Source of the DNA: Desulfovibrionaceae bacterium
GTDB lineage: Bacteria > Desulfobacterota > Desulfovibrionia > Desulfovibrionales > Desulfovibrionaceae
Assembly: GCA_022510785.1 (NCBI GenBank)
Contig: JAFLSV010000011.1
Location: 1 to 64,000 of the forward strand
Length of the DNA stretch: 64,000 bases
Direction of reading: 5' to 3'
Notes under the pieces: generated by a model
Told to the model about the DNA's origin: nothing
Database searches by the model: none
The model's input: only the letters and a program-made list of their open reading frames with translations
Shown: one piece after another, positions 1 to 64,000 of the stretch
How the letters are laid out: every line of letters begins with the position of its first letter
Numbering within the stretch: the first letter of the stretch is position 1
Position numbers and translations under genes: made by a program

Positions 1-1756
<1,756 letters not shown>

Positions 1757-2023
1757 GCCCCCGCTCCTGCTATAGGGTTAAACTTCCGTATTGTTACCCT
1801 GTGACCTCGTGATAATCAAGCGTCTCGTGAGGGCAGCCCATGGGGAAAAACCGGCCAGCCTGGCCGCAAGGCTTTGCGGATTGCCTCTTTGCGGGCAACC
1901 GGGCGGGGGCGTATGTCTGAAAGAGCGCTCTTGCCTATTTTTACGGATATGGTAGCGCTGTATGGACGCGCCGGAAGGAACTGCCCCGGCCCCGGCCCGA
2001 GAAAAACGCAGGGAGAAGACGCG

Positions 2024-2446
2024 ATGAGGGAAAAACGTGGAATGATGCCGGCCTTGGCCCTGGCTTTGGCTCTGGCCCTGGCGGCATCCGCGTCCGCGGC
2101 CGTCATGGAATTGGGGAGTGTCAGGATGGCGGTACCGGAAGGCTGGATCACGCAGACTCAGGGGCCGGTCTCGGCCGCGCTGGCCCCGGATCAGTCCCGC
2201 GGCGTGACCGTCATTGTGGTTCCGGCCCAGGGGCAGGACGCCAAAAGTCTGGCCGAGGCCGGAGCCAGAGCGGTCAATGGCACGAACCTGCGGGCCGAAG
2301 GCGAGGCGTGGATGTTCAGCTTTGACCAGAACGGGCAGAAAGGCTCCATGCTGGTGCGCGTGGACAGGGATCAGGCCATGGTGATCACCCTGATCGGCGA
2401 AGGAGCCGACGTGCTTGATACCGCCCTGAGCGTGGAGCTCAGGTAA
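2024..2446 (+). CDS. Small exported protein of unknown function
   Basis: A 140-residue protein. I chose the ATG at 2024 because it follows a GGGAGA ribosome-binding site and begins directly with a signal peptide (MREKRGMMPALAL, then an LALALALA run ending at ASASA). An in-frame start at 1874 exists but has neither feature. The mature part starts near VMELGSVRMAVPEGW and alternates short beta-like stretches. This resembles small periplasmic proteins that carry a lone PEGW-type N-terminal motif, but I do not recognise a family. It has no cysteines and no membrane segment after the signal. It lies 72 bases upstream of terC on the same strand, so the two may be co-transcribed. Function unknown. 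Confidence 0.7.
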   Translation: MREKRGMMPALALALALALAASASAAVMELGSVRMAVPEGWITQTQGPVSAALAPDQSRGVTVIVVPAQGQDAKSLAEAGARAVNGTNLRAEGEAWMFSFDQNGQKGSMLVRVDRDQAMVITLIGEGADVLDTALSVELR

Positions 2447-2518
2447 TGCTTTTTGTGTTTGTGCGCCCGGCCTTCAGGGCAGGCCGGGGCTGTTTGTGCG
2501 CTTCCCTGTGAGGAGACG

Positions 2519-3520
2519 ATGCTCGGCGCCTATACCATCTGGCATTTTCTGGCTTTCATGGTTCTTGTCGCGATATGCCTGTGGGTGGATTTGCACGCCC
2601 ACAAGGCCGATGAGCCCATTTCCATGCGCGGCGCCCTGGCCTGGTCCCTTTTCTGGATTGCCCTGGCCTGCGGCTTTGGGGTCTATGTGGGCGTCAGCCA
2701 CGGCATAAGCCACGCCGCGCTCTATTTTTCCGGATATCTGCTGGAAAAATCGCTGTCTGTGGACAATTTGTTCGTGATTATGGCGATTTTCAGTTCCTTT
2801 TCCATCCGGGAGGAGTATCAGCACCGGGTGCTGTACTACGGCATTCTCGGCGCGCTGCTTCTGCGCATGGCCTTTGTGGCGGCCGGCAATTCCCTGGTGG
2901 AGTTCTTCGGCCCCTGGGCGCTGGCCGCCTTTGGCCTGTTCGTGCTGTGGTCGGCCTGGAAGATGTGGCAGCACATGCGCTCGCCCCACGAAGAGGTGCA
3001 GGATTACTCCACCCACTGGTCGGTGCGCCTGACGCAGCGCTTTTTGCCGGTGGCGCACCATCTGCGCGGGCACGATTTTTTTGTCAGGGAAGCCGTCCGC
3101 CCGGATGAGCCGGGCGGCGGGCTGGTGTGGAAGGCCACACCCCTCTTCCTGTGCCTGGTGGTGGTGGAGTTGTCCGACGTCATGTTCGCCTTTGACTCCA
3201 TACCCGCCATCATCGCCATCACTCAGGATCCCTTTCTGGTTTACACCAGCAACATTTTCGCCATCCTCGGCCTGCGTTCCCTGTATTTTCTCATGGCGGC
3301 GGCCAGACGCTACCTGATCCATCTGGAAAAGGCGGTTATCGCCATTCTGGCCTTTATCGGCCTCAAAATGCTGCTCGGCGTGGCCGGGCTTGTCCATCTG
3401 CCGCCCCTGGTCAGCCTGGCCGTGGTGGGCGGCCTGCTGACCATAGGCATTGTGGCGTCGCTGGTATTTCCTGAGGACAAAAATGCTTCCGGATCTGGCG
3501 CGGGCCATTCCCCGTCTTAA
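2519..3520 (+). CDS. TerC/Alx family integral membrane protein
   Basis: A 333-residue polytopic membrane protein of the TerC family (Alx-like), a group linked to metal-ion, mainly manganese, homeostasis and to tellurite resistance operons. The ATG at 2519 follows AGGAG at 2511. Family hallmarks are visible: the LLEKSLSVDNLFV segment after the third membrane helix and the VELSDVMFAFDSIPAI motif in the second half, both with conserved acidic residues inside membrane segments. About eight or nine hydrophobic helices alternate with a basic loop (residues about 150-190). The tail after FPEDKNASG is short and polar. A stand-alone Mn exporter-like role is the most likely function, inferred from the family. 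No yybP-ykoY (Mn) riboswitch is obvious upstream. Confidence 0.9.
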   Translation: MLGAYTIWHFLAFMVLVAICLWVDLHAHKADEPISMRGALAWSLFWIALACGFGVYVGVSHGISHAALYFSGYLLEKSLSVDNLFVIMAIFSSFSIREEYQHRVLYYGILGALLLRMAFVAAGNSLVEFFGPWALAAFGLFVLWSAWKMWQHMRSPHEEVQDYSTHWSVRLTQRFLPVAHHLRGHDFFVREAVRPDEPGGGLVWKATPLFLCLVVVELSDVMFAFDSIPAIIAITQDPFLVYTSNIFAILGLRSLYFLMAAARRYLIHLEKAVIAILAFIGLKMLLGVAGLVHLPPLVSLAVVGGLLTIGIVASLVFPEDKNASGSGAGHSPS

Positions 3521-3603
3521 ATTAAGCGCATCCGCCGCCGCGCCCTGGCGCGCTGTTCCCGCGCGGGCATGGCGCGACACATTCTGCTGACAGGAGCATC
3601 ATC

Positions 3604-4371
3604 ATGAGCACCATCATGAGCAATTTTTTCGAGACACTGACCCGCAATCCCGACACGTTGAAAACCATGGCCGGAGAGGTTCTGGGTGAGCTGGGCGGCG
3701 TGGGCCGTTCGGTCATGGACTCTCTGGCCAGGAACAACCGGGCCGACATGCTGGGCGCCGGGGCCGTGGGCGGCCTTCTGGGCGCCCTGCTTGGCAGGGG
3801 CGGCCGCGATCTGGCCGGCACCGCGCTGACCCTGGGCGGCACGGCCGTGGCCGGCACTCTGGCCTGGAATTTTTATAAAAAATGGGCGGCCCGGAACGCC
3901 GCGCCCGGCGCGCCCGCGCCGGCCGGATGGAATGCTGGAAGCGTGTCCCCGTCCAAATCCGCGCCCGCGCCGGGCGCCGATTCGTCCGGCCAGGGGGCGG
4001 GAGAGGACAGCGCCGCGCTGCTGCTGGAAGCCATGGTCTTCGCCGCCCGCGCCGACGGGCATATTGATGAGACGGAGCGCGCCCGCATTGATCAGGCCGT
4101 GCGGCAGATGTTTCCGGATCAGGATCTGGCAGCCCTGCTGGATCCTCTCATGACGCGGCCCATCGACCCCCGCGCCCTGGCCGGCCGGGTGCGTTCCCCC
4201 GAACAGGCCCGCGACCTGTACCGCTTGTCCTGCGCCATTGTTGACACAAATCAGTTCATGGCGCGCAGCTACCTGAACGGCCTGGCCGATGCTTTGGGAT
4301 TGGGAAGCGAAGAGCGCGCCCGCATGGAGGCCGAAGCGGCGGCGGCCGGAAACGGCGCGCGCACAGTCTGA
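3604..4371 (+). CDS. DUF533 / YebE-like inner membrane protein with TerB-like domain
   Basis: A 255-residue protein of the DUF533 (YebE) family. Residues about 50-90 are a glycine/alanine-rich hydrophobic stretch (GAGAVGGLLGALLGRGG and GTALTLGGTAVAGTLAW) that fits one or two membrane passes. A Pro/Ala-rich linker (about 95-135) leads to an all-helical C-terminal domain beginning AALLLEAMVFAARADGHID, the TerB-like signature with conserved acidic residues (DGHIDETE). The function is unknown in the family; E. coli YebE belongs to envelope stress and zinc regulons. The neighbour upstream is a TerC protein, and TerB-like plus TerC-like proteins often occur together in metal-stress loci, though they are 83 bases apart here. 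Start ATG at 3604; a second in-frame ATG lies five codons in. Confidence 0.8.
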   Translation: MSTIMSNFFETLTRNPDTLKTMAGEVLGELGGVGRSVMDSLARNNRADMLGAGAVGGLLGALLGRGGRDLAGTALTLGGTAVAGTLAWNFYKKWAARNAAPGAPAPAGWNAGSVSPSKSAPAPGADSSGQGAGEDSAALLLEAMVFAARADGHIDETERARIDQAVRQMFPDQDLAALLDPLMTRPIDPRALAGRVRSPEQARDLYRLSCAIVDTNQFMARSYLNGLADALGLGSEERARMEAEAAAAGNGARTV

Positions 4372-4510
4372 TTTCGGCCTTCCGCCTGTCCCGCGGTCTG
4401 GCCGGGGCTCGCGGCATCCCCGACGTCGTCAGGGAAAAATCCCGGACAAAGCCCGTGCTGCCGGGCCGGGGTTTCTCCGGCGGAAGGGGCTTTAACCGGC
4501 CCTTATGAAA

Positions 4511-4541
4511 AAGCCCCCCGGCGTGATCCGCCGGGGGGCTT
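4511..4541 (-). terminator. Rho-independent terminator of the glycogen operon
   Basis: Perfect 13-bp stem (AAGCCCCCCGGCG / CGCCGGGGGGCTT) with a 5-base loop. Read on the minus strand the stem runs straight into TTTTTC, so it terminates the minus-strand operon whose last gene stops at 4570. The plus-strand side has no T-run. Confidence 0.88.
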
Positions 4542-4569
4542 GCGTGTGTGTTAAAGCCTCGTTACCCCG

Positions 4570-7500
4570 TTACCCCCACAGTATCATGTTGTGGCGCAGG
4601 GGATTGGTCAGGCCTTCGGTCCAGGGCAGAACCCGCACGCCATAGGCATAGTGGCCGTTGCGCGTGGCGGTATAGCTTCCTGTCCAGGTGCGGATCTGGG
4701 ACGTGGCGGCCGTGTTTTCCGGCTTCAGCTCCACCACGGTGGGGTGCTCCGAAAAGTCGGTGCCGTCGGTGGGGCCAATGACGAGCTGAACGCACAGTTC
4801 GTCCGGAAGGAGATCGCCGCTGTCGAGCCGCACGGACACGCGCAGCTCCTTGCCGCAGATGAGCACATCCCCCGCCAGGCCGTCCATGTGGATTTCTTCC
4901 AGGCGCACGGCCCGGAAGCGGCCGTCCACGCTGGTGCGCCAGGCGCCCAGGCGGCGGGCCAGAGCCTGGCCGTCTGCGGCCAGTTCCGCGCCGCGTCTGG
5001 CGGTGGGCAGGTAAATGTCCTTCACATATTCGCGCACCATGCGGCCGCTGCCGTACATGGCGGTCAGCGTGCGCAGCGAGTTCTTGGCCGTGGCGATCCA
5101 GCGCTTGGGCAGGCCGTGCGAATCCCGGTCGAAGTAGCGGGGAATTACCTGATCTTCCAGCAGCGAGTACAGGCTTTCGGCGTCGGAGTAGTCGCTCTGC
5201 TCGTCCTTCAGCTCGTCGTTGAGCGTGACGGGGCCTATGGTCCAGCCATTGCTGCCGTCGGCGCCTTCAACCCACCAGCCGTCGGATATGCTGAGGTTGA
5301 TGCCGCCGTTGACCGGTACCTTCTGGCCGCTGGTGCCGCTGGCTTCGTAGGGGCGGCGCGGGGTATTGAGCCACACGTCGCAGCCCTGGACCAGCAGCCG
5401 GGAAATGGCCAGGCTGTAGTTTTCCACAAAGAAAATGCGGCCAAAGAAGCGTGGATCCAGGCTGTGGTGCACCACCTCCTGAATGAGGTCGATGCCTTTT
5501 TCATCGGCCGGATGGGCCTTGCCGGCAAAGACCAGAACCACGGGCTGTCCCGCCTGATCGAGCAGACGGGCCAGACGGTCGGGGTCAGCGAACAGCATGG
5601 TGGCGCGCTTGTAGGGCGCGAAGCGCCGGGCGAAGCCGATGACCAGCGTGTCGGGCGTGAGCCTGTCCATCCAGTGCTTGGCCTGATCGCGGTTGACATT
5701 CGTGGCCACGGCGCTGTTCTGCGTCCACACGCGCAGCTGATCGAGCAGAGCCTGTTTCTGCGTGCGGCGGGCCTGCCAGAACTCGTCATCCGGGATATCG
5801 TTGACCTTGTTCCAGGCGGGCGCGTCAGGCGGCAGTTCCAGCCAGTCCGGGCCCACCGCCTTGTCGAGCAGGGCGCGGAAGGCCGGCCCCGCGACGGAGG
5901 CCGTGTGCACCCCGTTGGTCACATAGCCGATGGGCACTTCGGCCAGAGCGACGCCGCGCCACAGGCCGCGCCACATCCTCCGCGAGACAAAGCCGTGCAG
6001 GCGGCTCACCGCATTGGCCTTGAACGACAGGCGCAGCGCCAGGGCGGTCATGTCGAAATGGCGGGCGTCGCCGCTTTCGTGCTGGCCCAGGCGCAGGAAG
6101 TCCTGCCACTCCAGGCCCACCGACTGCGCGTAGGAACGGAAATAGCGTTCCATGAGCTCCACGCTGAAGCGCTCGTTGCCCGCGTCCACCGGCGTGTGGG
6201 TGGTGAAGGCGCACATGCCCCTGGTCAGCATCATGGCTTCGTCCAGGGACAGATTTTCATCGCGCATGTGGTGACGGATGAGCTCCAGGACAAGGAAGGC
6301 CGAATGCCCTTCGTTCATGTGATAGACGGCCGGGTTCAGGCCCAGGGTGCGCAGCAGGCGCACCCCGCCCACGCCCAGGAGGATTTCCTGACGCAGGCGC
6401 AGGTCGCGATCCGCTTCGTACAGGCGGGCGGTGATGCGACGGTCGTCTTCGGTGTTCTGGGGAATGTTGCAGTCCAGAAGATACAGCGAGATGCGGCCCA
6501 CCCGGCAGCGCCAGACCTGGGCATAGAGGGTGCGGCCCGACAGCTCGAGCGAAATTTCCAGGGTGCCCCGGCCGCCGGGAACCGGCTCGATGGGCAGGGT
6601 GGAAAAATCGTTTTCAGGGTACAGGGCCACCTGGCGGCCGTTCTTGTCCAGGGCCTGCTGGAAGTAGCCGTTGCGGTACAGAAGGCCCACGGCCACCAGC
6701 GGCACATTTTCGTCGCTGGCGGATTTGAGATGGTCGCCGGACAGCACGCCCAGGCCGCCGGAATAGAGCGGCAGGCTTTCATGCAGGCCGTATTCCGTGG
6801 AAAAATAGGCCACGGGGTGCTGGGCGTCCAGGCCTCCCCGGGGGGAAGCCTCATCCGGTATGTCCGGCCCGGGCGCGGCCATATAGGCGTCGAAATCGGC
6901 CATCACCCGCGTGTAGCGCTCCAGATAGGCCTTGTCGCGCGCGAGGGCGGTCAGGATTTCGGCATTGGCTTCCTCGATCATGCGCACCGGATTGTGATTG
7001 CAGGCGTCCCATGCCTCGGGGTTGAGGTCGCGGAACAGGCTGACGGCTTCGGGATGCCAGCACCACCACAGGTTGTAGGCAAGTTCGCGCAGGCGGTTCA
7101 GGGCGGACGGCAGTTCGGCCACGGCCATCAGCGTGCGCAGGAAGGGCGTGGTGGAGGATTTGACCCGCAGGGCGCGGTTCAGCGCTTCGCGCCGCCTGGC
7201 CCCGATGAGATAACTGCCCCGCTGTGAGGCTTTTTCCAGAGCCTTGGAATAGGCCTCGGTATACAGCGGGAAGAAATCCGCCCACGAGGCATGCCCCGCC
7301 AGAGCCCGCACGGCCCGGCGCTGGGCGTCCAGTTCGGCGGTGGGCTGGGTGGCGCAGGTCAGAAGGGCCTGGCGCAGGGAGTCCACCACCTCGCCGTACC
7401 CCGCCATGCGGCGCGATACCACGGTGACGCCGTCGGTGTCGCCCTGCTGGGACTCCTGCTCGCGCGCCCAGATGCCGAAGCCGGACAGATCCGTGGTGAC

Positions 7501-8862
7501 GGTGGGCACGCCGTAGGCCGCGCTTTCATGCGGGGTGTAACCCCAGGGTTCGTACCACGAGGGAAACACGCCCAGATCGCAGCCGGCCAGGATGTCAAAG
7601 TAGGGCATGTTGAAAAAGCCGTCGTTTCCGTCGAGCAGGGCGGGCACAAACACCACCTGAACGTGGTTTTCCTCGCGGTTGTGCAGGCCCAGCCGACGGC
7701 AGGCGTTCAGGATGGGATCGTTGGCCGCGTCGTAGACGTGGTGGCTGGTAATGAAGCCCGCGCCCGGCATGGAGGGATCGCTGACCACATTGGGATCGCC
7801 GCTGACAGCGGCCTGGTTGACGCCGCTGTGCCCGCCCATGACCAGCAGGAGGGCCAGGATATGGGTTTCGGAATTCTGGAGGGCCTGCTGCGCGCCGGCC
7901 AGGGCTTCGAGGAAGGCGTCCACGCCCTTGTTGTGATATTCGTAGCGGCCTGAAATAGCCATGATGCGCGTATTGGGATGCAGCGTGCGGCGCAGCAGGC
8001 GGCTCACCGCTTCCAGCACGCGCTCGCGATGGCTCTGGGCCGTGGCGCGGTCTGCGCTGTAGTCGGGGATGGTGCGCAGGTCAAGGCCGTTGGTGGTGAC
8101 CACATCGGGCACCCGCCCCAGAAACGCCGTGGCTTCGTCAGCGGTGATGCGGCTGACCGTGGTGAACACGTCGGCCTCGCGGGCGCTGATGCTTTCCATC
8201 GAATACTTGGGCGTGATGTTATAGGCCGCGGCTTCCCGCGTCGGGGAAATGGCGCCCATTTTCGCGTAGATATCCACCCCGGCTCCGGCCATGGCCCGGC
8301 CCAGCATGGTGGCGTGGGTGGTGAACACCGTGCCCACTTCCGGGCACAGATGCTTGACCGCCAGAAGGCCCGCCCCGCACATCCATTCATGGAACTGGGC
8401 CACGGCGCGATGGCGTTCGGGCAGGGCCAGCACCTGGCAGGCCGTGGCAATGACCTCGCCGCAGGCGTGGCTGAACAGCACGGGCTCAATATAATCCCAG
8501 CCGCCGGACAGCGAATCCACCCCGTAGCGTTCCCACAACTGGTGCAGAAGCTGGTTGGAATTGTAGGTGTTGGTAAAGTCCACCAGAATGACGCGCGGGC
8601 GGCCGGGGATGTCCCAGCGGCCGAAGCGGCACTTCAGGTTCTTGTCCTGGAGAGGGTGACGCAGGGCGTCCCAGCAGGGTTCGTCGGTTTCCACAAAACC
8701 GGCGTTGCGCCGCAGGTCGGGCCCCAGCAGAAAGTAGTCGTCGCCGTAAAGCTCCACAGCCTGCAGCGCCTTGCTGGCCACCACTTCGAAAATGCCGCCC
8801 ACCTTGTTGCACACTTCCCAGCTGACTTCAAACAGAAAGGTGCGTTTGCCGTCTTCCATCAT
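4570..8862 (-). CDS. Fusion of GT3 glycogen synthase and GT35 alpha-glucan phosphorylase
   Basis: A 1430-residue fusion. Residues about 1-560 match eukaryote-type glycogen synthase (GT3): FEVSWEVCNKVGGIFEVV near the start, AQFHEWMCGAG, FTTHATMLGRAM, and the FPSWYEPWGYTPHESAAYG signature with its conserved glutamate. Residues about 590-1430 are an alpha-glucan phosphorylase of the short, more archaeal type: DUF3417-like LRELAYNLWWCWHPEA, then AYFSTEYGLHESLPLYSGGLG, HMNEGHSAF, FARRFAPYKR and EASGTSGQKVPVNGG, which carries the PLP lysine. One chain would therefore join UDP-glucose-dependent chain extension with phosphorolysis to glucose 1-phosphate. Start: an ATG pair at 8862/8859 after AAGGAG. 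Last gene of the minus-strand glycogen operon. No frameshift or internal stop, so the fusion looks real. Related fusions probably occur in other Desulfovibrio genomes; that is from memory. Confidence 0.92.
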   Translation of the reverse strand: MMEDGKRTFLFEVSWEVCNKVGGIFEVVASKALQAVELYGDDYFLLGPDLRRNAGFVETDEPCWDALRHPLQDKNLKCRFGRWDIPGRPRVILVDFTNTYNSNQLLHQLWERYGVDSLSGGWDYIEPVLFSHACGEVIATACQVLALPERHRAVAQFHEWMCGAGLLAVKHLCPEVGTVFTTHATMLGRAMAGAGVDIYAKMGAISPTREAAAYNITPKYSMESISAREADVFTTVSRITADEATAFLGRVPDVVTTNGLDLRTIPDYSADRATAQSHRERVLEAVSRLLRRTLHPNTRIMAISGRYEYHNKGVDAFLEALAGAQQALQNSETHILALLLVMGGHSGVNQAAVSGDPNVVSDPSMPGAGFITSHHVYDAANDPILNACRRLGLHNREENHVQVVFVPALLDGNDGFFNMPYFDILAGCDLGVFPSWYEPWGYTPHESAAYGVPTVTTDLSGFGIWAREQESQQGDTDGVTVVSRRMAGYGEVVDSLRQALLTCATQPTAELDAQRRAVRALAGHASWADFFPLYTEAYSKALEKASQRGSYLIGARRREALNRALRVKSSTTPFLRTLMAVAELPSALNRLRELAYNLWWCWHPEAVSLFRDLNPEAWDACNHNPVRMIEEANAEILTALARDKAYLERYTRVMADFDAYMAAPGPDIPDEASPRGGLDAQHPVAYFSTEYGLHESLPLYSGGLGVLSGDHLKSASDENVPLVAVGLLYRNGYFQQALDKNGRQVALYPENDFSTLPIEPVPGGRGTLEISLELSGRTLYAQVWRCRVGRISLYLLDCNIPQNTEDDRRITARLYEADRDLRLRQEILLGVGGVRLLRTLGLNPAVYHMNEGHSAFLVLELIRHHMRDENLSLDEAMMLTRGMCAFTTHTPVDAGNERFSVELMERYFRSYAQSVGLEWQDFLRLGQHESGDARHFDMTALALRLSFKANAVSRLHGFVSRRMWRGLWRGVALAEVPIGYVTNGVHTASVAGPAFRALLDKAVGPDWLELPPDAPAWNKVNDIPDDEFWQARRTQKQALLDQLRVWTQNSAVATNVNRDQAKHWMDRLTPDTLVIGFARRFAPYKRATMLFADPDRLARLLDQAGQPVVLVFAGKAHPADEKGIDLIQEVVHHSLDPRFFGRIFFVENYSLAISRLLVQGCDVWLNTPRRPYEASGTSGQKVPVNGGINLSISDGWWVEGADGSNGWTIGPVTLNDELKDEQSDYSDAESLYSLLEDQVIPRYFDRDSHGLPKRWIATAKNSLRTLTAMYGSGRMVREYVKDIYLPTARRGAELAADGQALARRLGAWRTSVDGRFRAVRLEEIHMDGLAGDVLICGKELRVSVRLDSGDLLPDELCVQLVIGPTDGTDFSEHPTVVELKPENTAATSQIRTWTGSYTATRNGHYAYGVRVLPWTEGLTNPLRHNMILWG

Positions 8863-8945
8863 GCCGACTCCTTAAAATACCAAGTAAGGGACACTCAAAA
8901 CATTTCGTGGGTGAAATGCTCTCCTGCGGTTGCGATTGGACTCTC

Positions 8946-10187
8946 CTAGGCGGTCGAGTCCGACCTGGTCGTGTTCTTGTCCATCACTTCGGGCCGGGCG
9001 TCAAGCCGTGTCTGAAGCCTCAGCCGGAAGTCGGCCAGGATGTTCATGAAGTTGATATAGGCATCGTACGGTGTGCCGTAGGGGTTGAAATACTTGTGCA
9101 CGTCGCCGTCCGAGAACCACTTGGTGCACATGTAGTAGAAGTGATCCGAGGTCTGGAGCCGCTGCCAGGCCCGTGTGAGGTCGGGATCGCCAAGATCCCT
9201 CACCTTGCCCTCGCACTGGTACAGCGCGCTGATGGCGTCCTGCTGCATGTCGTTGCCCTGCCAGGCCGTGAGGTCGCGTTCGGCGTCGGCCCAGGACATG
9301 AACTGCGGCACATCCAGCCGGGCGCGCGGAGCCAGCGAGGCCGCCGCTTCGGACGGCGTCTGAAAGCGGAAGTCCGGGTTGCGCATGATGGCGTCGGGCA
9401 GGGCGCGCATGAAGTTGAAAATGCCGGAGTCTTCCCACTGATGTTCACCGAAGGTTTCGTAATCCATGAACAGATTGATGAGATCCGCCTGGCCGTTGAG
9501 GGCATGAACCCAGACGGCGAACTTGTCGGCTGTCAGCGGGTATTCGGCCCACTCGCGGTTGGAAAAGCGGAAGGCGATATCATCGGACAGGGTGTAGTTT
9601 TTCAGAAGGAGCTTCAGCCTGGTGCAGCCCGCGGGCTGGTACAGGTAATTGGGGCTGCGCCAGCCCAGCACATGATCCGCGCCTTCGGCCAGAACCGCGT
9701 CGTAGCCCAAATCTTCCACCTCGCGGGCCAGATCGTTGTTGTAAATAAGCTCGGTATTGCGGAACACGCGCGGCGTGACGCCGAACAGTTTCTGCATCCG
9801 CTCGCGGTGACGGGACACCTGGGCGCGGAATTCCCGCCGGGAGAACAGGAAGGACAGGCTGTGGCAGTCGGTTTCATCCAGAAATTCCACATGCCCGGTC
9901 TTCGCCAGGGCCTGAAAGCTCTCCAGCACTTCCGGCGCGTATTCCTCGAACTGATCAAGCACCGTGCCGGTCAGGGAAAAGCTGACCTTGAAGCGGCCGT
10001 CATAGCGGCGGATGAGCTCCAAAAGCACGTCGTTCATGGGCAGGTAGCACTTGCGGGCCACCTTGAGCAGAATGTCGCAATTGGCGTCTTCGTCCTCATA
10101 AAAGGGGTTCGCGCCAATATCAAAAAAGGTATAATGCCGCAACCGGTAGGGCTGATGAACCTGAAAATAAAAGCATAATGCGGGCAT
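8946..10187 (-). CDS. GH57 family glycoside hydrolase (alpha-amylase-like or branching enzyme)
   Basis: A 413-residue GH57 enzyme acting on alpha-1,4-glucan. Motif 1 is CFYFQVHQPYR (His11). Motif 3 is VFRNTELIYNN, with the likely nucleophile Glu146. Motif 4 is LFMDYETFGEHQW, with the likely acid/base Asp242. Length fits the short GH57 alpha-amylase class; GH57 branching enzymes are usually above 500 residues, so amylase or 4-alpha-glucanotransferase is favoured, though substrate cannot be settled by reading. The ATG at 10187 has GGAG nine bases upstream, inside the end of the preceding gene (stop at 10193), which suggests translational coupling. A TTG at 10205 is possible but less likely. Cytoplasmic, no signal peptide. 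Confidence 0.9.
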   Translation of the reverse strand: MPALCFYFQVHQPYRLRHYTFFDIGANPFYEDEDANCDILLKVARKCYLPMNDVLLELIRRYDGRFKVSFSLTGTVLDQFEEYAPEVLESFQALAKTGHVEFLDETDCHSLSFLFSRREFRAQVSRHRERMQKLFGVTPRVFRNTELIYNNDLAREVEDLGYDAVLAEGADHVLGWRSPNYLYQPAGCTRLKLLLKNYTLSDDIAFRFSNREWAEYPLTADKFAVWVHALNGQADLINLFMDYETFGEHQWEDSGIFNFMRALPDAIMRNPDFRFQTPSEAAASLAPRARLDVPQFMSWADAERDLTAWQGNDMQQDAISALYQCEGKVRDLGDPDLTRAWQRLQTSDHFYYMCTKWFSDGDVHKYFNPYGTPYDAYINFMNILADFRLRLQTRLDARPEVMDKNTTRSDSTA

Positions 10188-10192
10188 AGCGG

Positions 10193-11530
10193 TTATCTCC
10201 GGCAAACGGTGTGGTACGCGTTAAGCACGCCCTGAGCGGCCTTGTCCCAGGTGATGGCTTTGAGTTCCTCGTGACAGTTTTTGACCATTTCGGCGGACAG
10301 GCGGGGGTAGGAAAGCACCGCGCAGATTTTGTTGGCCATTTCCCGAACATCCCAGAAGTCCACTTTGAGGGCGTTGCGCAGAATTTCGGCCACCCCGGAC
10401 TGGCGGGACAGGAGCACGGGCACGTCGTACAGCACGGCTTCCAGCGGGGCGATGCCAAAGGGCTCGGACACGCTGGGCATGACGTACAAATCGCTGATGG
10501 CGTACATGTGATCCACCTCGGCCCCGCGCATAAAGCCGGTAAAGTGAAAGCGGTTGCCCATGCGCAGCTGGCTCACCCGGCGCACCATGCGGGGCAGCAT
10601 GTCGCCGTTGCCCGCCATGATGAAGCGCACATTGGGCATGGTGTCCAGCACCAGGCGGGCGGCTTCCACAAAATAGTCCGGCCCTTTCTGAAAGGTCACC
10701 CGGCCCAGGAACAGCACCCGCTTTTCGTGCCGGCACATCGCGGGTACGGTGTAGCGGTGGCCCGCGTCGCGGCGCGACACGGCGTTGTGAACCACCACCA
10801 CCCTTTCCGGCGGCACGCCGTAGCGGCGGATGGCCACGTTGCGGGTGAGGTGGCTGACCGCGATGACCAAGTCTGCGGCGTGCAGGCCGGCTCTTTCCAC
10901 GGCGGCCACGGCGGGGTTGACGTTTTCGCCGCTGCGGTCGTATTCCGTGGCGTGCAGGTGCACGACCAGCGGCTTGCCGGTGACGGCCTTGGCCAGCATC
11001 CCGGCCGGATAGGTCATCCAGTCGTGGGCGTGGATGACGTCAAAGCCCTTCTGGCTGAACTCGGTCAGGGCCAGGGCCGCCGCCGCCTTGCTGTAGCGGT
11101 ACACTTCGGTCATCAGATCCGGCCCGTAGTCGCCTTGCAGTTCCACCATGTCGGAATGAACCTCGTAGCGTTCCTCGTACCCGGTGCGCCGGTTCATGCC
11201 CTGCAGCAGGCGGTAGCGTTCGGCGTAGCTTTCTTCGGTGTCGTAGGCCAGAAGCAGCGAATCCACATAATGCACGGCGATGCGTTTCTGCCACAGCTCC
11301 AGGCTGGCGCGCGACAGGGTGCGGGCCGTTTCGCTGGTGACCTGCGTGCCCGACGCGGACAGGAGGCGCAGGTGCGAGTCCATGCCGCCGCTGTCGCCCC
11401 TCAGCCTTGGCAGAACAAAGTGCACATCCACGCCGTGCCGGGCCAGGCCGCGCGTCATGCCGTAGCAGGCCGTGCCCAGTCCTCCGCTGATATGGGGCGG
11501 AAATTCCCAGCCGAGCATCAGCACGCGCAT
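10193..11530 (-). CDS. GT4-type glycosyltransferase, probable glycogen/maltosaccharide synthase
   Basis: A 445-residue GT-B fold glycosyltransferase. The N-terminus MRVLMLGWEFPPHISGGLG resembles the donor-binding start of starch synthase-like and GT4 enzymes (GGLG loop). HAHDWMTYPAG, VVHLHATEYDRSG and, in the C-terminal half, LGRVTFQKGPDYFVEAA and the EX7E motif in SEPFGIAPLEAVL are all present. The ATG at 11530 overlaps the end of the debranching enzyme gene by 13 bases, so the two are translationally coupled; longer upstream reading has no start support. Sitting between a debranching enzyme and a GH57 protein, it probably extends or modifies alpha-glucan with a nucleotide-glucose donor. The donor (ADP- or UDP-glucose) is not decidable here. 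Confidence 0.85.
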   Translation of the reverse strand: MRVLMLGWEFPPHISGGLGTACYGMTRGLARHGVDVHFVLPRLRGDSGGMDSHLRLLSASGTQVTSETARTLSRASLELWQKRIAVHYVDSLLLAYDTEESYAERYRLLQGMNRRTGYEERYEVHSDMVELQGDYGPDLMTEVYRYSKAAAALALTEFSQKGFDVIHAHDWMTYPAGMLAKAVTGKPLVVHLHATEYDRSGENVNPAVAAVERAGLHAADLVIAVSHLTRNVAIRRYGVPPERVVVVHNAVSRRDAGHRYTVPAMCRHEKRVLFLGRVTFQKGPDYFVEAARLVLDTMPNVRFIMAGNGDMLPRMVRRVSQLRMGNRFHFTGFMRGAEVDHMYAISDLYVMPSVSEPFGIAPLEAVLYDVPVLLSRQSGVAEILRNALKVDFWDVREMANKICAVLSYPRLSAEMVKNCHEELKAITWDKAAQGVLNAYHTVCRR

Positions 11531-13644
11531 GGCGCCGCCTCCTGTGCTTCGGCCTTCACGCCCAGGCTCGCCAGGCGGGGGAGCAGGCGCTCGTTTTCCC
11601 AGCGGGCATAGACGGCGGGCGCGGCCTTCTGCAGGAGCCGCAGCAGGCGGTAGCATTCGGCCACGCTCCAGGCCTGGGCGATGCAGCCGCCCGGCGTATG
11701 CGGCGGGTTGCCGTCGAAAATTTCACTGATGCTGCCCAGCCCCGCGTCCACCAGATGATCCGTGAACAGGGGCGTCAGGGTGTTCAGCAGGGCCTCCGTC
11801 GCTCCGTCCACATCCCAGGCTGTTTTCAGCAGGGCTTCGCCGTAGGCCCCCAGCAGCCAGGGCCAGACCGTGCCCTGGTGGTAGGCGGCGTCGCGCTGGG
11901 TCTGGGTGCCCTGGCAAATTTCCCGGTAGGCCCGATCGTGCGGGGACAGCGTGCGCAGCCCATAGGGGGTGAGCAGGTTGTTGCGCACGCATTCCACCAC
12001 GGCGGCCCAGTCGTCCGGATCCAGGGGGCAATAGGGCAGGGACACGGCGAAAATTTGGTTGGGCCTGATGGCGCTGTCCTGAACGCCGTCGCGCCACACG
12101 TCGGCCAGATAGCCGTCGCCGCGCGGCACCCAGAAGCGTTTGCGGAAGGCGGCGCGCAGGCGGCGCAGCAGGGTGGAGCAGCGGCGTCTGCGCTCGCCGT
12201 ACAGCTGCGCCAGATGGTCGGAAAAGGCGAGCGCGTTGTACCACAGCGCGTTCAGTTCCACCGCGCAGCCGTAGCGCGGAGTTACCGGCCGGCCGGCCGC
12301 GAAGGCGTCCATCCAGGTGAACTGGGTGTTTTCGTCACCGCTGTGCAGCATGCCCTCATCGTCCACGCGGGCCAGAACGGCGCCCTCGTCCGAGGTGACG
12401 CCGCCGCGGTAGGCGTCGATGATTTTTTTGATGGCGGGCCAGCAGCGATCATGCACAAAGTCCGCGCTGTCCGGCGCCCAGTCCAGCATTTGCTGCACGG
12501 CCCAGACATACCACAGCGAGGCGTCCACCGAATTGTAGGCCCCCGGCCGGTCGCCCGCGCCGAACATGTTGGGAATGAGCCCGTTCCGCATGGCGCCTGT
12601 GGCGGCGTCCAGCACCGCGCGGCCCCTGGGGACGCGATCCGCGGCAAAGGTCAGGCCGGGCAGGGCGATGAAGGCGTCGCGGCCCCACACGTCGAACCAG
12701 TGATAGCCAGCCACCACCACCGGCGTGCCCTCGCTGCGGACTTCGGCGTCGGGCTGATGGGTCAGGAAGCGCGAGCCCTCGCGCCTGAGCTGGCCGGTCA
12801 GGCTATACGACCTGGCGGCGAGAACCTGCCGGCGCCGGGTTTCCTCCTCCCACAGATCGGCCAGGGAGCCCGGTTCCTCTTCAGTGGAGGCCGAGAGCAG
12901 AATGGACGAGCCCGGCGTCAGCGCGATATCGAACATGCCGGGCATGAACAGATCTTCGCGGAAGTCGTAGCCGCGTTCCTCCTCCTGAAAATAGTCCACG
13001 TTGCGGCACCAGTCCGGCCCGGGCAGAAAGCGGCTGGACGCCCCTTCCGCCTGCATGAACAGCGGGGGCAGCGCGTTGTAGGGCCGGATGGAAAAGCCCG
13101 GCGCGGGGCCGCTGACCGGATAGGTGCTGACCTGAAGATCCATGTTGGCGCAGGTGAGCGCGTGGGCGTTGCGGAAGGCCAGAAGCGGCTTGACGCGCAG
13201 GGTGAGGGCCGGCGGCTCCTCATCCGCTTCCAGATCCAGGCAGTCCACGGTGTAGCGCACCAGCAGCATGGTGCGGTTTCTGAGCAGCACCAGTTCGCGG
13301 GTAAAAGCCAGGGGGCCTATGCGGTAGTGGAACAGGGGCCAGTCCCCGGTTTCCACATATTCCAGGTATTCATGCCCCGGGGGATAGTAGACGCCCGGAT
13401 GTTTCCGGCAGGAAAAGAAAAATTCGCGTCCGCCGCCCAGCACGGATTCTTCCAGCGCGGACAGGAGAACATGGCGCCCCGGCGGACTGGCCAGGTTGGC
13501 CACCAGCAGGCCGTGATACTTGCGGGTGTTGCAGCCTGGAACCGTGCCTGACGCGTAATCGCCCAGACCGTTGGTGAGCAGCCATTCCTTGCGCAGAGCC
13601 CGGCGGATATTCTGGCACGCGGGCTTGTCGAACATAAGCTTCAT
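11518..13644 (-). CDS. Glycogen debranching enzyme (amylo-alpha-1,6-glucosidase type)
   Basis: A 708-residue debranching enzyme of the GDE_C (GH133-like) type, hydrolysing alpha-1,6 branch points in glycogen. The N-terminal domain (WLLTNGLGDYASGTVPGCNT, then RKYHGLLVAN) is the typical bacterial/archaeal GDE start. The catalytic (alpha/alpha)6 barrel shows GYHWFDVWGRDAFIALPGL, NTQFTWMDAF and HQGTVWPWLLGAYGEALLK. The ATG at 13644 follows GGGGAGGAA at a normal distance; an upstream start at 13668 lacks this. First gene of the four-gene minus-strand operon. Its 3' end overlaps the next gene by 13 bases. A divergent glucokinase starts 240 bases away and would phosphorylate the glucose released by this enzyme. 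Confidence 0.93.
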   Translation of the reverse strand: MKLMFDKPACQNIRRALRKEWLLTNGLGDYASGTVPGCNTRKYHGLLVANLASPPGRHVLLSALEESVLGGGREFFFSCRKHPGVYYPPGHEYLEYVETGDWPLFHYRIGPLAFTRELVLLRNRTMLLVRYTVDCLDLEADEEPPALTLRVKPLLAFRNAHALTCANMDLQVSTYPVSGPAPGFSIRPYNALPPLFMQAEGASSRFLPGPDWCRNVDYFQEEERGYDFREDLFMPGMFDIALTPGSSILLSASTEEEPGSLADLWEEETRRRQVLAARSYSLTGQLRREGSRFLTHQPDAEVRSEGTPVVVAGYHWFDVWGRDAFIALPGLTFAADRVPRGRAVLDAATGAMRNGLIPNMFGAGDRPGAYNSVDASLWYVWAVQQMLDWAPDSADFVHDRCWPAIKKIIDAYRGGVTSDEGAVLARVDDEGMLHSGDENTQFTWMDAFAAGRPVTPRYGCAVELNALWYNALAFSDHLAQLYGERRRRCSTLLRRLRAAFRKRFWVPRGDGYLADVWRDGVQDSAIRPNQIFAVSLPYCPLDPDDWAAVVECVRNNLLTPYGLRTLSPHDRAYREICQGTQTQRDAAYHQGTVWPWLLGAYGEALLKTAWDVDGATEALLNTLTPLFTDHLVDAGLGSISEIFDGNPPHTPGGCIAQAWSVAECYRLLRLLQKAAPAVYARWENERLLPRLASLGVKAEAQEAAPCAC

Positions 13645-13884
13645 TGCCGCTTCCTCCCCGACCGTCAACCCGGCATGGATGCCGTGGCGATCCTGAGTAA
13701 GATCTTATACAAAGCATACGGTACTTCTCTTGTAATGTAAACTGCCTTGTGCAAGGCGGAACATAATGCTGTCCGCTTTCACCGCAACGCCTGCGCACAG
13801 CGATGCCATGGACTGGCGGCGGGCGGCGGCCTGTGCTACACAGCACGGAAAGGAATTGTGACCTTGTGGCGCGGGGAGGCTCAG

Positions 13885-14901
13885 ATGCGCATTCTGGCGG
13901 CGGATATCGGCGGCACGCACAGCCGCTTTGGATTGTTCGAGAGCAGCGGCGGACTCCTGCGTTTGCTGTGCATGGGGCAGGTGCCCAGCGCCGGGCCGGA
14001 CTTCACCGCCGTGCTGGACGCCCTGGCCCTGGCCCATCCCGACCTCGCGCCGGGCAGGGCGGATCGGGCCGCCCTGGCCGTGGCCGGCCCGGTGAACGAA
14101 CCCGGGCGCGTGCAGCCCTCCAACCTGCCCTATGTCATCGAGGCGGAGCAGCTCCGCCGCCGGACGGAAAGGCCCGGTCTGCCCGTGCTTCTGATCAACG
14201 ATTTCGAGGCCCAGGCCCTGGCCTGCCTGACGCCGGTCATGGACAAGGCCCTGCCTCTGCCGGCCGGGGCAGGGGCCGCCGGGGAGAAGGCGCGTTTCGC
14301 GTTCCCGGGACAGGGCGAGGGCTCGCCCTGCCTGGTGGTGGGCGCGGGCACCGGCCTGGGCATGGCCCTGCTGGTTCCGGATGCCGCCGCGCCCGGCTTG
14401 TCCCGCCCGGCGCGGGTCTGGCCCTCGGAGGGCGGGCACGCGCTTTTTCCGTTTGTGGAGAATGGGGAGGACGACGAGCCTGCCTTCGGGCGCTTCGTGG
14501 CGGCCCGCCGGCACGTGGCGGCCGCCCGGGGCGACGATATTCTTTCGGGGCCGGGGCTGGCCCTGCTGCACGAATTTTTGACCGGCCAGGCACTGGAACC
14601 CGCCCGGGTGACCGCCTTGCCGGATTTTGAGCATTCCGGCACATGCCGGATTTTCGCCCGCTTCTATGGGCGCCTGTGCCGGAATATGGCGCTCATCACC
14701 CTGGCCCGCTCGGGACTGGTCATCACCGGGGGCCTGGCCTCCCGCTGTCCGGCCCTGATCCGCCACCCCGCCTTCCGGGAGGAATTTCTGGCCGCGCCGG
14801 CCCAGTTTCACGATCTGCTGAGGGCCGTGCCCGTATGGCACAACGCCGATCCCCTTGCCGGGCTGTGGGGGGCCGCCCTGGCCGGAAGCCGCCTGGCGTA
14901 G
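13885..14901 (+). CDS. glk: Glucokinase (Glk family, PF02685 type)
   Basis: A 338-residue ATP-dependent glucokinase forming glucose 6-phosphate. The start MRILAADIGGTHSRFGLFE is the phosphate-1 motif of the Glk family. VLLINDFEAQAL holds the catalytic Asp and neighbours, VGAGTGLGMALL is the second nucleotide motif, and WPSEGGHALFPF matches the conserved SEGGH segment that binds glucose. The ATG at 13885 follows GGGGAGG; longer in-frame reading upstream lacks a ribosome-binding site. It is divergent from the glycogen-degrading operon, and the shared 240-base region probably holds both promoters. The role is to feed free glucose from debranching into glycolysis or storage. No ROK-type zinc motif, so this is not a ROK kinase. 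Confidence 0.93.
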   Translation: MRILAADIGGTHSRFGLFESSGGLLRLLCMGQVPSAGPDFTAVLDALALAHPDLAPGRADRAALAVAGPVNEPGRVQPSNLPYVIEAEQLRRRTERPGLPVLLINDFEAQALACLTPVMDKALPLPAGAGAAGEKARFAFPGQGEGSPCLVVGAGTGLGMALLVPDAAAPGLSRPARVWPSEGGHALFPFVENGEDDEPAFGRFVAARRHVAAARGDDILSGPGLALLHEFLTGQALEPARVTALPDFEHSGTCRIFARFYGRLCRNMALITLARSGLVITGGLASRCPALIRHPAFREEFLAAPAQFHDLLRAVPVWHNADPLAGLWGAALAGSRLA

Positions 14902-14936
14902 CCTCCCCCGGCGCGGCGCCCCCCCTGGCGCGGATT

Positions 14937-17240
14937 TCACAGGCGCATGGCCCGCAGGCCGTTGGCCACCACCAGCAGACTGGTGCCCACGTCGGCGAAG
15001 ACGGCCATCCACATGGTGGCCTGGCCCAGCATGGTCAGGAGCAGGAACAGGGCCTTGACCCCCAGGGCCAGACTGATGTTCTGGACAAGGATGGCGTGGG
15101 TGGCGCGCGACAGCCGGATAAAACGCGGAATTTTGCGCAGATCGTCGTCCATGAGGGCCACATCCGCCGTTTCCATGGCCGTGTCCGTGCCCGCGGCGGC
15201 CATGGCGAAGCCGATATCGGCGCGGGCCAGGGCCGGGGCGTCGTTGATGCCGTCGCCCGCCATGCCCACCACGGCGCCGCCCGCCTGCATCCGCTCCACC
15301 TCGGTCAGCTTGTCTTCCGGCAGGAGCCCGCTCCGGTATTCATCCACGCCGGCCTGCCGGGCCATGGCCGCGGCGCTGTGCTCGTTGTCGCCGGTCAGCA
15401 TCAGGGTGCGCACGCCAAGGCTGTGGAGGTCGGCCACGGCTTCCACGGCGCTGTCCCGCAGGGTGTCGGCCACGGCGAACAGAGCCCGGGGGCCCGCGTC
15501 GCCGCTCAGTATCACCACACTTTTGCCCTGTTTTTCCAGATCGTGAACCCGGGCTTTCACCTCGTCCGGCACCGGCCCCGCTTCTTCCGTCAGACGAAGA
15601 TTTCCCAGGCGCCACGGGCGGCCCTCTATGACGCCGCTCACGCCCCGGCCCGGCAAAGCCTGAAAATCGTCCACCTCCGCCAGCCTTGCCGTCAGTTCTG
15701 CGGGCCCGGGCAGGGCGCCGTCAGCGCCGGCGGCCTCCGCCACCGCGCGGGACACCGGGTGATCGGAGCGGGCCGCCAGGCTGGCCGCGAGCCGGAGGGC
15801 CTGATCGCCGGGCAGGCCGCCCAGCGGGACGAAATCCGTCTGGCGGGGCCTGCCGTGGGTCAGGGTGCCGGTCTTGTCCAGGCTTATCCACTGGAGCTTG
15901 CGTCCCTGTTCCAGAAAAGCTCCGCCCTTGATGAGCAGGCCGTGCCGGGTGGCGGCGGCCATGCCGCTGACCAGCGTCACCGGGGTGGAGATGACCAGGG
16001 CGCAGGGGCAGCCGATGACCAGGAGAACCAGGGCGGTATATATCCAGCGCGGCCAGTCCCCGTTCAGGAACAGGGGCGGAATCAGGGCCACGAGAAGGGC
16101 GGCGAGGAAGATGGCCGGGGTATAGACGCGGGCGAAGCTGTCCACAACGCGCTGAATGGGCGCGCGGCTGCCCTGGGCCTCCTCCACGGCGTGGATGATG
16201 CGGGCCAGGGTGCTGTCGCCCGCTTCGGCTGTAACCTCACATTCAAAGGAGCCCGATTCGTTGATGCTTCCCGCAAAGACCGGATCGCCCACGCCCTTGT
16301 CCACGGGCAGGCTTTCGCCGGTGATGGGAGCCTGGTTGACGGCGGAGTGCCCGGCCACAATGACGCCGTCCAGCGCCACACGTTCGCCGGGCCTGACCCT
16401 CACCCGCGCGCCCACGGGCACCCGCCGGGCCTCCATGCTTTCCCATGCGCCGTCGGGCCGCAGCACCGTGGCCGTTTCGGGCGCCAGACTCAAAAGTTCG
16501 CGGATGGCGTTGCGGGCGCGGCCGAAGGATTTGGCCTCGATGGCTTCGGACAGGTTGAACAGCACCATGACCATGGCCGCTTCGGGGTACTGGCCGATGA
16601 GAAGCGCCCCCGTGACCGCCACGGACATCAGGGCGTTGATGTTCAGATTGAGGTTGCGGACGGCCAGCCAGCCCTTGCGGTAGGTGCCCAGGCCGCCGCA
16701 CAGGATGGCGGCCACGGCCAGAATCAGGGGCAGAATCAGGGCCAGCCCCCCCTCCGGCGTCACGCCGCTTTCGCGCAGCCATTCACAGGCCTCGGACGCC
16801 GCGGCCAGAGCGCCGGCCACGGCCAGCCTGCGCCAGGGAATTTCCGGCGAGGCCTGAGCCTGCCGCGCGGCGTCCGCCCCGGCTGGTGCCAGAGATTCGG
16901 GCGTCATGTCGATGGCGCGCAGGGCGGCTTCAATGGGTTCGGTGGACGGCAGGCTGTGGTTCACGATAAGCACGCGCTGCATGAGATTGAATTCCAGGCC
17001 CTGAATGCCGGGCACGGAGGCCAGCTTTGCGCGGATGAGCGCCTCTTCCATGGGGCAGTCCATGTTCATGATGCGGTACATGGCGCGGGTGGCGGAGGCG
17101 GCGCCCAGCGCGGCGGGGGCAAGCGGCGCGGGAGCCGCGCTTTCATTCGGGCAGCGGCATGGCTGTTCGTGGGATTCGGGCTTGGCCGGCGGCTGGCTGT
17201 GGCCGCAGCAGGAGCAGTGCGGGGAAGAGGCGGCGTTCAT
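14937..17240 (-). CDS. P1B-type heavy-metal-transporting ATPase (Zn/Cd/Pb exporter)
   Basis: A 767-residue ZntA/CadA-like exporter in the inner membrane. The N-terminus is rich in Cys and His (PHCSCCGHSQ, then PCRC), followed by a heavy-metal-associated fold with the unusual MNMDCPMEEALIR site. The membrane CPC motif (VIGCPCALVISTPV, near residue 410), DKTGTLTHGRP (phosphorylated Asp near 453) and MAGDGINDAPALARADIGF are intact, and the C-terminal helices carry the Asp of FADVGTSLLVVANGLRA typical of Zn/Cd/Pb pumps. Start ATG at 17240 after GGAG. A divergent MerR regulator of the CadR/PbrR type and a MerR-type operator at 17307-17333 control it. Substrate among Zn, Cd and Pb cannot be fixed by reading. 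Confidence 0.95.
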   Translation of the reverse strand: MNAASSPHCSCCGHSQPPAKPESHEQPCRCPNESAAPAPLAPAALGAASATRAMYRIMNMDCPMEEALIRAKLASVPGIQGLEFNLMQRVLIVNHSLPSTEPIEAALRAIDMTPESLAPAGADAARQAQASPEIPWRRLAVAGALAAASEACEWLRESGVTPEGGLALILPLILAVAAILCGGLGTYRKGWLAVRNLNLNINALMSVAVTGALLIGQYPEAAMVMVLFNLSEAIEAKSFGRARNAIRELLSLAPETATVLRPDGAWESMEARRVPVGARVRVRPGERVALDGVIVAGHSAVNQAPITGESLPVDKGVGDPVFAGSINESGSFECEVTAEAGDSTLARIIHAVEEAQGSRAPIQRVVDSFARVYTPAIFLAALLVALIPPLFLNGDWPRWIYTALVLLVIGCPCALVISTPVTLVSGMAAATRHGLLIKGGAFLEQGRKLQWISLDKTGTLTHGRPRQTDFVPLGGLPGDQALRLAASLAARSDHPVSRAVAEAAGADGALPGPAELTARLAEVDDFQALPGRGVSGVIEGRPWRLGNLRLTEEAGPVPDEVKARVHDLEKQGKSVVILSGDAGPRALFAVADTLRDSAVEAVADLHSLGVRTLMLTGDNEHSAAAMARQAGVDEYRSGLLPEDKLTEVERMQAGGAVVGMAGDGINDAPALARADIGFAMAAAGTDTAMETADVALMDDDLRKIPRFIRLSRATHAILVQNISLALGVKALFLLLTMLGQATMWMAVFADVGTSLLVVANGLRAMRL

Positions 17241-17306
17241 GGTGTCTCCGGGAAAAGGTTGCGGGGCACGCGGCCTGGGGCCGTTGTGCGGGTTCCGCCG
17301 TCACAC

Positions 17307-17333
17307 TGGGGTCTATAGCAACTATAGGGTCAA
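17307..17333 (-). promoter_or_regulatory. MerR-family operator/promoter of the metal ATPase
   Basis: On the minus strand: TTGACC, then CTATAG-TTG-CTATAG, then ACCCC. This is the classic arrangement of a -35 box overlapped by a dyad within an over-long spacer that MerR activators untwist. The -10 would be near CAGTGT at 17301-17306 with a 19-base spacer; that box is a weak match. It reads toward the ATPase gene. Confidence 0.75.
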
Positions 17334-17529
17334 GAGCTTTTTCAAAAAAAGTTTTCTTTCCGGAAATGGCCCGCGCCCTTTTGCCTTGTCCTTCTCCGCC
17401 GCGCGTTCGTGGTGTCCCTGTGTCGTTGCCTTCTGCCCTGGCCCCTGTCTTTGACGGGCGCCGGGTCTCCGGCTAGGTTAAGCCTCACGCGGGGCGCGCC
17501 GTTGCGGGGTCACCGCGGGGAGGACATCC

Positions 17530-18009
17530 ATGAAAATCGGCGAGCTGGCCAAAAAGTCGGGCTGCGCGGTGGTCACCATCCGGTACTATGAAAAGGAAGG
17601 CCTGCTGCCCGAGCCGGATCGCAGCGGCTCCAATTACCGCCTTTATGGCGACAGCGACATGGAGCGCCTGCGTTTTATCCGGCATTGCCGCCGGCATGGC
17701 ATGAAACTGGCTGAAATTCGTGAGCTTTTGGCCTTCCGGGAGCATCCCACCCCGAACTGCACCTGGATCAACAGCCTTGTTCAACGGCATATCGACAATG
17801 TGGAAGAGCAGATTGCGTCTCTGACGAAGCTCAAAACGCAGCTTCATGAGCTTTTGCGCGCCTGCTCGGGCAGCAACAGCGGCCATTGCGGCATTGTTGA
17901 AAGCCTGAGCGCGCCCTGCCCCCATTGCGGGGATCTGCGCTGCCGCGAAATTCCTCCGCAGCCGGATCGGCCGGCGGGACGGCACGGACAGCCGCCGGCA
18001 GAGGCTTAG
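17530..18009 (+). CDS. MerR-family heavy-metal-responsive regulator (CadR/PbrR-like)
   Basis: A 159-residue MerR activator. MKIGELAKKSGCAVVTIRYYE is the winged helix DNA-binding start, followed by a long dimerisation helix. The metal-sensing cysteines fall at 77 (PNCTWIN), 112 and 120 (ACSGSNSGHCGIV), nearly the same as the three cysteines of Pseudomonas CadR. More cysteines sit in the tail (PCPHCGDLRC), which may add a second site. The ATG at 17530 has GGGGAGG upstream. It is divergent from the P1B ATPase with the operator between them, so it should switch that pump on with Cd, Zn or Pb. The reading as CadR/PbrR rather than CueR or ZntR rests on the cysteine positions. Confidence 0.92.
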   Translation: MKIGELAKKSGCAVVTIRYYEKEGLLPEPDRSGSNYRLYGDSDMERLRFIRHCRRHGMKLAEIRELLAFREHPTPNCTWINSLVQRHIDNVEEQIASLTKLKTQLHELLRACSGSNSGHCGIVESLSAPCPHCGDLRCREIPPQPDRPAGRHGQPPAEA

Positions 18010-18203
18010 GGGCTGACGGGTGTTTCCGTCAGGGAAGGCGTTGATATGCTGTGAGAGACCTTCATCCTTAGTGATGGTTTTATAAAAAATTTTCTTAGTA
18101 TTTCACCATGATAAGTAATATTTCTCATTGAAAGGCCAAAGGTTCCTGCGGTGGTGAAATGTTGTGTCGTGCGCTCTGATGTTTTGCCTACGTGGATTGA
18201 CAT

Positions 18204-18410
18204 TTAATTTCTAATATAGTGAAATAAATCAATAACTTCTACATCCAAAGCTGTGGCCAGCTTCTCCAGCGTCAAAAGTTTGCATGTTGCTATCCGTTCA
18301 TCCCGTGCCCGTGCAACAGTGTCCGGCGCCACCTTCGAGGCGAACTGAAGCTCTTCATACGTCATTCCTCTTTCTTTCATTAACATACTGAGATTACTCA
18401 GAAAAGGCAT
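18204..18410 (-). CDS. Small XRE-family helix-turn-helix regulator
   Basis: A 68-residue single-domain HTH protein: MKERGMTYEELQFASKVAPDT gives helices 1-3, and KLLTLEKLATALDVEVIDLF gives helices 4-5 of a Cro/CI fold. The ATG at 18410 has a GGGAGG ribosome-binding site. It is divergent from the AT-rich YaaW-like gene at 18537, and a pair of direct repeats sits between them, so it probably represses one or both genes. Base composition is well below that of the flanking genes, a sign of transfer. Likely a small accessory-element regulator; its ligand, if any, is unknown. Confidence 0.8.
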   Translation of the reverse strand: MPFLSNLSMLMKERGMTYEELQFASKVAPDTVARARDERIATCKLLTLEKLATALDVEVIDLFHYIRN

Positions 18411-18429
18411 ACATCCTCCCGGGGTTTTG

Positions 18430-18478
18430 CTTGGATGTAGCCTAGAAAAAGCTTGACCTGCACTTGGTTATAGCCTAG
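18430..18478. promoter_or_regulatory. Direct-repeat pair, putative operator of the XRE regulator
   Basis: CTTGGATGTAGCCTAG at 18430-18445 and CTTGGTTATAGCCTAG at 18463-18478: 14 of 16 bases agree, and the copies are 33 bases apart, close to three helical turns. They lie between two divergent genes, one of which encodes an HTH protein. Assignment as operator is inference. Confidence 0.55.
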
Positions 18479-18536
18479 TGCCATGAGTGTTTTCAGTTTG
18501 GGGTTTTAATCACATTTTATGCAGGGAGGGATTTGT

Positions 18537-19307
18537 ATGAATTATCAACTCACTGAGATATTTCAAAAAGCCACGCCTGATGACGCCAAATTTATTATTG
18601 AAACTCTGGATTCCTATATCAATTTTACTAATGATGCTGAAATGAAAGCTATGCTTTCCATGTGGGAATCAGGACCAATGCCCATAGCGCTTGCCCATAA
18701 GCTCGAAAAAGAAATTCGTTATGTGGGAAGTTCAGATATTGCGTATTGGGCAAGAAAAATAGGAAGTATGTTTCTTCCCGTTGAGGCCGGAGTTAGTATA
18801 AATGAAGTTATAGATGATGTATATAAAACATTAAAAATCAATATAAAAGGAAAGGTTGATACCATAGAGAAAAAACTTGAAATTATTGTAGAAAAAATGA
18901 TTGGAGAAACATTTTATAGTTTAACATCTGAAGAGCAAATTGAATTATTGAAAAAATTAGATACTTCTGAAGAACAACGTGCAAGGATAATTGATGATAT
19001 AAAATCAAATAAAAGAATAATTTCGGTACTAATATCTGTTCTTGGAATGAAGGCAGCTGAAAAAATTGTTAGTGCAATTATTTTTCGCGTTATTGCCGTA
19101 TTTCTTGGGAAGAAAGCTGCGGAAAAATTAATAAAAGAAATTTTAAAGAAAAATCCTTGGATGGCATTTCTTGGGCCTATTGCAATAGTAAGTTTAGTAC
19201 AAAGTATAGTTGACCTTGCTGGGCCAGCCATGCGCAAAACTATTCCTATTGTATTATATCTTGGATTAATAGCTATAAGAGATGGGCTTGAGGATATTGA
19301 AGAATAG
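18537..19307 (+). CDS. AT-rich protein resembling the YaaW/UPF0174 (DUF3944) family
   Basis: A 256-residue protein. The ATG at 18537 follows GGGAGGG. Around residues 45-100, EIRYVGSSDIAYWARKI then VIDDVYKTLKI recalls the YaaW pattern (EL-FGG-SIAN then DV-K-LK), and the end (AGPAMRKTIPIVLYLGLIAIR) recalls its hydrophobic C-terminus. From about residue 165 it carries three hydrophobic stretches (ISVLISVLGMKAAEKIVSAII, VIAVFLG, MAFLGPIAIVSLVQSIVDLAG), so membrane association is likely. The middle is charged and helical. Codon use is AT-rich, unlike its neighbours. Function is unknown; the pairing with a divergent XRE regulator suggests a regulated accessory gene, possibly stress- or phage-related. 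The family call is from memory and moderate. Confidence 0.5.
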   Translation: MNYQLTEIFQKATPDDAKFIIETLDSYINFTNDAEMKAMLSMWESGPMPIALAHKLEKEIRYVGSSDIAYWARKIGSMFLPVEAGVSINEVIDDVYKTLKINIKGKVDTIEKKLEIIVEKMIGETFYSLTSEEQIELLKKLDTSEEQRARIIDDIKSNKRIISVLISVLGMKAAEKIVSAIIFRVIAVFLGKKAAEKLIKEILKKNPWMAFLGPIAIVSLVQSIVDLAGPAMRKTIPIVLYLGLIAIRDGLEDIEE

Positions 19308-19328
19308 TCATAAAGAATATTATATCAT

Positions 19329-19670
19329 TTATCCGGCATCCATCTCACAAGCTTGTCCAGTCGCACAAAATCGGTGGTTCGTGTCGCCTTGCGGCACGAG
19401 CCGCGTTTCATCTGTTTCCCCCGCGTCCAGCAGCCTCTTTACCTTGCCGGCGCGCGGCGTTTTTTTGATGTCCGCTTCCAGGCGCAGGGCGGCTGACCTG
19501 TCCGGCTGCTCCACGCAGGCCGCCAGGCGCACGGGCCGCCGCGCGCGTGTGTACCTGGCCCCGCCCGGGCGCAGGCCGTTGTGTTCCTCCAGGCGGCGTT
19601 CGGGGTCAGTGGTCACGCCGCAGTACAGGCTGCCGTCGTTGCATTCCAGCAGATAGACATGCCAGCTCAC
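19329..19670 (-). CDS. GIY-YIG domain protein (UPF0213 type)
   Basis: A 113-residue single GIY-YIG nuclease-fold protein. WHVYLLECNDGSLYCGVTTD carries the VYLL and YCG halves of the GIY-YIG motif, and RRLEEHNGLRPGGARYT follows with the conserved Arg and the HN. The start is GTG at 19670 with GAGG seven bases upstream. The tail (after about residue 85) is longer than usual. Small stand-alone members of this family are of uncertain function; several bind or cut DNA. Last gene in line after the two fluoride channel genes (121 bases downstream of crcB), perhaps only by position. Confidence 0.85.
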   Translation of the reverse strand: MSWHVYLLECNDGSLYCGVTTDPERRLEEHNGLRPGGARYTRARRPVRLAACVEQPDRSAALRLEADIKKTPRAGKVKRLLDAGETDETRLVPQGDTNHRFCATGQACEMDAG

Positions 19671-19790
19671 CGTGTGTCCTCAAAGCGCGGACGCCCGTTT
19701 CCCGCGGACTGGCCGGCGCTCCGCCCGTGCCCGTCCGCGGGCCCGGGGCGCGGCGGACAGGCGGAATACCGCGCTTGGCGTCCGCCCGCG

Positions 19791-20234
19791 TCAGGCATGG
19801 GACGCTCCGCGTCTGGCGCATATTCCGAAGCCCAGTCCGGCGGCCATGATGGCCAGGCAGGCGTTGAGCATAATGTTCAGCGCGGCTGAGAGCGCGTTGC
19901 CCGAGGCATAGAGCCGGGCGGTGTCGAGGGCGAAGCTGGAAAAGGTGGTGAAGCCTCCCAGAAAGCCGGTGCCGAGCAGGCTGTACAGCAGGGCGTGGGG
20001 CCGGCCGCTGCGCGCGATGGCGCCCTGAAGCAGCCCCATGAGGAAGCCGCCCGCCACATTGATGAGCAGAATACCCAGGGGAAAGGCCCCTCCCGCCAGA
20101 GCCGTGATGGCGCTGTTGCCGCTGAAGCGGCACACGGCCCCCGCCGCCCCGCCGAGCATCACAGCCGCGGCAGGGGCTATGGAGGCGGGTGCTTTGGATG
20201 AGCCGGAAGCGGAGGGTGATGCGGTCTGTGTCAT
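19791..20234 (-). CDS. crcB: Fluoride ion channel FluC/CrcB (copy 1)
   Basis: A 147-residue four-helix protein that exports fluoride as a dual-topology dimer. Visible marks: MLGGAAGAVCRFSGN, INVAGGFLMG (the conserved Asn-x-x-Gly region) and GFLGGFTTFSSF, which carries the Phe and Thr/Ser fluoride track and the sodium site. The first about 25 residues are a polar Ser/Ala extension. It is the second of two tandem crcB genes (76 bases apart) downstream of amtB on the minus strand. Tandem FluC pairs in some bacteria work as obligate heterodimers, so the two copies may need each other; that is inference. Confidence 0.93.
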   Translation of the reverse strand: MTQTASPSASGSSKAPASIAPAAAVMLGGAAGAVCRFSGNSAITALAGGAFPLGILLINVAGGFLMGLLQGAIARSGRPHALLYSLLGTGFLGGFTTFSSFALDTARLYASGNALSAALNIMLNACLAIMAAGLGFGICARRGASHA

Positions 20235-20310
20235 GATCGTGAATCCGTGCGCGTGGGGGGAAGGCTGGAAGCGCGAGGCGGCCCGTGAATCCGCAATCCG
20301 TGGGAGGGGA

Positions 20311-20685
20311 TCAGGCCAGCAGGCGGTAGCCGAGCGCCACGCCCGTCAGGCACAGCACCAGGCTGACCACGAGATTGATCACTCCCGTGAAGATGCGGCC
20401 CTTGTGCATGGCCCTGAACGTATCCATGGAAAAGGTGGAAAAGGTGGTCAGCGCTCCCAGAAAGCCGTCGGCGATCAGGTCGCGCCAGGGCGCGGCCGCC
20501 AGCAGGCCGCGGCTTATGGCCGCGGCTGTCAGCCCCATGAGAAAGCAGCCCAGCACATTGGCCAGCAGGGTGCCGCAGGGAAAGCGCGTGCCCGGCCCCC
20601 TGTCGGCCCAGCGGCCCAGGGCGTAGCGGCAATACGCCCCCAGCGCGCCTCCTGCGGCTACCATCAGAATGCTCATTCCGTTCAT
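20311..20685 (-). CDS. crcB: Fluoride ion channel FluC/CrcB (copy 2)
   Basis: A 124-residue FluC paralog: GGALGAYCRYALGRW, LLANVLGCFLMG, DGFLGALTTFSTFSMD. I chose the ATG at 20685 because GAGGA precedes it and it starts right at the first helix; a longer reading from 20802 adds a polar 39-residue lead without support. Both copies keep the Asn of the second helix and the TTF motif, so both look functional. I looked for the conserved fluoride (crcB) riboswitch core between amtB and this gene and saw none. Fluoride is a well-known inhibitor of urease, which gives this position after the urease genes a possible meaning. Confidence 0.93.
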   Translation of the reverse strand: MNGMSILMVAAGGALGAYCRYALGRWADRGPGTRFPCGTLLANVLGCFLMGLTAAAISRGLLAAAPWRDLIADGFLGALTTFSTFSMDTFRAMHKGRIFTGVINLVVSLVLCLTGVALGYRLLA

Positions 20686-20798
20686 CCAGACTTCCTCATA
20701 GGCGTTGAAAGCGATCCTGCCAGAAAGAACCGGGACAGGGCAAGCGGAGAGAATCCGTTTTTTTGTCTCTTTTCCTTCAGGCAGGGGCTTCTCCGTCT

Positions 20799-22271
20799 TC
20801 ACGCATCAGGCCGCTGATCCTCGCCCGGAGCCGGCCTGCCGCGTCCGCCCGCGCGGCCCGCGCGCGGGGGCTCGCCTTCCCGCGCCTTATCCCCGGGCCG
20901 GGCTTGCTCTGCGCCGCCGGAGCGCTGGCCCGCCCGCCCGTCAGTGGTGTCAGGCGCGTCGGCCCGTGCGTCGCCGGGAGTTTCGGCGGTACGGATACCC
21001 TCTGCGGCCATGCCGGCCCCGGCTTCGTCCCGGGGGCAGCCCGCGGCGCTGCCGGGCAGATTCATGGTTTCATACGCGCGTTCGCCGTACAAGCTTTCGT
21101 CCAGGCCTTTGCGCAGTTCCTCATCACTGACACGGATGGGGCCGAACTGCCTGATTATTCTGAGGATAATCCAGGTTACGCCAAAGGAGTACGCGCCTAC
21201 CACCGTCACGCCGAGCAGCTGCACACAAAATTGATGGAGCCCGGCGCCAACGTTGTTAATGGCGGTGGACGCAAAAACGCCCACCAGCAGGCCGCCGGTC
21301 ACGCCGCCCATGCCGTGCGCCCGGAAGACCTCCAGAGCGTCGTCAAACTTGAAATAGGACTGGATGCCCTTGGCGTAGTAACACACGGCGCTGCCGATGG
21401 CCCCGATGAGAATGGCGGCCCAGGGCGGCACATAGCCCGCGCAGGGGGTGATGGTGGCCAGGCCCGCCACGGCGCCCACCAGAATGCCGGAAAATGAAGG
21501 CCGCTTGGCGTCGTGCCAGTCCAGGATCAGCCATACGGTCATGGCCACGGAGCCGGCAATGGTGGTGTTGGTCGCGGCGTAGGCGGCCAGGGCATCGCCC
21601 GCGTAGGCGCCGCCGGCGTTGAAGCCGAACCAGCCGAACCACAAAAGGCCCGCGCCCGCGGCCATCAGGGGCAGGTTGCTGGGTTCAATGCGGCGCAATT
21701 CCTTGCGGCGCGGCCCGAAAAAAAGAACCGTGGACAGGGCCGCAAAGCCGGCGCTGACATGAATCACAATGCCGCCCGCGAAGTCCGCCACGCCCAGCCT
21801 GCTTAGAAAGCCGCCGCCCCATATCCAGTGGCATACCGGAATATAGACCAGGATCATCCACAGGATGAGGAACTGAATGTAGCCGCGGGTGTTGAAGCGT
21901 CCCACCGGGGCCCCGGTGATCAGGGCCGGCGTGATGATGGCGAACATGAGCTGGTAGGCGAAGAACAGGATGAAGGGCACGGTGGGGGCGTACACCGGGC
22001 TTGGCTCTGCCCCCACGTTGTCCAGGGCGAAATGGTAGCTGAGGCTGCCGAACAGGCCGCCTATATCCGGGCCATAGGCCAGGCTGAACCCGCCAAAAAT
22101 CCAGATGACGGCGATAATGCCCATGGACATGAAGCTCTGCATCATGATGGTCAGCACGTTTTTGGCGCGGACCATGCCCCCGTAAAAGAACGCCAGACCC
22201 GGCGTCATCAGAAGCACAAGGGCGGTGCACAGCACGATGAACGTGGTGTCGCCCGAATCGACTGGATACAT
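20799..22271 (-). CDS. amtB: Ammonium channel/transporter AmtB with extended C-terminal tail
   Basis: A 490-residue Amt/Rh family protein of the inner membrane. It has about 11 membrane helices; the twin pore histidines are in GGIVIHVSAGFAAL and FRAHGMGGVTGGL, and the FAYQLMFAIITPALI and WFGWFGFNAGG segments are typical. The ATG at 22271 has GGAGG. After the usual cytoplasmic tail (DEELRKGLDESLYGERAYE) there is an extra stretch of about 85 residues rich in Gly, Ala, Arg, Asp and Glu, expected to be disordered; most AmtB proteins end near 430. No glnK gene adjoins. It follows the urea channel, so it probably recaptures or vents ammonium made by urease. Confidence 0.95.
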   Translation of the reverse strand: MYPVDSGDTTFIVLCTALVLLMTPGLAFFYGGMVRAKNVLTIMMQSFMSMGIIAVIWIFGGFSLAYGPDIGGLFGSLSYHFALDNVGAEPSPVYAPTVPFILFFAYQLMFAIITPALITGAPVGRFNTRGYIQFLILWMILVYIPVCHWIWGGGFLSRLGVADFAGGIVIHVSAGFAALSTVLFFGPRRKELRRIEPSNLPLMAAGAGLLWFGWFGFNAGGAYAGDALAAYAATNTTIAGSVAMTVWLILDWHDAKRPSFSGILVGAVAGLATITPCAGYVPPWAAILIGAIGSAVCYYAKGIQSYFKFDDALEVFRAHGMGGVTGGLLVGVFASTAINNVGAGLHQFCVQLLGVTVVGAYSFGVTWIILRIIRQFGPIRVSDEELRKGLDESLYGERAYETMNLPGSAAGCPRDEAGAGMAAEGIRTAETPGDARADAPDTTDGRAGQRSGGAEQARPGDKAREGEPPRAGRAGGRGRPAPGEDQRPDA

Positions 22272-22331
22272 GAAAACCTCCTTGGAAAAGGAAAAGAATC
22301 GTCTTGCGCTGCCCCTGGCCGCGGTGCGGGA

Positions 22332-23348
22332 TCAGCCCGGCGGGGGCTGGCTGTCCGTCTGGTGCGAGGGCGGGAGCAGATCGATGTTGGGCAGCAGGAA
22401 GAGCCAGGCGGCAAGGACAAAGGGGAAGGTCAGGCTGGGAATGCCGAAGGGCGAAAGCAGCACATTGAGCGCGCCCTGCGCCACCACGGTAAAGACAGCC
22501 CCGAAGAGCGCGTACAGGATAACCCTGCCGTTGGCGGGCCTGTAAAACACCGTGCCCAGGCCCACGGCCGTCAGCACGGCGCTGAACTGGAAGAGCCCCC
22601 TGAGGATATCCTGCGTGCCGGCGCCCAGAAACAGGGCGGTTCCGATGGCCGTCAGCGAACCCAGCCACGCGAACACGGCGGCGGGGAGAGAGCTGCCCGC
22701 CAGCCCGGCCAGAAACAGGAGGCCGCTGATTTCGTTGTTGAGCAGAAAGACCTGGGATATTCCGGTCAGGGAGGCTGTCCACACGCCGCTCAGGCTTATG
22801 CCCGTGGCGCTGGCCATGCCGGGCTGCGCGGGCATCATGGGGTGGGGCAGGCCGCTTATGGTGAAGCCGGCGAAATTGTAGGCCGCCAGCATGATAAGCC
22901 ACGAGGTGAACACAAAGGGGCCGGTCATGGCCGAGACCTTCCAGGTTTTCAGGATGCGGGACAGGCCCAGCATCATGACGGTGGAAAAAGCGGCCCCCAT
23001 GACCAGGAGCGCCCACATGACCGGGGTGGGCCGGAAGAAGCCGGGCAGGGCGCAGCCCACCAGCATGCCGTTGTAGCCGTGCAGGCCGGCGGCGATATCC
23101 CGGCGCGGCGCGCGCAGCGCGACGGCCGTGCCCGTGCCCGTGACAAGGCCCAGCACCGCGCCCCAGGCCACGGCGGGGGTATGGGCGGCTCCCCAGAATA
23201 TGCCGGCCAGAAAGCACAGGCCCGCCCAGGCGCTGCTCTGGAACATCACCTGTCCCGCCCCGCGCAGACACAGATCGGCAAAGCGCGGAACGGGATGGGC
23301 CGCGACCGTTTTTCCCCATGCGTTTTTGATGTCCGCAATCCGGCTCAT
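22332..23348 (-). CDS. Urea channel (UT family, dvUT-like)
   Basis: A 338-residue membrane protein of the urea transporter family, whose bacterial structural model comes from Desulfovibrio vulgaris (dvUT). Two homologous halves are visible: GLHGYNGMLVGCALPGFF with TWKVSAMTGPFVFTSW in the first, and GLFQFSAVLTAVGLGTVF with NVLLSPFGIPSLTFPFV in the second; the paired P-x-x-T-x-PF type pore motifs fit. The ATG at 23348 follows GGAGG; a longer frame to 23519 would run into ureD. It lies just downstream of ureD in the urease operon and lets urea enter the cell for urease. No signal peptide beyond the membrane helices. Confidence 0.92.
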   Translation of the reverse strand: MSRIADIKNAWGKTVAAHPVPRFADLCLRGAGQVMFQSSAWAGLCFLAGIFWGAAHTPAVAWGAVLGLVTGTGTAVALRAPRRDIAAGLHGYNGMLVGCALPGFFRPTPVMWALLVMGAAFSTVMMLGLSRILKTWKVSAMTGPFVFTSWLIMLAAYNFAGFTISGLPHPMMPAQPGMASATGISLSGVWTASLTGISQVFLLNNEISGLLFLAGLAGSSLPAAVFAWLGSLTAIGTALFLGAGTQDILRGLFQFSAVLTAVGLGTVFYRPANGRVILYALFGAVFTVVAQGALNVLLSPFGIPSLTFPFVLAAWLFLLPNIDLLPPSHQTDSQPPPG

Positions 23349-23385
23349 GCGCGCCTCCGGCCTTCTCTCATCCAGTGGAGAGGGA

Positions 23386-24405
23386 TCAACGCCATAAAAA
23401 ATCCTCCGGCAGTTCCGTGCCGAGAACGACACGGCGCAGCGCCGCGTGAAATTCACGAATTTTGGCCCGGACGCTTTCCGTCGAGGGGCCGAGCACCTTA
23501 AACAGAAGTCCGGCTTCATGAGGCAGGATTGTGGCCCCCCAGGCCAGATCCGGCCCGAGGGCCGCGCCCGCGCCCTCCCGCAACGCGTCCAGATGCCGCG
23601 CCGGGGTCAGGGCCAGCACATGGCCGAAAACCTCGAAGGGCCCCATGACGCCGACTTTGCCGAAGTTCATGCGGCCGGGCTCCAGCACGAAGTGTTCCGC
23701 AAAGAGCGGATCGCCGTCCATTTCGCGGCGGGCCGTGATGCTGGACGAAAAAAGATGGAAGCCGAACAGTTCGTCCGGATGATGGTATTTGCGGCCGGGC
23801 AGGAGCACTTCGCCATAGAGCAGGGTGGCCGACGCGGGCAGGACGATATGGGTATCCATGAGATAGCGGGCCGTCCGGTGCAGGATAAGCGGGTCGGGCA
23901 TGTATTCCAGGTAACCGTTTTCCTCCACGCGCAGAATTTGGAGCTGGGACGCGTAGTCTTGCTCCATGCCGTGCACCCTGGTGGCGGACTGGGTGCAGAC
24001 CAGGGCCCTGGCCCCCGGCCCCACCCGCACAGTCAGGGCCAGGCGATCGCCCTGGACGACGCAGCCGGCGCTGCTGATGATGGTCACGCAGGCCATGTCC
24101 GGCTGTGATGCATCCCAGTACAGGGCCTTTTGAGCCAGCAGGGGCGCCCGGCGATCCATATCGCTGAGCAGGGTGCGTCCGGCGGCGGGTTCCCGTTCGA
24201 ATTCCAGGCGCAGATAGCCCTGTGCGCCCGCCGCGCCGTCCATCCGGGGAGCCTCGGCCCGGTAGGGCGCGAGCTCGGGCAGCCGGAGGCCCAAATCGCG
24301 CAGGGTTCGCGCCGCCGAGGCCGCAGATGCGCAGTCCGGCGTTCCGTGCATCCCCGGCATGCGCGGGCCGGGAGCCCTGGCCGCGCCGGTCTCAGCGCCC
24401 CGCAT
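23386..24405 (-). CDS. ureD: Urease accessory protein UreD (UreH)
   Basis: A 339-residue scaffold protein that binds apo-urease and, with UreF and UreG, delivers nickel to the active site. Family features: [67 protein letters not shown] and [13 protein letters not shown]. The ATG at 24405 lies inside the end of ureG (14-base overlap), so translation is coupled. The first about 45 residues are a weakly conserved Ala/Pro-rich lead. In many operons ureD comes first; here it follows ureG, an order also seen in other bacteria. Confidence 0.93.
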
Positions 24406-25054
24406 GGAACGCCTCCGGGCGCGCGTTTTTGGCGGAGGGCATGTCGAACAGGGCGTCGCGCATAATCCAGTCCGCCAGGGTGTCGATGTTGCGGCCGCTT
24501 TTGCAGTTGGTGAACAAAAAGGGCCTGTCGTCGCGCATCAGGCGCGAGTCGCGTTCCATGACCTCCAGGCTGGCTCCCACATAGGGCGCCAGATCTTCCT
24601 TGTTGATAACCAGAATGTCGGACTGGCAGACGCCCGGGCCGTTCTTGCGCGGAATTTTGTCCCCGGCGGCCACGTCAATGACATAGATGAAAAAATCGGC
24701 CAGGGCGGGGCTGAAGGTCAGGGTCAGGTTGTCGCCGCCGCTTTCAATGAAAATGACATCACTGTCGGGGAAGCGCCGTTCCAGATCCTCCACGGCCGCC
24801 AGATTCATGCTGGGATCTTCGCGTATGGCGGTGTGCGGGCAGGCCCCGGTTTCCACGCCCACAATGCGATCCGCGGGCAGAATGCCGTCCAGCGCGCGCT
24901 GGACGTGTCTGGCGTCTTCGGTGGTCACCACGTCATTGGTGATGATCAGGGGACTCACGCCCCGCTTGACAAGAAGAGGGGTCAGGGCTTCGATAAGGGC
25001 GGTTTTGCCGGAGCCCACGGGGCCTCCGACGCCGATGCGGGGTATCTTTTTCAC
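24392..25054 (-). CDS. ureG: Urease accessory GTPase UreG
   Basis: A 220-residue SIMIBI-class GTPase that drives nickel insertion into urease. [20 protein letters not shown] is the P-loop (Walker A). [32 protein letters not shown] and the nearby nickel-binding region CPHTAI (Cys-Pro-His) are all present; [13 protein letters not shown] is the guanine-specificity motif (NKxD). The start is a GTG at 25054 preceded by AGGAGA. It is 57 bases downstream of ureF and overlaps ureD. All catalytic motifs are intact. Confidence 0.96.
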
Positions 25055-25111
25055 GGGGTCTCCTGTCGGGTTGGAATGCGGGCGGGGCTGCCCGGCGGGG
25101 GGCGGGTCCGG

Positions 25112-25909
25112 TCAGCTCATGAACAGCCGCACATGGGCACGGGCATGAATGGCGCTCAGAATGTCCGTCATGGGCGCGTACGCGGACATATTCTCCAGAG
25201 GTGCGGCGGCGGCCCTGGCCGCCAGATCGTCCAGGCGGCCCGCCAGACGGTACAGCAGGGATTGGGTTTCCACATGGGTCAGGCGCATGAGGCGCAGGGC
25301 CGCGTTGAGGATGCCCGTCATCACTCCGTACAGGTGGACGATGAGCGCGTCCCGCACCAGAAGATCGTCCTGCCGGGAATCGCCGTCCCGGAAATTCTGC
25401 CCGGGGGCTGTGGTTGCACAGGCCCCGGCGCCGTCTGCGGTGGCTGGGGCGGCCGCCCCGCCCATGGCCGCGAACAGCACGGCCATGCTTACGGGAGAGG
25501 TGCCCGGCGTGGCGCCGGCCCGGATGCGTTCCAGCCAGCGGGCCGCCAGCGGCGAGGCCGTGACCGCCGCGCCCAGTTCGGCCAGTTTCGCGCCGGTGCG
25601 GGTGAGCATGGCACGGGCTTCTTCGGGCGCTTTGCGCACAAAGAGCGCCTCGTCCACCGCGCCGAGCAGGGCCCAGGCACGGCTGTCCGTCCCCGCCCCG
25701 CGGGCCGCGCGCAGCGCCCAGGCCATGCCCACGGCGTCGCCCGACGCGGCCTGTTCCACAGCGCTTTCCACAAACTGGCGCAGGGTTTCGGCGTCATGAA
25801 CCGCCCTGGTCTGCACGGCGGCTTCCAGCGCGCCGGAAAAGGCGAAGGCCCCGGTGGGCAGCATGGAGTCGCCAAATTGCAGAATGCGGCCGAGAGCGAG
25901 CCTGTCCAT
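25112..25909 (-). CDS. ureF: Urease accessory protein UreF
   Basis: A 265-residue all-helical protein that regulates UreG GTPase activity in the urease activation complex. LQFGDSMLPTGAFAFSGALEAA is the family's conserved first helix region (usually D-S-x-x-P-x-G-x-F-x-x-S-x-G-x-E), and DALIVHLYGVMTGILNAALRLMRL is the conserved late helix. About 40 residues around 150-190 (GGAAAPATADGAG onward) look like a low-complexity insertion relative to the usual 220-230-residue length. ATG at 25909, three bases after the ureE stop, so coupling is likely. Confidence 0.92.
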   Translation of the reverse strand: MDRLALGRILQFGDSMLPTGAFAFSGALEAAVQTRAVHDAETLRQFVESAVEQAASGDAVGMAWALRAARGAGTDSRAWALLGAVDEALFVRKAPEEARAMLTRTGAKLAELGAAVTASPLAARWLERIRAGATPGTSPVSMAVLFAAMGGAAAPATADGAGACATTAPGQNFRDGDSRQDDLLVRDALIVHLYGVMTGILNAALRLMRLTHVETQSLLYRLAGRLDDLAARAAAAPLENMSAYAPMTDILSAIHARAHVRLFMS

Positions 25910-25912
25910 GGC

Positions 25913-26584
25913 TTACCCCGCGCCCCCCGCCCCGGCGCAGCCGGGGCCGCCGGCCGCTTTGCGCCGGTGCCCGCGCGTATGTTCGTGCTTATGCCCGTGC
26001 CTGTGGCCGGGCCCGGGGTCGTGCGCATGCCTGTGGCCGGGCATGTCCGCGCCTCCGAACAGCTGCCGCCGCTCTTCGGGGCTCAGCGCGGCGGCCGCGC
26101 TGTCACCGTTCACAAAGCAAACGCCGATGTCCCCGAAGCGATGGCTGTCCATGACGGCCGCCATAACCGCGCGATCCACGCTTACGGGCACATACACGGT
26201 CAAATCGCGGATGACGGCGGGCCAGTGCTGATTGCCCAGGGCGTGGCCCAGCCTGACGCAGCCTTCCATGAGTTCGGCCTGCGGCCGCCGGGCCAGCCTG
26301 TGCAGCGAGAGCGTCATGACCTCGCAAAGATGGATGCGGGCCGCCACGGCGCGCCGGGCGCCCTCGTCCCACAGCAGAATGTCGCCGTCGCGCAGGCTCT
26401 GCCCCCGGTTCAGGCACAGCGCCAGGTCTCTGCCCCCGGCGCTCGTTGCGCGCAGCCGGTTTTTCTGCGCGTCCCACTGATTCAGATCCAGCCAGTCCAC
26501 GTCCCCCTCCGCATACGGGGCTGTGAGCCGGGTTTTCCACGGTTCCTCATGGATATTGCCCAGTACCTGTTCCACCAGTTCCAT
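25913..26584 (-). CDS. ureE: Urease accessory nickel chaperone UreE, His-rich tail
   Basis: A 223-residue nickel metallochaperone that dimerises and hands nickel to UreG/urease. The N-terminal substrate-like domain includes TRLTAPYAEGDVDWLDLNQW and GQSLRDGDILLWDEG; the C-terminal metal domain has HALGNQHWPA (the dimer-interface histidine region). The tail (GHRHAHDPGPGHRHGHKHEH) is strongly His-rich, as in Klebsiella UreE. The ATG at 26584 has a poor ribosome-binding site, and the gap to ureC is 108 bases. The His-rich stretch suggests nickel storage besides delivery. Confidence 0.93.
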   Translation of the reverse strand: MELVEQVLGNIHEEPWKTRLTAPYAEGDVDWLDLNQWDAQKNRLRATSAGGRDLALCLNRGQSLRDGDILLWDEGARRAVAARIHLCEVMTLSLHRLARRPQAELMEGCVRLGHALGNQHWPAVIRDLTVYVPVSVDRAVMAAVMDSHRFGDIGVCFVNGDSAAAALSPEERRQLFGGADMPGHRHAHDPGPGHRHGHKHEHTRGHRRKAAGGPGCAGAGGAG

Positions 26585-26692
26585 ACGCCGTCATCCCGCA
26601 GAAAAAGTTGAGTTGAAATCCGGAGGGGAATCCGCCCCGCCGGCCCGGCCGGCGCTGGGCGGATTCCTGAGGCCGCCATTCACCCCTTGGCA

Positions 26693-28411
26693 TCAGCTGA
26701 AAAAGTAGCGCTGGGCCAGGCTTATCGTGCCGGCGGGCGCCACCGTGGCGTGCTCGCCGTTGACCATGACGGCGAAGGTTTCGGGATTGACCTCGATCCG
26801 CGGGGTGAGGTCGTTGCGGATCAGGCTTTTTTTGGACAGATTGCGCGTGCCGCGCACGGGCAGCACCGCGCTGCGGAGATTCAGCCTGTCCCTGATGCCG
26901 TTTTCCCAGGCCAGGCGGGACACAAAGCTGCACCGGGTGCCCTGCCTCAGGGCGCCGTACTGGCCGAACATGGGGCGGTAGTATGCGGGCTGGGGCGTGG
27001 GCAGGGAGGCGTTGGGGTCACCCATATTGGACCAGCTGATGAAGCCGCCTTTGAGCACCATGAACGGCTTGGCGCCGAAAAACTGGGGTTGCCACAGCAC
27101 CAGGTCGGCCGTTTTGCCCTTTTCGACGGAGCCGATGTAGTCCGACACCCCGTGGGTGATGGCCGGGTTGATGGTAATTTTGGCCACATAGCGCAGCACG
27201 CGGAAGTTATCGTTGCGATCGGCGTCCTCCGGCAGTTTGCCGCGGGCGGCCTTCATGGCGTCGGCCATCTGGATGGTGCGCAGCCAGTTTTCGCCCACGC
27301 GGCCCATAGCCTGGGAGTCCGACGACACCATGGAGATGGCGCCCATATCGTGCAGCACGTTTTCCGCCGCGATGGTTTCTCCGCGCACCCGGCTTTCGGC
27401 GAAGGACACGTCAGAGGGCACGTTGGGGTTGAGGTTGTGGCAGACCATGATCATGTCGAACAGTTCGGCCTGCGTGTTGACGCCAAAGGGCAGGGTGGGG
27501 TTGGTGGAACTGGGCAGCACGTTGAGCAGGCCGGCCACCCTGATGAGGTCGGGGGCGTGTCCGCCGCCCGCTCCTTCGGTGTGATAGGTGTGGATGACCC
27601 GCCCCTCAAAGGCGGCGATGGTATCTTCCACATATCCCGCCTCATTGAGAGTGTCGGTATGGATGGACACCTGCACGTCGGTTTTGTCGGCCACGGACAG
27701 GGCGGCCCGGATGACGGCCGGGGTGGCCCCCCAGTCCTCATGAATTTTAAAGCCCACCGCTCCGGAGGCGACCTGATCAAGCAGCGGGCCTTCGCTGCTG
27801 GCGTGCCCCTTGCCCAGAATGCCGGTGCTGACGGGCAGGCCCTCGCAGGCTTCCAGCATGCGCTCCATATTCCACCTGCCCGCGGTGATGGTGGTGCCGT
27901 TGCTTCCGTCGGTGGGGCCGATACCACCACCGAACAGCGTGGTCACGCCGTTGGACAGGGCGGCCTCGGCCTGCTGGGGGGCAATGAAATGCACATGGCT
28001 GTCGATGCCGCCGGCGGTCAGGATGAGGTGCTCGCCTGAAATGGCGTCGGTGTTGTTGCCGACCACCAGGCAGGGATCCACGTTGTCCATGGTGGAGGGG
28101 TTGCCCGCCTTGCCGATGCCCGCGATTTTGCCGTCGCGGACGCCGACGTCGGCCTTGATGACCCCCTGCACGGCGTCGATGATGGTGACGTTGGTGATCA
28201 CGAGATCGAGCACGCCGCTGTCGCGCCGGGAGTGGTCGTCGCTGCCCATGCCGGCGCGCAGGCTCTTGCCGCCGCCGTACACGGATTCATCGCCGTAACC
28301 GCGAAGATCCTTTTCAATTTCCACATACAAGTCAGTGTCGCCGAGGCGGATTCTATCCCCCACGGTGGGCCCGAAAAGAGCCGCGTATTCGTGTCGTGAA
28401 ATCTGTGGCAT
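26693..28411 (-). CDS. ureC: Urease alpha (catalytic) subunit
   Basis: A 572-residue amidohydrolase-fold subunit that splits urea to ammonia and carbamate with two nickel ions. Nickel ligands and catalytic residues are visible: DSHVHF (His139/141), FKIHEDWG with the carbamylated Lys222 and His224, HTDTLNEAG (His251) and [12 protein letters not shown] (His277 region). The flap reads [11 protein letters not shown]: the catalytic His after Cys324 is kept, and the next position is Asn rather than His, a variant known from other ureases. ATG at 28411 after AAGGAAG. It heads the block that also carries ureE, F, G and D. Confidence 0.98.
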
Positions 28412-28536
28412 GGTGACTTCCTTTCCTTATTAAAACTGTGTGCGGGGCAGGCTCGTCTGACCCTGCGCGTGGCTCGGGCAGGGAGCGCGTGCGTGTGAAG
28501 CCGGGCACGCCATCCCGGGTGCGCCCGATGGCGCCG

Positions 28537-28989
28537 TTACGGCCGGTCGCCGGCGTTTTTAAAGCCCAGCGCCAGCGCCCGGGCCACCTTGAGGGCTTTC
28601 ATGCGCGTGTCGCCGGCCCAGCCGTCCACCAGGTTATTGAAGCCGTGGATGCTGCACAGCCCGCCGAAGGGTATAAGCGACACGGTTTTTTCATCACCCG
28701 GTTCAAAGCGGATGGCCGTGGTGGCCGCGATATTGAGGCGCATGCCATAGGCGGCGCCGCGATCAAATTCGAGGGCGCGGTTGACCTCAAAAAAATGAAA
28801 GTGCGAACCCACCTGAATGGGCCGGTCGCCGGTATTGCGCACTTTAAGGCTGATGGCCGGGCGCGATTCGTTGAACACAACGGGCGTGTCGCTGAACACG
28901 CAGCCGCCCACGGGAACCGCCCGTTCCCGCTGGGGCTGTGCGGTCTGTCGGCCGGATTCCTTGTCCGGTGTGTGCTTTTTGCTGTCCAT
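28537..28989 (-). CDS. ureB: Urease beta subunit
   Basis: A 150-residue beta subunit of the (alpha-beta-gamma) urease. Core family pattern: [23 protein letters not shown], then [26 protein letters not shown] and [18 protein letters not shown]. The first about 28 residues form a polar extension ([12 protein letters not shown] and on) beyond the usual start near position PVGGCVF; this lengthens the normal 100-110-residue subunit. The ATG at 28989 is preceded by AAGGAG. It lies 25 bases after ureA and 125 before ureC. Confidence 0.95.
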
Positions 28990-29014
28990 ACGGGTATGCT
29001 CCTTGGGAAATGCC

Positions 29015-29317
29015 TCAGCTGATGGGGTTGTGGATGGTGATCAGGCGGCTGCCGTCGCTGAACACCGCTTCCACCTGAACCGAGGGGATCATGTCCGCCA
29101 CGCCGTCCATGACATCCTTTCGGGACAGGGTTTTGCGCGCTTCGCTCATGACTTCCTCAACACTTTTGCCCGCCCTTGCCTCGTTGAGGGCTGTGGCGGA
29201 AATCAGGGCCACGGCTTCGGGATGGTTGAGCCTGAGGCCGTTTTCCTTCCTCCTCAGGGCCACACTGGCCATGGTGTGAATCATCAGTTTGTCAAGTTCC
29301 CGGGGGGTGAGATGCAT
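29015..29317 (-). CDS. ureA: Urease gamma subunit
   Basis: A 100-residue gamma subunit, the usual length. [40 protein letters not shown] and [20 protein letters not shown] are the standard conserved segments. The ATG at 29317 has AGGAGG-type context upstream, and this is the first gene of the minus-strand urease operon. A 192-base gap divides it from the divergent ybaK-like gene and should hold the operon promoter, though I cannot point to convincing -35/-10 boxes or a NikR or NtrC-type site. Confidence 0.97.
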
Positions 29318-29509
29318 GGCTCATTCCTCCTGATTGCAGGATTGATCGGCGGGAGTGCTGCGGATGCTCCCATATTTTCCGATACGCCGCGAATGTAGAA
29401 AGTTCCGAAAGGGGGCGCCATTGTAATCATGCGTGCGGCGCTTATGTATAAAAGGGGCTGGCGGCCGCGCCCCTCGGGTGCTATGACGTTCGCAGACAGG
29501 GAGAGGTTT

Positions 29510-30022
29510 ATGCTGGATGCGGCGCGGGTGCTGGATCTGCTCCGGGAGCGGGGGATTGTGTTCCACCTTTATGAACACCAGGCCGTGGACAACGCGCAGG
29601 CCGCGGCGGACGTCCGTGCCCTCATGGCCGGAGTGATATGCAAGAGCCTGTTCCTGCGGGGCAAGGACGGCTCGCTGTGGCTGGTCACGGTGCCGCTGGA
29701 TGCCCGGGTGGATCTGAAAACCCTGGGGCGGAAGCTGGGCTGCGGCCGTCTGGCCTTTGGCGACGCGGACGCCATGATGCGGCACCTGGGCGTGCGGCCG
29801 GGATCGGTCACGCCCCTGGCCGTGCTCAACGACGCGCGGGGCGCGGTTCGCCTGGTCATGGACGAGGGGCTTTTTTCCCTGCCGCTCATCAACGTCCATC
29901 CCCTGAGGAATACCATGAGCGTTGACATCGACCCGCATTCCGTCGCGCAGCTGGCCGCGGAGTACGGGCACGAACCTTTGCGCCTGGCGGGCATCCGCGC
30001 GGACATCCTCCCGGACGGCTGA
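29510..30022 (+). CDS. YbaK/prolyl-tRNA deacylase-like protein
   Basis: A 170-residue protein of the YbaK/ProX family that hydrolyses mis-charged tRNA (Ala- or Cys-tRNA-Pro) in trans. VDNAQAAADVRALMAGVICKSL, FLRGKDGSLWLVTV and GSVTPLAVLNDARGAVRLVMDE are family segments; the conserved Lys of ICKSLFL and the GSVTP loop are there. I chose the ATG at 29510 because GGGAG precedes it; the frame continues upstream without a good site. It is divergent from ureA. The stop codon lies in the loop of a hairpin (30011-30031). Confidence 0.88.
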   Translation: MLDAARVLDLLRERGIVFHLYEHQAVDNAQAAADVRALMAGVICKSLFLRGKDGSLWLVTVPLDARVDLKTLGRKLGCGRLAFGDADAMMRHLGVRPGSVTPLAVLNDARGAVRLVMDEGLFSLPLINVHPLRNTMSVDIDPHSVAQLAAEYGHEPLRLAGIRADILPDG

Positions 30023-30031
30023 GCCGTCCGG
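30011..30031. other. Perfect hairpin spanning the ybaK-like stop codon
   Basis: CCGGACGGC-TGA-GCCGTCCGG: nine perfect pairs with the stop codon as the three-base loop. No T-run follows, so it is not a standard Rho-independent terminator; it may protect the mRNA 3' end. Confidence 0.6.
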
Positions 30032-30244
30032 CCGCGGCGGGACGCGCGGCGGAAGCCATGCGTCGGCCGGACACCCGTGCGGCCGGCGTCAGCGGCGTCC
30101 CTGACCCGCCCCGTCCCCTCACGGATGAGGAGCGCCCCGCGCCGCCGGGGCCTGCCCTGTTCCGAAACGTTTCAGGTTTCTTGGGCGGCGGGGAGCCGGG
30201 CGGTTCCACCATGCTGACAGACTGTTTCAGGAGGATTGCCGGAA

Positions 30245-30769
30245 ATGATGTTAAGAAAAGCTGCTCTTTCCGATCTGGATGGCGTCGAGGAAGCGTATCG
30301 GGAACATTTTGCGCATGAGAAGCAATATGGCGCGTACACGGTTTTTCAGGAAGGTATTTATCCCACCCGACAAGTCGCGGAAAATGCCATGCAAAATGGC
30401 TCTTTGTATGTATGTGAAGAAAATGACGTTATATTGGGAAGTATGATTTTAAATGAACACCAGCCAGATGAATATAAAAAAATAAATTGGCAAGTTACGG
30501 CTGAAAATGAAAAAGTAAGAGTTCTTCATTTATTGATGGTAAGACCAAACGCATCTGGAAAAGGAGTAGGAACGTCTTTAGTCAATTATGCTATTGATAT
30601 AGCAAAACGGCAATTTTGCGTAACAATCAGACTTGATACGGGTGAACAAAATGTACCTGCCATTTCTCTGTATAAAAAATTAGGTTTTCAAGTGGCAGCC
30701 AATATTCCCATGAGAGTGGGAGGGGTGATTCCACATAGTCATCATCTTTTTTTTGAAAAAATGATATAA
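30245..30769 (+). CDS. GNAT family N-acetyltransferase
   Basis: A 174-residue acetyl-CoA-dependent acetyltransferase. LHLLMVRPNASGKGVGTSLV holds beta-4 and the acetyl-CoA pyrophosphate loop (R/Q-x-x-G-x-G/A type), and ISLYKKLGFQVAANIPM is the closing motif. The ATG at 30245 follows AGGAGG at ten bases; a second ATG lies next to it, and a TTG at 30236 is too close to the site. Most of the gene is markedly AT-rich against its GC-rich neighbours, pointing to horizontal acquisition as a single gene. Substrate unknown. Confidence 0.88.
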   Translation: MMLRKAALSDLDGVEEAYREHFAHEKQYGAYTVFQEGIYPTRQVAENAMQNGSLYVCEENDVILGSMILNEHQPDEYKKINWQVTAENEKVRVLHLLMVRPNASGKGVGTSLVNYAIDIAKRQFCVTIRLDTGEQNVPAISLYKKLGFQVAANIPMRVGGVIPHSHHLFFEKMI

Positions 30770-30923
30770 CGGGTAGTTCCCTGTTCCTTCGCCCCCTTTT
30801 TCCGGGCGCGCATCGAAGCACCGTCGCTGACCGGCGGCTGGCCATCGCAACGCTGCCTTTGCATGGTGCATCGGGCCGCCCGCGCTCTCCGGCGGTCTTT
30901 GCGCCCGTGGCGCCCGCGCCCCG

Positions 30924-32396
30924 TCAGGTTTCCGGCAGGTTCTTTTTCTCGTGCGGAACCTCAACCAGCCCGATGCGGTAGCGCCGCGCCTTGCGGAAGA
31001 TGGTGGACTGGCTGACCTTCAGGCGTCGCGCGGCCTTGTAGGTGCTGCCCGTTTCGGCCAGGGCGGCCATGATCAGTGTCCGTTCCACCTCTTCCACAGC
31101 CGCGCGCAGGGAAGGGGCCGCGCGCGGGGAGGAAGGCGCCGGAGCGCTTTCCCCGCCGTCCTCCGCCGGACGCGCGCGGGACGGGACGCCGTCCGGCTCC
31201 GCCGGACGCATGTAGGGCGGGAGGTCTTCCACCGTGATGGTTTCGCCGTCGCTCATGACCACCAGAGACTGCACCACGGCGGCGAGCTCGCGCACGTTGC
31301 CCGGCCAGGGATAGGTCAGCATGTGGTTGAGCACCCTCGGCTCGAAGTTTTTTGTGAGACCGTCCTTCCTGGCCGCCTGCCGCAGGAAGAACATGGCCAG
31401 CAGGGGGATATCATCGGGGTGCTCGCGCAGGGGGGAGATTTCCATGGAGAGCACGCGCAGGCGGTAAAAAAGATCCTCCCGGAAGCGTCCGTCCGTGGTC
31501 ATGGCGGCGAGCGGCCTGTTGCTGGCCGCGATGACGCGCACATCCGCCGTGATGGGTCTGGTGCCGCCCACCCGGTGAAAGGGGTGCCCGTCCAGCACCT
31601 GCAGAAGCTTGGCCTGCATGGGCGGAGGCAGCTCGCCGATTTCATCCAGCAGCAGGGTGCCGGTGTGCGCCAGCTCGAACATGCCCGGCTTGCCTCCCGG
31701 CGCGGCTCCGGTAAACGCGCCCTTTTCGTAGCCGAACAGCTCCGACTCCATGAGCGACATGGGGATGGCCCCGCAGTTGACCGCGATGAAGGGCCTGTCC
31801 CGCCGGGAGCTCAGGCTGTGGATGACCCTGGCGGCGTGGGTCTTGCCCGTGCCTGTTTCACCAAGGATCAGGGTGACGGCGTCCGTCCTGGCCGCCTTGG
31901 CCACGTCCTGGCGCAGCCGGCGCATGGCGGCGCTGTACCCCACAAAGCCTTCATCCAGAGCGGACTCCAGATAGGCCAGTCCGGCCTTGTACGCCCGGGT
32001 TTCCTCTTCCAGGGCGGCCAGCTTGCGCTGGAGCGACTCCAGCTCCGTCATGTCGCGGATGGACGCGATAACGCGGCAGATTTCCCCCCGGGCGTCAAAG
32101 ACGGGCGTGCTGGTATTGAGACAGCGCTTGCCGTTGGCATAGTCGTCAAACATGGTGACGGCGCGCTTTTCGGCCAGGGCGCGCAGGGTGACGCAGGTGG
32201 AAAAAAGCCCCTCGTCCGCGGCGGCGCTCACATGCCTGCCCACCACGTCCTCGGCGCGGATGCCCGCGATGCGCTCCATGGCCTTGTTCACATGGAGCGT
32301 CGTGCCCTGCGCGTCAATGACCCAGATGCCGTCATGGATGGAATTGAGCAGGATGTCGTATTCGCGCGCCAGCAGCTCGGCATTGTCCTCATTCAT
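30924..32396 (-). CDS. PAS-containing sigma-54-dependent activator, probable regulator of the taurine genes
   Basis: A 490-residue bacterial enhancer-binding protein. A PAS domain (about 10-115: NSIHDGIWVIDAQGTTLHVNK) senses a signal. The AAA+ domain (about 150-390) has Walker A GETGTGKT (179-186), the sigma-54 contact loop GAFTGA (226-231) and Walker B LLLDEIGE (248-255). A C-terminal Fis-type HTH (TYKAARRLKVSQSTIFRKARR) binds DNA. The ATG at 32396 has GAGG at six bases. It is divergent from ald-tpa-dctPQM; a -24/-12 promoter reads toward ald and a palindrome sits just in front of this gene's start, so it very likely activates taurine catabolism and may control itself. The PAS ligand is unknown. 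Confidence 0.9.
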   Translation of the reverse strand: MNEDNAELLAREYDILLNSIHDGIWVIDAQGTTLHVNKAMERIAGIRAEDVVGRHVSAAADEGLFSTCVTLRALAEKRAVTMFDDYANGKRCLNTSTPVFDARGEICRVIASIRDMTELESLQRKLAALEEETRAYKAGLAYLESALDEGFVGYSAAMRRLRQDVAKAARTDAVTLILGETGTGKTHAARVIHSLSSRRDRPFIAVNCGAIPMSLMESELFGYEKGAFTGAAPGGKPGMFELAHTGTLLLDEIGELPPPMQAKLLQVLDGHPFHRVGGTRPITADVRVIAASNRPLAAMTTDGRFREDLFYRLRVLSMEISPLREHPDDIPLLAMFFLRQAARKDGLTKNFEPRVLNHMLTYPWPGNVRELAAVVQSLVVMSDGETITVEDLPPYMRPAEPDGVPSRARPAEDGGESAPAPSSPRAAPSLRAAVEEVERTLIMAALAETGSTYKAARRLKVSQSTIFRKARRYRIGLVEVPHEKKNLPET

Positions 32397-32408
32397 GCCC
32401 ACCCTCGA

Positions 32409-32430
32409 TGCAATTATGCATTGTAATGCA
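32409..32430. promoter_or_regulatory. Palindrome and TGCA repeats, putative enhancer site of the activator
   Basis: TGCATT-GT-AATGCA (32417-32430) is a perfect inverted repeat; a further TGCA at 32409-32412 makes three TGCA motifs in 22 bases. It lies about 120-130 bases upstream of the sigma-54 promoter, a normal distance for an enhancer, and 13-34 bases upstream of the activator gene's start. Role inferred from placement. The rest of 32397-32765 is GC-rich leader without any gene I can support. Confidence 0.55.
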
Positions 32431-32548
32431 GATGTGACTTGTTCCGGCCCTTGATACACGCTGTGCCCTGTCATTTTTGCATGAGTCTCCTCGTGCCGTC
32501 AAGCGGCCGGCCCGCGGCGATTCAGGATCGGAGGGGATATGAGAAAAA

Positions 32549-32563
32549 AGGAACGATCCTTGC
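32549..32563 (+). promoter_or_regulatory. Sigma-54 (-24/-12) promoter of ald-tpa-TRAP
   Basis: AGGAAC-GATCC-TTGC, with GG at 32550-32551 and GC at 32562-32563 exactly 12 bases apart, matches the invariant sigma-54 spacing (consensus TGGCAC-N5-TTGC). Transcription would start near 32575, giving a leader of about 190 bases before ald. Presence of a sigma-54 activator gene next door supports it. Confidence 0.7.
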
Positions 32564-32765
32564 ATCATCCGGCGCGGCCCGTTCCGCGGGCACCAACGCA
32601 ACGCGGGGCCGCTCCGCGGCCGGCCCATCCCCGTGTTCCTCAGACTGCAGGGACAGCCGTACGGAGCCGCCCCGCGACATGCGGGCAGCCCGGCCTGATG
32701 CGCGGCGCACCCTATGTTCGGGTGCTTTTGGATTGAAACCCTTTCCATTCACACGGAGGTTCGCC

Positions 32766-33887
32766 ATGCTTGTCGGTATACCCAAAGAGATCAAAGCCCA
32801 GGAAAACCGTGTCGGCATCACGCCCGCCGGCGTCCATGCCCTGGTGGAAGCCGGCCATACCGTGCGTGTGGAAAGGGGCGCCGGCCTCGGCAGCATGATT
32901 GCGGATGACGAATTCGCCGCCGCGGGCGCCGTCCTTGCCGCCAGCGCGAAGGAATGCTGGGACTGCGACATGGTCGTGAAAGTGAAGGAGCCTTTGCCCG
33001 CGGAATACGACCTGTTCCACGAGGGGCTCATCCTGTTCACCTATCTGCACCTCGCGCCGGAACCGGCCCTGACAAGGGCACTGCTGGACAAAAAGGTCAT
33101 CGGCATCGCCTATGAAACGGTGCAGCTTGACAGCGGCGCCCTGCCCCTGCTGGCCCCCATGTCCGAAATCGCCGGCCGCATGGCCACCCAGGTGGGCGCG
33201 CAGATGCTGACCAAAATCGAAGGGGGCATGGGGCTTCTGCTCGGCGGCACGGCCGGCGTGCAGGCCGCCCATGTGGTGATCATCGGCGCCGGCGTGGTGG
33301 GCCTTTCCGCCGCCAAGGTGGCCATGGGCATGGGCGCCCGCGTGACCATCCTTGACAGCAACCTGAACCGCCTGCGCTACATTGACGACGTGTACGGCGG
33401 GCGCATCCAGACCCTGGCCTCCAACGCCTTCAACATCGCCGCCTCGGTGAGGGACGCCGACCTGCTCATCGGTTCGGTGCTCATCCCGGGCGCGCTCACC
33501 CCGAAACTGGTGACCGAAGCCATGGTGAACACCATGAAAAAGGGCGCGGCCATCGTGGACGTGGCCATTGATCAGGGCGGCTGCATCGAGGTGACCGCCA
33601 GGCACGGCGCCACCTATCATGACAGGCCGACCTTCATGCATGAGGGAATCGTGTGCTACTCGGTGGGGAATATGCCCGGCGCCGTGGCCCGCACCTCCAC
33701 CTTCACCCTGACCAACGCCACCATGCCCTACATGGTGGCCCTGGCCAGCAAGGGCTGGAAGCGCGCCTGCCAGGACGACAAGGCGCTGGCGCGCGGTATT
33801 AACACCCATGGCGGCAAGGTGTACTTCAAGGGCGTGGCCGACGCGCTCGGCTATGAGCTCAGCTGCGCCTGCGAACTGCTGAAGTAG
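32766..33887 (+). CDS. ald: Alanine dehydrogenase
   Basis: A 373-residue NAD-dependent L-alanine dehydrogenase that regenerates pyruvate and frees ammonium. MLVGIPKEIKAQENRVGITP is the classic start; VVKVKEPLPAEYDLF contains the catalytic Lys region, YETVQL and MSEIAGRMATQVGAQ follow, and VVIIGAGVVGLSAAKVAMGMGA is the Rossmann nucleotide site. The ATG at 32766 follows GGAGG. It is the first gene of the operon, 37 bases before tpa, the same arrangement as in Bilophila-type taurine users: Tpa uses pyruvate as amino acceptor and makes alanine, and Ald turns it back to pyruvate. Confidence 0.97.
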   Translation: MLVGIPKEIKAQENRVGITPAGVHALVEAGHTVRVERGAGLGSMIADDEFAAAGAVLAASAKECWDCDMVVKVKEPLPAEYDLFHEGLILFTYLHLAPEPALTRALLDKKVIGIAYETVQLDSGALPLLAPMSEIAGRMATQVGAQMLTKIEGGMGLLLGGTAGVQAAHVVIIGAGVVGLSAAKVAMGMGARVTILDSNLNRLRYIDDVYGGRIQTLASNAFNIAASVRDADLLIGSVLIPGALTPKLVTEAMVNTMKKGAAIVDVAIDQGGCIEVTARHGATYHDRPTFMHEGIVCYSVGNMPGAVARTSTFTLTNATMPYMVALASKGWKRACQDDKALARGINTHGGKVYFKGVADALGYELSCACELLK

Positions 33888-33924
33888 GAATCCAAACCGC
33901 ATCAACCATCCAAAGGAGCACGCC

Positions 33925-35304
33925 ATGACGTATGATAAAGCTGAACTTGTCGCTCTGGACAAAAAGCATGTGTGGCACCACCTGACCCAGCACAAGGTGT
34001 TCGAGTCCTCTGATCCCGCCATCTATGTGAAGGGCGAGGGGATGAGAATCACGGACATCGACGGCAAAACCTACATCGACGCCGTGTCCGGCGGGGTGTG
34101 GACGGTGAACGTGGGCTACGGCCGCAGGGAAATTGTGGACGCCGTGGCCAAACAGATGATGGAGATGTGCTATTTCGCCAACGGCATCGGCAACATCCCC
34201 ACCATCCAGTTTTCCAAAAAGCTTATTGAAAAAATGCCCGGCATGAGCCGTGTCTATCTTTCCAATTCCGGTTCCGAGGCCAACGAAAAGGCCTTCAAGA
34301 TCGTGCGTCAGATTGGCCACCTGAAATACGGCGGCAAAAAAACCGGCATCCTGTACCGCGCCCGCGACTATCACGGCACCACCATCGGCACGCTGAGCGC
34401 CTGCGGCCAGTTTGAGCGCCGCGTCCAGTACGGCCCCTTCGCCCCGGGGTTCTATGAATTCCCGGACTGCGACGTGTACCGCTCCAAATTCGGCGCCGGC
34501 CCCGATTTGGGCGAAAAAATGGCCAAACAGCTGGAAGAGGTCATCCTGACCGTCGGCCCGGACGAGCTGGGTGGCGTCATTGTGGAGCCCATGACTGCGG
34601 GCGGCGGCATCCTTGTGCCTCCGGCCGGCTACTACGAAACCATGCGCACAATCTGTGACAAGTACAATCTGCTGCTCATCATGGACGAGGTGGTCTGCGG
34701 CCTGGGCCGCACCGGCAAATGGTTCGGCTACCAGCACTACAATGTCCAGCCCGACATCGTGACCATGGCCAAGGGCGTGGCTTCCGGCTATGCCGCCATT
34801 TCCTGCACCGTGACCACCGAAAAGGTCTTCCAGGACTTCATCGCCGACCCGGCCGACCATGACGCCTACTTCCGCGACATCTCCACCTTTGGCGGCTGCA
34901 CGGCCGGCCCCGCCGCCGCCCTGGCGAACATCACCATCATCGAGCGTGAACAGCTGCTGGAAAACTCCGCGAACATGGGTGAACGCCTGCTTGCGGGACT
35001 CCGGGGTCTCATGGACAAGCACGCCATCATCGGCGACGTGCGCGGCAGGGGACTGTTCGCGGGCATTGAAATCGTCAAGGATCGCGCCAGCAAGGAACCC
35101 ATTGCCGAACCCATCGCCAACGCCATGGTGGGCGCGGCCAAGGAGGCCGGCGTCATCATCGGCAAGACCTCGCGTTCCTTCCGCGAGTTCAACAACACCT
35201 TGACCCTGTGCCCGGCGCTCATTGCCACCGAGGCCGACATCGACGCCATCGTGGCCGGCATCGACAAGGCCTTCAGCGCCATTGAAAAAAAATTCGGCCT
35301 GTAA
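33925..35304 (+). CDS. tpa: Taurine:pyruvate aminotransferase
   Basis: A 459-residue class III, PLP-dependent aminotransferase that converts taurine and pyruvate to sulfoacetaldehyde and alanine. The opening MTYDKAELVALDKKHVWHHL and VSGGVWTVNVGYGRREIVDA closely recall the Bilophila wadsworthia enzyme. SNSGSEANEKAFK is the PLP phosphate pocket, LLIMDEVVCGLGRTGKWFG holds the aspartate that pairs with the ring nitrogen, and VTMAKGVASGYA carries the Schiff-base Lys283. Start ATG at 33925 with AAAGGAG. Neighbours: ald upstream, TRAP genes downstream. Class III aminotransferases vary in substrate, but this context and the sequence favour taurine. Confidence 0.93.
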   Translation: MTYDKAELVALDKKHVWHHLTQHKVFESSDPAIYVKGEGMRITDIDGKTYIDAVSGGVWTVNVGYGRREIVDAVAKQMMEMCYFANGIGNIPTIQFSKKLIEKMPGMSRVYLSNSGSEANEKAFKIVRQIGHLKYGGKKTGILYRARDYHGTTIGTLSACGQFERRVQYGPFAPGFYEFPDCDVYRSKFGAGPDLGEKMAKQLEEVILTVGPDELGGVIVEPMTAGGGILVPPAGYYETMRTICDKYNLLLIMDEVVCGLGRTGKWFGYQHYNVQPDIVTMAKGVASGYAAISCTVTTEKVFQDFIADPADHDAYFRDISTFGGCTAGPAAALANITIIEREQLLENSANMGERLLAGLRGLMDKHAIIGDVRGRGLFAGIEIVKDRASKEPIAEPIANAMVGAAKEAGVIIGKTSRSFREFNNTLTLCPALIATEADIDAIVAGIDKAFSAIEKKFGL

Positions 35305-35310
35305 AGGTGT

Positions 35311-35374
35311 CCGGCCTCCGGGCCGGGCGCGCGGGTTCACGCTTCGGGCGGGGGAGGGCCGTCGGCGCCCTCCC
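35311..35374 (+). other. Two GC-rich hairpins after tpa
   Basis: CCGGCC-TCCG-GGCCGG (35311-35326) and GGGAGGGC...GCCCTCCC (35352-35374) lie between tpa and dctP (254-base gap). Neither has a T-run, so they may slow or stabilise rather than end the transcript. Further on, a weak extended -10 (TGTGATAAAT, near 35498) might start dctP separately. Confidence 0.4.
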
Positions 35375-35558
35375 TCCGCCTCCGCCGGGGCCTGAAGCAG
35401 GGCAGGCGGGCTTCCATACCGGAGCAGACGGCCGCGCCCCCGCGCGTACCGCGCTTCAGGCCGGAGGGTATTTTTTTCTTTTCCTTTCGCTGAAGCTTGT
35501 GATAAATTGAGGCAAAGCGAAGTCACCCCGCACGTTAACGTTTCGCAAGGAGGGTTCC

Positions 35559-36563
35559 ATGTCTTTCAAGAAACTGCTTCCCCTGACTCTGGCCCTGCTC
35601 TTCGCCTTCGCCACCACCGCCCTTGCCGCGGAAACCTTCAAGGTTGCCGTGGGCGACCCGGAAGATTCCGAACAGGGCGTGGCCGCCAACGCCTTCAAAA
35701 AGTACATTGAGGAAAAGACCAACGGCGAGGTGAAGGTTGACTGCTTCTTCGCCGGAGCGCTTGGCGATGAAAGCGAAGCCTTCCGGAATGTGCAGAAAGG
35801 CACCCTGCCCTTCGCGGTGGGCGGCATCGCCAACCTGGTGCCCTTTGAGAAACGTCTGGGCCTTCTGACCCTGCCCTACCTCTTTGACAACCTGGACGAA
35901 GTGGTGGCCGGCACCAACGGCAAACCCGCCGAGCTGCTGAACAGCTACGCCGTCAAGGCCGGCTTCCGCGTGCTGGCCTGGACCTACACCGACTTCCGCT
36001 ACATTTCCAACTCCAAAAAGCCCATCAAGACCATGGCCGACATGCAGGGCCTGAAGTTCCGCGTGCCGCAGAGCGCGGTGCTCATCGCCTCGTACAAGGC
36101 CTTTGGCGGCAGCCCCACCCCCATTTCGTGGGCTGAAACCTTCACCGCCCTGCAGCAGGGCGTGGTGGACGGCCAGTGCTACGGCTACATCGGCTTCCGC
36201 GCCATGAAGTTCAACGAGGCCAATCAGAAGTACCTGACCGAAGTGCACTACACCTATCAGCTGCAGCCCCTGGTCATGAGCGAGCGCGTCTACCGCAAGA
36301 TGAGCCCCGAAATGCAGAAGCTGGTGGTGGAAGCCGGCGCGTACGCCCAGGAAGAAGTGCTGAAGTACCAGAAGGAAAACGGCGACGCCGCCAAGGCCGA
36401 TCTCATCGCCGGCGGTCTTATTGTGGATCAGCTGGAAGATGAAGCCCTGTGGAAGAAGGCCGCCATGGAAAAGGTCTGGCCCGAAATGGCCGACTTCGTG
36501 GGCGGCAAGGACGCCATCAACGAGTACCTCACCGCCTGCGGCAAGGCTCCCTGGAACAACTGA
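35559..36563 (+). CDS. dctP: TRAP transporter periplasmic binding protein DctP (copy 1)
   Basis: A 334-residue solute-binding protein. Signal peptide MSFKKLLPLTLALLFAFATT ends at ALA, so mature start at AETFKVAVGD. Family marks: LTLPYLFDNLDEVV, DMQGLKFRVPQS (the Arg of FRVPQS anchors the ligand acid group), and GVVDGQCYGYIGFRAMKFNE. Strong AAGGAGG before ATG 35559. Following tpa, it likely captures taurine or a related sulfonate in the periplasm and hands it to DctQM encoded next. A GNRA-loop hairpin after the stop would raise its level over the membrane genes. The ligand is inferred from context only. Confidence 0.93.
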   Translation: MSFKKLLPLTLALLFAFATTALAAETFKVAVGDPEDSEQGVAANAFKKYIEEKTNGEVKVDCFFAGALGDESEAFRNVQKGTLPFAVGGIANLVPFEKRLGLLTLPYLFDNLDEVVAGTNGKPAELLNSYAVKAGFRVLAWTYTDFRYISNSKKPIKTMADMQGLKFRVPQSAVLIASYKAFGGSPTPISWAETFTALQQGVVDGQCYGYIGFRAMKFNEANQKYLTEVHYTYQLQPLVMSERVYRKMSPEMQKLVVEAGAYAQEEVLKYQKENGDAAKADLIAGGLIVDQLEDEALWKKAAMEKVWPEMADFVGGKDAINEYLTACGKAPWNN

Positions 36564-36573
36564 CGCTGAACAG

Positions 36574-36602
36574 GGCCGGAACCGGAGACGGTTCCGGCCT
36601 TT
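36574..36602 (+). terminator. Hairpin between dctP and dctQ (partial terminator)
   Basis: GGCCGGAACCG-GAGA-CGGTTCCGGCC: eleven perfect pairs closed by a GNRA tetraloop, followed by TTTG. The short T-run suggests a leaky terminator or 3' mRNA guard, giving more binding protein than permease. Confidence 0.7.
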
Positions 36603-36794
36603 GTGCCGGCCCGCCCGCGCGTGATGCCCGTGCCCGGCCCCGCGCGGCCCACGGCGGGATGCGCGCATGAACCGCCGGCGGGGACGTGCCGCTCCGTGCC
36701 CGCGCACGGCCCGTCCGCGTCGCAGGTACGGCCCCCGCCTGTCCCGGCCGCCCGCCCCACGCCCTCCGGCTTACGCGCCTGCGAAGGAGGCTGC

Positions 36795-37346
36795 ATGAAA
36801 AAATTCCTTGTGTCCTGCCTGGATCATTTTGAAAGCTATCTGTGCCAGTTTCTGCTGGTCTTTTTCGTGGTGGTGGTCTTTATGCAGATCATCCTGCGCT
36901 TTGTGGGCCATTCCCTGCCCTGGACCGAGGAAATCGCGCGCTTCGCCTTTATCTGGTTCATCCTGTTCGGCGCCTGTTACGCCACGCGCCTGTGCGCGCT
37001 CAACCGCGTCACGCTCCAGTTTTCCAGAATGCCCAGGCGGGTGACGGACATCTTCCTTTTCATCAGCGACATGATCTGGCTGGCCTTCAGCCTGATGATG
37101 GCCTGGCAGGGTTACCTCGCGGTGATGGATCTGCGCGAGTTTCCCTACGCCACCCCGGCCCTGGACTGGGATTTGGGCATGATTTACCTGGTGTTTCCGC
37201 TCAGTTTTCTGTTGATGGCCATCCGCATCCTTCAGGTAAATTATATCAAATTTGTTTTGAAACAGGAAATCGCCGACCCCGATCAGGAAGCCATCAAGGA
37301 AAGCCAGAGCGCGCTCCTTGACGACGGCAAGGGAGGTGCTGCCTGA
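36795..37346 (+). CDS. dctQ: TRAP transporter small permease DctQ
   Basis: A 183-residue protein with four membrane helices (YLCQFLLVFFVVVVFMQIIL, ARFAFIWFILFGACY, ISDMIWLAFSLMMAW, MIYLVFPLSFLLMAIRIL), usual for DctQ. LPWTEEIARFAFIWFI contains the conserved family W-x-E-E-x-x-R/R-F pattern. The ATG at 36795 has GAAGGAGG; upstream in-frame sequence to 36603 is a GC-rich non-coding gap. Its stop overlaps the dctM start by one base (TGATG), so the two are coupled. Works with DctM as sodium-driven permease of the TRAP system in the inner membrane. Confidence 0.93.
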   Translation: MKKFLVSCLDHFESYLCQFLLVFFVVVVFMQIILRFVGHSLPWTEEIARFAFIWFILFGACYATRLCALNRVTLQFSRMPRRVTDIFLFISDMIWLAFSLMMAWQGYLAVMDLREFPYATPALDWDLGMIYLVFPLSFLLMAIRILQVNYIKFVLKQEIADPDQEAIKESQSALLDDGKGGAA

Positions 37347-38650
37347 TGGAAGCCATGTCGCCCCTCGCCATCGGCGGGATGCTCTTTCTCATCTTTTTCG
37401 CCCTGCTGCTCATCGGCAGTCCCATCATGGTGGCCCTCGGCGTGGGCACCATGGCCTGTTTTCTTATTCTGGACATCGACCTCAGCCTCATGATTGAACG
37501 GGCCTTCGCCTCGCTGACGGCCTTTCCGCTCATGGCCCTGCCGGCCTTTGTTCTGGCCGGGGCGCTCATGGAGGCCGCGGGCATATCGCGGCGCCTGGTG
37601 GCCGTGGCCGAAAGCGTGGTGGGCCCCATCCCGGGGGGGCTTGCCATTTCCACCGTGCTGTCCTGCGTGTTCTTCGGGGCCATTTCCGGTTCCGGGCCGG
37701 CCACCACGGCGGCTGTCGGCATGCTCATGATTCCGGCCATGACCAGGCGCGGCTATGACACGGCCTACGCGGCCGCCGCCACCGCCACCTCGGGCGGCAT
37801 TGGCATCATCATTCCGCCCAGCATTCCCATGGTGATTTACGGCGTCACCGGCCAGGTGAGCATCTCCAAAATGTTCATGGCCGGCTTTATCCCGGGTTTC
37901 ATCATCGCCGCCTCGCTGTGCCTGGTGCACATGTTCAAGTGCCGCAAACTGGGCACGGGCGGTTTGCAGTGGTCCATGAGCCATATGCTGCATGTGCTTC
38001 GGGACGGCTTCTGGTCCATTCTGGCGCCGCTCATCATCCTCGGCGGCATCTACGCCGGGCTCTTCACCCCGACGGAAGCCGCCATCGTGGCCATTTTCTA
38101 TACTCTGTTCGTGGGTGTCTTCATCCACCGGGAGCTGAAGTTCAAAAGCTTCATGGCCTCACTCAACACCACCTCGTGGCTCACCGGCCGCGTGCTGGTT
38201 CTGGTGTTTACGGCCACGGCCTTCGGCTATCTGCTCACCTCCTACCGGATACCCGTGGAAATCGCCAACTGGATCCTGAGCTTCACGGACAACGTGTACC
38301 TGGTGTGGCTCTTTGTGGTCATCCTGCTGCTCTTCCTTGGCATGTTCATGGAGACCCTGGCCATCATCATGCTGGTGACGCCGGTGCTTCTGCCCATCAT
38401 GACGGCCTACGGGGTTGACCCCATCCATTTCGGGCTTATCCTGATCTGCTGCTGCGGCATCGGCTTCTCCACGCCGCCGCTGGGCGAGAACATGTTCATC
38501 GCCTCGGGGATCTCAAACCAGTCCCTGGAGCTCATTTCCCTGAAGGCCCTGCCCATGGTGGCGGCCAATATCGGCGCCATCGTGATTCTGGTGCTCTTCC
38601 CCGGGCTGGTCATGTTCCTTCCCAACCTGATGGACGTGGCCGCGCCCTAA
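37346..38650 (+). CDS. dctM: TRAP transporter large permease DctM
   Basis: A 434-residue membrane protein of the DctM/ion transporter family, with about 12 helices. LAISTVLSCVFFGAISGSGP and IPPSIPMVIYGVTGQVSISK are the two hairpin motifs of the substrate/sodium site (the first repeat), and ETLAIIMLVTPVLLPIMTAYGVDP with GIGFSTPPLGENMFIASG gives the second repeat. It is translationally coupled to dctQ. Substrate specificity comes mainly from the binding protein; two of these lie on either side of the permease here. Confidence 0.95.
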   Translation: MEAMSPLAIGGMLFLIFFALLLIGSPIMVALGVGTMACFLILDIDLSLMIERAFASLTAFPLMALPAFVLAGALMEAAGISRRLVAVAESVVGPIPGGLAISTVLSCVFFGAISGSGPATTAAVGMLMIPAMTRRGYDTAYAAAATATSGGIGIIIPPSIPMVIYGVTGQVSISKMFMAGFIPGFIIAASLCLVHMFKCRKLGTGGLQWSMSHMLHVLRDGFWSILAPLIILGGIYAGLFTPTEAAIVAIFYTLFVGVFIHRELKFKSFMASLNTTSWLTGRVLVLVFTATAFGYLLTSYRIPVEIANWILSFTDNVYLVWLFVVILLLFLGMFMETLAIIMLVTPVLLPIMTAYGVDPIHFGLILICCCGIGFSTPPLGENMFIASGISNQSLELISLKALPMVAANIGAIVILVLFPGLVMFLPNLMDVAAP

Positions 38651-38786
38651 GCGCCAGCCGCCACGGCATACGGCCGGGCCCCGGTCGGCCATTGTTTCAC
38701 GAGGCAGCGCCCGGGGTTCGCTGCCGCGGCGCGCGGCCCCGGAGACCGCCGCCCGCGCCATCGCACCACGCAGCAGCGAGGTTGAC

Positions 38787-39842
38787 ATGCTCCGCACCCT
38801 ACTTGTGTTCCTGACCCTTGAACTTGCGCTTGCGGTTCCAGTCGCCCGGGCCGCGGATTCCGCGCCGGCCCCCGCCCGGGTGGAGGCCGCCGCGTCCCCC
38901 ATGGTTCTCACCCTGATCCTCGGCGATCCCGAAACGTCGGAAATGGGCTTTTTGGGCAACGCGTTCAAAACTTTTGTTGAAAAGTCCACCAATCATGCCG
39001 TGGAGGTCAAACTGTCCTACGGCGGAGGCCTGGGCGAAGATGAGACTTTCCAGTTCCATCGCGCGCAGACGGGGAAGCTGGACATGGCGCTGGGGGGCGT
39101 GGGCAACCTGGTGCCCATGGTCAAGCCGCTGGGGGTGCTGACGCTCCCCTACCTTTTCTTTACCCTGGACGAGGTGGTGCGCGGCACCACGGGCAAGCCG
39201 GCGGAACTGCTCAACGCCTGCGCCGAAGAGGCGGGCCTGCGGATTCTGGCCTGGACTTACTGCGGCTTTCGCTACATTTCCAACTCCAAGCATCCCATCA
39301 AGACGATGGCCGACATGAAGGGCCTGCGCTTCCGCGTGCCGCAGAGCATCGCGATGATCGAAAGCTACCGCGCCTTCGGGGGGCTGCCCTCCACCATCGC
39401 CTGGCCCATGACCTGGAACGCGCTGAAGTACGGCCTCGTGGACGGGCAGTGCTACGACTACAGCGGCTTCCAGGCCATGAAATTCAAGGACGCGGGGCAG
39501 AAATACATTACGGAAGTCCACTATATGTACAACCTCCAGCCCCTGGTCATGAGCGAGCGTGTTTTCAGGCAGCTGAGTCCCGACCTGCAGAAGATTCTGG
39601 TGGAGGGCGGCCAGTACGCGCAGAAACTGTCGCTCCAGTATCAAAGGAAGAACAGCGAAGAGGCCAAGCAGGCCCTGGAAAAGGACGGAGTCATCATCAG
39701 CTCGCTGCAGGATGAAGGGCAGTGGCGCGCGGTGGCGCGCGAACAGGTGTGGCCCCATGTGGCCGAAAGCGTGGGCGGCCGGGAACACATCAACGCCTAC
39801 CTGGAGGCCTGCGGGCTGCCCTTGTGGAACCCGCCTCTGTAA
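38787..39842 (+). CDS. dctP: Second TRAP binding protein DctP (paralog)
   Basis: A 351-residue paralog of the binding protein at 35559. Signal peptide MLRTLLVFLTLELALAVPVA to ARA; then a 15-residue Pro/Ala-rich lead before MVLTLILGDPETSEMG. It keeps RYISNSKHPIKTMADMKGLR, FRVPQS and LQPLVMSERVF nearly unchanged, but pocket-facing stretches differ: WTYCGFRYI versus WTYTDFRYI, STIAWPMTWNAL versus TPISWAETFTAL, and CYDYSGFQA versus CYGYIGFRA. It probably binds a different but related sulfonate and shares the DctQM permease. ATG at 38787 with GAGG. Last gene of the cluster; a terminator follows. Confidence 0.9.
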   Translation: MLRTLLVFLTLELALAVPVARAADSAPAPARVEAAASPMVLTLILGDPETSEMGFLGNAFKTFVEKSTNHAVEVKLSYGGGLGEDETFQFHRAQTGKLDMALGGVGNLVPMVKPLGVLTLPYLFFTLDEVVRGTTGKPAELLNACAEEAGLRILAWTYCGFRYISNSKHPIKTMADMKGLRFRVPQSIAMIESYRAFGGLPSTIAWPMTWNALKYGLVDGQCYDYSGFQAMKFKDAGQKYITEVHYMYNLQPLVMSERVFRQLSPDLQKILVEGGQYAQKLSLQYQRKNSEEAKQALEKDGVIISSLQDEGQWRAVAREQVWPHVAESVGGREHINAYLEACGLPLWNPPL

Positions 39843-39894
39843 AACCCGGCGCGCCAGGCTTTGGGAATACGGGGCGTCATGCTTCCGGCGCCCC

Positions 39895-39918
39895 GCTTCC
39901 GGCGCCGGAAGCGTTTTG
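39895..39918 (+). terminator. Terminator after the sulfonate cluster
   Basis: CGCTTCCGGC-GCCGGAAGCG is a perfect 20-base palindrome (eight pairs, four-base loop) followed by TTTT. A 12-base direct repeat GCTTCCGGCGCC occurs at 39882 and 39896, so the upstream copy could pair with the same right arm. Confidence 0.75.
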
Positions 39919-40082
39919 CTCCCCTGAGGCCGGGAGGGGACAGGCGCCGGCCGCGCCGGCCCATGGTGAAAAAGGCTGATCCCCTGAGCCGGGGAGCCGC
40001 CCCGTGAGCGGACGGGCTTCATGAAACGCGGCGGCGCGGCGTGGCGATGCCCGGCGGCGCCGGCAAGGGGGAAAAGCCTCAC

Positions 40083-40112
40083 TTGACGCGGCCGCGCGGC
40101 GTGGCCTACACT
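40083..40112 (+). promoter_or_regulatory. Sigma-70-type promoter of tolB
   Basis: TTGACG (40083-40088), 18-base spacer, TACACT (40107-40112); start near 40119, about 50 bases before tolB. Good -35, fair -10. The stretch 39919-40082 shows no gene. Confidence 0.6.
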
Positions 40113-40171
40113 TCCCCCGCATTTTCAGGCCCTGAATTCGGGCATTTTTTCAAAAATACGGTGATTCTCCT

Positions 40172-41548
40172 ATGCAGACTTTCGCTTTTGCGCGTGCGGA
40201 CAGGGCGTGCCGGGCGCTTCCGGCTGCCGGATTCCTGGCGGCGTGCCGCGCGCTGTGCGCCCTGTGCGTGCTGCTGACCGCGTCTCCGGCTTCGGCCGTG
40301 ACCATGATCGACATCCATTCGCCGGGGCAGAACATCGTCAACCTGGCCATGGCCACTCCCCTCACCGGGCCGTCGCAGGCGGCCGCGGGCCTGGGGGCCG
40401 AACTGCACAAGGCCATCGAGGAGGATTTGTCCTTTCTGCCCTTCATGCGCCTGACCGCGCCCGGCGCGGTTCTGGGCGGCACCACGCTCAATGCGTGGCA
40501 GGGCCCTGAGCTTGACTTCAGGCGCTTTCAGATCGCGGGGGCGGATCTGCTCATCACGGCTTACTGGCCCAAGGGTGACGGCAGCAAGTCCACGGTGGAG
40601 CTCCGGGTATTTGAAACGTTTTCCGGCAGCTTTGTGTTTGGCAACGCTTACGCGGGCATCACCCGGGACGAGCTGTCCAATGTGGCCGATCGCTTTGCCG
40701 CCGATCTCATGGAAGCCCTGACCGGCAACGGCGACTTTTTCCGATCCACGCTGGCCTTTGCCCGCAGCGGCGGCCCCAAAAAGCGCGATATCTGGCTGGT
40801 TCGGCCCACAGGCAAGGAACTGCGCCAGATTACCAATATCCCGGGCACGGCCATGTCTCCGGCCTGGTCGCCGGATGGGCGGTATGTGGTGTTCGGTCAT
40901 CTGGACGACAGTTCCCACGCTCTGGGCGTCTGGGACAGGCTGGCCAATCAGGTCAAACTGATCCGTTTTCCGGGCAATACGGTCATCGGCCCCTGCTTCA
41001 TGCCGGACAACAAGGTGGCGGTCAGTCTGTCCACGGGCAATTACCCGGACATCTTTCTGCTGAACCACAAGTTTGAGCGCGAGCGTCCTCTGGAGGCTTC
41101 GGGCGCCATCAACGTATCGCCCTCGTTTGACGCCACCGGGACGAAAATGGCCTTTACGTCCAGCCGTCTGGGCGGCCCCCAGATATTCCTGAAGGATTTG
41201 GGCACCGGCGCGGTACGCCGCATCAGCATGAACGGCGGCTATAATACCGAGGCCTCGTTCAGTCCTGATGGAACCCTGGTGGCGTTCACCCGCCTCACCG
41301 ATCAGGGCCACCGCATCTTTGTGCTGGATTTGGTGACAGGGCAGGAGCGCCAGGTCTCGTTCGGGCCGGGGCGTGACGAACAGCCCTCCTTTGCGCCGGA
41401 CAGCTATTTTCTGGCCTTTACATCCGATCGGTCGGGACAAAAACAGATATACCTCACCACACGGCATGGCGGCGATCCCAAGCGGGTGCCTACCGGCACG
41501 GGGGACGCTACGTTTCCGCGCTGGGGAAAAATTCCCGCTCAGCAGTAA
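40172..41548 (+). CDS. tolB: Tol-Pal system periplasmic protein TolB
   Basis: A 458-residue periplasmic protein that binds Pal and TolA to keep the outer membrane tethered during division. A long N-terminal signal (about 42 residues, hydrophobic run LCALCVLLTASPASA) is followed by the D1 domain (NIVNLAMATPL to about 170) and a six-bladed propeller made of WSPDGRYVVF, FDATGTKMAFTS, FSPDGTLVAFTR and FAPDSYFLAFTS repeats, the TolB/WD40-like unit. Ends KIPAQQ. ATG at 40172, CTCCT just upstream. pal follows with its own promoter; tolQ, tolR and tolA are not in this window. Confidence 0.95.
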   Translation: MQTFAFARADRACRALPAAGFLAACRALCALCVLLTASPASAVTMIDIHSPGQNIVNLAMATPLTGPSQAAAGLGAELHKAIEEDLSFLPFMRLTAPGAVLGGTTLNAWQGPELDFRRFQIAGADLLITAYWPKGDGSKSTVELRVFETFSGSFVFGNAYAGITRDELSNVADRFAADLMEALTGNGDFFRSTLAFARSGGPKKRDIWLVRPTGKELRQITNIPGTAMSPAWSPDGRYVVFGHLDDSSHALGVWDRLANQVKLIRFPGNTVIGPCFMPDNKVAVSLSTGNYPDIFLLNHKFERERPLEASGAINVSPSFDATGTKMAFTSSRLGGPQIFLKDLGTGAVRRISMNGGYNTEASFSPDGTLVAFTRLTDQGHRIFVLDLVTGQERQVSFGPGRDEQPSFAPDSYFLAFTSDRSGQKQIYLTTRHGGDPKRVPTGTGDATFPRWGKIPAQQ

Positions 41549-41589
41549 GCGGCAAAGATACAGGCCATGGACGTCCGCCTCTGTTTGAC

Positions 41590-41617
41590 TTGACATCGGC
41601 GGAGGTGGAGCTACTAT
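41590..41617 (+). promoter_or_regulatory. Sigma-70-type promoter of pal
   Basis: TTGACA (41590-41595), 16-base spacer, TACTAT (41612-41617), about 100 bases before pal. Consensus -35. It would give pal expression beyond read-through from tolB. Confidence 0.6.
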
Positions 41618-41718
41618 ACCCGGACGGCTGTCGCCTTGCCCTGAAAGCGGCGTCCTTTTTGGTGCGGCTTTCAGGGTTGCCGTTCAGAAGCTGAGTCAAC
41701 TGTTTTAGGAGGAATACT

Positions 41719-42204
41719 ATGAAAGGTTTGAAGAATCTGGGTCTGGTTTTGGCCGTGTCGCTGGTGCTGGGCATCGGCGCCGGCTGCGCGAAGAAAACGA
41801 CGGAAGTGCCCGCCGAAGCCCCGGTGGTCGACAGCGCCGCCACGGCCGTGGACATGGCCGCTCAGACCATCACGGACGGCATCGTGTACTTTGACTTTGA
41901 CAAGTACGATGTGAAGCCCGAATACCGCGAAATGCTGCGCCAGAAGGCCGAACTCATGCGCCAGTATCCCAGCATCCGCGTGCGCATCGAAGGCAACTGC
42001 GACGAACGCGGCACCCAGGAATACAACCTGGCCCTTGGCGAGCGCCGTGCCCGCGCCGCGTATGAATATATGGTCATGCTGGGCGTGAACCCCAGCCAGC
42101 TGGAAATGATCAGCTACGGCAAGGAACGTCCCGCCGTGCAGGGCACCGGCGAGCAGGCGTGGTCCATGAACCGCCGCGACGACTTCCGCGTTATCGCCCG
42201 CTAG
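41719..42204 (+). CDS. pal: Peptidoglycan-associated lipoprotein Pal
   Basis: A 161-residue outer-membrane lipoprotein that binds peptidoglycan. Lipobox GIGAGC places the lipidated Cys at about position 23. The OmpA-like domain shows IVYFDFDKYDVKPEYREML (diaminopimelate-pocket Asp), IRVRIEGNCDERGTQEYNLALGERRA (the classic E-G-x-x-D-E-R-G-T-x-E-Y-N segment) and YGKERP. The ATG at 41719 follows AGGAGG. It pairs with TolB at 40172. A terminator follows 15 bases after the stop. Abundant expression is likely from the strong promoter and ribosome-binding site. Confidence 0.97.
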   Translation: MKGLKNLGLVLAVSLVLGIGAGCAKKTTEVPAEAPVVDSAATAVDMAAQTITDGIVYFDFDKYDVKPEYREMLRQKAELMRQYPSIRVRIEGNCDERGTQEYNLALGERRARAAYEYMVMLGVNPSQLEMISYGKERPAVQGTGEQAWSMNRRDDFRVIAR

Positions 42205-42218
42205 TTTTCCGGTATTTC

Positions 42219-42249
42219 GGCCGCTCCCGTCACCGGGGGCGGCCTTTTT
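42219..42249 (+). terminator. Terminator of pal
   Basis: GGCCGCTCCCG-TCAC-CGGGGGCGGCC (one G-T pair) followed by TTTTT: a canonical Rho-independent terminator. Confidence 0.9.
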
Positions 42250-42266
42250 CTGTTTTTTGAAAGGTT

Positions 42267-42343
42267 CGGAGCGTGGCGCAGCCTGGTAGCGCACCTGCTT
42301 TGGGAGCAGGGGGTCGCTGGTTCAAATCCAGTCGCTCCGACCA
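42267..42343 (+). tRNA. tRNA-Pro (anticodon TGG)
   Basis: 77 bases including an encoded CCA. Acceptor CGGAGCG/CGCTCCG with A73; D stem GCGC/GCGC; anticodon stem CCTGC/GCAGG around loop TTTGGGA (anticodon TGG); T arm GCTGG-TTCAAAT-CCAGT. All arms pair. Confidence 0.97.
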
Positions 42344-42359
42344 TCGTCGATGATGGTTC

Positions 42360-42384
42360 CGCCGGAAGTGTCCGGCGTTTTTTT
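42360..42384 (+). terminator. Terminator of tRNA-Pro
   Basis: CGCCGGA-AGTG-TCCGGCG (seven perfect pairs) followed by seven T. It lies between the tRNA and the EamA gene, only 14 bases before its ATG. Confidence 0.85.
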
Positions 42385-42397
42385 CTCTGGTGAGCCC

Positions 42398-43273
42398 ATG
42401 CTCCTGCGCGGCGCTGCTTTCCGCTCCTTGTCCGGCTACGGCTATGCCCTGCTGGCGGCCGGCCTGTGGGGTCTGCTCGGCCCGGTTTCCAGGCTGTGCC
42501 TGTCCGGCGGCACCGACCCCCTAGAGGTGGCCTTCTGGAGGGCATGCATCGGCGGCCTGTGTTTTGTCGCGCACGCGCTGTTCCGGCGCGAGCTTTTTGT
42601 GCGTCCCGCTCATGGCCTGGCTTTCTGCCTGTTCGGGGTATGCGGCGTCAGCCTGTTTTTCGGCGCCTATCAGGTGGCGGTGCGCGAAAGCGGGGCGGCG
42701 CTGGCTGTGGTGCTGCTGTATACCGCGCCGGTATGGGTGGCGCTTTTTTCCCGGGCGCTGTTCGGCGAAAGGCTCACTCGCCGCAAGCTGGCGGCTCTGG
42801 CCGTGGCTTTGGGGGGCACGGTTCTGGTATGCCTGTCCGGGGGCAGCGCGGGGAGCGCGCCCTCATGGCTCGGCATCGGGTGCGGGCTGGCGGCGGGCTT
42901 TTTTTATGCCACCCATTACCCGTTCTATACCTGGTGGCAAAAGCGCTATTCCACGGCCACCCTCTATACCTTCATGCTGCTGGCCGGCGCGCTGGCTCTG
43001 GCGCCCTTTGTGACGTTCACGCCGCATAACGCCCTGACCTGGGCGGGGTTGGGCTTTTTGGGCGTGTTCTGCACCTATGGGGCCTACCTGGCCTATGGGG
43101 CCGGGCTTCGCCGGCTCAGCCCGGTGCGCGCGGCCGTGGTCAGCAATCTGGAACCCGTCATCGGAACCCTGCTGGCGTGGGCCTGGTGGCACGAAAAATT
43201 TTCGCCCTGCGGCTGGCTGGGCGGGGTGCTGGTGCTGGCGGCCGTGTTCATCCTGACCACGGATCGCCGGTGA
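42398..43273 (+). CDS. EamA/DMT-superfamily transporter
   Basis: A 291-residue membrane protein with ten predicted helices in two EamA repeats. The first runs from YALLAAGLWGLLGPVSRLCL through VVLLYTAPVWVALFSRALFGERLT, the second from WLGIGCGLAAGFFYATHYPFY to RRLSPVRAAVVSNLEPVIGTLLAW with WHEKFSPCGWLGGVLVLAA. ATG at 42398; no strong ribosome-binding site, and an in-frame start at 42350 would overlap the tRNA terminator. The family exports amino acids or metabolites, and substrate cannot be told. It has no operon partners here. Confidence 0.88.
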   Translation: MLLRGAAFRSLSGYGYALLAAGLWGLLGPVSRLCLSGGTDPLEVAFWRACIGGLCFVAHALFRRELFVRPAHGLAFCLFGVCGVSLFFGAYQVAVRESGAALAVVLLYTAPVWVALFSRALFGERLTRRKLAALAVALGGTVLVCLSGGSAGSAPSWLGIGCGLAAGFFYATHYPFYTWWQKRYSTATLYTFMLLAGALALAPFVTFTPHNALTWAGLGFLGVFCTYGAYLAYGAGLRRLSPVRAAVVSNLEPVIGTLLAWAWWHEKFSPCGWLGGVLVLAAVFILTTDRR

Positions 43274-43439
43274 TATTTTTCTGCGTTTTTGCCCGCATTT
43301 CGCGGAGGGGCTGGCTGTCCGCTTCGTGTCAAAATCGTGGACTTTGGCCCCGAAATTCCCGGCCTCGTCTGCTGACATTCATTATTTCCCTAAACCCGTT
43401 AAATTTTCCGCAAGGGGTTCACCGAACCGGCACGGGTTT

Positions 43440-43490
43440 TCATCCGTGAAGTTCCCGCGTGGCTTTCTCGTCGTACTCAACTTTCCACAT
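43440..43490 (-). pseudogene. Stub of a RelE-like toxin
   Basis: From an ATG at 43490, overlapping the antitoxin gene's end by 14 bases as in normal toxin-antitoxin operons, the reading is MWKVEYDEKATRELHG and then a stop. This resembles the first strand and helix of RelE/ParE toxins (x-W-x-V-E-x-D-x-K-A-x-K-E-L). A full toxin is about 85-95 residues; nothing in the next 160 bases in any frame continues the family. It appears to be truncated by deletion. Confidence 0.45.
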
Positions 43491-43707
43491 TGAGCATGTC
43501 CCCAGCTTCTTCCGATGAGTACGTCCGCGAACGGCCCGCCCGAAGGTCAGCCAACCGCTGTTCGGCGATGTAACTATCTTCCAGGTCTTCCAGGTGGCGC
43601 AGGATAGCCTCACGGACATAAAACGTCTTGGATCGCCCTGTCCGTTCCGCGAGATTTTCCAGACGGGCATCAATTTCTTCTGGTAAGCGTATGCTAAGGG
43701 CGGTCAT
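43477..43707 (-). CDS. Ribbon-helix-helix antitoxin (RelB/DinJ-like)
   Basis: A 76-residue protein. MTALSIRLPEEIDARLENLA is the ribbon and helix A of an RHH/CopG fold, and RTGRSKTFYVREAILRHLEDL is helix B with the N-terminal SK-x-F-x-x-R-E-A-I pattern. The acidic C-terminal arm (EQRLADLRAG, then SSEEAGDML) would wrap a toxin. The ATG at 43707 has AGGAGA. A near-palindrome in front (43725-43740) is a likely self-operator. The partner toxin appears reduced to 16 codons, so this may be an orphan antitoxin or a regulator now. Confidence 0.82.
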   Translation of the reverse strand: MTALSIRLPEEIDARLENLAERTGRSKTFYVREAILRHLEDLEDSYIAEQRLADLRAGRSRTYSSEEAGDMLNVES

Positions 43708-43724
43708 TGAAGTATCTCCTGCTT

Positions 43725-43740
43725 GATATACTTGTATGTC
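43725..43740 (-). promoter_or_regulatory. Probable operator of the antitoxin
   Basis: GATATAC-TT-GTATGTC: an inverted repeat with one mismatch, 18-33 bases upstream of the RHH start, fitting RHH autorepression. Confidence 0.5.
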
Positions 43741-44111
43741 ACACAAAAAAAAACATCGTCAGTTTTTTTAAGGCTGCGCCGAAGGCGCATAACGGCTTAT
43801 GCGTCAGAAAGCCTGTGGCCGGATCTGGCCGGAGTATTCCGTCGAAGTGAGCTAAAATCTTTGCGAATAGGCGTCTTGTGCTGCGCGGCGTCAGCCGCAA
43901 TCGGGCGGCACCGGGTACCGGGCGAACACTCCCCCGCTGTCTCCGCTCTCTTATGTTTTCTGCCAGGCGGCCGATTTAAGCGGTGTCGCCCTTTTTTCCG
44001 CCGCGCCGCCCCTGAGGCGGCCATGCCCGCCGGGCTCGGGGAGATCTGCCGCGCCGGCCGCGCCGCCGGGAGGAACAGCCTGTCCATATGTTGGGGAAAC
44101 CGGGACGCTGC
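43741..44111. other. Intergenic stretch without a supported gene
   Basis: Between the antitoxin operator and the promoter of the 910-residue gene. It holds a small hairpin TGCGCC-GAA-GGCGCA (43775-43789) and GC-rich sequence with no ribosome-binding site plus frame that I can defend. Confidence 0.5.
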
Positions 44112-44139
44112 TTGAATTCCCCGGGGCTTTTGTTAATAT
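44112..44139 (+). promoter_or_regulatory. Sigma-70-type promoter of the 910-residue membrane protein gene
   Basis: TTGAAT (44112-44117), 16-base spacer, TAATAT (44134-44139), about 45 bases before the ATG at 44182. Confidence 0.55.
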
Positions 44140-44181
44140 CCGTGAGCGTGTTCTCCGTGTTGGGAGAGCCCGGGAGCAGCC

Positions 44182-46914
44182 ATGCCGTCCATAGCCGCCT
44201 TGCTTGACCATCAGCCCATTCTGGAAGAAGTGACCATCTCGTCCGAGGGTCTTGTCCTGTGGCTGTCCTGGACGGGTGAGCTGAGCGGCTCCGTCATCCA
44301 GACCCTTCAGGATTACGGAGGGCTCTGTGTCCGAACCGAGGGCGAGCAGGCCCTGTGGTTCTTTTTTTCTTCCGATGCCCTGCTGGCCCTGGCCAAACTG
44401 GCGGTATGGGGCAAATTCAATCCTCAGGTCATGACCGTGCTGGCCATGCCGGGCGGCCTGCGCGTGGGGGTGGGACAGGCCCTGGCCGTCAGCCTGGACA
44501 AAAGCCTGGCCCGTCAGGAACTGGATGACCCCGCGTCGGGCATGGTTGTCTGGGTGCATCCCCGCCTGCGTGAAACAGGAGCCAACGTCCCCGGCCTGAC
44601 CTATACGCCCGGCGAAGCGCCCAAGGGCATGGCGGCCCTTGACTGGACGCTGCTTTCCGCCGATCCCCGCCTGCCCTATACCTCGTCACAAGGCTGGTAC
44701 GCCCTGCTGCGGCCTTTGGGCAATCCTCTGGACAAGGGCTTTCAGAACGGGTGGCGGGCGCTTTTTGCCTATCTGGAAGGCATACTTCAAAGCCAGAAGT
44801 TCAAATACAGCCTGTACGACAATTTTTTGATGCTGCCCCTGGAAAATCTGGGGCAGCTGCGGATCTGGATTCGCGAACTTCTGTCCACGCTGAACGACAT
44901 CAAGGAACGGGATCCCTCCGGATACTGGCCCTGCGTCAGCGCGGTGGTGGATCGGCGCGGGCTTAACTTCAACAACGAACTGCCGCAGAAGGTCAGCGTC
45001 AAATGGGAAGAACTCATGGCGGATTATCCGTACATGAGCTACCGCAACGCCTATCTTCTGGGGGAAGGGTTCACCATCCAGGATCCCAATTTTTCCAGTG
45101 TCAGCACCTCCATTGACAACTGGTGTTCGGTCAATCTGACCGAGCTGGACTCGCGCGGCGGCGAGCCCATACTCATGGCGGGCCATCTGGTCAGCGGCCC
45201 CGCGCCGTGTTTCTACTGCGGCGTGCGCAGTCACGAATCCGCCCAATGCCCCAGCCGACGCTTGTCCCCGCTGCGCCAGGACTTCTGGCAGACATTTTCC
45301 GACCTGGACATCGACGTCATCAATGCGTGTTACCGCAATATCGAAACGCGGCTGGCCGGCTCGGGGCTGGCCGCTTACGGGCAGATGCTGGAAGCGGACG
45401 GGCCCGAAGCGCGGGTTCTGCAGGCCCTGTTCGCCTTGCAGAACCCGGTGCAGCTGCGTTCAGTGGAGCGTATCTGGCGGCTCAGCGGCAAGGATATTGA
45501 GGCCGACCCCGATGAGAGCGGGGATCAAATGCTGCATGACGACAGTGCCGCCTGGGCCGTGGTGGAGCGTGTGCAGCGGATTGGCCCCAATGATCTGGGA
45601 GCCATGGAAAAGGAGTTGAGCTCCCTTATCGCCCGCACCCCGCGCGACTGGCATCTGCACAGTCTTATGGGCTTTGTGGCCCTGGAGCGGGGCGATCCGG
45701 CCAAGGCCTTCAATTGCTGGCACGAGGCCGAGGTGTTGAGCAACTCCGTGCTGCACCAGGCCTGGCACGCGTTTCTGGAGGCCCGCACGCTGGAGCTTCG
45801 CGGCAAGTATGCTGACGCTATGGAGATGTACGAAACCGCGCGCCGCCTGCTTCCTCAGTGGCGGGACGCGGAATACCGCCAGCTGGTGTGCCGGGTGCGC
45901 ATGGGCTTCGCCGAACAGGTGCAGGGTCGTTTTGTGGAGCTGGTGACGGAGGATCCGTCGTTTTTCAACCGCCTGCTCTTTGACCCGGAGCTGGAACGGG
46001 GGCGCAAGACGCTTCTGAAGGCCCTGCATCCCCTGTGGGTCGATGCCCGCAAGCGCGCCGCCGCGGAACGCGCCGAAGTGGAGCGCCTTCAGAAGGAACT
46101 GGACGCCTGGTTCCCTCCTGATCACGAGATCGCCCATGGGTATGCCGAACGCCTGGCGGCTCTGCTCGAAGAAAGCTCGACGAAAAATTATTTGTCTTTC
46201 CAGAATGTCGTCAGGGAGCGGCCGGTCATCGAGGCGGAAATCGATGCCCTTATCCAGAAGGAAATCGAGGAATTGCAGACCCGCTTCAAGCGATACCTGG
46301 CCGCGCTGGAAGTGGTGCGCGATGAAGCCTCGTGGTTCCCCTTCCAGAGAGCCCTGGTGGAATTCAACCGGGACTTTAACGAAGGGGCCACCATTCTCAA
46401 CTGGGCCTTTACGGCCGACTTTCATACTCCGGAAGCCTTCAAGAAGGCCCAATCCTGCCTTCAGCCCCTGGATGAGCTGCTCGAACGGCTGGAAAAGCGC
46501 CTTAACCTGCTGCGCATGGTGCGTGATACCACGCTTTTTGTCCTTATTCTCATCCGCACCTTCCTGTGGCTGGAAATCATCGGCCTGGTGCTCTGCTTTG
46601 TGGCGCTCATGGTTCTTTTGTTCTATGGGGATAATATCGGGCTCATGTGGCTGCAGCGTCTTTTGAAGGCCAACTTCTGGGAACTGCAGAAAGTGCTGGG
46701 CACCATCATCAGCATCACCGCGCTGGGCGGGGCCAGCCTGCGCACGACGCTGATTTTCGAGAAGCGGCGCGATAAAATGCTGGAAGAGGCCCGCGCCCAG
46801 CGCGAGGAGTTCCAGCGCATGCGCCTGGAGCGCGCCCGCGCCAAACGCGAGGCCCAGCTGAAGGCGGCCCGGGAGCAGGCGGATGAGTATCTGCCCCCGC
46901 CCTCGACGGAGTGA
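44182..46914 (+). CDS. Large membrane protein with CCHC zinc knuckle and TPR-like region, function unknown
   Basis: A 910-residue protein I do not recognise. Residues about 1-330 form a mixed domain (EVTISSEGLVLWLSWTGEL and on). At 343-356, CFYCGVRSHESAQC is a perfect C-x2-C-x4-H-x4-C zinc knuckle. Residues about 480-600 look like TPR helices (HSLMGFVALERGDPAKAFNC, EARTLELRGKYADAMEMYE). A charged, coiled region (about 610-780) precedes two hydrophobic segments (TTLFVLILIRTFLWLEIIGL to about 815, and LGTIISITALGGASL near 840), and a basic coiled-coil tail (EEARAQREEFQRMRLERARA) ends it. No signal peptide: the body is likely cytoplasmic and anchored at the C-terminus. ATG at 44182 with GGGAG. 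Single-gene unit. Confidence 0.85.
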   Translation: MPSIAALLDHQPILEEVTISSEGLVLWLSWTGELSGSVIQTLQDYGGLCVRTEGEQALWFFFSSDALLALAKLAVWGKFNPQVMTVLAMPGGLRVGVGQALAVSLDKSLARQELDDPASGMVVWVHPRLRETGANVPGLTYTPGEAPKGMAALDWTLLSADPRLPYTSSQGWYALLRPLGNPLDKGFQNGWRALFAYLEGILQSQKFKYSLYDNFLMLPLENLGQLRIWIRELLSTLNDIKERDPSGYWPCVSAVVDRRGLNFNNELPQKVSVKWEELMADYPYMSYRNAYLLGEGFTIQDPNFSSVSTSIDNWCSVNLTELDSRGGEPILMAGHLVSGPAPCFYCGVRSHESAQCPSRRLSPLRQDFWQTFSDLDIDVINACYRNIETRLAGSGLAAYGQMLEADGPEARVLQALFALQNPVQLRSVERIWRLSGKDIEADPDESGDQMLHDDSAAWAVVERVQRIGPNDLGAMEKELSSLIARTPRDWHLHSLMGFVALERGDPAKAFNCWHEAEVLSNSVLHQAWHAFLEARTLELRGKYADAMEMYETARRLLPQWRDAEYRQLVCRVRMGFAEQVQGRFVELVTEDPSFFNRLLFDPELERGRKTLLKALHPLWVDARKRAAAERAEVERLQKELDAWFPPDHEIAHGYAERLAALLEESSTKNYLSFQNVVRERPVIEAEIDALIQKEIEELQTRFKRYLAALEVVRDEASWFPFQRALVEFNRDFNEGATILNWAFTADFHTPEAFKKAQSCLQPLDELLERLEKRLNLLRMVRDTTLFVLILIRTFLWLEIIGLVLCFVALMVLLFYGDNIGLMWLQRLLKANFWELQKVLGTIISITALGGASLRTTLIFEKRRDKMLEEARAQREEFQRMRLERARAKREAQLKAAREQADEYLPPPSTE

Positions 46915-47116
46915 GGCCTCACTGGTAAAGCGCGCATGGGCCATCCCCCGCTGGCATGGGCCGGCGGGCCGTGGCCGGCTGTTGCGGAGCCTTGCTTGTC
47001 CCGCTCTTTTCCGCGCCCCCTCCCCGCGCTTGGGCCGGGCCGCCTGCCGGGCGCCCGCGCGGAACGACACACGGTTAGGTGATCGTTCTGCCATGGCGAA
47101 AAAAAAATGCGCTTCG
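46915..47116. other. Intergenic stretch upstream of the hydrogenase promoter
   Basis: GC-rich, then a run of nine A near 47099. I see no gene, no convincing terminator and no tRNA here. Confidence 0.5.
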
Positions 47117-47145
47117 TTGACGGGAACTGAGCTTTAAGCTACCAT
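47117..47145 (+). promoter_or_regulatory. Sigma-70-type promoter of hynBA
   Basis: TTGACG (47117-47122), 17-base spacer, TACCAT (47140-47145), about 135 bases before hynB. Confidence 0.5.
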
Positions 47146-47281
47146 TTCCAGCAACTTTACCGCGTTCGGATATCATGGCGGAAGCGCGGTCAGACCACGT
47201 TTTTGTCGTTTCCGGTCTTGCGCCTGTTCCACGGGTTCCGGCCAGGATTTTCAGGTTTTATCACAGCGCCAGGAGGCAGGC

Positions 47282-48232
47282 ATGCGAATCTGCATCGGTA
47301 TGGGAAAGGATGGGGCGGAAAAACGCCTTGAGGAGCGGGGCGTCAGCCGCCGTGACTTCCTGAAATTCTGTACGGCCGTGGCCGTGAGCATGGGCATGGG
47401 CCCCGCCTTCGCGCCCGCCGTTGCCCGCGCTCTCACCAACGGCAGGCGTCCGAGTGTGGTGTACCTGCATAACTCCGAGTGCACGGGCTGTACCGAAGCT
47501 CTCCTGCGCGTCTATAAGCCCTTTGTGGACGAACTTATCCTTGACACCATTTCCCTGGATTATCAGGAAACCATCATGGCCGCCGCCGGCGAGGCCGCCG
47601 AGGCCGCCCTGCACCAGGCCATCTCCAATCCGGAAGGCTTCATCTGCGTGGTCGAAGGCGCCATTCCCACGGCTCATAACGGCCTGTACGGCACCATAGG
47701 CGGCCGCACCATGTACGATATCACCCGCGAAGTTCTGCCCAAGGCCAAACTTGTGGTGGCCTACGGCACCTGCGCGGCTTACGGCGGCATGCCCGCCGCC
47801 GCTCCCAACCCCACCGGATGCAAGGGCATCAACGACTGTTACGCCGACCTGGGCATCAAGGCCGTCAATATCGCGGGTTGTCCGCCCAACCCGCTCAATG
47901 TGGTGGGGGCTCTGGTGCTGGCGCTCCGGGGCGATCCCATCGATCTGGACGGCTTTAACCGTCCCCTCGCCTTCTTTGGCTCCTCCGTCCACGAGCAGTG
48001 CGAACGTCTGCCCCACTTTGAGGCTGGTGAATTCGCCCCGGCCTTTGACTCGGACGAGGCACGCAACGGCTGGTGCCTGTATGAGCTGGGCTGCAAGGGG
48101 CCCATTACCATGAACAACTGCCCCAGGGTTCGCTTCAACGACATCAACTGGCCCGTGGCGGCGGGGCACCCCTGCATCGGGTGCAGTGAACCCGGCTTCT
48201 GGGACAGCATGACGCCTTTTTACGAAAATTAA
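47282..48232 (+). CDS. hynB: Periplasmic [NiFe] hydrogenase small subunit
   Basis: A 316-residue Fe-S subunit carrying electrons from the NiFe site to cytochrome c3. Twin-arginine signal SRRDFLKFC (Arg23-Arg24) exports the folded heterodimer. Proximal cluster ligands are in [24 protein letters not shown] and NIAGCPPNP; the distal cluster (His plus three Cys) is in [11 protein letters not shown] and [12 protein letters not shown]; the medial 3Fe-4S cluster is in [19 protein letters not shown] and [12 protein letters not shown]. No Sec codon. ATG at 47282 with AGGAGG. The large subunit gene follows after 87 bases. Closest in look to the Desulfovibrio gigas/vulgaris HynB proteins. Confidence 0.97.
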
Positions 48233-48319
48233 AGGCAGGCGCGGCCCCCCCGGCCGGTTCGGGCGGAGGTTCGCCGCTGTCCCGCTCTTTTTTCCATAAG
48301 ACATGAGAGAAACATCATT

Positions 48320-49999
48320 ATGAGCCAAGTCACAAGCACTCCGAAGAGTTCGTATTCCGGCCCCGTCGTTGTGGATCCCCTGACCCGCATTGAAGGCCAT
48401 CTCCGTATTGAGGTGGAAGTGGAAAACGGCAGGGTCAAGGATGCCCGCAGCTGTTCCACGCTGTTCCGCGGGCTGGAGCTCATCCTCAAGGGCCGCGATC
48501 CGCGCGACGCCCAGCACTTCACCCAGCGCACCTGCGGCGTATGCACCTACAGCCACGCCCTGGCCTCCACCCGCGCCCTGGAAGACGCCATCAAGGTCGA
48601 AATTCCCGAAAACGCCACCCTGATCCGTAATCTTGTGCTGGCCATGCTGTATCTGCACGACCATGTGGTACACTTTTACCATTTGCACGCGCTGGACTTT
48701 GTGGATGTGGCGGCGGCCATTCAGGCCGATCCGGCCAGGGCCGCCAGCCTGAACGCCTCCATCTCCAGCAGGCCCCTGTCCGCCGAAGCCCTGAAAGCCG
48801 TGCAGGACAAGGTCAGAGCCCTGGTGGAAAGCGGTCAGCTCGGCCCCTTTACCAACGCCTATTTTCTGGGCGGCCATCCCGCGTATTATCTGGATCCCGA
48901 AGCCAACCTGGTGGCCACGGCCCACTATCTGGAAGCTTTGCGCGTCCAGGTGAACATAGCCCGCGCCATGGCCCTGTTCGGCGCCAAAAACCCGCACACC
49001 CAGTTCACCGTGGCGGGCGGCGTCACCTGCTACAATTCCCTGAACAAAGAGTCCCTGCAGCTGTTTGCGTCTCTGCATAAAGAGGCTCTGGACTTTGTGG
49101 AAAACGTCTATATCCCCGACCTGCTGCTGGTGGCCGGAGCCTACAAGGACTGGGCCGGCATAGGCGGGGGCGCGGTCAATTACATGACCTTCGGCGAGTT
49201 TCCCGGCGACGAGCGCAATCTGGAAAGCCGCTGGCTCAAGCCCGGCATCATCTATAACCGCGATCTCGGCAAGGTGCGCGCCTTTGATCCGTCCAAAATT
49301 GAAGAACATGTGCGCCACAGCTGGTATGAAGGCGGCGAGGCCCGTGCGCCCTATGACGGCGTGACCGCCCCCCATTTCACGCATATGGGCGACACGGATC
49401 GCTATTCCTGGATGAAGGCGCCGCGCTATGACGGCGACGTCATGGAAACCGGGCCGCTGGCCCAGGTGCTGGTGGCGTATGCCACGGGCAACGAGGTTAT
49501 CAAGTCCCTGGTGGATCAGGTACTCTCCACCCTGGGCGTGGGGCCCGAAGCCCTGTTCTCGACTCTGGGCCGCACCGCCGCCCGCGGCATCGAGACCGTG
49601 GCCATCGGCCGCGAGGCCGTTGCGTGGCTCCGGCAGCTTGAGGACAATCTGGCCAGCGGCAAAAACAAGATTGTGGAAAACTGCGACGTGCCCGCCAACA
49701 GCCGGGGGGTGGGCTTTGTGACCGCTCCGCGCGGCGGCCTTTCCCACTGGATTCGTATCGAAAACGGCAAAATCGGCAATTTCCAGCTGGTGGTGCCCTC
49801 CACCTGGAACCTGGGGCCCCGTTGCGCCAACAACAAACGCAGCGCGGTGGAAGAGTCCCTTATCGGCACACCCATCGCCGATCCCAAGCGGCCGGTGGAA
49901 ATCCTGCGCACCGTCCATTCGTTTGACCCGTGCATCGCCTGCGGCGTGCATGTCATCGACGGCCGCACCAACCAGGCTTACGACTTCCGGGTTCTGTAA
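48320..49999 (+). CDS. hynA: Periplasmic [NiFe] hydrogenase large subunit
   Basis: A 559-residue catalytic subunit that oxidises or makes H2. DPLTRIEGHLRIEVEVENG is the typical start. The Ni-Fe ligands are in RTCGVCTYSHA (Cys72, Cys75) and DPCIACGVH (Cys538, Cys541); both pairs are Cys, so this is a standard NiFe and not a NiFeSe enzyme. Maturation cuts after His544, removing 15 residues (VIDGRTNQAYDFRVL). It lacks a signal and is exported with HynB by the Tat system. hynBA plus the protease form one operon; the hyp genes for Ni-Fe(CN)2CO assembly are elsewhere. Confidence 0.98.
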   Translation: MSQVTSTPKSSYSGPVVVDPLTRIEGHLRIEVEVENGRVKDARSCSTLFRGLELILKGRDPRDAQHFTQRTCGVCTYSHALASTRALEDAIKVEIPENATLIRNLVLAMLYLHDHVVHFYHLHALDFVDVAAAIQADPARAASLNASISSRPLSAEALKAVQDKVRALVESGQLGPFTNAYFLGGHPAYYLDPEANLVATAHYLEALRVQVNIARAMALFGAKNPHTQFTVAGGVTCYNSLNKESLQLFASLHKEALDFVENVYIPDLLLVAGAYKDWAGIGGGAVNYMTFGEFPGDERNLESRWLKPGIIYNRDLGKVRAFDPSKIEEHVRHSWYEGGEARAPYDGVTAPHFTHMGDTDRYSWMKAPRYDGDVMETGPLAQVLVAYATGNEVIKSLVDQVLSTLGVGPEALFSTLGRTAARGIETVAIGREAVAWLRQLEDNLASGKNKIVENCDVPANSRGVGFVTAPRGGLSHWIRIENGKIGNFQLVVPSTWNLGPRCANNKRSAVEESLIGTPIADPKRPVEILRTVHSFDPCIACGVHVIDGRTNQAYDFRVL

Positions 50000-50100
50000 C
50001 GGCGCGCTATTCCGCGTCCGCTTCGCCGCGGGCGGACGCATTCCGGCCGGAAAGGCATTCCCTTTTCGGCCGCGTTTTTTCCGCCCTGCGAGGAGTGAGC

Positions 50101-50589
50101 ATGGACAAGGTTCTGGTTCTTGGCGTCGGCAACATTCTGTTCACGGACGAGGGCACGGGCGTGCGCGCCCTGGAACTGGCGCGGGAGCGCTATGTGTTTC
50201 CGGACAACGTCACCCTGCTGGACGGCGGCACCCTGGGCATGGGCCTCATGGATGCCCTTTTGAGCTGCGATGTGGTGTTCGTGCTGGATGCCGTGCTGGG
50301 GGGGGGCGAGCCGGGTTCCATCTACCGCCTGAGCGGCGACGATCTGCGCAAAAGCGTCAGTTTCCGCGACTCCATGCACCAGACCGATCTGGTGGATACG
50401 CTGATCTATTGCGATTTGATGGGGCACCGGCCTGAAGCCGTGGTGCTGGGCATGGAACCCGTGGATTACCAGACCATGGGCATGGAGCTTTCACCGCTGG
50501 CGGCCGAGCGCCTGCCGCTTGTGGTGGATCTTTTAATCAGTGAGCTGAAGGCCCGCGGGGTGGAGGCAAGGCCGCGGCCTTCCGCCTGA
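50101..50589 (+). CDS. hyaD: Hydrogenase maturation protease (HyaD/HybD type)
   Basis: A 162-residue nickel-dependent endopeptidase that trims the C-terminus of HynA after nickel is loaded. VLGVGNILFTDEGTGVRALE holds the first metal-binding Glu, VVFVLDAVLGGGEPGSIY the Asp, and SMHQTDLVD the His, the three ligands that recognise nickel. YVFPDNVTLLDGGTLGMGL is typical of the HyaD branch. ATG at 50101 after GAGGAG, 101 bases past hynA. Its 3' end overlaps the 3' end of comEC on the other strand by 53 bases. Confidence 0.95.
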   Translation: MDKVLVLGVGNILFTDEGTGVRALELARERYVFPDNVTLLDGGTLGMGLMDALLSCDVVFVLDAVLGGGEPGSIYRLSGDDLRKSVSFRDSMHQTDLVDTLIYCDLMGHRPEAVVLGMEPVDYQTMGMELSPLAAERLPLVVDLLISELKARGVEARPRPSA

Positions 50590-53206
50590 TGCCGCCCGCA
50601 TCAGCGTCCATTTCCGGGATGTGCCAGGGGAAGGGGCCCCCCCGAAAAACCGTCACCCGGGGGGCACGCGCGTCATCAGGCTCCGCGCCGTGCCAGCTGA
50701 TCCGCAATTCGCCGTGGCGGGCCGTGCTCAAAACCGGAATGCCGCGCTCGGCCAGGCTTTGCAGCACTTCGGGCCGGGGAAAGCCAAAACTGTTGTGCGC
50801 TCCGCATGAGACAAGCGCCACGCGGGGCGACACGGCGTCGTAAAATTCCGGCAGCAGGCTGGTGGCCGAACCGTGGTGCGGCAGAACCAGCACATCGGCC
50901 CGCAGATCCACGCCGGATTTCAGAATACGGGCCAGAGCCGCCTTTTGCGCGTCGCCGCACATAAGGGCCAGGCCCTGCCCGCGCAGGGTCAGGCGCGCCA
51001 CCAGGGAACCATTGTTGCGGGAAAAACGGCCCTGATCCGGCGGGTGGACAATATCCAGGCGCAGGCCGCCGCCCAGATCCAGGCTGTCTCCGGCCCGGAA
51101 TTCCCGCAGGGGAATTCGGCGGCGCAGGCACACGTCTTCCAGGCGGGCCGCGTCGCCGCGCTTGTCTTGGTTTCGGACAAAGGGCAGGGCGCTGCGGCCG
51201 AAAGCGTCCACATCAAAGCTTTCCAGAATGGCCATGAGGCCGCGCACATGATCCAGGTCGGCATGGCTGGCCAGAACCATATTCAGACGGGGCGGCCGGT
51301 TGGCGGTCAGCGCGGGGGCCACCACATCCCGGCCGGTATCGAAGCGGGGCGAAAGCGAGCCGCCTCCATCCAGCAGAAGGCGCCCACGGGGCCACTCCAG
51401 CGCCAAGGCCTGACTTTGTCCCACATCCAGCACGCGAAGGGTCACCCGCTGCTCCCGGCAGGCGATCCAGTCCTCCGCGTGACGGATGAGGGTTCCCATG
51501 GGCAGCAAAAGCGCCGCGGCCAGGGCCAGGCGCCGGGCCGCGCCGGATTTCGCGCCGCGCCGTCCGCTCAGGCAGACAAAGGCCGCTGCTGCCGCGGCGT
51601 AGCCCAGCACAGCCACAGGCAGGGGCCGAAGCCCCTGTGCCACGATAAGCCATCCCTGGTCGCGCAGCCAGGTCAGCAGGGCGAGGAGACCCTCGCCGGG
51701 CAGGGTGGCCAGATGGAACAGCGCGTCTGATATCCCGGGAGGACAGGGCAGGAGGATTCCCAGGGCGCCCAGGGCGGCCAAGGGCAGGACGATCAGCTCC
51801 AGCAGGGGCAGCCAGAGCAGATTGAGCGGAAAAAGCGGGGTCAGGCGGCCGAAGTTGTGCAGGATTATGGGCAGAGTGGCCAGCTGAGCCGCCAGAGAGA
51901 CGATGATCAGCGTCAGGGCCGCCCGGCCCGTTCGGCGGAAAGGCGTCGGCGCCGGAGCGTGGGCGCGCAGCCAGGGCAAAGCCGCCATAATTCCCGCCAC
52001 GGACAGGATCGAAAGTTGTACGGACAGTTCGAAGACAGCTTGGGGCCAGGCAAGCAGCAGGCACGCCACGGCGAAAAAGAGCGCGTCAAATGGAGCGCGG
52101 CCGCGCCGGGTCAGGCAGAAGAGCCCGGCGCCAAACAGCATGAGGGCGGCGCGCACCAGGGAAAGGGGCGCTCCGCCCATCCACAGGTACAGGGCGGACG
52201 GCGGCGCGGCCGCAAGGAGCAGCAGGGCGCGGCGCGGCAGACGCAGCAGGATGGCGGGTCTGCCAAGGATGAGCAGCCAGACCGCAAGCGCGGCGGCCGT
52301 GCCCGCCAGGGCAAGGTGCTGGCCGGACAGGGCCAGAGAGTGAACCAGGCCCGCGCGGGTGAACAGATCCAGAGTGGCCGAGTTCAGGTCGAAGCGATCT
52401 CCGAAGAGCAGGGCGGGCAGCATGGCCCGCGCCTGGGACGCATATCCGGCCGGAGCCGGATGCGCCGGAGATGCCTCCGCCGCGTTCGGGCCGCGTGCCT
52501 GCGTGGAGCCGGCGGGCGCGGAAGGAGGTTCGTCGTGCGGACTTTTCAGATTTGTCAGGCCCGCCAGGCCTGTCTTCAGGCCGGAAAGCCAGCGTCCGCG
52601 CAATGCGGCGGCCCAGTTTCCGCGGCCGGACACCTGAACCTGCCCCCGGCCGCCAAGGCTCCAGGCATTGAACCAGACGTCGCGGGCCGCCCAGTAGGCC
52701 GTGATGTCGGTGCCTCCCTCATTGGCGAAGCCGGTCACGGGCCGGATTCTGGTGGTCAGGCTGACAGTCTGGCCCGGTATGGGACGAAATTCAGGGATGA
52801 CGGCGCCTTGATCCCAGATCCAGGCGAGCCGTCCGGGCAAGGGGCTGGCGTCGGGAGCGCCCTCTGGCCGAACCTCGTCCAGCAGCATGCGTACACGCCT
52901 GTCCGGCTGGCCCGAGACCTGCGCCACACGGCCCTGGATGCGAATGGGGACGCCTGTGTTCAGCCAGTCTGGCCAGTCCGGCGGCTCCGGCGCGGGGCGG
53001 GTCAGCGCGCCCAGTCCCAGCCCGGCCAGAGCGCACAGGACAAAAGCCGCCAGGCGGGCGCGGGGCAGGGTGCCCACGGCAATCCACAGCAGCAGGGCCG
53101 CCGCAAGGCCGGCGAGACCGTCCCGGCTGCCCCACACTCCCGCTATGGCCGCCAGAAGGCAGATGTGCCGGAACAGCGGCGCGGGCAAGAATCGGGGCGG
53201 GGTCAT
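50537..53206 (-). CDS. comEC: ComEC/Rec2 family DNA uptake channel
   Basis: An 889-residue inner-membrane protein. An N-terminal ComEC_N-type OB-like region (about 80-230), the Competence domain with many helices (FGDRFDLNSATLDLFTRAGL, then VHSLALSGQHLALAG is the signature) and a C-terminal metallo-beta-lactamase domain (VTLRVLDVGQSQALALEWPR, ASHADLDHVRGLM, VLVLPHHGSATSLLPEFY) are all present; the HxDxDH and HHGS metal motifs are intact, which suggests an active nuclease. It would take up single-stranded DNA. No other competence genes adjoin. ATG at 53206, eight bases after murA, with a weak ribosome-binding site, so translation depends on murA. Confidence 0.93.
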   Translation of the reverse strand: MTPPRFLPAPLFRHICLLAAIAGVWGSRDGLAGLAAALLLWIAVGTLPRARLAAFVLCALAGLGLGALTRPAPEPPDWPDWLNTGVPIRIQGRVAQVSGQPDRRVRMLLDEVRPEGAPDASPLPGRLAWIWDQGAVIPEFRPIPGQTVSLTTRIRPVTGFANEGGTDITAYWAARDVWFNAWSLGGRGQVQVSGRGNWAAALRGRWLSGLKTGLAGLTNLKSPHDEPPSAPAGSTQARGPNAAEASPAHPAPAGYASQARAMLPALLFGDRFDLNSATLDLFTRAGLVHSLALSGQHLALAGTAAALAVWLLILGRPAILLRLPRRALLLLAAAPPSALYLWMGGAPLSLVRAALMLFGAGLFCLTRRGRAPFDALFFAVACLLLAWPQAVFELSVQLSILSVAGIMAALPWLRAHAPAPTPFRRTGRAALTLIIVSLAAQLATLPIILHNFGRLTPLFPLNLLWLPLLELIVLPLAALGALGILLPCPPGISDALFHLATLPGEGLLALLTWLRDQGWLIVAQGLRPLPVAVLGYAAAAAAFVCLSGRRGAKSGAARRLALAAALLLPMGTLIRHAEDWIACREQRVTLRVLDVGQSQALALEWPRGRLLLDGGGSLSPRFDTGRDVVAPALTANRPPRLNMVLASHADLDHVRGLMAILESFDVDAFGRSALPFVRNQDKRGDAARLEDVCLRRRIPLREFRAGDSLDLGGGLRLDIVHPPDQGRFSRNNGSLVARLTLRGQGLALMCGDAQKAALARILKSGVDLRADVLVLPHHGSATSLLPEFYDAVSPRVALVSCGAHNSFGFPRPEVLQSLAERGIPVLSTARHGELRISWHGAEPDDARAPRVTVFRGGPFPWHIPEMDADAGGIRRKAAALPPPRGPSAH

Positions 53207-53213
53207 GCCGGGG

Positions 53214-54479
53214 TCAGTCTCTGGCCGCCGCGCGCCGAATGGCGGCCCCCACGGCGCGAAGCTTGACTTCCATGTGTTCGTAGCCCCGATCCAGGTGGTA
53301 AATGCGCTGCACCGTGGTGACCCCCCGCGCGGCCAGCCCGGCCAGAACCAGCGAGGCGCTGGCCCGCAGATCCGAGGCCATGACCGGCGCGCCGGTCAGT
53401 CCGGGCACTCCCCGTACCACGGCCGTGGAGCCCGACAGGCGTATATCCGCCCCCATGCGCACCAGTTCCTGCACATGCATAAAACGGTTTTCAAAAATAT
53501 TTTCCTCAACAATGCCCGAGCCCTGAGCCACGCACAGGAGGGCCATAATCTGGGCCTGCATGTCGGTGGGAAAGCCGGGGTGAGGCCGGGTGCTGACGTC
53601 CACCCCGCGCAGGCCCCCCGCCGCCCGCCGCGCGGTGAGGCCCCGTCCGTCCGCCGTGGGGGCAATGGAGAGGCCCGCCGCCTTCAGTTTGTCCAGCACG
53701 GCTTCCATATCAGAGCCGGGGCAGTTGACCAGGGTCAGTTCCCCGTCGGTGATGCCCGCCGCCGCCAGAAAGGTGCCCGCTTCAATGCGGTCGGGCATGA
53801 TGGCATACTCGCAGCCATGGAGTCCGGGCACGCCATGAATGCGTATTTCGCTGCTGCCGTGGCCTTCGATGCGCGCCCCGCAACGGATAAGAAAATTGGC
53901 CAGATCCACCACCTCGGGTTCGCGGGCCGCGTTTTCCAGCACGGTGTCGCCTTCGGCCAGGCTGGCGGCCATGAGCAGGTTTTCCGTTCCGCCCACGGTG
54001 GGGAAGTCAAACTGAATCCGCGCGCCTTTCAGTCTGGCGCAGCGGCCGTGGATATAGCCCTCGTCCAGATTGAAAACAGCCCCCATCCTTTCCAGGGCGG
54101 ACAGGTGCAGATCCACAGGGCGCGCGCCAATGGCGCAGCCGCCCGGCATGGATACCCGCGCTTCGCCCATGCGGGCCAGCAGGGGCCCCAGGCACAGCAC
54201 CGAAGCGCGCATGGTCTTGACCAGATCGTACGGCGCTTCGGTGCGCAGGGCGCCGGGTTCCACCCGCACGCGGCCCGCCCGGAACTGCGCAGGGCAGCCC
54301 AGAATATCCAGCAGCCTGAGGGTGGTGTGGATGTCCCGCAGGTCGGGCACGTTGGTATAGATCACGGGCTCGTCCAGCAGAATGGACGCCATAAGAATGG
54401 GCAGGGCCGCGTTTTTCGCGCCGCTGATGGTCACCGTGCCGCGCAGGGGGCGGCCGCCTTCAATGATCAGAGTGTCCAT
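53214..54479 (-). CDS. murA: UDP-N-acetylglucosamine 1-carboxyvinyltransferase
   Basis: A 421-residue enzyme for the first committed step of peptidoglycan synthesis (enolpyruvyl transfer from PEP to UDP-GlcNAc). [17 protein letters not shown] is the conserved start (Lys22-Asn23). The catalytic Cys is at 115 in [18 protein letters not shown], so it should be fosfomycin-sensitive. [19 protein letters not shown] and [15 protein letters not shown] are further signatures. ATG at 54479 after AAAGGAAG. Heads a two-gene unit with comEC. Confidence 0.98.
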
Positions 54480-54554
54480 GGGCTTCCTTTGGGCTCATGG
54501 TCAAAAGGGCTTGACCATAGAGCCGTGTTTGGGTACAAAACAGCTTTCATCGCG

Positions 54555-54630
54555 GCGGAAGTAGCTCAGTTGGCAGAGCACCTGGTTGTGGCCCAGGGGG
54601 TCGAGAGTTCAAGCCTCTTCTTTCGCCCCA
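54555..54630 (+). tRNA. tRNA-His (anticodon GTG)
   Basis: 76 bases with an encoded CCA. Acceptor GCGGAAG/CTTTCGC with C73; a G precedes position 1 (54554) and would give G-1. Anticodon stem CCTGG/CCAGG around loop TTGTGGC (GTG). T arm GAGAG-TTCAAGC-CTCTT. Features fit His. Confidence 0.96.
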
Positions 54631-54641
54631 TTTGAATTCAT

Positions 54642-54663
54642 GCCCCGTTCCGGCGGGGCTTTT
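54642..54663 (+). terminator. Terminator of tRNA-His
   Basis: GCCCCG-TTCCGG-CGGGGC followed by TTTT, 11 bases after the tRNA. Confidence 0.8.
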
Positions 54664-54684
54664 ATGTTTCCGCCAGATGTCCTG

Positions 54685-55476
54685 TCAGGTTTCAAGGGCC
54701 AGCCCCACCGGGCAGTGATCCGAACCATGCACGTCGCTTTCGATCCAGGCATCGCGGATGGCATGCTTCAGTTCGTCGGACACAAAGAAATAATCAAGCC
54801 GCCATCCCACATTTTTTTCCCGCGCCCTCATCCTGTATGACCACCAGCTGTACGCGCCCGCCTCATCACCGTGTATGTGGCGGAAGCTGTCCACATAGCC
54901 CGCCGCTGCAAAGCGATCCAGCCAGGCCCTCTCCAGGGGCAGAAAGCCGGTGTTCCCCTCATTATCGCGCGGTCGCGCCAGGTCTATGGGGCGGTGCGCT
55001 ATGTTGAAGTCGCCGCATACCACAATGGGCTTTTCCCTCCGCAGGGTCTGGGCATAGTCAAAAAAGGCGTCGAAAAAGCCCATTTTGTAAGGTACCCGCT
55101 TGAACACGCCGGGTTCCAGCTCCTCGCCGCCATTGGGAAAATAGATATTGAAGTAGTGGAATCCGGGAAATTCCAGATGCAGCGCGCGGCCTTCACCCTG
55201 ATAGTCCGGGTCGGGCAGTTCGTATTCCACGCGGATGGGCTCCACGCGGCTGAACACGGCCACGCCGGAATAGCCCTTTTTGACCGTGGAGGCCGCCCAC
55301 CAGGCATTCCAGCCCGCGGGCGACACGAGATCCTCCTCCAGCTGGGAGGGCGCGGCCTTGGTTTCCTGCAGGCCCACAACATCGGCCCGGGTGGTCCGGA
55401 ACCAGTCCCATTCCGGTTTTTTGCTCAATGCGCGGAGGCCGTTCACGTTCCACGAGACAAAACGCATGAGAGCCAT
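54685..55476 (-). CDS. xthA: Exodeoxyribonuclease III
   Basis: A 263-residue AP endonuclease/3'-5' exonuclease. MRFVSWNVNGLRALSKKPEW, VVGLQETKA (the metal-binding Glu), IVVCGDFNIAHRPIDLARP (Asp/Asn pair), and SDVHGSDHCPVGLAL (Asp-His catalytic pair) cover the Exo III fold. Two ATGs are close (55476 and 55467); neither has a strong ribosome-binding site, and I list the longer. The tyrosine-rich segment AYSWWSYRMRAREKNVGWRLDY is typical. Repairs abasic sites in DNA. Confidence 0.95.
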   Translation of the reverse strand: MALMRFVSWNVNGLRALSKKPEWDWFRTTRADVVGLQETKAAPSQLEEDLVSPAGWNAWWAASTVKKGYSGVAVFSRVEPIRVEYELPDPDYQGEGRALHLEFPGFHYFNIYFPNGGEELEPGVFKRVPYKMGFFDAFFDYAQTLRREKPIVVCGDFNIAHRPIDLARPRDNEGNTGFLPLERAWLDRFAAAGYVDSFRHIHGDEAGAYSWWSYRMRAREKNVGWRLDYFFVSDELKHAIRDAWIESDVHGSDHCPVGLALET

Positions 55477-55586
55477 AGGGTGAACATCCGGGTTGCGGGT
55501 GAAGAGACGCCTTATAGTATGCGAGAGCCGTCCCAAGCTCAACCATTTGGTGTGCGCCGGGGTATTCGCCGTTGGCGGAGATATTT

Positions 55587-56699
55587 TTACCCCCGTGAAC
55601 GGCCATCGCCATTTTTGGAAAAGGTTCCGCACAAGTGAATGGTTTCAGGCGTTCTGTCCTGGCAGGGGGGGAGCATGTCACGGAGCTTTTCCGCAACCAT
55701 GTCCGGCGTCAGTGCCCGCATGCATATCTGCCCGCAGGCAGTGCCGGTTTTGCCGTGCAGCGAGCACGGGCGGCAGGCGGCGGAGGACTGGAGAACGCGG
55801 TCGCGTTCCCCGGCGGGAAAGAAGCCCCATTCGCGGCAGGTGGGGCCAAACAGCGCCAGCACCGGCGTGGATACCCCCGAGGCCAGATGCATGGGCCCGG
55901 AATCCCCGGTGACCAGGGCGTCGGCCTGGGCAAGCAGGGCGATAAGCTGACGCACATCGGTGCGGTTGGTCAAATCCAGCGACAGCGGAGAGTCCGGGCC
56001 GGGCGACGGAGCTGCCGCGGAAGGCGCCGTGAGGGCCGGGCTGTTTCCCCGCCCGATCCAGACATGGGCAATACCCCTCCGGGTCAGCAGCAGGGAAAGT
56101 TCACGCCAGTATTCAGCCGGCCAGGCCTTGGCCGGGTGCGTGGCAAAGGGGTGCAGGGCGACAACAGGCCCCGCCCGCCGCGTTAAGGGAGACAGAGCGG
56201 CCAGACTCCAGGCCCGTTCTTCTTCGGTCAGCGGAAAAAAGGGGAGAAGATCCTTGGGGGCGGCGGGCCGGGAAGACAGAGGATCCAGCGCGGCCGCATA
56301 GCGCTGCGGAACATTGCGGGCCAGAAGGGATGCGCGGCCCATGCGTCCGCCGGAGAGCAGAAAAAGGCGCCGCGTCACGGCATATTTGGGGTAGCGATAC
56401 ACCGGAGCCTGCCAGAGCGCGGACAGCATTCGCGTGCGCAGGGTACCGTGCAGGTCAACCAGGGGCACGCCCCGGAAGCGGGCGGCCAGATCGCGGAACA
56501 AACGACGCTGACGGGCGCCGCGCATATCGTCCGGCTTCAGGCCCACGACCTCCCGCACGGCGGGGTGGCGCTCAAAAAGCGGCGCGAAAGCCTCCCGCGT
56601 CAGGACAGTGAAGGAAAGCCCCAGGGTCTCCTGCCAGCGCAGCAGGATTCCCGTGGTCAGGGCCACATCGCCCAGGGCGCTGAGGCGAATCATTACCAT
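55587..56699 (-). CDS. GT9 glycosyltransferase, heptosyltransferase-like
   Basis: A 370-residue ADP-heptose:LPS heptosyltransferase-family protein for LPS core or a similar glycan. MIRLSALGDVALTTGILLRW is the GT9 start, with the catalytic Asp region; AAKAW-type FATHPAKAWPAEYWRE, and VTGDSGPMHLASGVSTPVLALFG, is the nucleotide-sugar signature. The Cys-rich end (AACRPCSLHGKTGTACGQIC) is usual in this family. The start is ATG 56699 or 56693, as the frame above it runs through tRNA-Ser. Specificity is unknown. Confidence 0.9.
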   Translation of the reverse strand: MVMIRLSALGDVALTTGILLRWQETLGLSFTVLTREAFAPLFERHPAVREVVGLKPDDMRGARQRRLFRDLAARFRGVPLVDLHGTLRTRMLSALWQAPVYRYPKYAVTRRLFLLSGGRMGRASLLARNVPQRYAAALDPLSSRPAAPKDLLPFFPLTEEERAWSLAALSPLTRRAGPVVALHPFATHPAKAWPAEYWRELSLLLTRRGIAHVWIGRGNSPALTAPSAAAPSPGPDSPLSLDLTNRTDVRQLIALLAQADALVTGDSGPMHLASGVSTPVLALFGPTCREWGFFPAGERDRVLQSSAACRPCSLHGKTGTACGQICMRALTPDMVAEKLRDMLPPCQDRTPETIHLCGTFSKNGDGRSRG

Positions 56700-56853
56700 G
56701 TGGTTGGGGGGCAAGGCCACGGGCAACACTCCGGCAGAGGACAGGGCGCGACGCTGCGCCGGGCTGAAGTGTGCCAAATCCGGCCCGCCGCGTCGAGCGA
56801 AAAGGGCTTGCCCACACGGGATTCTTGCGATACAAGAATTTCCTTCGCTTTGC

Positions 56854-56948
56854 GGAGAGGTAGCGAAGTTGGCCGTAACGCGCTCGACTCGAAATCGAGT
56901 TATCGGTGATGAGCCGGTACGTGGGTTCGAATCCCACCCTCTCCGCCA
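56854..56948 (+). tRNA. tRNA-Ser (anticodon CGA)
   Basis: 95 bases including CCA, with a long variable arm typical of Ser. Acceptor GGAGAGG/CCTCTCC with G73; anticodon stem CTCGA/TCGAG around CTCGAAA; T arm GTGGG-TTCGAAT-CCCAC. A broken integrase follows within 200 bases, so this gene was probably an integration target. Confidence 0.97.
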
Positions 56949-56963
56949 GTAAAAAATATCAGG

Positions 56964-56998
56964 AAGTCCCGCAATGTCCAGAAAACGTTGCGGGACTT
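56964..56998 (+). terminator. Probable terminator of tRNA-Ser
   Basis: AAGTCCCGCAA and TTGCGGGACTT form 11 perfect pairs around a 13-base loop; CACTTTTC follows. The T-run is short. Confidence 0.65.
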
Positions 56999-57146
56999 CA
57001 CTTTTCTGGATTTTTGGTGTCCTGTAAAGGCTAGGATGGATCTTGGCGTCCCCACCATGTTTGGGGCAAAATTGGGGCAAATTGGAACGGCAGGGGCAAA
57101 AACAGAAAATTTTGTCCCAAAAGGCCCGCTCAGAGGAGTAAAATTT

Positions 57147-57345
57147 TGCCCCAGCTTACCGAAGCCAAAATCCGAAGTATCAAGGAAAGCGGCAAGATAG
57201 GAGCGGTTCCATGACAGCCTGGGGCTCTATCGGGGATTGAGCGTCGCCGGGGGAAAGCCTTTCCTTTTCGCCGCAGGGCTTGGCAATATTTTCAAAGCCC
57301 ACGGGGCGGCAAGACTATCGCAGGAGGAAAAGGCCATGCGGCTCA
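57147..57345 (+). pseudogene. Remnant of a tyrosine recombinase (phage integrase) N-terminus
   Basis: A TTG at 57147, eight bases after GAGGAG, reads MPQLTEAKIRSIKESGKIGA and then hits a stop at 57212. Shifted by one base, the next frame reads DSLGLYRGLSVAGGKPFLF. Put together this matches the N-terminal part of P4-type integrases (L-T-x-x-x-I-x-x-x-K, then D-x-x-G-L-Y-L-x-V-x-x-x-G-K), with at least one frameshift, and no catalytic domain follows. The position next to tRNA-Ser and the AT-rich gene after it fit the end of a decayed island. The end coordinate is approximate. Confidence 0.6.
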
Positions 57346-57457
57346 ACTCACCGGACACAGGTTCATCAAAATGGAGCCTGCTGTCCGATCAAGCTGAAAC
57401 TACTACATATGACTTTAAGAAAGCATTTCCACCATACTTTTCAAAACAGAGAGAATT

Positions 57458-60400
57458 TTAATCATATTTTCCGTTTCCACGGCAGCATTTTTTAAATTTT
57501 TTTCCACTGCCGCAAGGGCATGTTTCATTGGCGCCTATTTTTTTATTGGATCGTTGATATGTCTGGATATCATATATTACATTTTGTATATCAAATTCAT
57601 CAAGGCCAGAAGGATTTATACGGTTATACCTGATGTCTGAGAATGCGGCAGTGAGAACCTCATGCCGCAAATAATGGGCACGGTTTTTCGCTTCAACAGA
57701 ATTTTTCAGCATCTCCATAAATATCTCTCTCAATGACTCAGATTCATAATATCTGAGCATAATGGCCCATGCATCATCAATTTCATTTTTAGTAAACAGT
57801 GTTTTGGATTCTGTATATTTAAGTGCTTGCATGCACTTCAAATATGCCTGGGCAAGATCTTCGCCATTTTCTTCTGCTTTTACTGACTCCAAGCGATCCC
57901 GTATTGTTTTCTGTAACCATGAAATTTCCTTTGTGTCATCTGTAAAATTCAACAATAATATTACGGAGGTACTTAAACATTTATTTGCTGTGCTGCCACT
58001 TTTTTCTGATACGCTTTCAAAAATCTTCAGTAGTTCTTCTTTTTTGCCCGTTAGATCTTGCATAAAAATATCATACTGAATTCTATTCATGCGAATCAAG
58101 AGCCGTGTGCAAGCGACCTCTTTATCATCTGCATACATTCCTTCCGTCTGGTCAGCAAGAGACTCCGAACGGGCAATAAAGCGCTCTTTCCGAAAATGAG
58201 CCGCCAGGTAACCAAATCTGTGGCACATCCCCAGAAAATAGGCCAGCATCTCAGCCGAATTCAGTTTCTTTGCATGGATCAGCGCGTCTTTCAGAGTTTC
58301 ATATCCTCCCATAAAGTCCTTTCGCAAAAGGTGATCCATCATATTTGTATTGAACTGCTCAAGCCTTACCGATTCGGCCAGTATTTTCCCCAGGTCGGTC
58401 TCCATCATGGTGTTAACTTTATCCTGGAGTTTTTCAGCCGCGCTGGGCTGTCCCGCTATGGAAAGCTGGTGCGCCATCCTCTGGGTCGTCAGTATTTTGA
58501 CTGCCTCAAGCGCCTCACCACCCTTCAGGGCAAGGGCCTCGTCATAAATATTCAGCATAGTCTCTATGGTGCGGGCCCAGGGCGCGTCGTGGGCGCCATA
58601 CTGCCGAGCGACCGTATTAAGGCCCTGAAAAATAAGAAGCGCCTTTTTTTCGTCGGAACCGTCATTGCCCTCTGCCAAATGATGCCAAAAATCGTATTCC
58701 CTTTTCAACCATGCGCATCTTTGTTCCAGATCATCGCCAGGCTGAAGGGTAGAGCAATTCAGTAAATGCACTCTGGCTTCAAGCGCTTCCTGTCGGAAGC
58801 GGTCGGCTGGGTTTCCATCCATGGCCGCGAAGACTATATTATGGTACGGAAAATCTTCAGCAATTCGTATCAGATATTTGGAAAATTTCTTCGGGGCAAA
58901 GTTCCACAGGTCATGGCTCACCTCTATAATCCTGCTCATATCTGTATAGTACAGAAAACAATATTCTTTGATGAGATCTGGATACATCGGCTCAATATAC
59001 GCATCGCCCTGTCCGATATTGTGGCACATATCGGCGATTAGGGAGATATATTTTTCCTGGCGCTGTTTGCCTGGAAAGGAGTGCGTGTTAATATAGGAAA
59101 GGATGGAGTTGAAGCTTGACAGGTATTTTTCCGGAGTATCCGCTTTGGTCAGTCTTCCGGCGACGATGGCCAGCCGCAACAAATCGATCCATGCGTCGAA
59201 GAGCTCATAGCTGCCACCCAGTTCCTTCAGCCATCGCTCCTGCTCCCGCTTGAGGATATCCTCCAACAGTTCTGTGAAGCTATCGAACCTTGTGGCTGAG
59301 CAGCCGTTGTTGATCCATGATTCCACGAATATTTGCAGAAAGAGCGGCCTGTAATGAAGCTGTTCCAGCTTTTCCCCGTAAGACTGCCGCAGTTGCCGGT
59401 TGCGTTTGCTGTCTGCGGGAAGCCTATTTTTCTCGCAGATCTCACCGATCATGTTCTCAATTTCTTCATCGTTTAGATCACCAAGCACAAGGAAATTTTG
59501 TTTTTTCCCCCCATAACGCCTGTTTCTGAATTCTGGAAGATAGCCATTTTCAAAACTCCGTTCAAGATCATTAAACCAAGTTCCAAATACTATATCACTT
59601 TCTCGTTCACACAAAAGAATCCGAACTTTGTAGTTTGTCTTTATAAACAGTGTGAATATTTTTTCTATCAGCAGGGCAACATTTTTTTCCTGTCCCTTGA
59701 AATCATCTATCACGATCAGGGTATTCCGATAGGGCACAAATTCATCCAGCAGCGCGGCGTCTCCATATGGTTGCAGAAAAAAAGCACACCAGCGGCTGCT
59801 ATACCGGTGGCATATCTCCAGGGCCAGACGGCTTTTGCCGCTTCCTGCCTGGCCGCTCATCGCATACCACAGGCATGCCTCCGCCTGGGCCATAAAGTCA
59901 TCTATGACGGCAAGCTCATCCGTTCGTCCGTAAAAGGATATCTCCTCAGCCGCGAAGTAGTATTGTGAAAAGGCGGAACGCAGCTCAGCTGTAACAGACG
60001 CAGGAAACAGCTCAATAAACCCGTAGCGATGGACAAAAGCGTCCATTCTAATCTCTGCCATGGCCTTCAGGAAGATTGGCAGCTCGCAATACTCGTTGCC
60101 ATAGCACACAGGCTGCACATTGTCCGGCAGAATACCGGGTGGTTCGTCATTTTTGTAAAGGAAATAGAACGGATTGTTTAAATTCAAATATCTTTTGGAA
60201 AATGTGATGAATCTGGATATATTTTGATCTGATGTTGTCTGACCGCAACCAATAAATATAATTGTACTTGTACCAATCACATTTTGAATAAATTGAGCCC
60301 CTTGATTTTCAAGAATAGCCTCATATTGCGCTTTGGTGGCAATGATAGAATCTTCAGGATCATTGGGATTTGTGCTGTATCTGCCATGGATATGGATAAT

Positions 60401-60901
60401 ATGATCGTTCCTTTTTTCGTCCAGCATTGGATAGACAATTTCAGGATGGAGGTAGGATGCTCCTTTAAGCCCGGTTGCCTGCTCCAGGAGATTATCATAA
60501 TTTGTAGTTACAAAAATATCATGAAATACTAAAAGCTTTTTTAGGGTGTCAGCTAGCGCGTGATTATTCACATCCAGATATTCAAATGCGTTGTGCATCC
60601 ATTTTTCATAGAGCCCGGGTAGTCGATGCAGCTCATTCTGAAGCTCATTCAGGACAGATATCAAAGTTTTGGCGGAGCTTTTTCCTTGTTTTTCCGGCGT
60701 ATCCTCCAGTTTTTTGTAAAAATCGTTCCTTTGCTCTGCATCGGGAAGCAGGGTGATCCCGTCACGAACCCACTGCTCCCAGCTGTAATTTTTTTCAGCA
60801 AGGGAGGCGGATATGCCAGCCCCAAAAAAGAACACGATCCTTTTTGATATATCGATGAGAGCATTATGCATCTGTGGTGAAATGCTGTTTATATTTGACA
60901 T
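57458..60901 (-). CDS. SIR2-STAND-SEC-C multidomain protein, putative NAD-depleting defence protein
   Basis: A 1147-residue protein. Residues about 1-270 are a SIR2 domain: RIVFFFGAGISASLAE (24-35), VTTNYDNLLE (131-140), catalytic-type His172 in HIIHIHGRYS. Then ISFYGRTDELAVIDDF (about 321-336) leads a STAND-type P-loop NTPase: Walker A GQAGSGKS (350-357), Walker B NTLIVIDDF (393-401). Residues about 560-1110 are alpha-helical, TPR-like. The C-terminus is a SEC-C zinc motif, CPCGSGKKFKKCC (Cys1128, 1130, 1139, 1140). SIR2-STAND proteins (for example Avs5) sense phage and deplete NAD; the SEC-C end is unusual. AT-rich, downstream of a broken integrase on the island. ATG at 60901 after GAGG. 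Activity is inferred, not shown. Confidence 0.88.
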   Translation of the reverse strand: MSNINSISPQMHNALIDISKRIVFFFGAGISASLAEKNYSWEQWVRDGITLLPDAEQRNDFYKKLEDTPEKQGKSSAKTLISVLNELQNELHRLPGLYEKWMHNAFEYLDVNNHALADTLKKLLVFHDIFVTTNYDNLLEQATGLKGASYLHPEIVYPMLDEKRNDHIIHIHGRYSTNPNDPEDSIIATKAQYEAILENQGAQFIQNVIGTSTIIFIGCGQTTSDQNISRFITFSKRYLNLNNPFYFLYKNDEPPGILPDNVQPVCYGNEYCELPIFLKAMAEIRMDAFVHRYGFIELFPASVTAELRSAFSQYYFAAEEISFYGRTDELAVIDDFMAQAEACLWYAMSGQAGSGKSRLALEICHRYSSRWCAFFLQPYGDAALLDEFVPYRNTLIVIDDFKGQEKNVALLIEKIFTLFIKTNYKVRILLCERESDIVFGTWFNDLERSFENGYLPEFRNRRYGGKKQNFLVLGDLNDEEIENMIGEICEKNRLPADSKRNRQLRQSYGEKLEQLHYRPLFLQIFVESWINNGCSATRFDSFTELLEDILKREQERWLKELGGSYELFDAWIDLLRLAIVAGRLTKADTPEKYLSSFNSILSYINTHSFPGKQRQEKYISLIADMCHNIGQGDAYIEPMYPDLIKEYCFLYYTDMSRIIEVSHDLWNFAPKKFSKYLIRIAEDFPYHNIVFAAMDGNPADRFRQEALEARVHLLNCSTLQPGDDLEQRCAWLKREYDFWHHLAEGNDGSDEKKALLIFQGLNTVARQYGAHDAPWARTIETMLNIYDEALALKGGEALEAVKILTTQRMAHQLSIAGQPSAAEKLQDKVNTMMETDLGKILAESVRLEQFNTNMMDHLLRKDFMGGYETLKDALIHAKKLNSAEMLAYFLGMCHRFGYLAAHFRKERFIARSESLADQTEGMYADDKEVACTRLLIRMNRIQYDIFMQDLTGKKEELLKIFESVSEKSGSTANKCLSTSVILLLNFTDDTKEISWLQKTIRDRLESVKAEENGEDLAQAYLKCMQALKYTESKTLFTKNEIDDAWAIMLRYYESESLREIFMEMLKNSVEAKNRAHYLRHEVLTAAFSDIRYNRINPSGLDEFDIQNVIYDIQTYQRSNKKIGANETCPCGSGKKFKKCCRGNGKYD

Positions 60902-60962
60902 ATTCCATTACCTCAGTATAATTTTAAATTTTTCAGTGGTATCTTCCACTTTCAACAGGATC

Positions 60963-60991
60963 ATAATAGCATATTCTTCCTTTTATAGCAA
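60963..60991 (-). promoter_or_regulatory. Promoter of the SIR2-STAND gene
   Basis: Minus strand: TTGCTA, 17-base spacer, TATTAT, giving a leader of about 55 bases. Good -10 and spacing. No operator or regulator gene seen, suggesting constitutive expression. Confidence 0.6.
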
Positions 60992-61064
60992 GAATTTTAA
61001 ATCTAGTGTGTCTGGTTTTGATGTGTGGTGACTCCATTCCTCATAAATGAGCCATTAAGGAAAA

Positions 61065-61093
61065 TTGACAGGTATGGCGCCCTGCCGTAATGT
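61065..61093 (+). promoter_or_regulatory. Promoter of the acyltransferase gene
   Basis: TTGACA (61065-61070), 17-base spacer, TAATGT (61088-61093), about 50 bases before 61144. Close to consensus. It is divergent from the SIR2-STAND promoter. Confidence 0.7.
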
Positions 61094-61143
61094 GACCGGC
61101 GGTTCACATCCGCGCGGAGTGCCAAAACACAAGGGGTGCACGT

Positions 61144-63090
61144 TTGATCCTGCCCTACCGCCCTGAAATAGACGGCATGCGGGCCTTTGCCGTGCTTGCC
61201 GTCATTTTGTTTCACGCCTTTCCCCCGGTTTTTCGGGGCGGCTTTCTGGGCGTGGACATCTTTTTTGTCATTTCCGGCTTTCTGATCACGGGCATCCTGC
61301 TGAAGGATGCCGAAAGCGGCTCGGTCAGCATCGCTCGATTTTATGCCCGGCGTATCCGGAGGATATTTCCGGCCCTTCTTGTCGTGCTTGGCTTTTCCCT
61401 GGCGCTCGGCTCTCTGGTGCTGCTTCCGGACGAATACCGCGCCCTTGGCAGGCATACCGCGGGGGGCGCGTTTTTCGTGGACAATATCCTGCTGTGGAGA
61501 GAGGCCGGCTACTTCGACGCCGAATCCGCCGCCAAGCCGCTGCTCCATCTCTGGAGCCTCGGCATAGAAGAGCAATACTATCTGTTCTTTCCCCTGCTTG
61601 TGGCACTGTTTGCTCAAAAGCCCGCCCGGCTTTTCAGGGCAATCCTGATACTTGCCCTTGTTTCCTTTGTCTGCAGTGTATGTGTTGCCCCCAGCCATCC
61701 GGTGGCCGCTTTCTACCTGCCCGTGACGCGCGTCTGGGAATTGCTGGCCGGCGCCTTTCTGGCATGCATGGGGCAGCGCGCTATGGCCGGCGGACGTCCG
61801 CGCTCACGTTCTCTCTTTGTGCTTGGCATAATCCTGGTGGCAGCCGGATTCGCGCTTGCTGAAGGCGGATCTGGGCCCGGATGGCGGGCGGCCTTTTCCG
61901 TGCTGGGCGCCTGCTGCCTTATTTCCACGGCGGGGCGCCATCCCCTGGGCAAAGTTCTGTTCTGCAACCGGGTTGCCGTCTATTGCGGCAAAATTTCCTA
62001 TCCGTTGTACCTGTGGCATTGGCCTTTACTCTCGTTTTCCTTCATAACCAGGTTTCAGCTGGTGGAAAACGCCACCGCCAACAAGCTGTTGCTGGTGGGA
62101 ATCGCCTTTGCGGCGGCCTGCCTCACCTACCATGGTGTTGAAAACCGGGTGCGTTTCCGCAAGGGAAAAGGCACCATCGCGGCGCTGCTCTGCCTTATGC
62201 TCGCAACCGGCCTGTCTGGCCTTGCTGTGAAGCACTATAAGGGTTTTCCCGGCCGCGCCGAAGCTCCACACGATCAGGACTATCTGGAACGCGTGAATGC
62301 TCTTGAGGCCGAAAGCCGCCGCCGCTGCCTGGACATTTTTCCGGACTGGGCGTCGCTTAACGACAACATTTGCCGTGCGCAGGACAGCCTGGACAGCATC
62401 GATACGGTCATCATCGGCGATTCGCACGCCGGGCATCTTTTCAGCGGTCTGGCTCTGGCCGGCTCCGAGCACCGCTTCGCGGTGTTCCCCGCGTCGGTCG
62501 CGGCCCCTTTTGTGGATGTGATGAGTCAGACCCGGCAGGGGCCGGATTTCAGAAAAAACGGCATCACGCTGATCAGCCGCGCCTACGATGTGGCGCTGAC
62601 CCATACGAACATCCGGAATGTGATACTGGCGCATCGGCCGTTCTTTTCGTATGTGGATATCATTGACGCCGCAAATCCTGAAGAAACCAACAGGGATATT
62701 ATTCTGGAAAGCGCCATGCGGCGCAGCCTCACCCTGCTCGTGAATGCGGGAAAGAATGTGGTTGTGGTGCTTGATAATCCCACATCGCCGCTCCATCCCA
62801 GAAACTGCCGCCCCAGGCCTCTCGACATCCTCAATGACGAACGAGGCTGCGTGTTTGACGAATATGGCTCAAAGGCGGATGTCGAGGCACGGGCATGGTA
62901 CGGGGAGATACTCTCCAGTGTGCTGACGGACTTTCCTTCGGTTTCCGTGGTGGATATCAGCAGGCCCCTGTGCGTGGACGGCCTGTGTCATTTCAGGATT
63001 GACGGCGATATTGTGTATACGGATAGGGATCACCTTTCACCGTTTGGCTCGCGCCTTGTGAGCGGGGAAATACTCCCCGCCCTCAGGTGA
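61144..63090 (+). CDS. AT3-SGNH fused membrane O-acyltransferase (OafA-like)
   Basis: A 648-residue protein that O-acetylates a surface glycan such as O-antigen. Acyltransferase-3 domain with about ten helices: YRPEIDGMRAFAVLAVILFH, GGFLGVDIFFVISGFLITG, and the RFYARRIRRIFPAL R-x-x-R motif; then LHLWSLGIEEQYYLFFPLL. The C-terminal SGNH-type domain has TVIIGDSHAGHLFSGLAL (GDSH nucleophile) and a closing DRDHLSPFGS (Asp-x-x-His). The start is TTG at 61144, since it gives the normal family N-terminus (about five residues before PEIDG) behind AGGGG. A canonical promoter precedes it. GC content is nearer the host than the neighbouring island gene. Confidence 0.92.
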   Translation: MILPYRPEIDGMRAFAVLAVILFHAFPPVFRGGFLGVDIFFVISGFLITGILLKDAESGSVSIARFYARRIRRIFPALLVVLGFSLALGSLVLLPDEYRALGRHTAGGAFFVDNILLWREAGYFDAESAAKPLLHLWSLGIEEQYYLFFPLLVALFAQKPARLFRAILILALVSFVCSVCVAPSHPVAAFYLPVTRVWELLAGAFLACMGQRAMAGGRPRSRSLFVLGIILVAAGFALAEGGSGPGWRAAFSVLGACCLISTAGRHPLGKVLFCNRVAVYCGKISYPLYLWHWPLLSFSFITRFQLVENATANKLLLVGIAFAAACLTYHGVENRVRFRKGKGTIAALLCLMLATGLSGLAVKHYKGFPGRAEAPHDQDYLERVNALEAESRRRCLDIFPDWASLNDNICRAQDSLDSIDTVIIGDSHAGHLFSGLALAGSEHRFAVFPASVAAPFVDVMSQTRQGPDFRKNGITLISRAYDVALTHTNIRNVILAHRPFFSYVDIIDAANPEETNRDIILESAMRRSLTLLVNAGKNVVVVLDNPTSPLHPRNCRPRPLDILNDERGCVFDEYGSKADVEARAWYGEILSSVLTDFPSVSVVDISRPLCVDGLCHFRIDGDIVYTDRDHLSPFGSRLVSGEILPALR

Positions 63091-63143
63091 TGCCTGACGT
63101 TTTTGCCCGTCGTGCCAGGCACGCTGACGGCAGATATTATGTG

Positions 63144-64000
63144 CTATTTGTACCCATAGGTTTTGCCCATAAGGCGAAAACACAGTATGGACACGCCCAG
63201 CGTGCCTGTTTCCGCTGCTGTTGTGGCGAGCCATATGCCGTCCAGACCGAGCCAGGCGGGCAGGGCAAGTACCGCTATCACCTGAAAAGCCAAAGTTCTG
63301 GCAAAGGAAATACCCGCGGAGATGAGCCCGTTGTTCAAAGCTGTAAAAAAAGATGAGGCAAAAATATTGAATCCGGCAAAGAAAAAGGAGAAAGAATACA
63401 GTATGCAGGCGTGGTGTGCCATTTTAAGCAAAGAAGGATCATATCCTACAAATACATAGACCAGGGGATAGGATGCGGTAAAGCCTATAACGGTCAGAAC
63501 AAGCCCAAAAATTGCATTGATGAGCAGGCTTTTTTGGAAAATTCCCTTTAATTCCCAAGTATTTTTCGCGCCAAAGTGGTATCCGATAATGGGTATGGCT
63601 CCAAAGCCATATCCACAGAAGAGGGCTATGGCAAGAAAGCTTATATACATAAGTACGCCATAGGCAGCCACGCCGTTCTCTCCCGCAAGGCGCAGAAGCT
63701 GGAAGTTATACAGCATGGCCACGAGCGATATGGAGACATTGGCCATACATTCTGAAGATCCGTTTGTGCAGCTTTTCACTAAAGTATGGAGTTTACAATG
63801 GGGCCTTCCCATGCGGAGCTGGCTGCCATTGGGGCGGCTGAAAATAATGAGGGGCGGCAGCGCGCCCACAACCATGCCGGCCACGGTGGCTATGGCCGCT
63901 CCAACCAGGCCCCACCCGCATACAAGTATGAGGAATGCGTCAAGAAGGATGTTCGTCATTCCCGCGGCGATGGTCACCCACAGTCCCAGACGCGGTTTTT
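63144..64000 (-). CDS. MATE-family efflux protein, C-terminal part (runs off the window)
   Basis: About 285 residues of a multidrug and toxic compound extrusion exporter; the reading is open to base 64000 (KPRLGLWVTIAAG, and then the family-typical TNILLDAFLILVCGWGLVGAA), so the N-terminal half lies outside. An in-frame GTG at 63977 is internal, not the start. Helices include YNFQLLRLAGENGVAAYGVL, IALFCGYGFGAIPIIGYHFG (conserved GxxxxxPxxxxxxG), NAIFGLVLTVIGFTASYPL and FFFAGFNIFASSFFTALN. Convergent with the acyltransferase, 53 bases apart. AT-richer than the host average. Substrate unknown. Confidence 0.9.
   Translation of the reverse strand, partial: KPRLGLWVTIAAGMTNILLDAFLILVCGWGLVGAAIATVAGMVVGALPPLIIFSRPNGSQLRMGRPHCKLHTLVKSCTNGSSECMANVSISLVAMLYNFQLLRLAGENGVAAYGVLMYISFLAIALFCGYGFGAIPIIGYHFGAKNTWELKGIFQKSLLINAIFGLVLTVIGFTASYPLVYVFVGYDPSLLKMAHHACILYSFSFFFAGFNIFASSFFTALNNGLISAGISFARTLAFQVIAVLALPAWLGLDGIWLATTAAETGTLGVSILCFRLMGKTYGYK

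Follow-up and report, generated by a model that had tools for sequence, protein, structure and literature searches.

Glycogen synthase and glycogen phosphorylase are the textbook opposing pair, and in animals and yeast they are separate proteins that are oppositely regulated. The phosphorylases of family GT35 are oligomeric enzymes. A bifunctional fusion has been described in bacterial alpha-glucan metabolism, namely, TreS-Mak (TreS-Pep2) of the GlgE glycogen pathway, in the excerpted text of a 2024 review of prokaryotic alpha-glucan enzymes (PMC11046441); the same excerpts cover GT3 and do not mention a GT3-GT35 fusion. Within the open-licence literature, a scope that makes this a weak negative, we found no paper on such a fusion, and the genome paper on D. 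gigas mentions reserves of polyglucose, although the words glycogen, glucan, and phosphorylase do not occur in it.

A synthase and a phosphorylase in one open reading frame

The original prediction placed a gene for both enzymes at 4570-8862 of the window, i.e., the whole 64,000-nucleotide stretch of Desulfovibrionaceae DNA analyzed here. These coordinates are exact, and the strand, which was left unstated, is minus. The gene and the parts of its product are as follows:

4570..8862, minus strand, fused GT3-GT35 gene (1,430 amino acids, ATG to TAA, single ORF)
7204..8862, minus strand, compact GT3 glycogen synthase half without the tetramerization insert (residues 1-553)
7525..7551, minus strand, GT3 E-x7-E pair E438 and E446 (in YEPWGYTPHE)
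7114..7203, minus strand, linker of low sequence conservation (about residues 554-583)
6772..7113, minus strand, DUF3417, N-terminal part of the TIGR02094-type phosphorylase (residues 584-697, Pfam)
5005..6813, minus strand, GT35 phosphorylase core, TIGR02094 (residues 684-1286)
5320..5322, minus strand, Lys1181, equivalent of the pyridoxal-phosphate lysine
4573..4980, minus strand, C-terminal beta-rich extension (residues about 1295-1430)

Pfam and NCBIfam matches within the one ORF bear out that GT3 and GT35 lie on a single chain, and the motifs cited earlier, including WEVCNKVGGI, are found in the fused protein. In the N-terminal half, Pfam Glycogen_syn matches residues 12-340 and a second stretch with 341 bits (cutoff, 27). 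We gathered 69 other fused proteins, full length or nearly so, which together with that of the window gave a set of 70. In an alignment to the human and yeast enzymes, H183, R189, R306, K312, E438, and E446, which are the equivalents of the His, Arg, Arg-x5-Lys, and E-x7-E residues, are invariant in all 70. The structures of the two halves were predicted separately, each without the other half, with a pLDDT of 90.5 for the AlphaFold model of the GT3 half and 83.4 for that of the GT35 half. Among PDB entries, the GT3 model matches human and yeast glycogen synthase best (Z, 34-39; 32-34% identity over about 540 residues), compared to a Z of about 24 for the ADP-glucose enzyme GlgA. The Pfam match, the catalytic motifs, and the nearest structures, which are UDP-glucose synthases, all agree with the assignment to the eukaryote type of GT3.

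The C-terminal half (residues 584-1430) belongs to the TIGR02094 type of GT35 alpha-glucan phosphorylases; it scores 769 bits against NCBIfam TIGR02094 "alpha-glucan family phosphorylase" (cutoff, 192), and Pfam Phosphorylase matches residues 845-1199. As predicted, it keeps its PLP-site motif: K1181 is invariant in 70/70 fused proteins, as are H853, R1080, and K1085, which align with GT35 His377, Arg569, and Lys574. Both active sites are therefore complete at every catalytic residue checked. Among solved structures, Segatella copri glycogen phosphorylase comes closest to the GT35 half, with a Z of 46-50 and 35-36% identical residues along almost the entire length. A long predicted helix (residues 527-566) lies ahead of the linker, whose poor conservation does not hint at a precise signal path through it.

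The synthase half lacks its tetramerization insert and most of its switch

In the alignment, the tetramerization insert, at the position of human residues about 371-442, is absent from 70/70 fused and 6/6 adjacent split GT3 copies. The corresponding region has 21-29 residues in the fused and 26-34 in the split copies, compared to 72-77 in 23 stand-alone bacterial GT3 proteins. For the switch sensing glucose 6-phosphate (Glc6P) and phosphate, we took the roles of residues from human GYS1 (PMC9287172). The 23 stand-alone proteins largely keep this switch, while in the fused family only Arg586 of its arginines is largely kept. In compact GT3, Arg580 is mostly replaced by Glu or Asp, Arg582 by Leu, and His501 by Asp, and the window protein has T, A, L, R, A, and A, respectively, at the positions aligned with Arg579, Arg580, Arg582, Arg586, Arg588, and Arg591. 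These sequence features mark the fused GT3 as a compact subclass, described as new here. With the tetramerization domain missing and the arginine switch largely lost, the eukaryotic type of control by Glc6P or phosphorylation, which had been raised in the original prediction, is unlikely. Nothing specific was found to favor the further suggestion that the protein acts as a sensor of glucan length.

The compact form is tied to GT35 across phyla

GT3 was originally described as rare in bacteria. It is indeed uncommon in the phyla sampled, with matches above the family cutoff in 10 of 247 Desulfobacterota, 32 of 199 Planctomycetota, and 10 of 247 Bacteroidota genomes; however, the fusion is not an isolated oddity, its architecture being conserved in Desulfovibrionaceae, other Desulfobacterota, Planctomycetota, Bdellovibrionota, Myxococcota, and some Bacteroidales. 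In Desulfobacterota, all 10 GT3 matches above the cutoff lie within ORFs of 1,418-1,481 amino acids. Among the Planctomycetota, 20 of 21 compact GT3 lie within ORFs of at least 1,251 amino acids, and 11 full-length GT3 stand alone, while all three compact GT3 of the Bacteroidota directly adjoin GT35. In the genomes sampled, the compact subclass is almost always physically tied to GT35, either fused or adjacent.

In trees, each half of the fused proteins forms a single clade, and the two clades are congruent, which points to one old joining. The identity matrices of the two halves correlate at 0.979, compared to 0.18 for the best of 1,000 shuffles. The joining was probably followed by a later split in Proteiniphilum-like Bacteroidales; since these genomes lack the covalent link, fusion is not strictly required.

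Operon and proposed function

The fusion gene is usually the last in a conserved GH133-GT4-GH57-fusion operon. In the window, the neighbors are as follows:

8946..10205, minus strand, GH57 alpha-glucan enzyme, conserved operon neighbor
10193..11530, minus strand, GT4 glycosyltransferase (GlgM/GlgA-like), conserved operon neighbor
11518..13668, minus strand, GH133 debranching enzyme (amylo-alpha-1,6-glucosidase), with which the conserved operon begins
13747..14901, plus strand, glucokinase gene, divergently oriented, beside the operon in the window and also at two Mailhella loci

No PDB entry is related in sequence to the GH57 protein at an E value of 1e-4, and branching enzyme and amylase are the candidate roles of this protein. 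The longest ORF for the GT4 protein begins at 11656, but its true start is probably near 11530.

Taking sequences and structure models together, we consider it likely that the fusion is a bifunctional UDP-glucose glycogen synthase/phosphorylase with a fixed 1:1 ratio, in which GT35 perhaps replaces the lost assembly module. With its intact active site, the GT3 half would lengthen alpha-1,4-glucan chains using UDP-glucose, and the GT35 half, likewise intact, would free glucose 1-phosphate from glucan using phosphate. Synthesis as a single chain would fix the ratio and hold both enzymes on the same glucan, so that the net direction would follow UDP-glucose versus phosphate and glucose 1-phosphate. 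The phosphorylase half may have taken over assembly, and perhaps also control, from the parts that the ancestral synthase lost. The same operon would supply the debranching enzyme, the GH57 enzyme, and a GT4 protein that perhaps makes primers. The strongest form of this proposal, that the synthase swapped its tetramerization domain and allosteric switch for a phosphorylase oligomer that assembles and gates it, giving a reversible, self-contained machine that runs in the direction dictated by metabolite ratios, is speculative and rather unlikely.

It is quite possible, although we do not favor it, that the linkage represents stoichiometric coupling only, i.e., co-expression and co-localization of independent enzymes, and that the loss of the tetramerization domain is unrelated drift. 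This explanation keeps both enzymes active and denies just the scaffold and control part of the proposal. It fits with the variable linker, with the split adjacent pairs in Bacteroidota, and with four full-length, noncompact GT3 of Planctomycetota that adjoin GT35; against it stands the almost perfect coincidence of the compact form and GT35 linkage over many lineages, including those with split genes.

Donor sugar and integrity of the chain

The genome encodes GalU, which scores above the model cutoff, and none of its five NTP_transferase proteins reaches the cutoff for GlgC, in line with UDP-glucose as the likely donor, as originally predicted. A genome search found no GT5 GlgA, no further GT3 or TIGR02094-type GT35, and no second gene of the fused type. 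A search of the genome by way of CBM48 rather than GH13 yielded no branching enzyme bearing that domain. The loss of the tetramerization and allosteric parts would be compatible with a GT3 half that is no longer a synthase and serves the phosphorylase as a glucan-binding or UDP-glucose-sensing module. We regard this as improbable given that none of the catalytic residues checked varies among the fused proteins and that, with neither GlgA nor a second GT3 found, the operon would, GT4 aside, have no synthase without this half.

Met579 lies right where the phosphorylase half begins, and cleavage of the chain into two enzymes after translation, or additional production of GT35 from an internal start, might be envisaged. 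Among the fused relatives shown, this Met is not retained, and no good ribosome-binding site precedes it, which makes an internal start there unlikely. The fused gene itself has a good site (AAGGAG a few bases 5' of the ATG). The ORF has moreover been kept open across very large distances (35-60% identity), and we have little confidence in either variant. An assembly or frameshift artifact is rejected: nothing points to one for the window gene, and although the relatives in G213 and G490 are split (contig ends or a frame break in fragmented assemblies), fused ORFs occur in many independent genomes, some of them single contig (among them G002, G110, G114, and G151).

Implications

In these bacteria, the opposing pair is joined in one chain that is retained across phyla, with a synthase lacking the parts used for opposite regulation. 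The system lends itself to cleanly testing how a futile cycle is averted when neither phosphorylation nor Glc6P exerts control, and whether an oligomerization domain can be replaced by fusion. A database label such as "alpha-glucan family phosphorylase" would mask the synthase of these bacteria, so that pathway surveys relying only on GlgA and GlgC would score them as unable to make glycogen.

Comparison with known systems

With eukaryotic GYS1 and Gsy2, GT3 enzymes that use UDP-glucose, the synthase half shares the GT-B fold, the E-x7-E motif, and the phosphate-binding residues. Unlike them, the fused GT3 lacks the tetramerization domain, the full arginine cluster, the Glc6P site, and the phosphorylated tails, and in the window it is fused to GT35. 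The stand-alone bacterial GT3 of Bacteroidota and Planctomycetota (L137-L140, L227-L237, and L246-L252) belong to the same family and have the same catalytic motifs; however, the four tested form a separate deep clade (100/100 support), and these proteins retain the insert of 72-77 residues along with most residues of the Glc6P site and are usually unlinked to GT35. Segatella copri glycogen phosphorylase (9l6i and 20yr) shares the TIGR02094 subfamily, the PLP lysine, and the phosphate site with the GT35 half but stands alone, whereas the fused GT35 forms have their own clade. The archaeal GT4-GH133-GH57 cluster of Picrophilus torridus has the same three families side by side (PMC11046441), and a GT3-GT35 fusion is not described there in the excerpted text. 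Finally, TreS-Mak joins consecutive steps of one pathway, whereas GT3-GT35 joins opposite directions.

Fused gene and its active sites

4570-8862, minus strand: fused GT3-GT35 ORF, ATG to TAA, 1,430 codons

The fused ORF is real. An AAGGAG lies shortly 5' of its ATG, a gap of 83 bases separates this start from the GH57 gene before it, and neither G+C nor third-position G+C shifts at the GT3/GT35 junction. Using Pfam and NCBIfam, the N-terminal part was identified as a GT3 glycogen synthase; DUF3417 begins at residue 584 (Pfam), and residues 684-1286 are a TIGR02094-type GT35 phosphorylase (NCBIfam). The genome has one copy of the gene. Immediately 3' of it lie two plus-strand genes, one for a TerC-family membrane protein (2453-3520) and, following that one on its own strand, one for a DUF533 protein (3604-4371).

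The catalytically important residues of GT3 and GT35 are well established. We located them by aligning the synthase half with human and yeast glycogen synthase and the phosphorylase half with solved phosphorylases. Six synthase residues (H183, R189, R306, K312, E438, and E446) and four of the phosphorylase (H853, R1080, K1085, and K1181, the PLP lysine) are invariant in all 70 fused proteins collected, and both halves look catalytically competent. For the synthase half, a 575-aa structure model (pLDDT 90.5, pTM 0.88) has its nearest matches in the glycogen synthases from human and yeast (Z 34-39, 32-34% identity), while GlgA is clearly more distant (Z about 24). The phosphorylase-half model (pLDDT 83.4) is nearest to the Segatella copri glycogen phosphorylase (Z 46-50); because the overall rmsd is large, its relative domain placement is untrustworthy.

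Distribution and origin of the fusion

A class search recovered the full-length fusion from many Desulfovibrionaceae (53-63% identity) and from another set of genomes (genus code g8; 42-46% identity); other family members have only a stand-alone phosphorylase of the fused-copy type. A species-level collection added copies from Syntrophaceae, Planctomycetota, Bdellovibrionota, Myxococcota, and Bacteroidales, and in the phylum sample, GT3 above cut-off sits in a 1,418-1,481-aa ORF in each of the 10 genomes that have it. Planctomycetota GT3 are of two cleanly distinct kinds: 11 cover the full Pfam profile and stand alone, in ORFs of 607-686 aa, and 21 match the profile in two pieces with the middle absent. 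Of these 21, 20 belong to ORFs 1,251 aa or longer, and the remaining one has internal stops. In the Bacteroidota sample, the three compact GT3 (the form without the tetramerization insert) are separate ORFs, each directly adjoining a GT35 gene. A second, unfused pairing occurs at four Planctomycetota loci (L234, L235, L236, and L237), where a full-length, non-compact GT3 is directly followed by a GT35 gene.

In the GT35 tree, fused and split copies all fall on one side of a supported branch (SH-aLRT 95) from 55 stand-alone copies, and in the GT3 tree, a single clade (100/100) holds both sets, apart from stand-alone GT3 and yeast Gsy2. Because split copies and fused Bacteroidales nest together in the GT3 tree (100/99), the split form is most simply read as a later fission. 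Across the 70 proteins, the pairwise identities of one half track those of the other with a correlation of 0.979 (1,000 shuffles reached at most 0.18), which fits a single joining followed by shared descent of both halves. Transfers of the fusion between phyla are probable; the deepest branches lack firm resolution.

Loss of tetramerization and switch parts

Human GYS1 has a tetramerization domain, with Lys429/Arg430 in its helix 16; it binds Glc6P through Arg579, Arg582, Arg586, Lys301, and His501, among others, and senses phosphate through Arg579, Arg580, Arg588, and Arg591 (PMC9287172). Our comparison covered GT3 from 70 fused proteins, 6 split copies, and 23 stand-alone bacterial enzymes. 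Compact GT3 lack a segment corresponding to human residues about 371-442: the flanking anchors are 21-29 residues apart in fused proteins and 26-34 in split copies, against 72-77 in stand-alone enzymes. Arg580 and His501 are present in 23/23 and Arg582 in 22/23 stand-alone GT3; in fused proteins, these positions are mostly Glu or Asp, Asp (67/70), and mostly Leu, respectively. Arg586 is retained in most proteins of both groups, and Arg588 and Arg591 are unconserved in both. The six switch-arginine positions of the window protein, aligned to human/yeast synthase, are T, A, L, R, A, and A. With the tetramerization stretch and most switch residues gone, the fused enzyme thus has few of the parts needed for eukaryote-style control by Glc6P and phosphorylation.

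Operon context and sugar donor

10193-11530, minus strand: GT4 glycosyltransferase, best NCBIfam matches glgA_Coryne/GlgA, under cut-offs
8946-10205, minus strand: GH57 protein, the only GH57 of the genome

Upstream context was scored at 27 loci with sufficient upstream sequence (25 fused, 2 split). The GH133 debranching enzyme, GT4, and GH57 are upstream on the same strand at 19 loci; a recognised GT4 is absent at 4, all Planctomycetota, and none of the three is found at 4 (2 Bacteroidales split, 1 Bacteroidales fused, and 1 Desulfovibrio). In the window, an apparently metal-type P-type (E1-E2) ATPase (14937-17240, minus strand) adjoins the glucokinase gene.

The genome encodes GalU, above its cut-off. 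None of its five NTP_transferase proteins (RmlA, GalU, GlmU, and two unclassified) reached a GlgC cut-off, and the sole match to the GT5 model was the neighbouring GT4; for these reasons, UDP-glucose is the likely donor. GH133, GT4, and GH57 genes are likewise clustered in Picrophilus torridus, and GT3 enzymes of heterotrophic eukaryotes require a glycogenin-made primer (PMC11046441). Speculatively, the GT4 of the fusion operon may supply a primer; its gene keeps its place next to the fusion together with those of GH133 and GH57, and it is a candidate for primer making or for a second synthase. No branching enzyme with CBM48 was found in the genome, and the GH57 protein, for which no PDB sequence relative was found at E 1e-4, may be an unrecognised branching enzyme.

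A possible mechanism and relation to known systems

What is observed is a single chain with two intact active sites, from which the modules for assembly and switching have been lost; its type of GT3 is tightly linked to GT35, the two halves have descended together, and the operon is conserved. We infer that one chain would carry both synthase and phosphorylase activities, with UDP-glucose as the synthase donor, coupled 1:1 on the same glucan, and that metabolite ratios would set the net direction. More speculatively, the phosphorylase might be a replacement scaffold for the synthase. The original prediction of futile-cycle control is reasonable in its general form, but for two of the regulators it named, Glc6P and phosphorylation, the binding parts are absent.

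The GT3-GT35 architecture should show up in domain databases; no paper describing the fusion was found in the open-licence literature searched. Both halves belong to known families, and what is surprising is that opposite reactions are combined, that this combination is widely conserved, and that a compact, switch-less GT3 subclass is tied to it.
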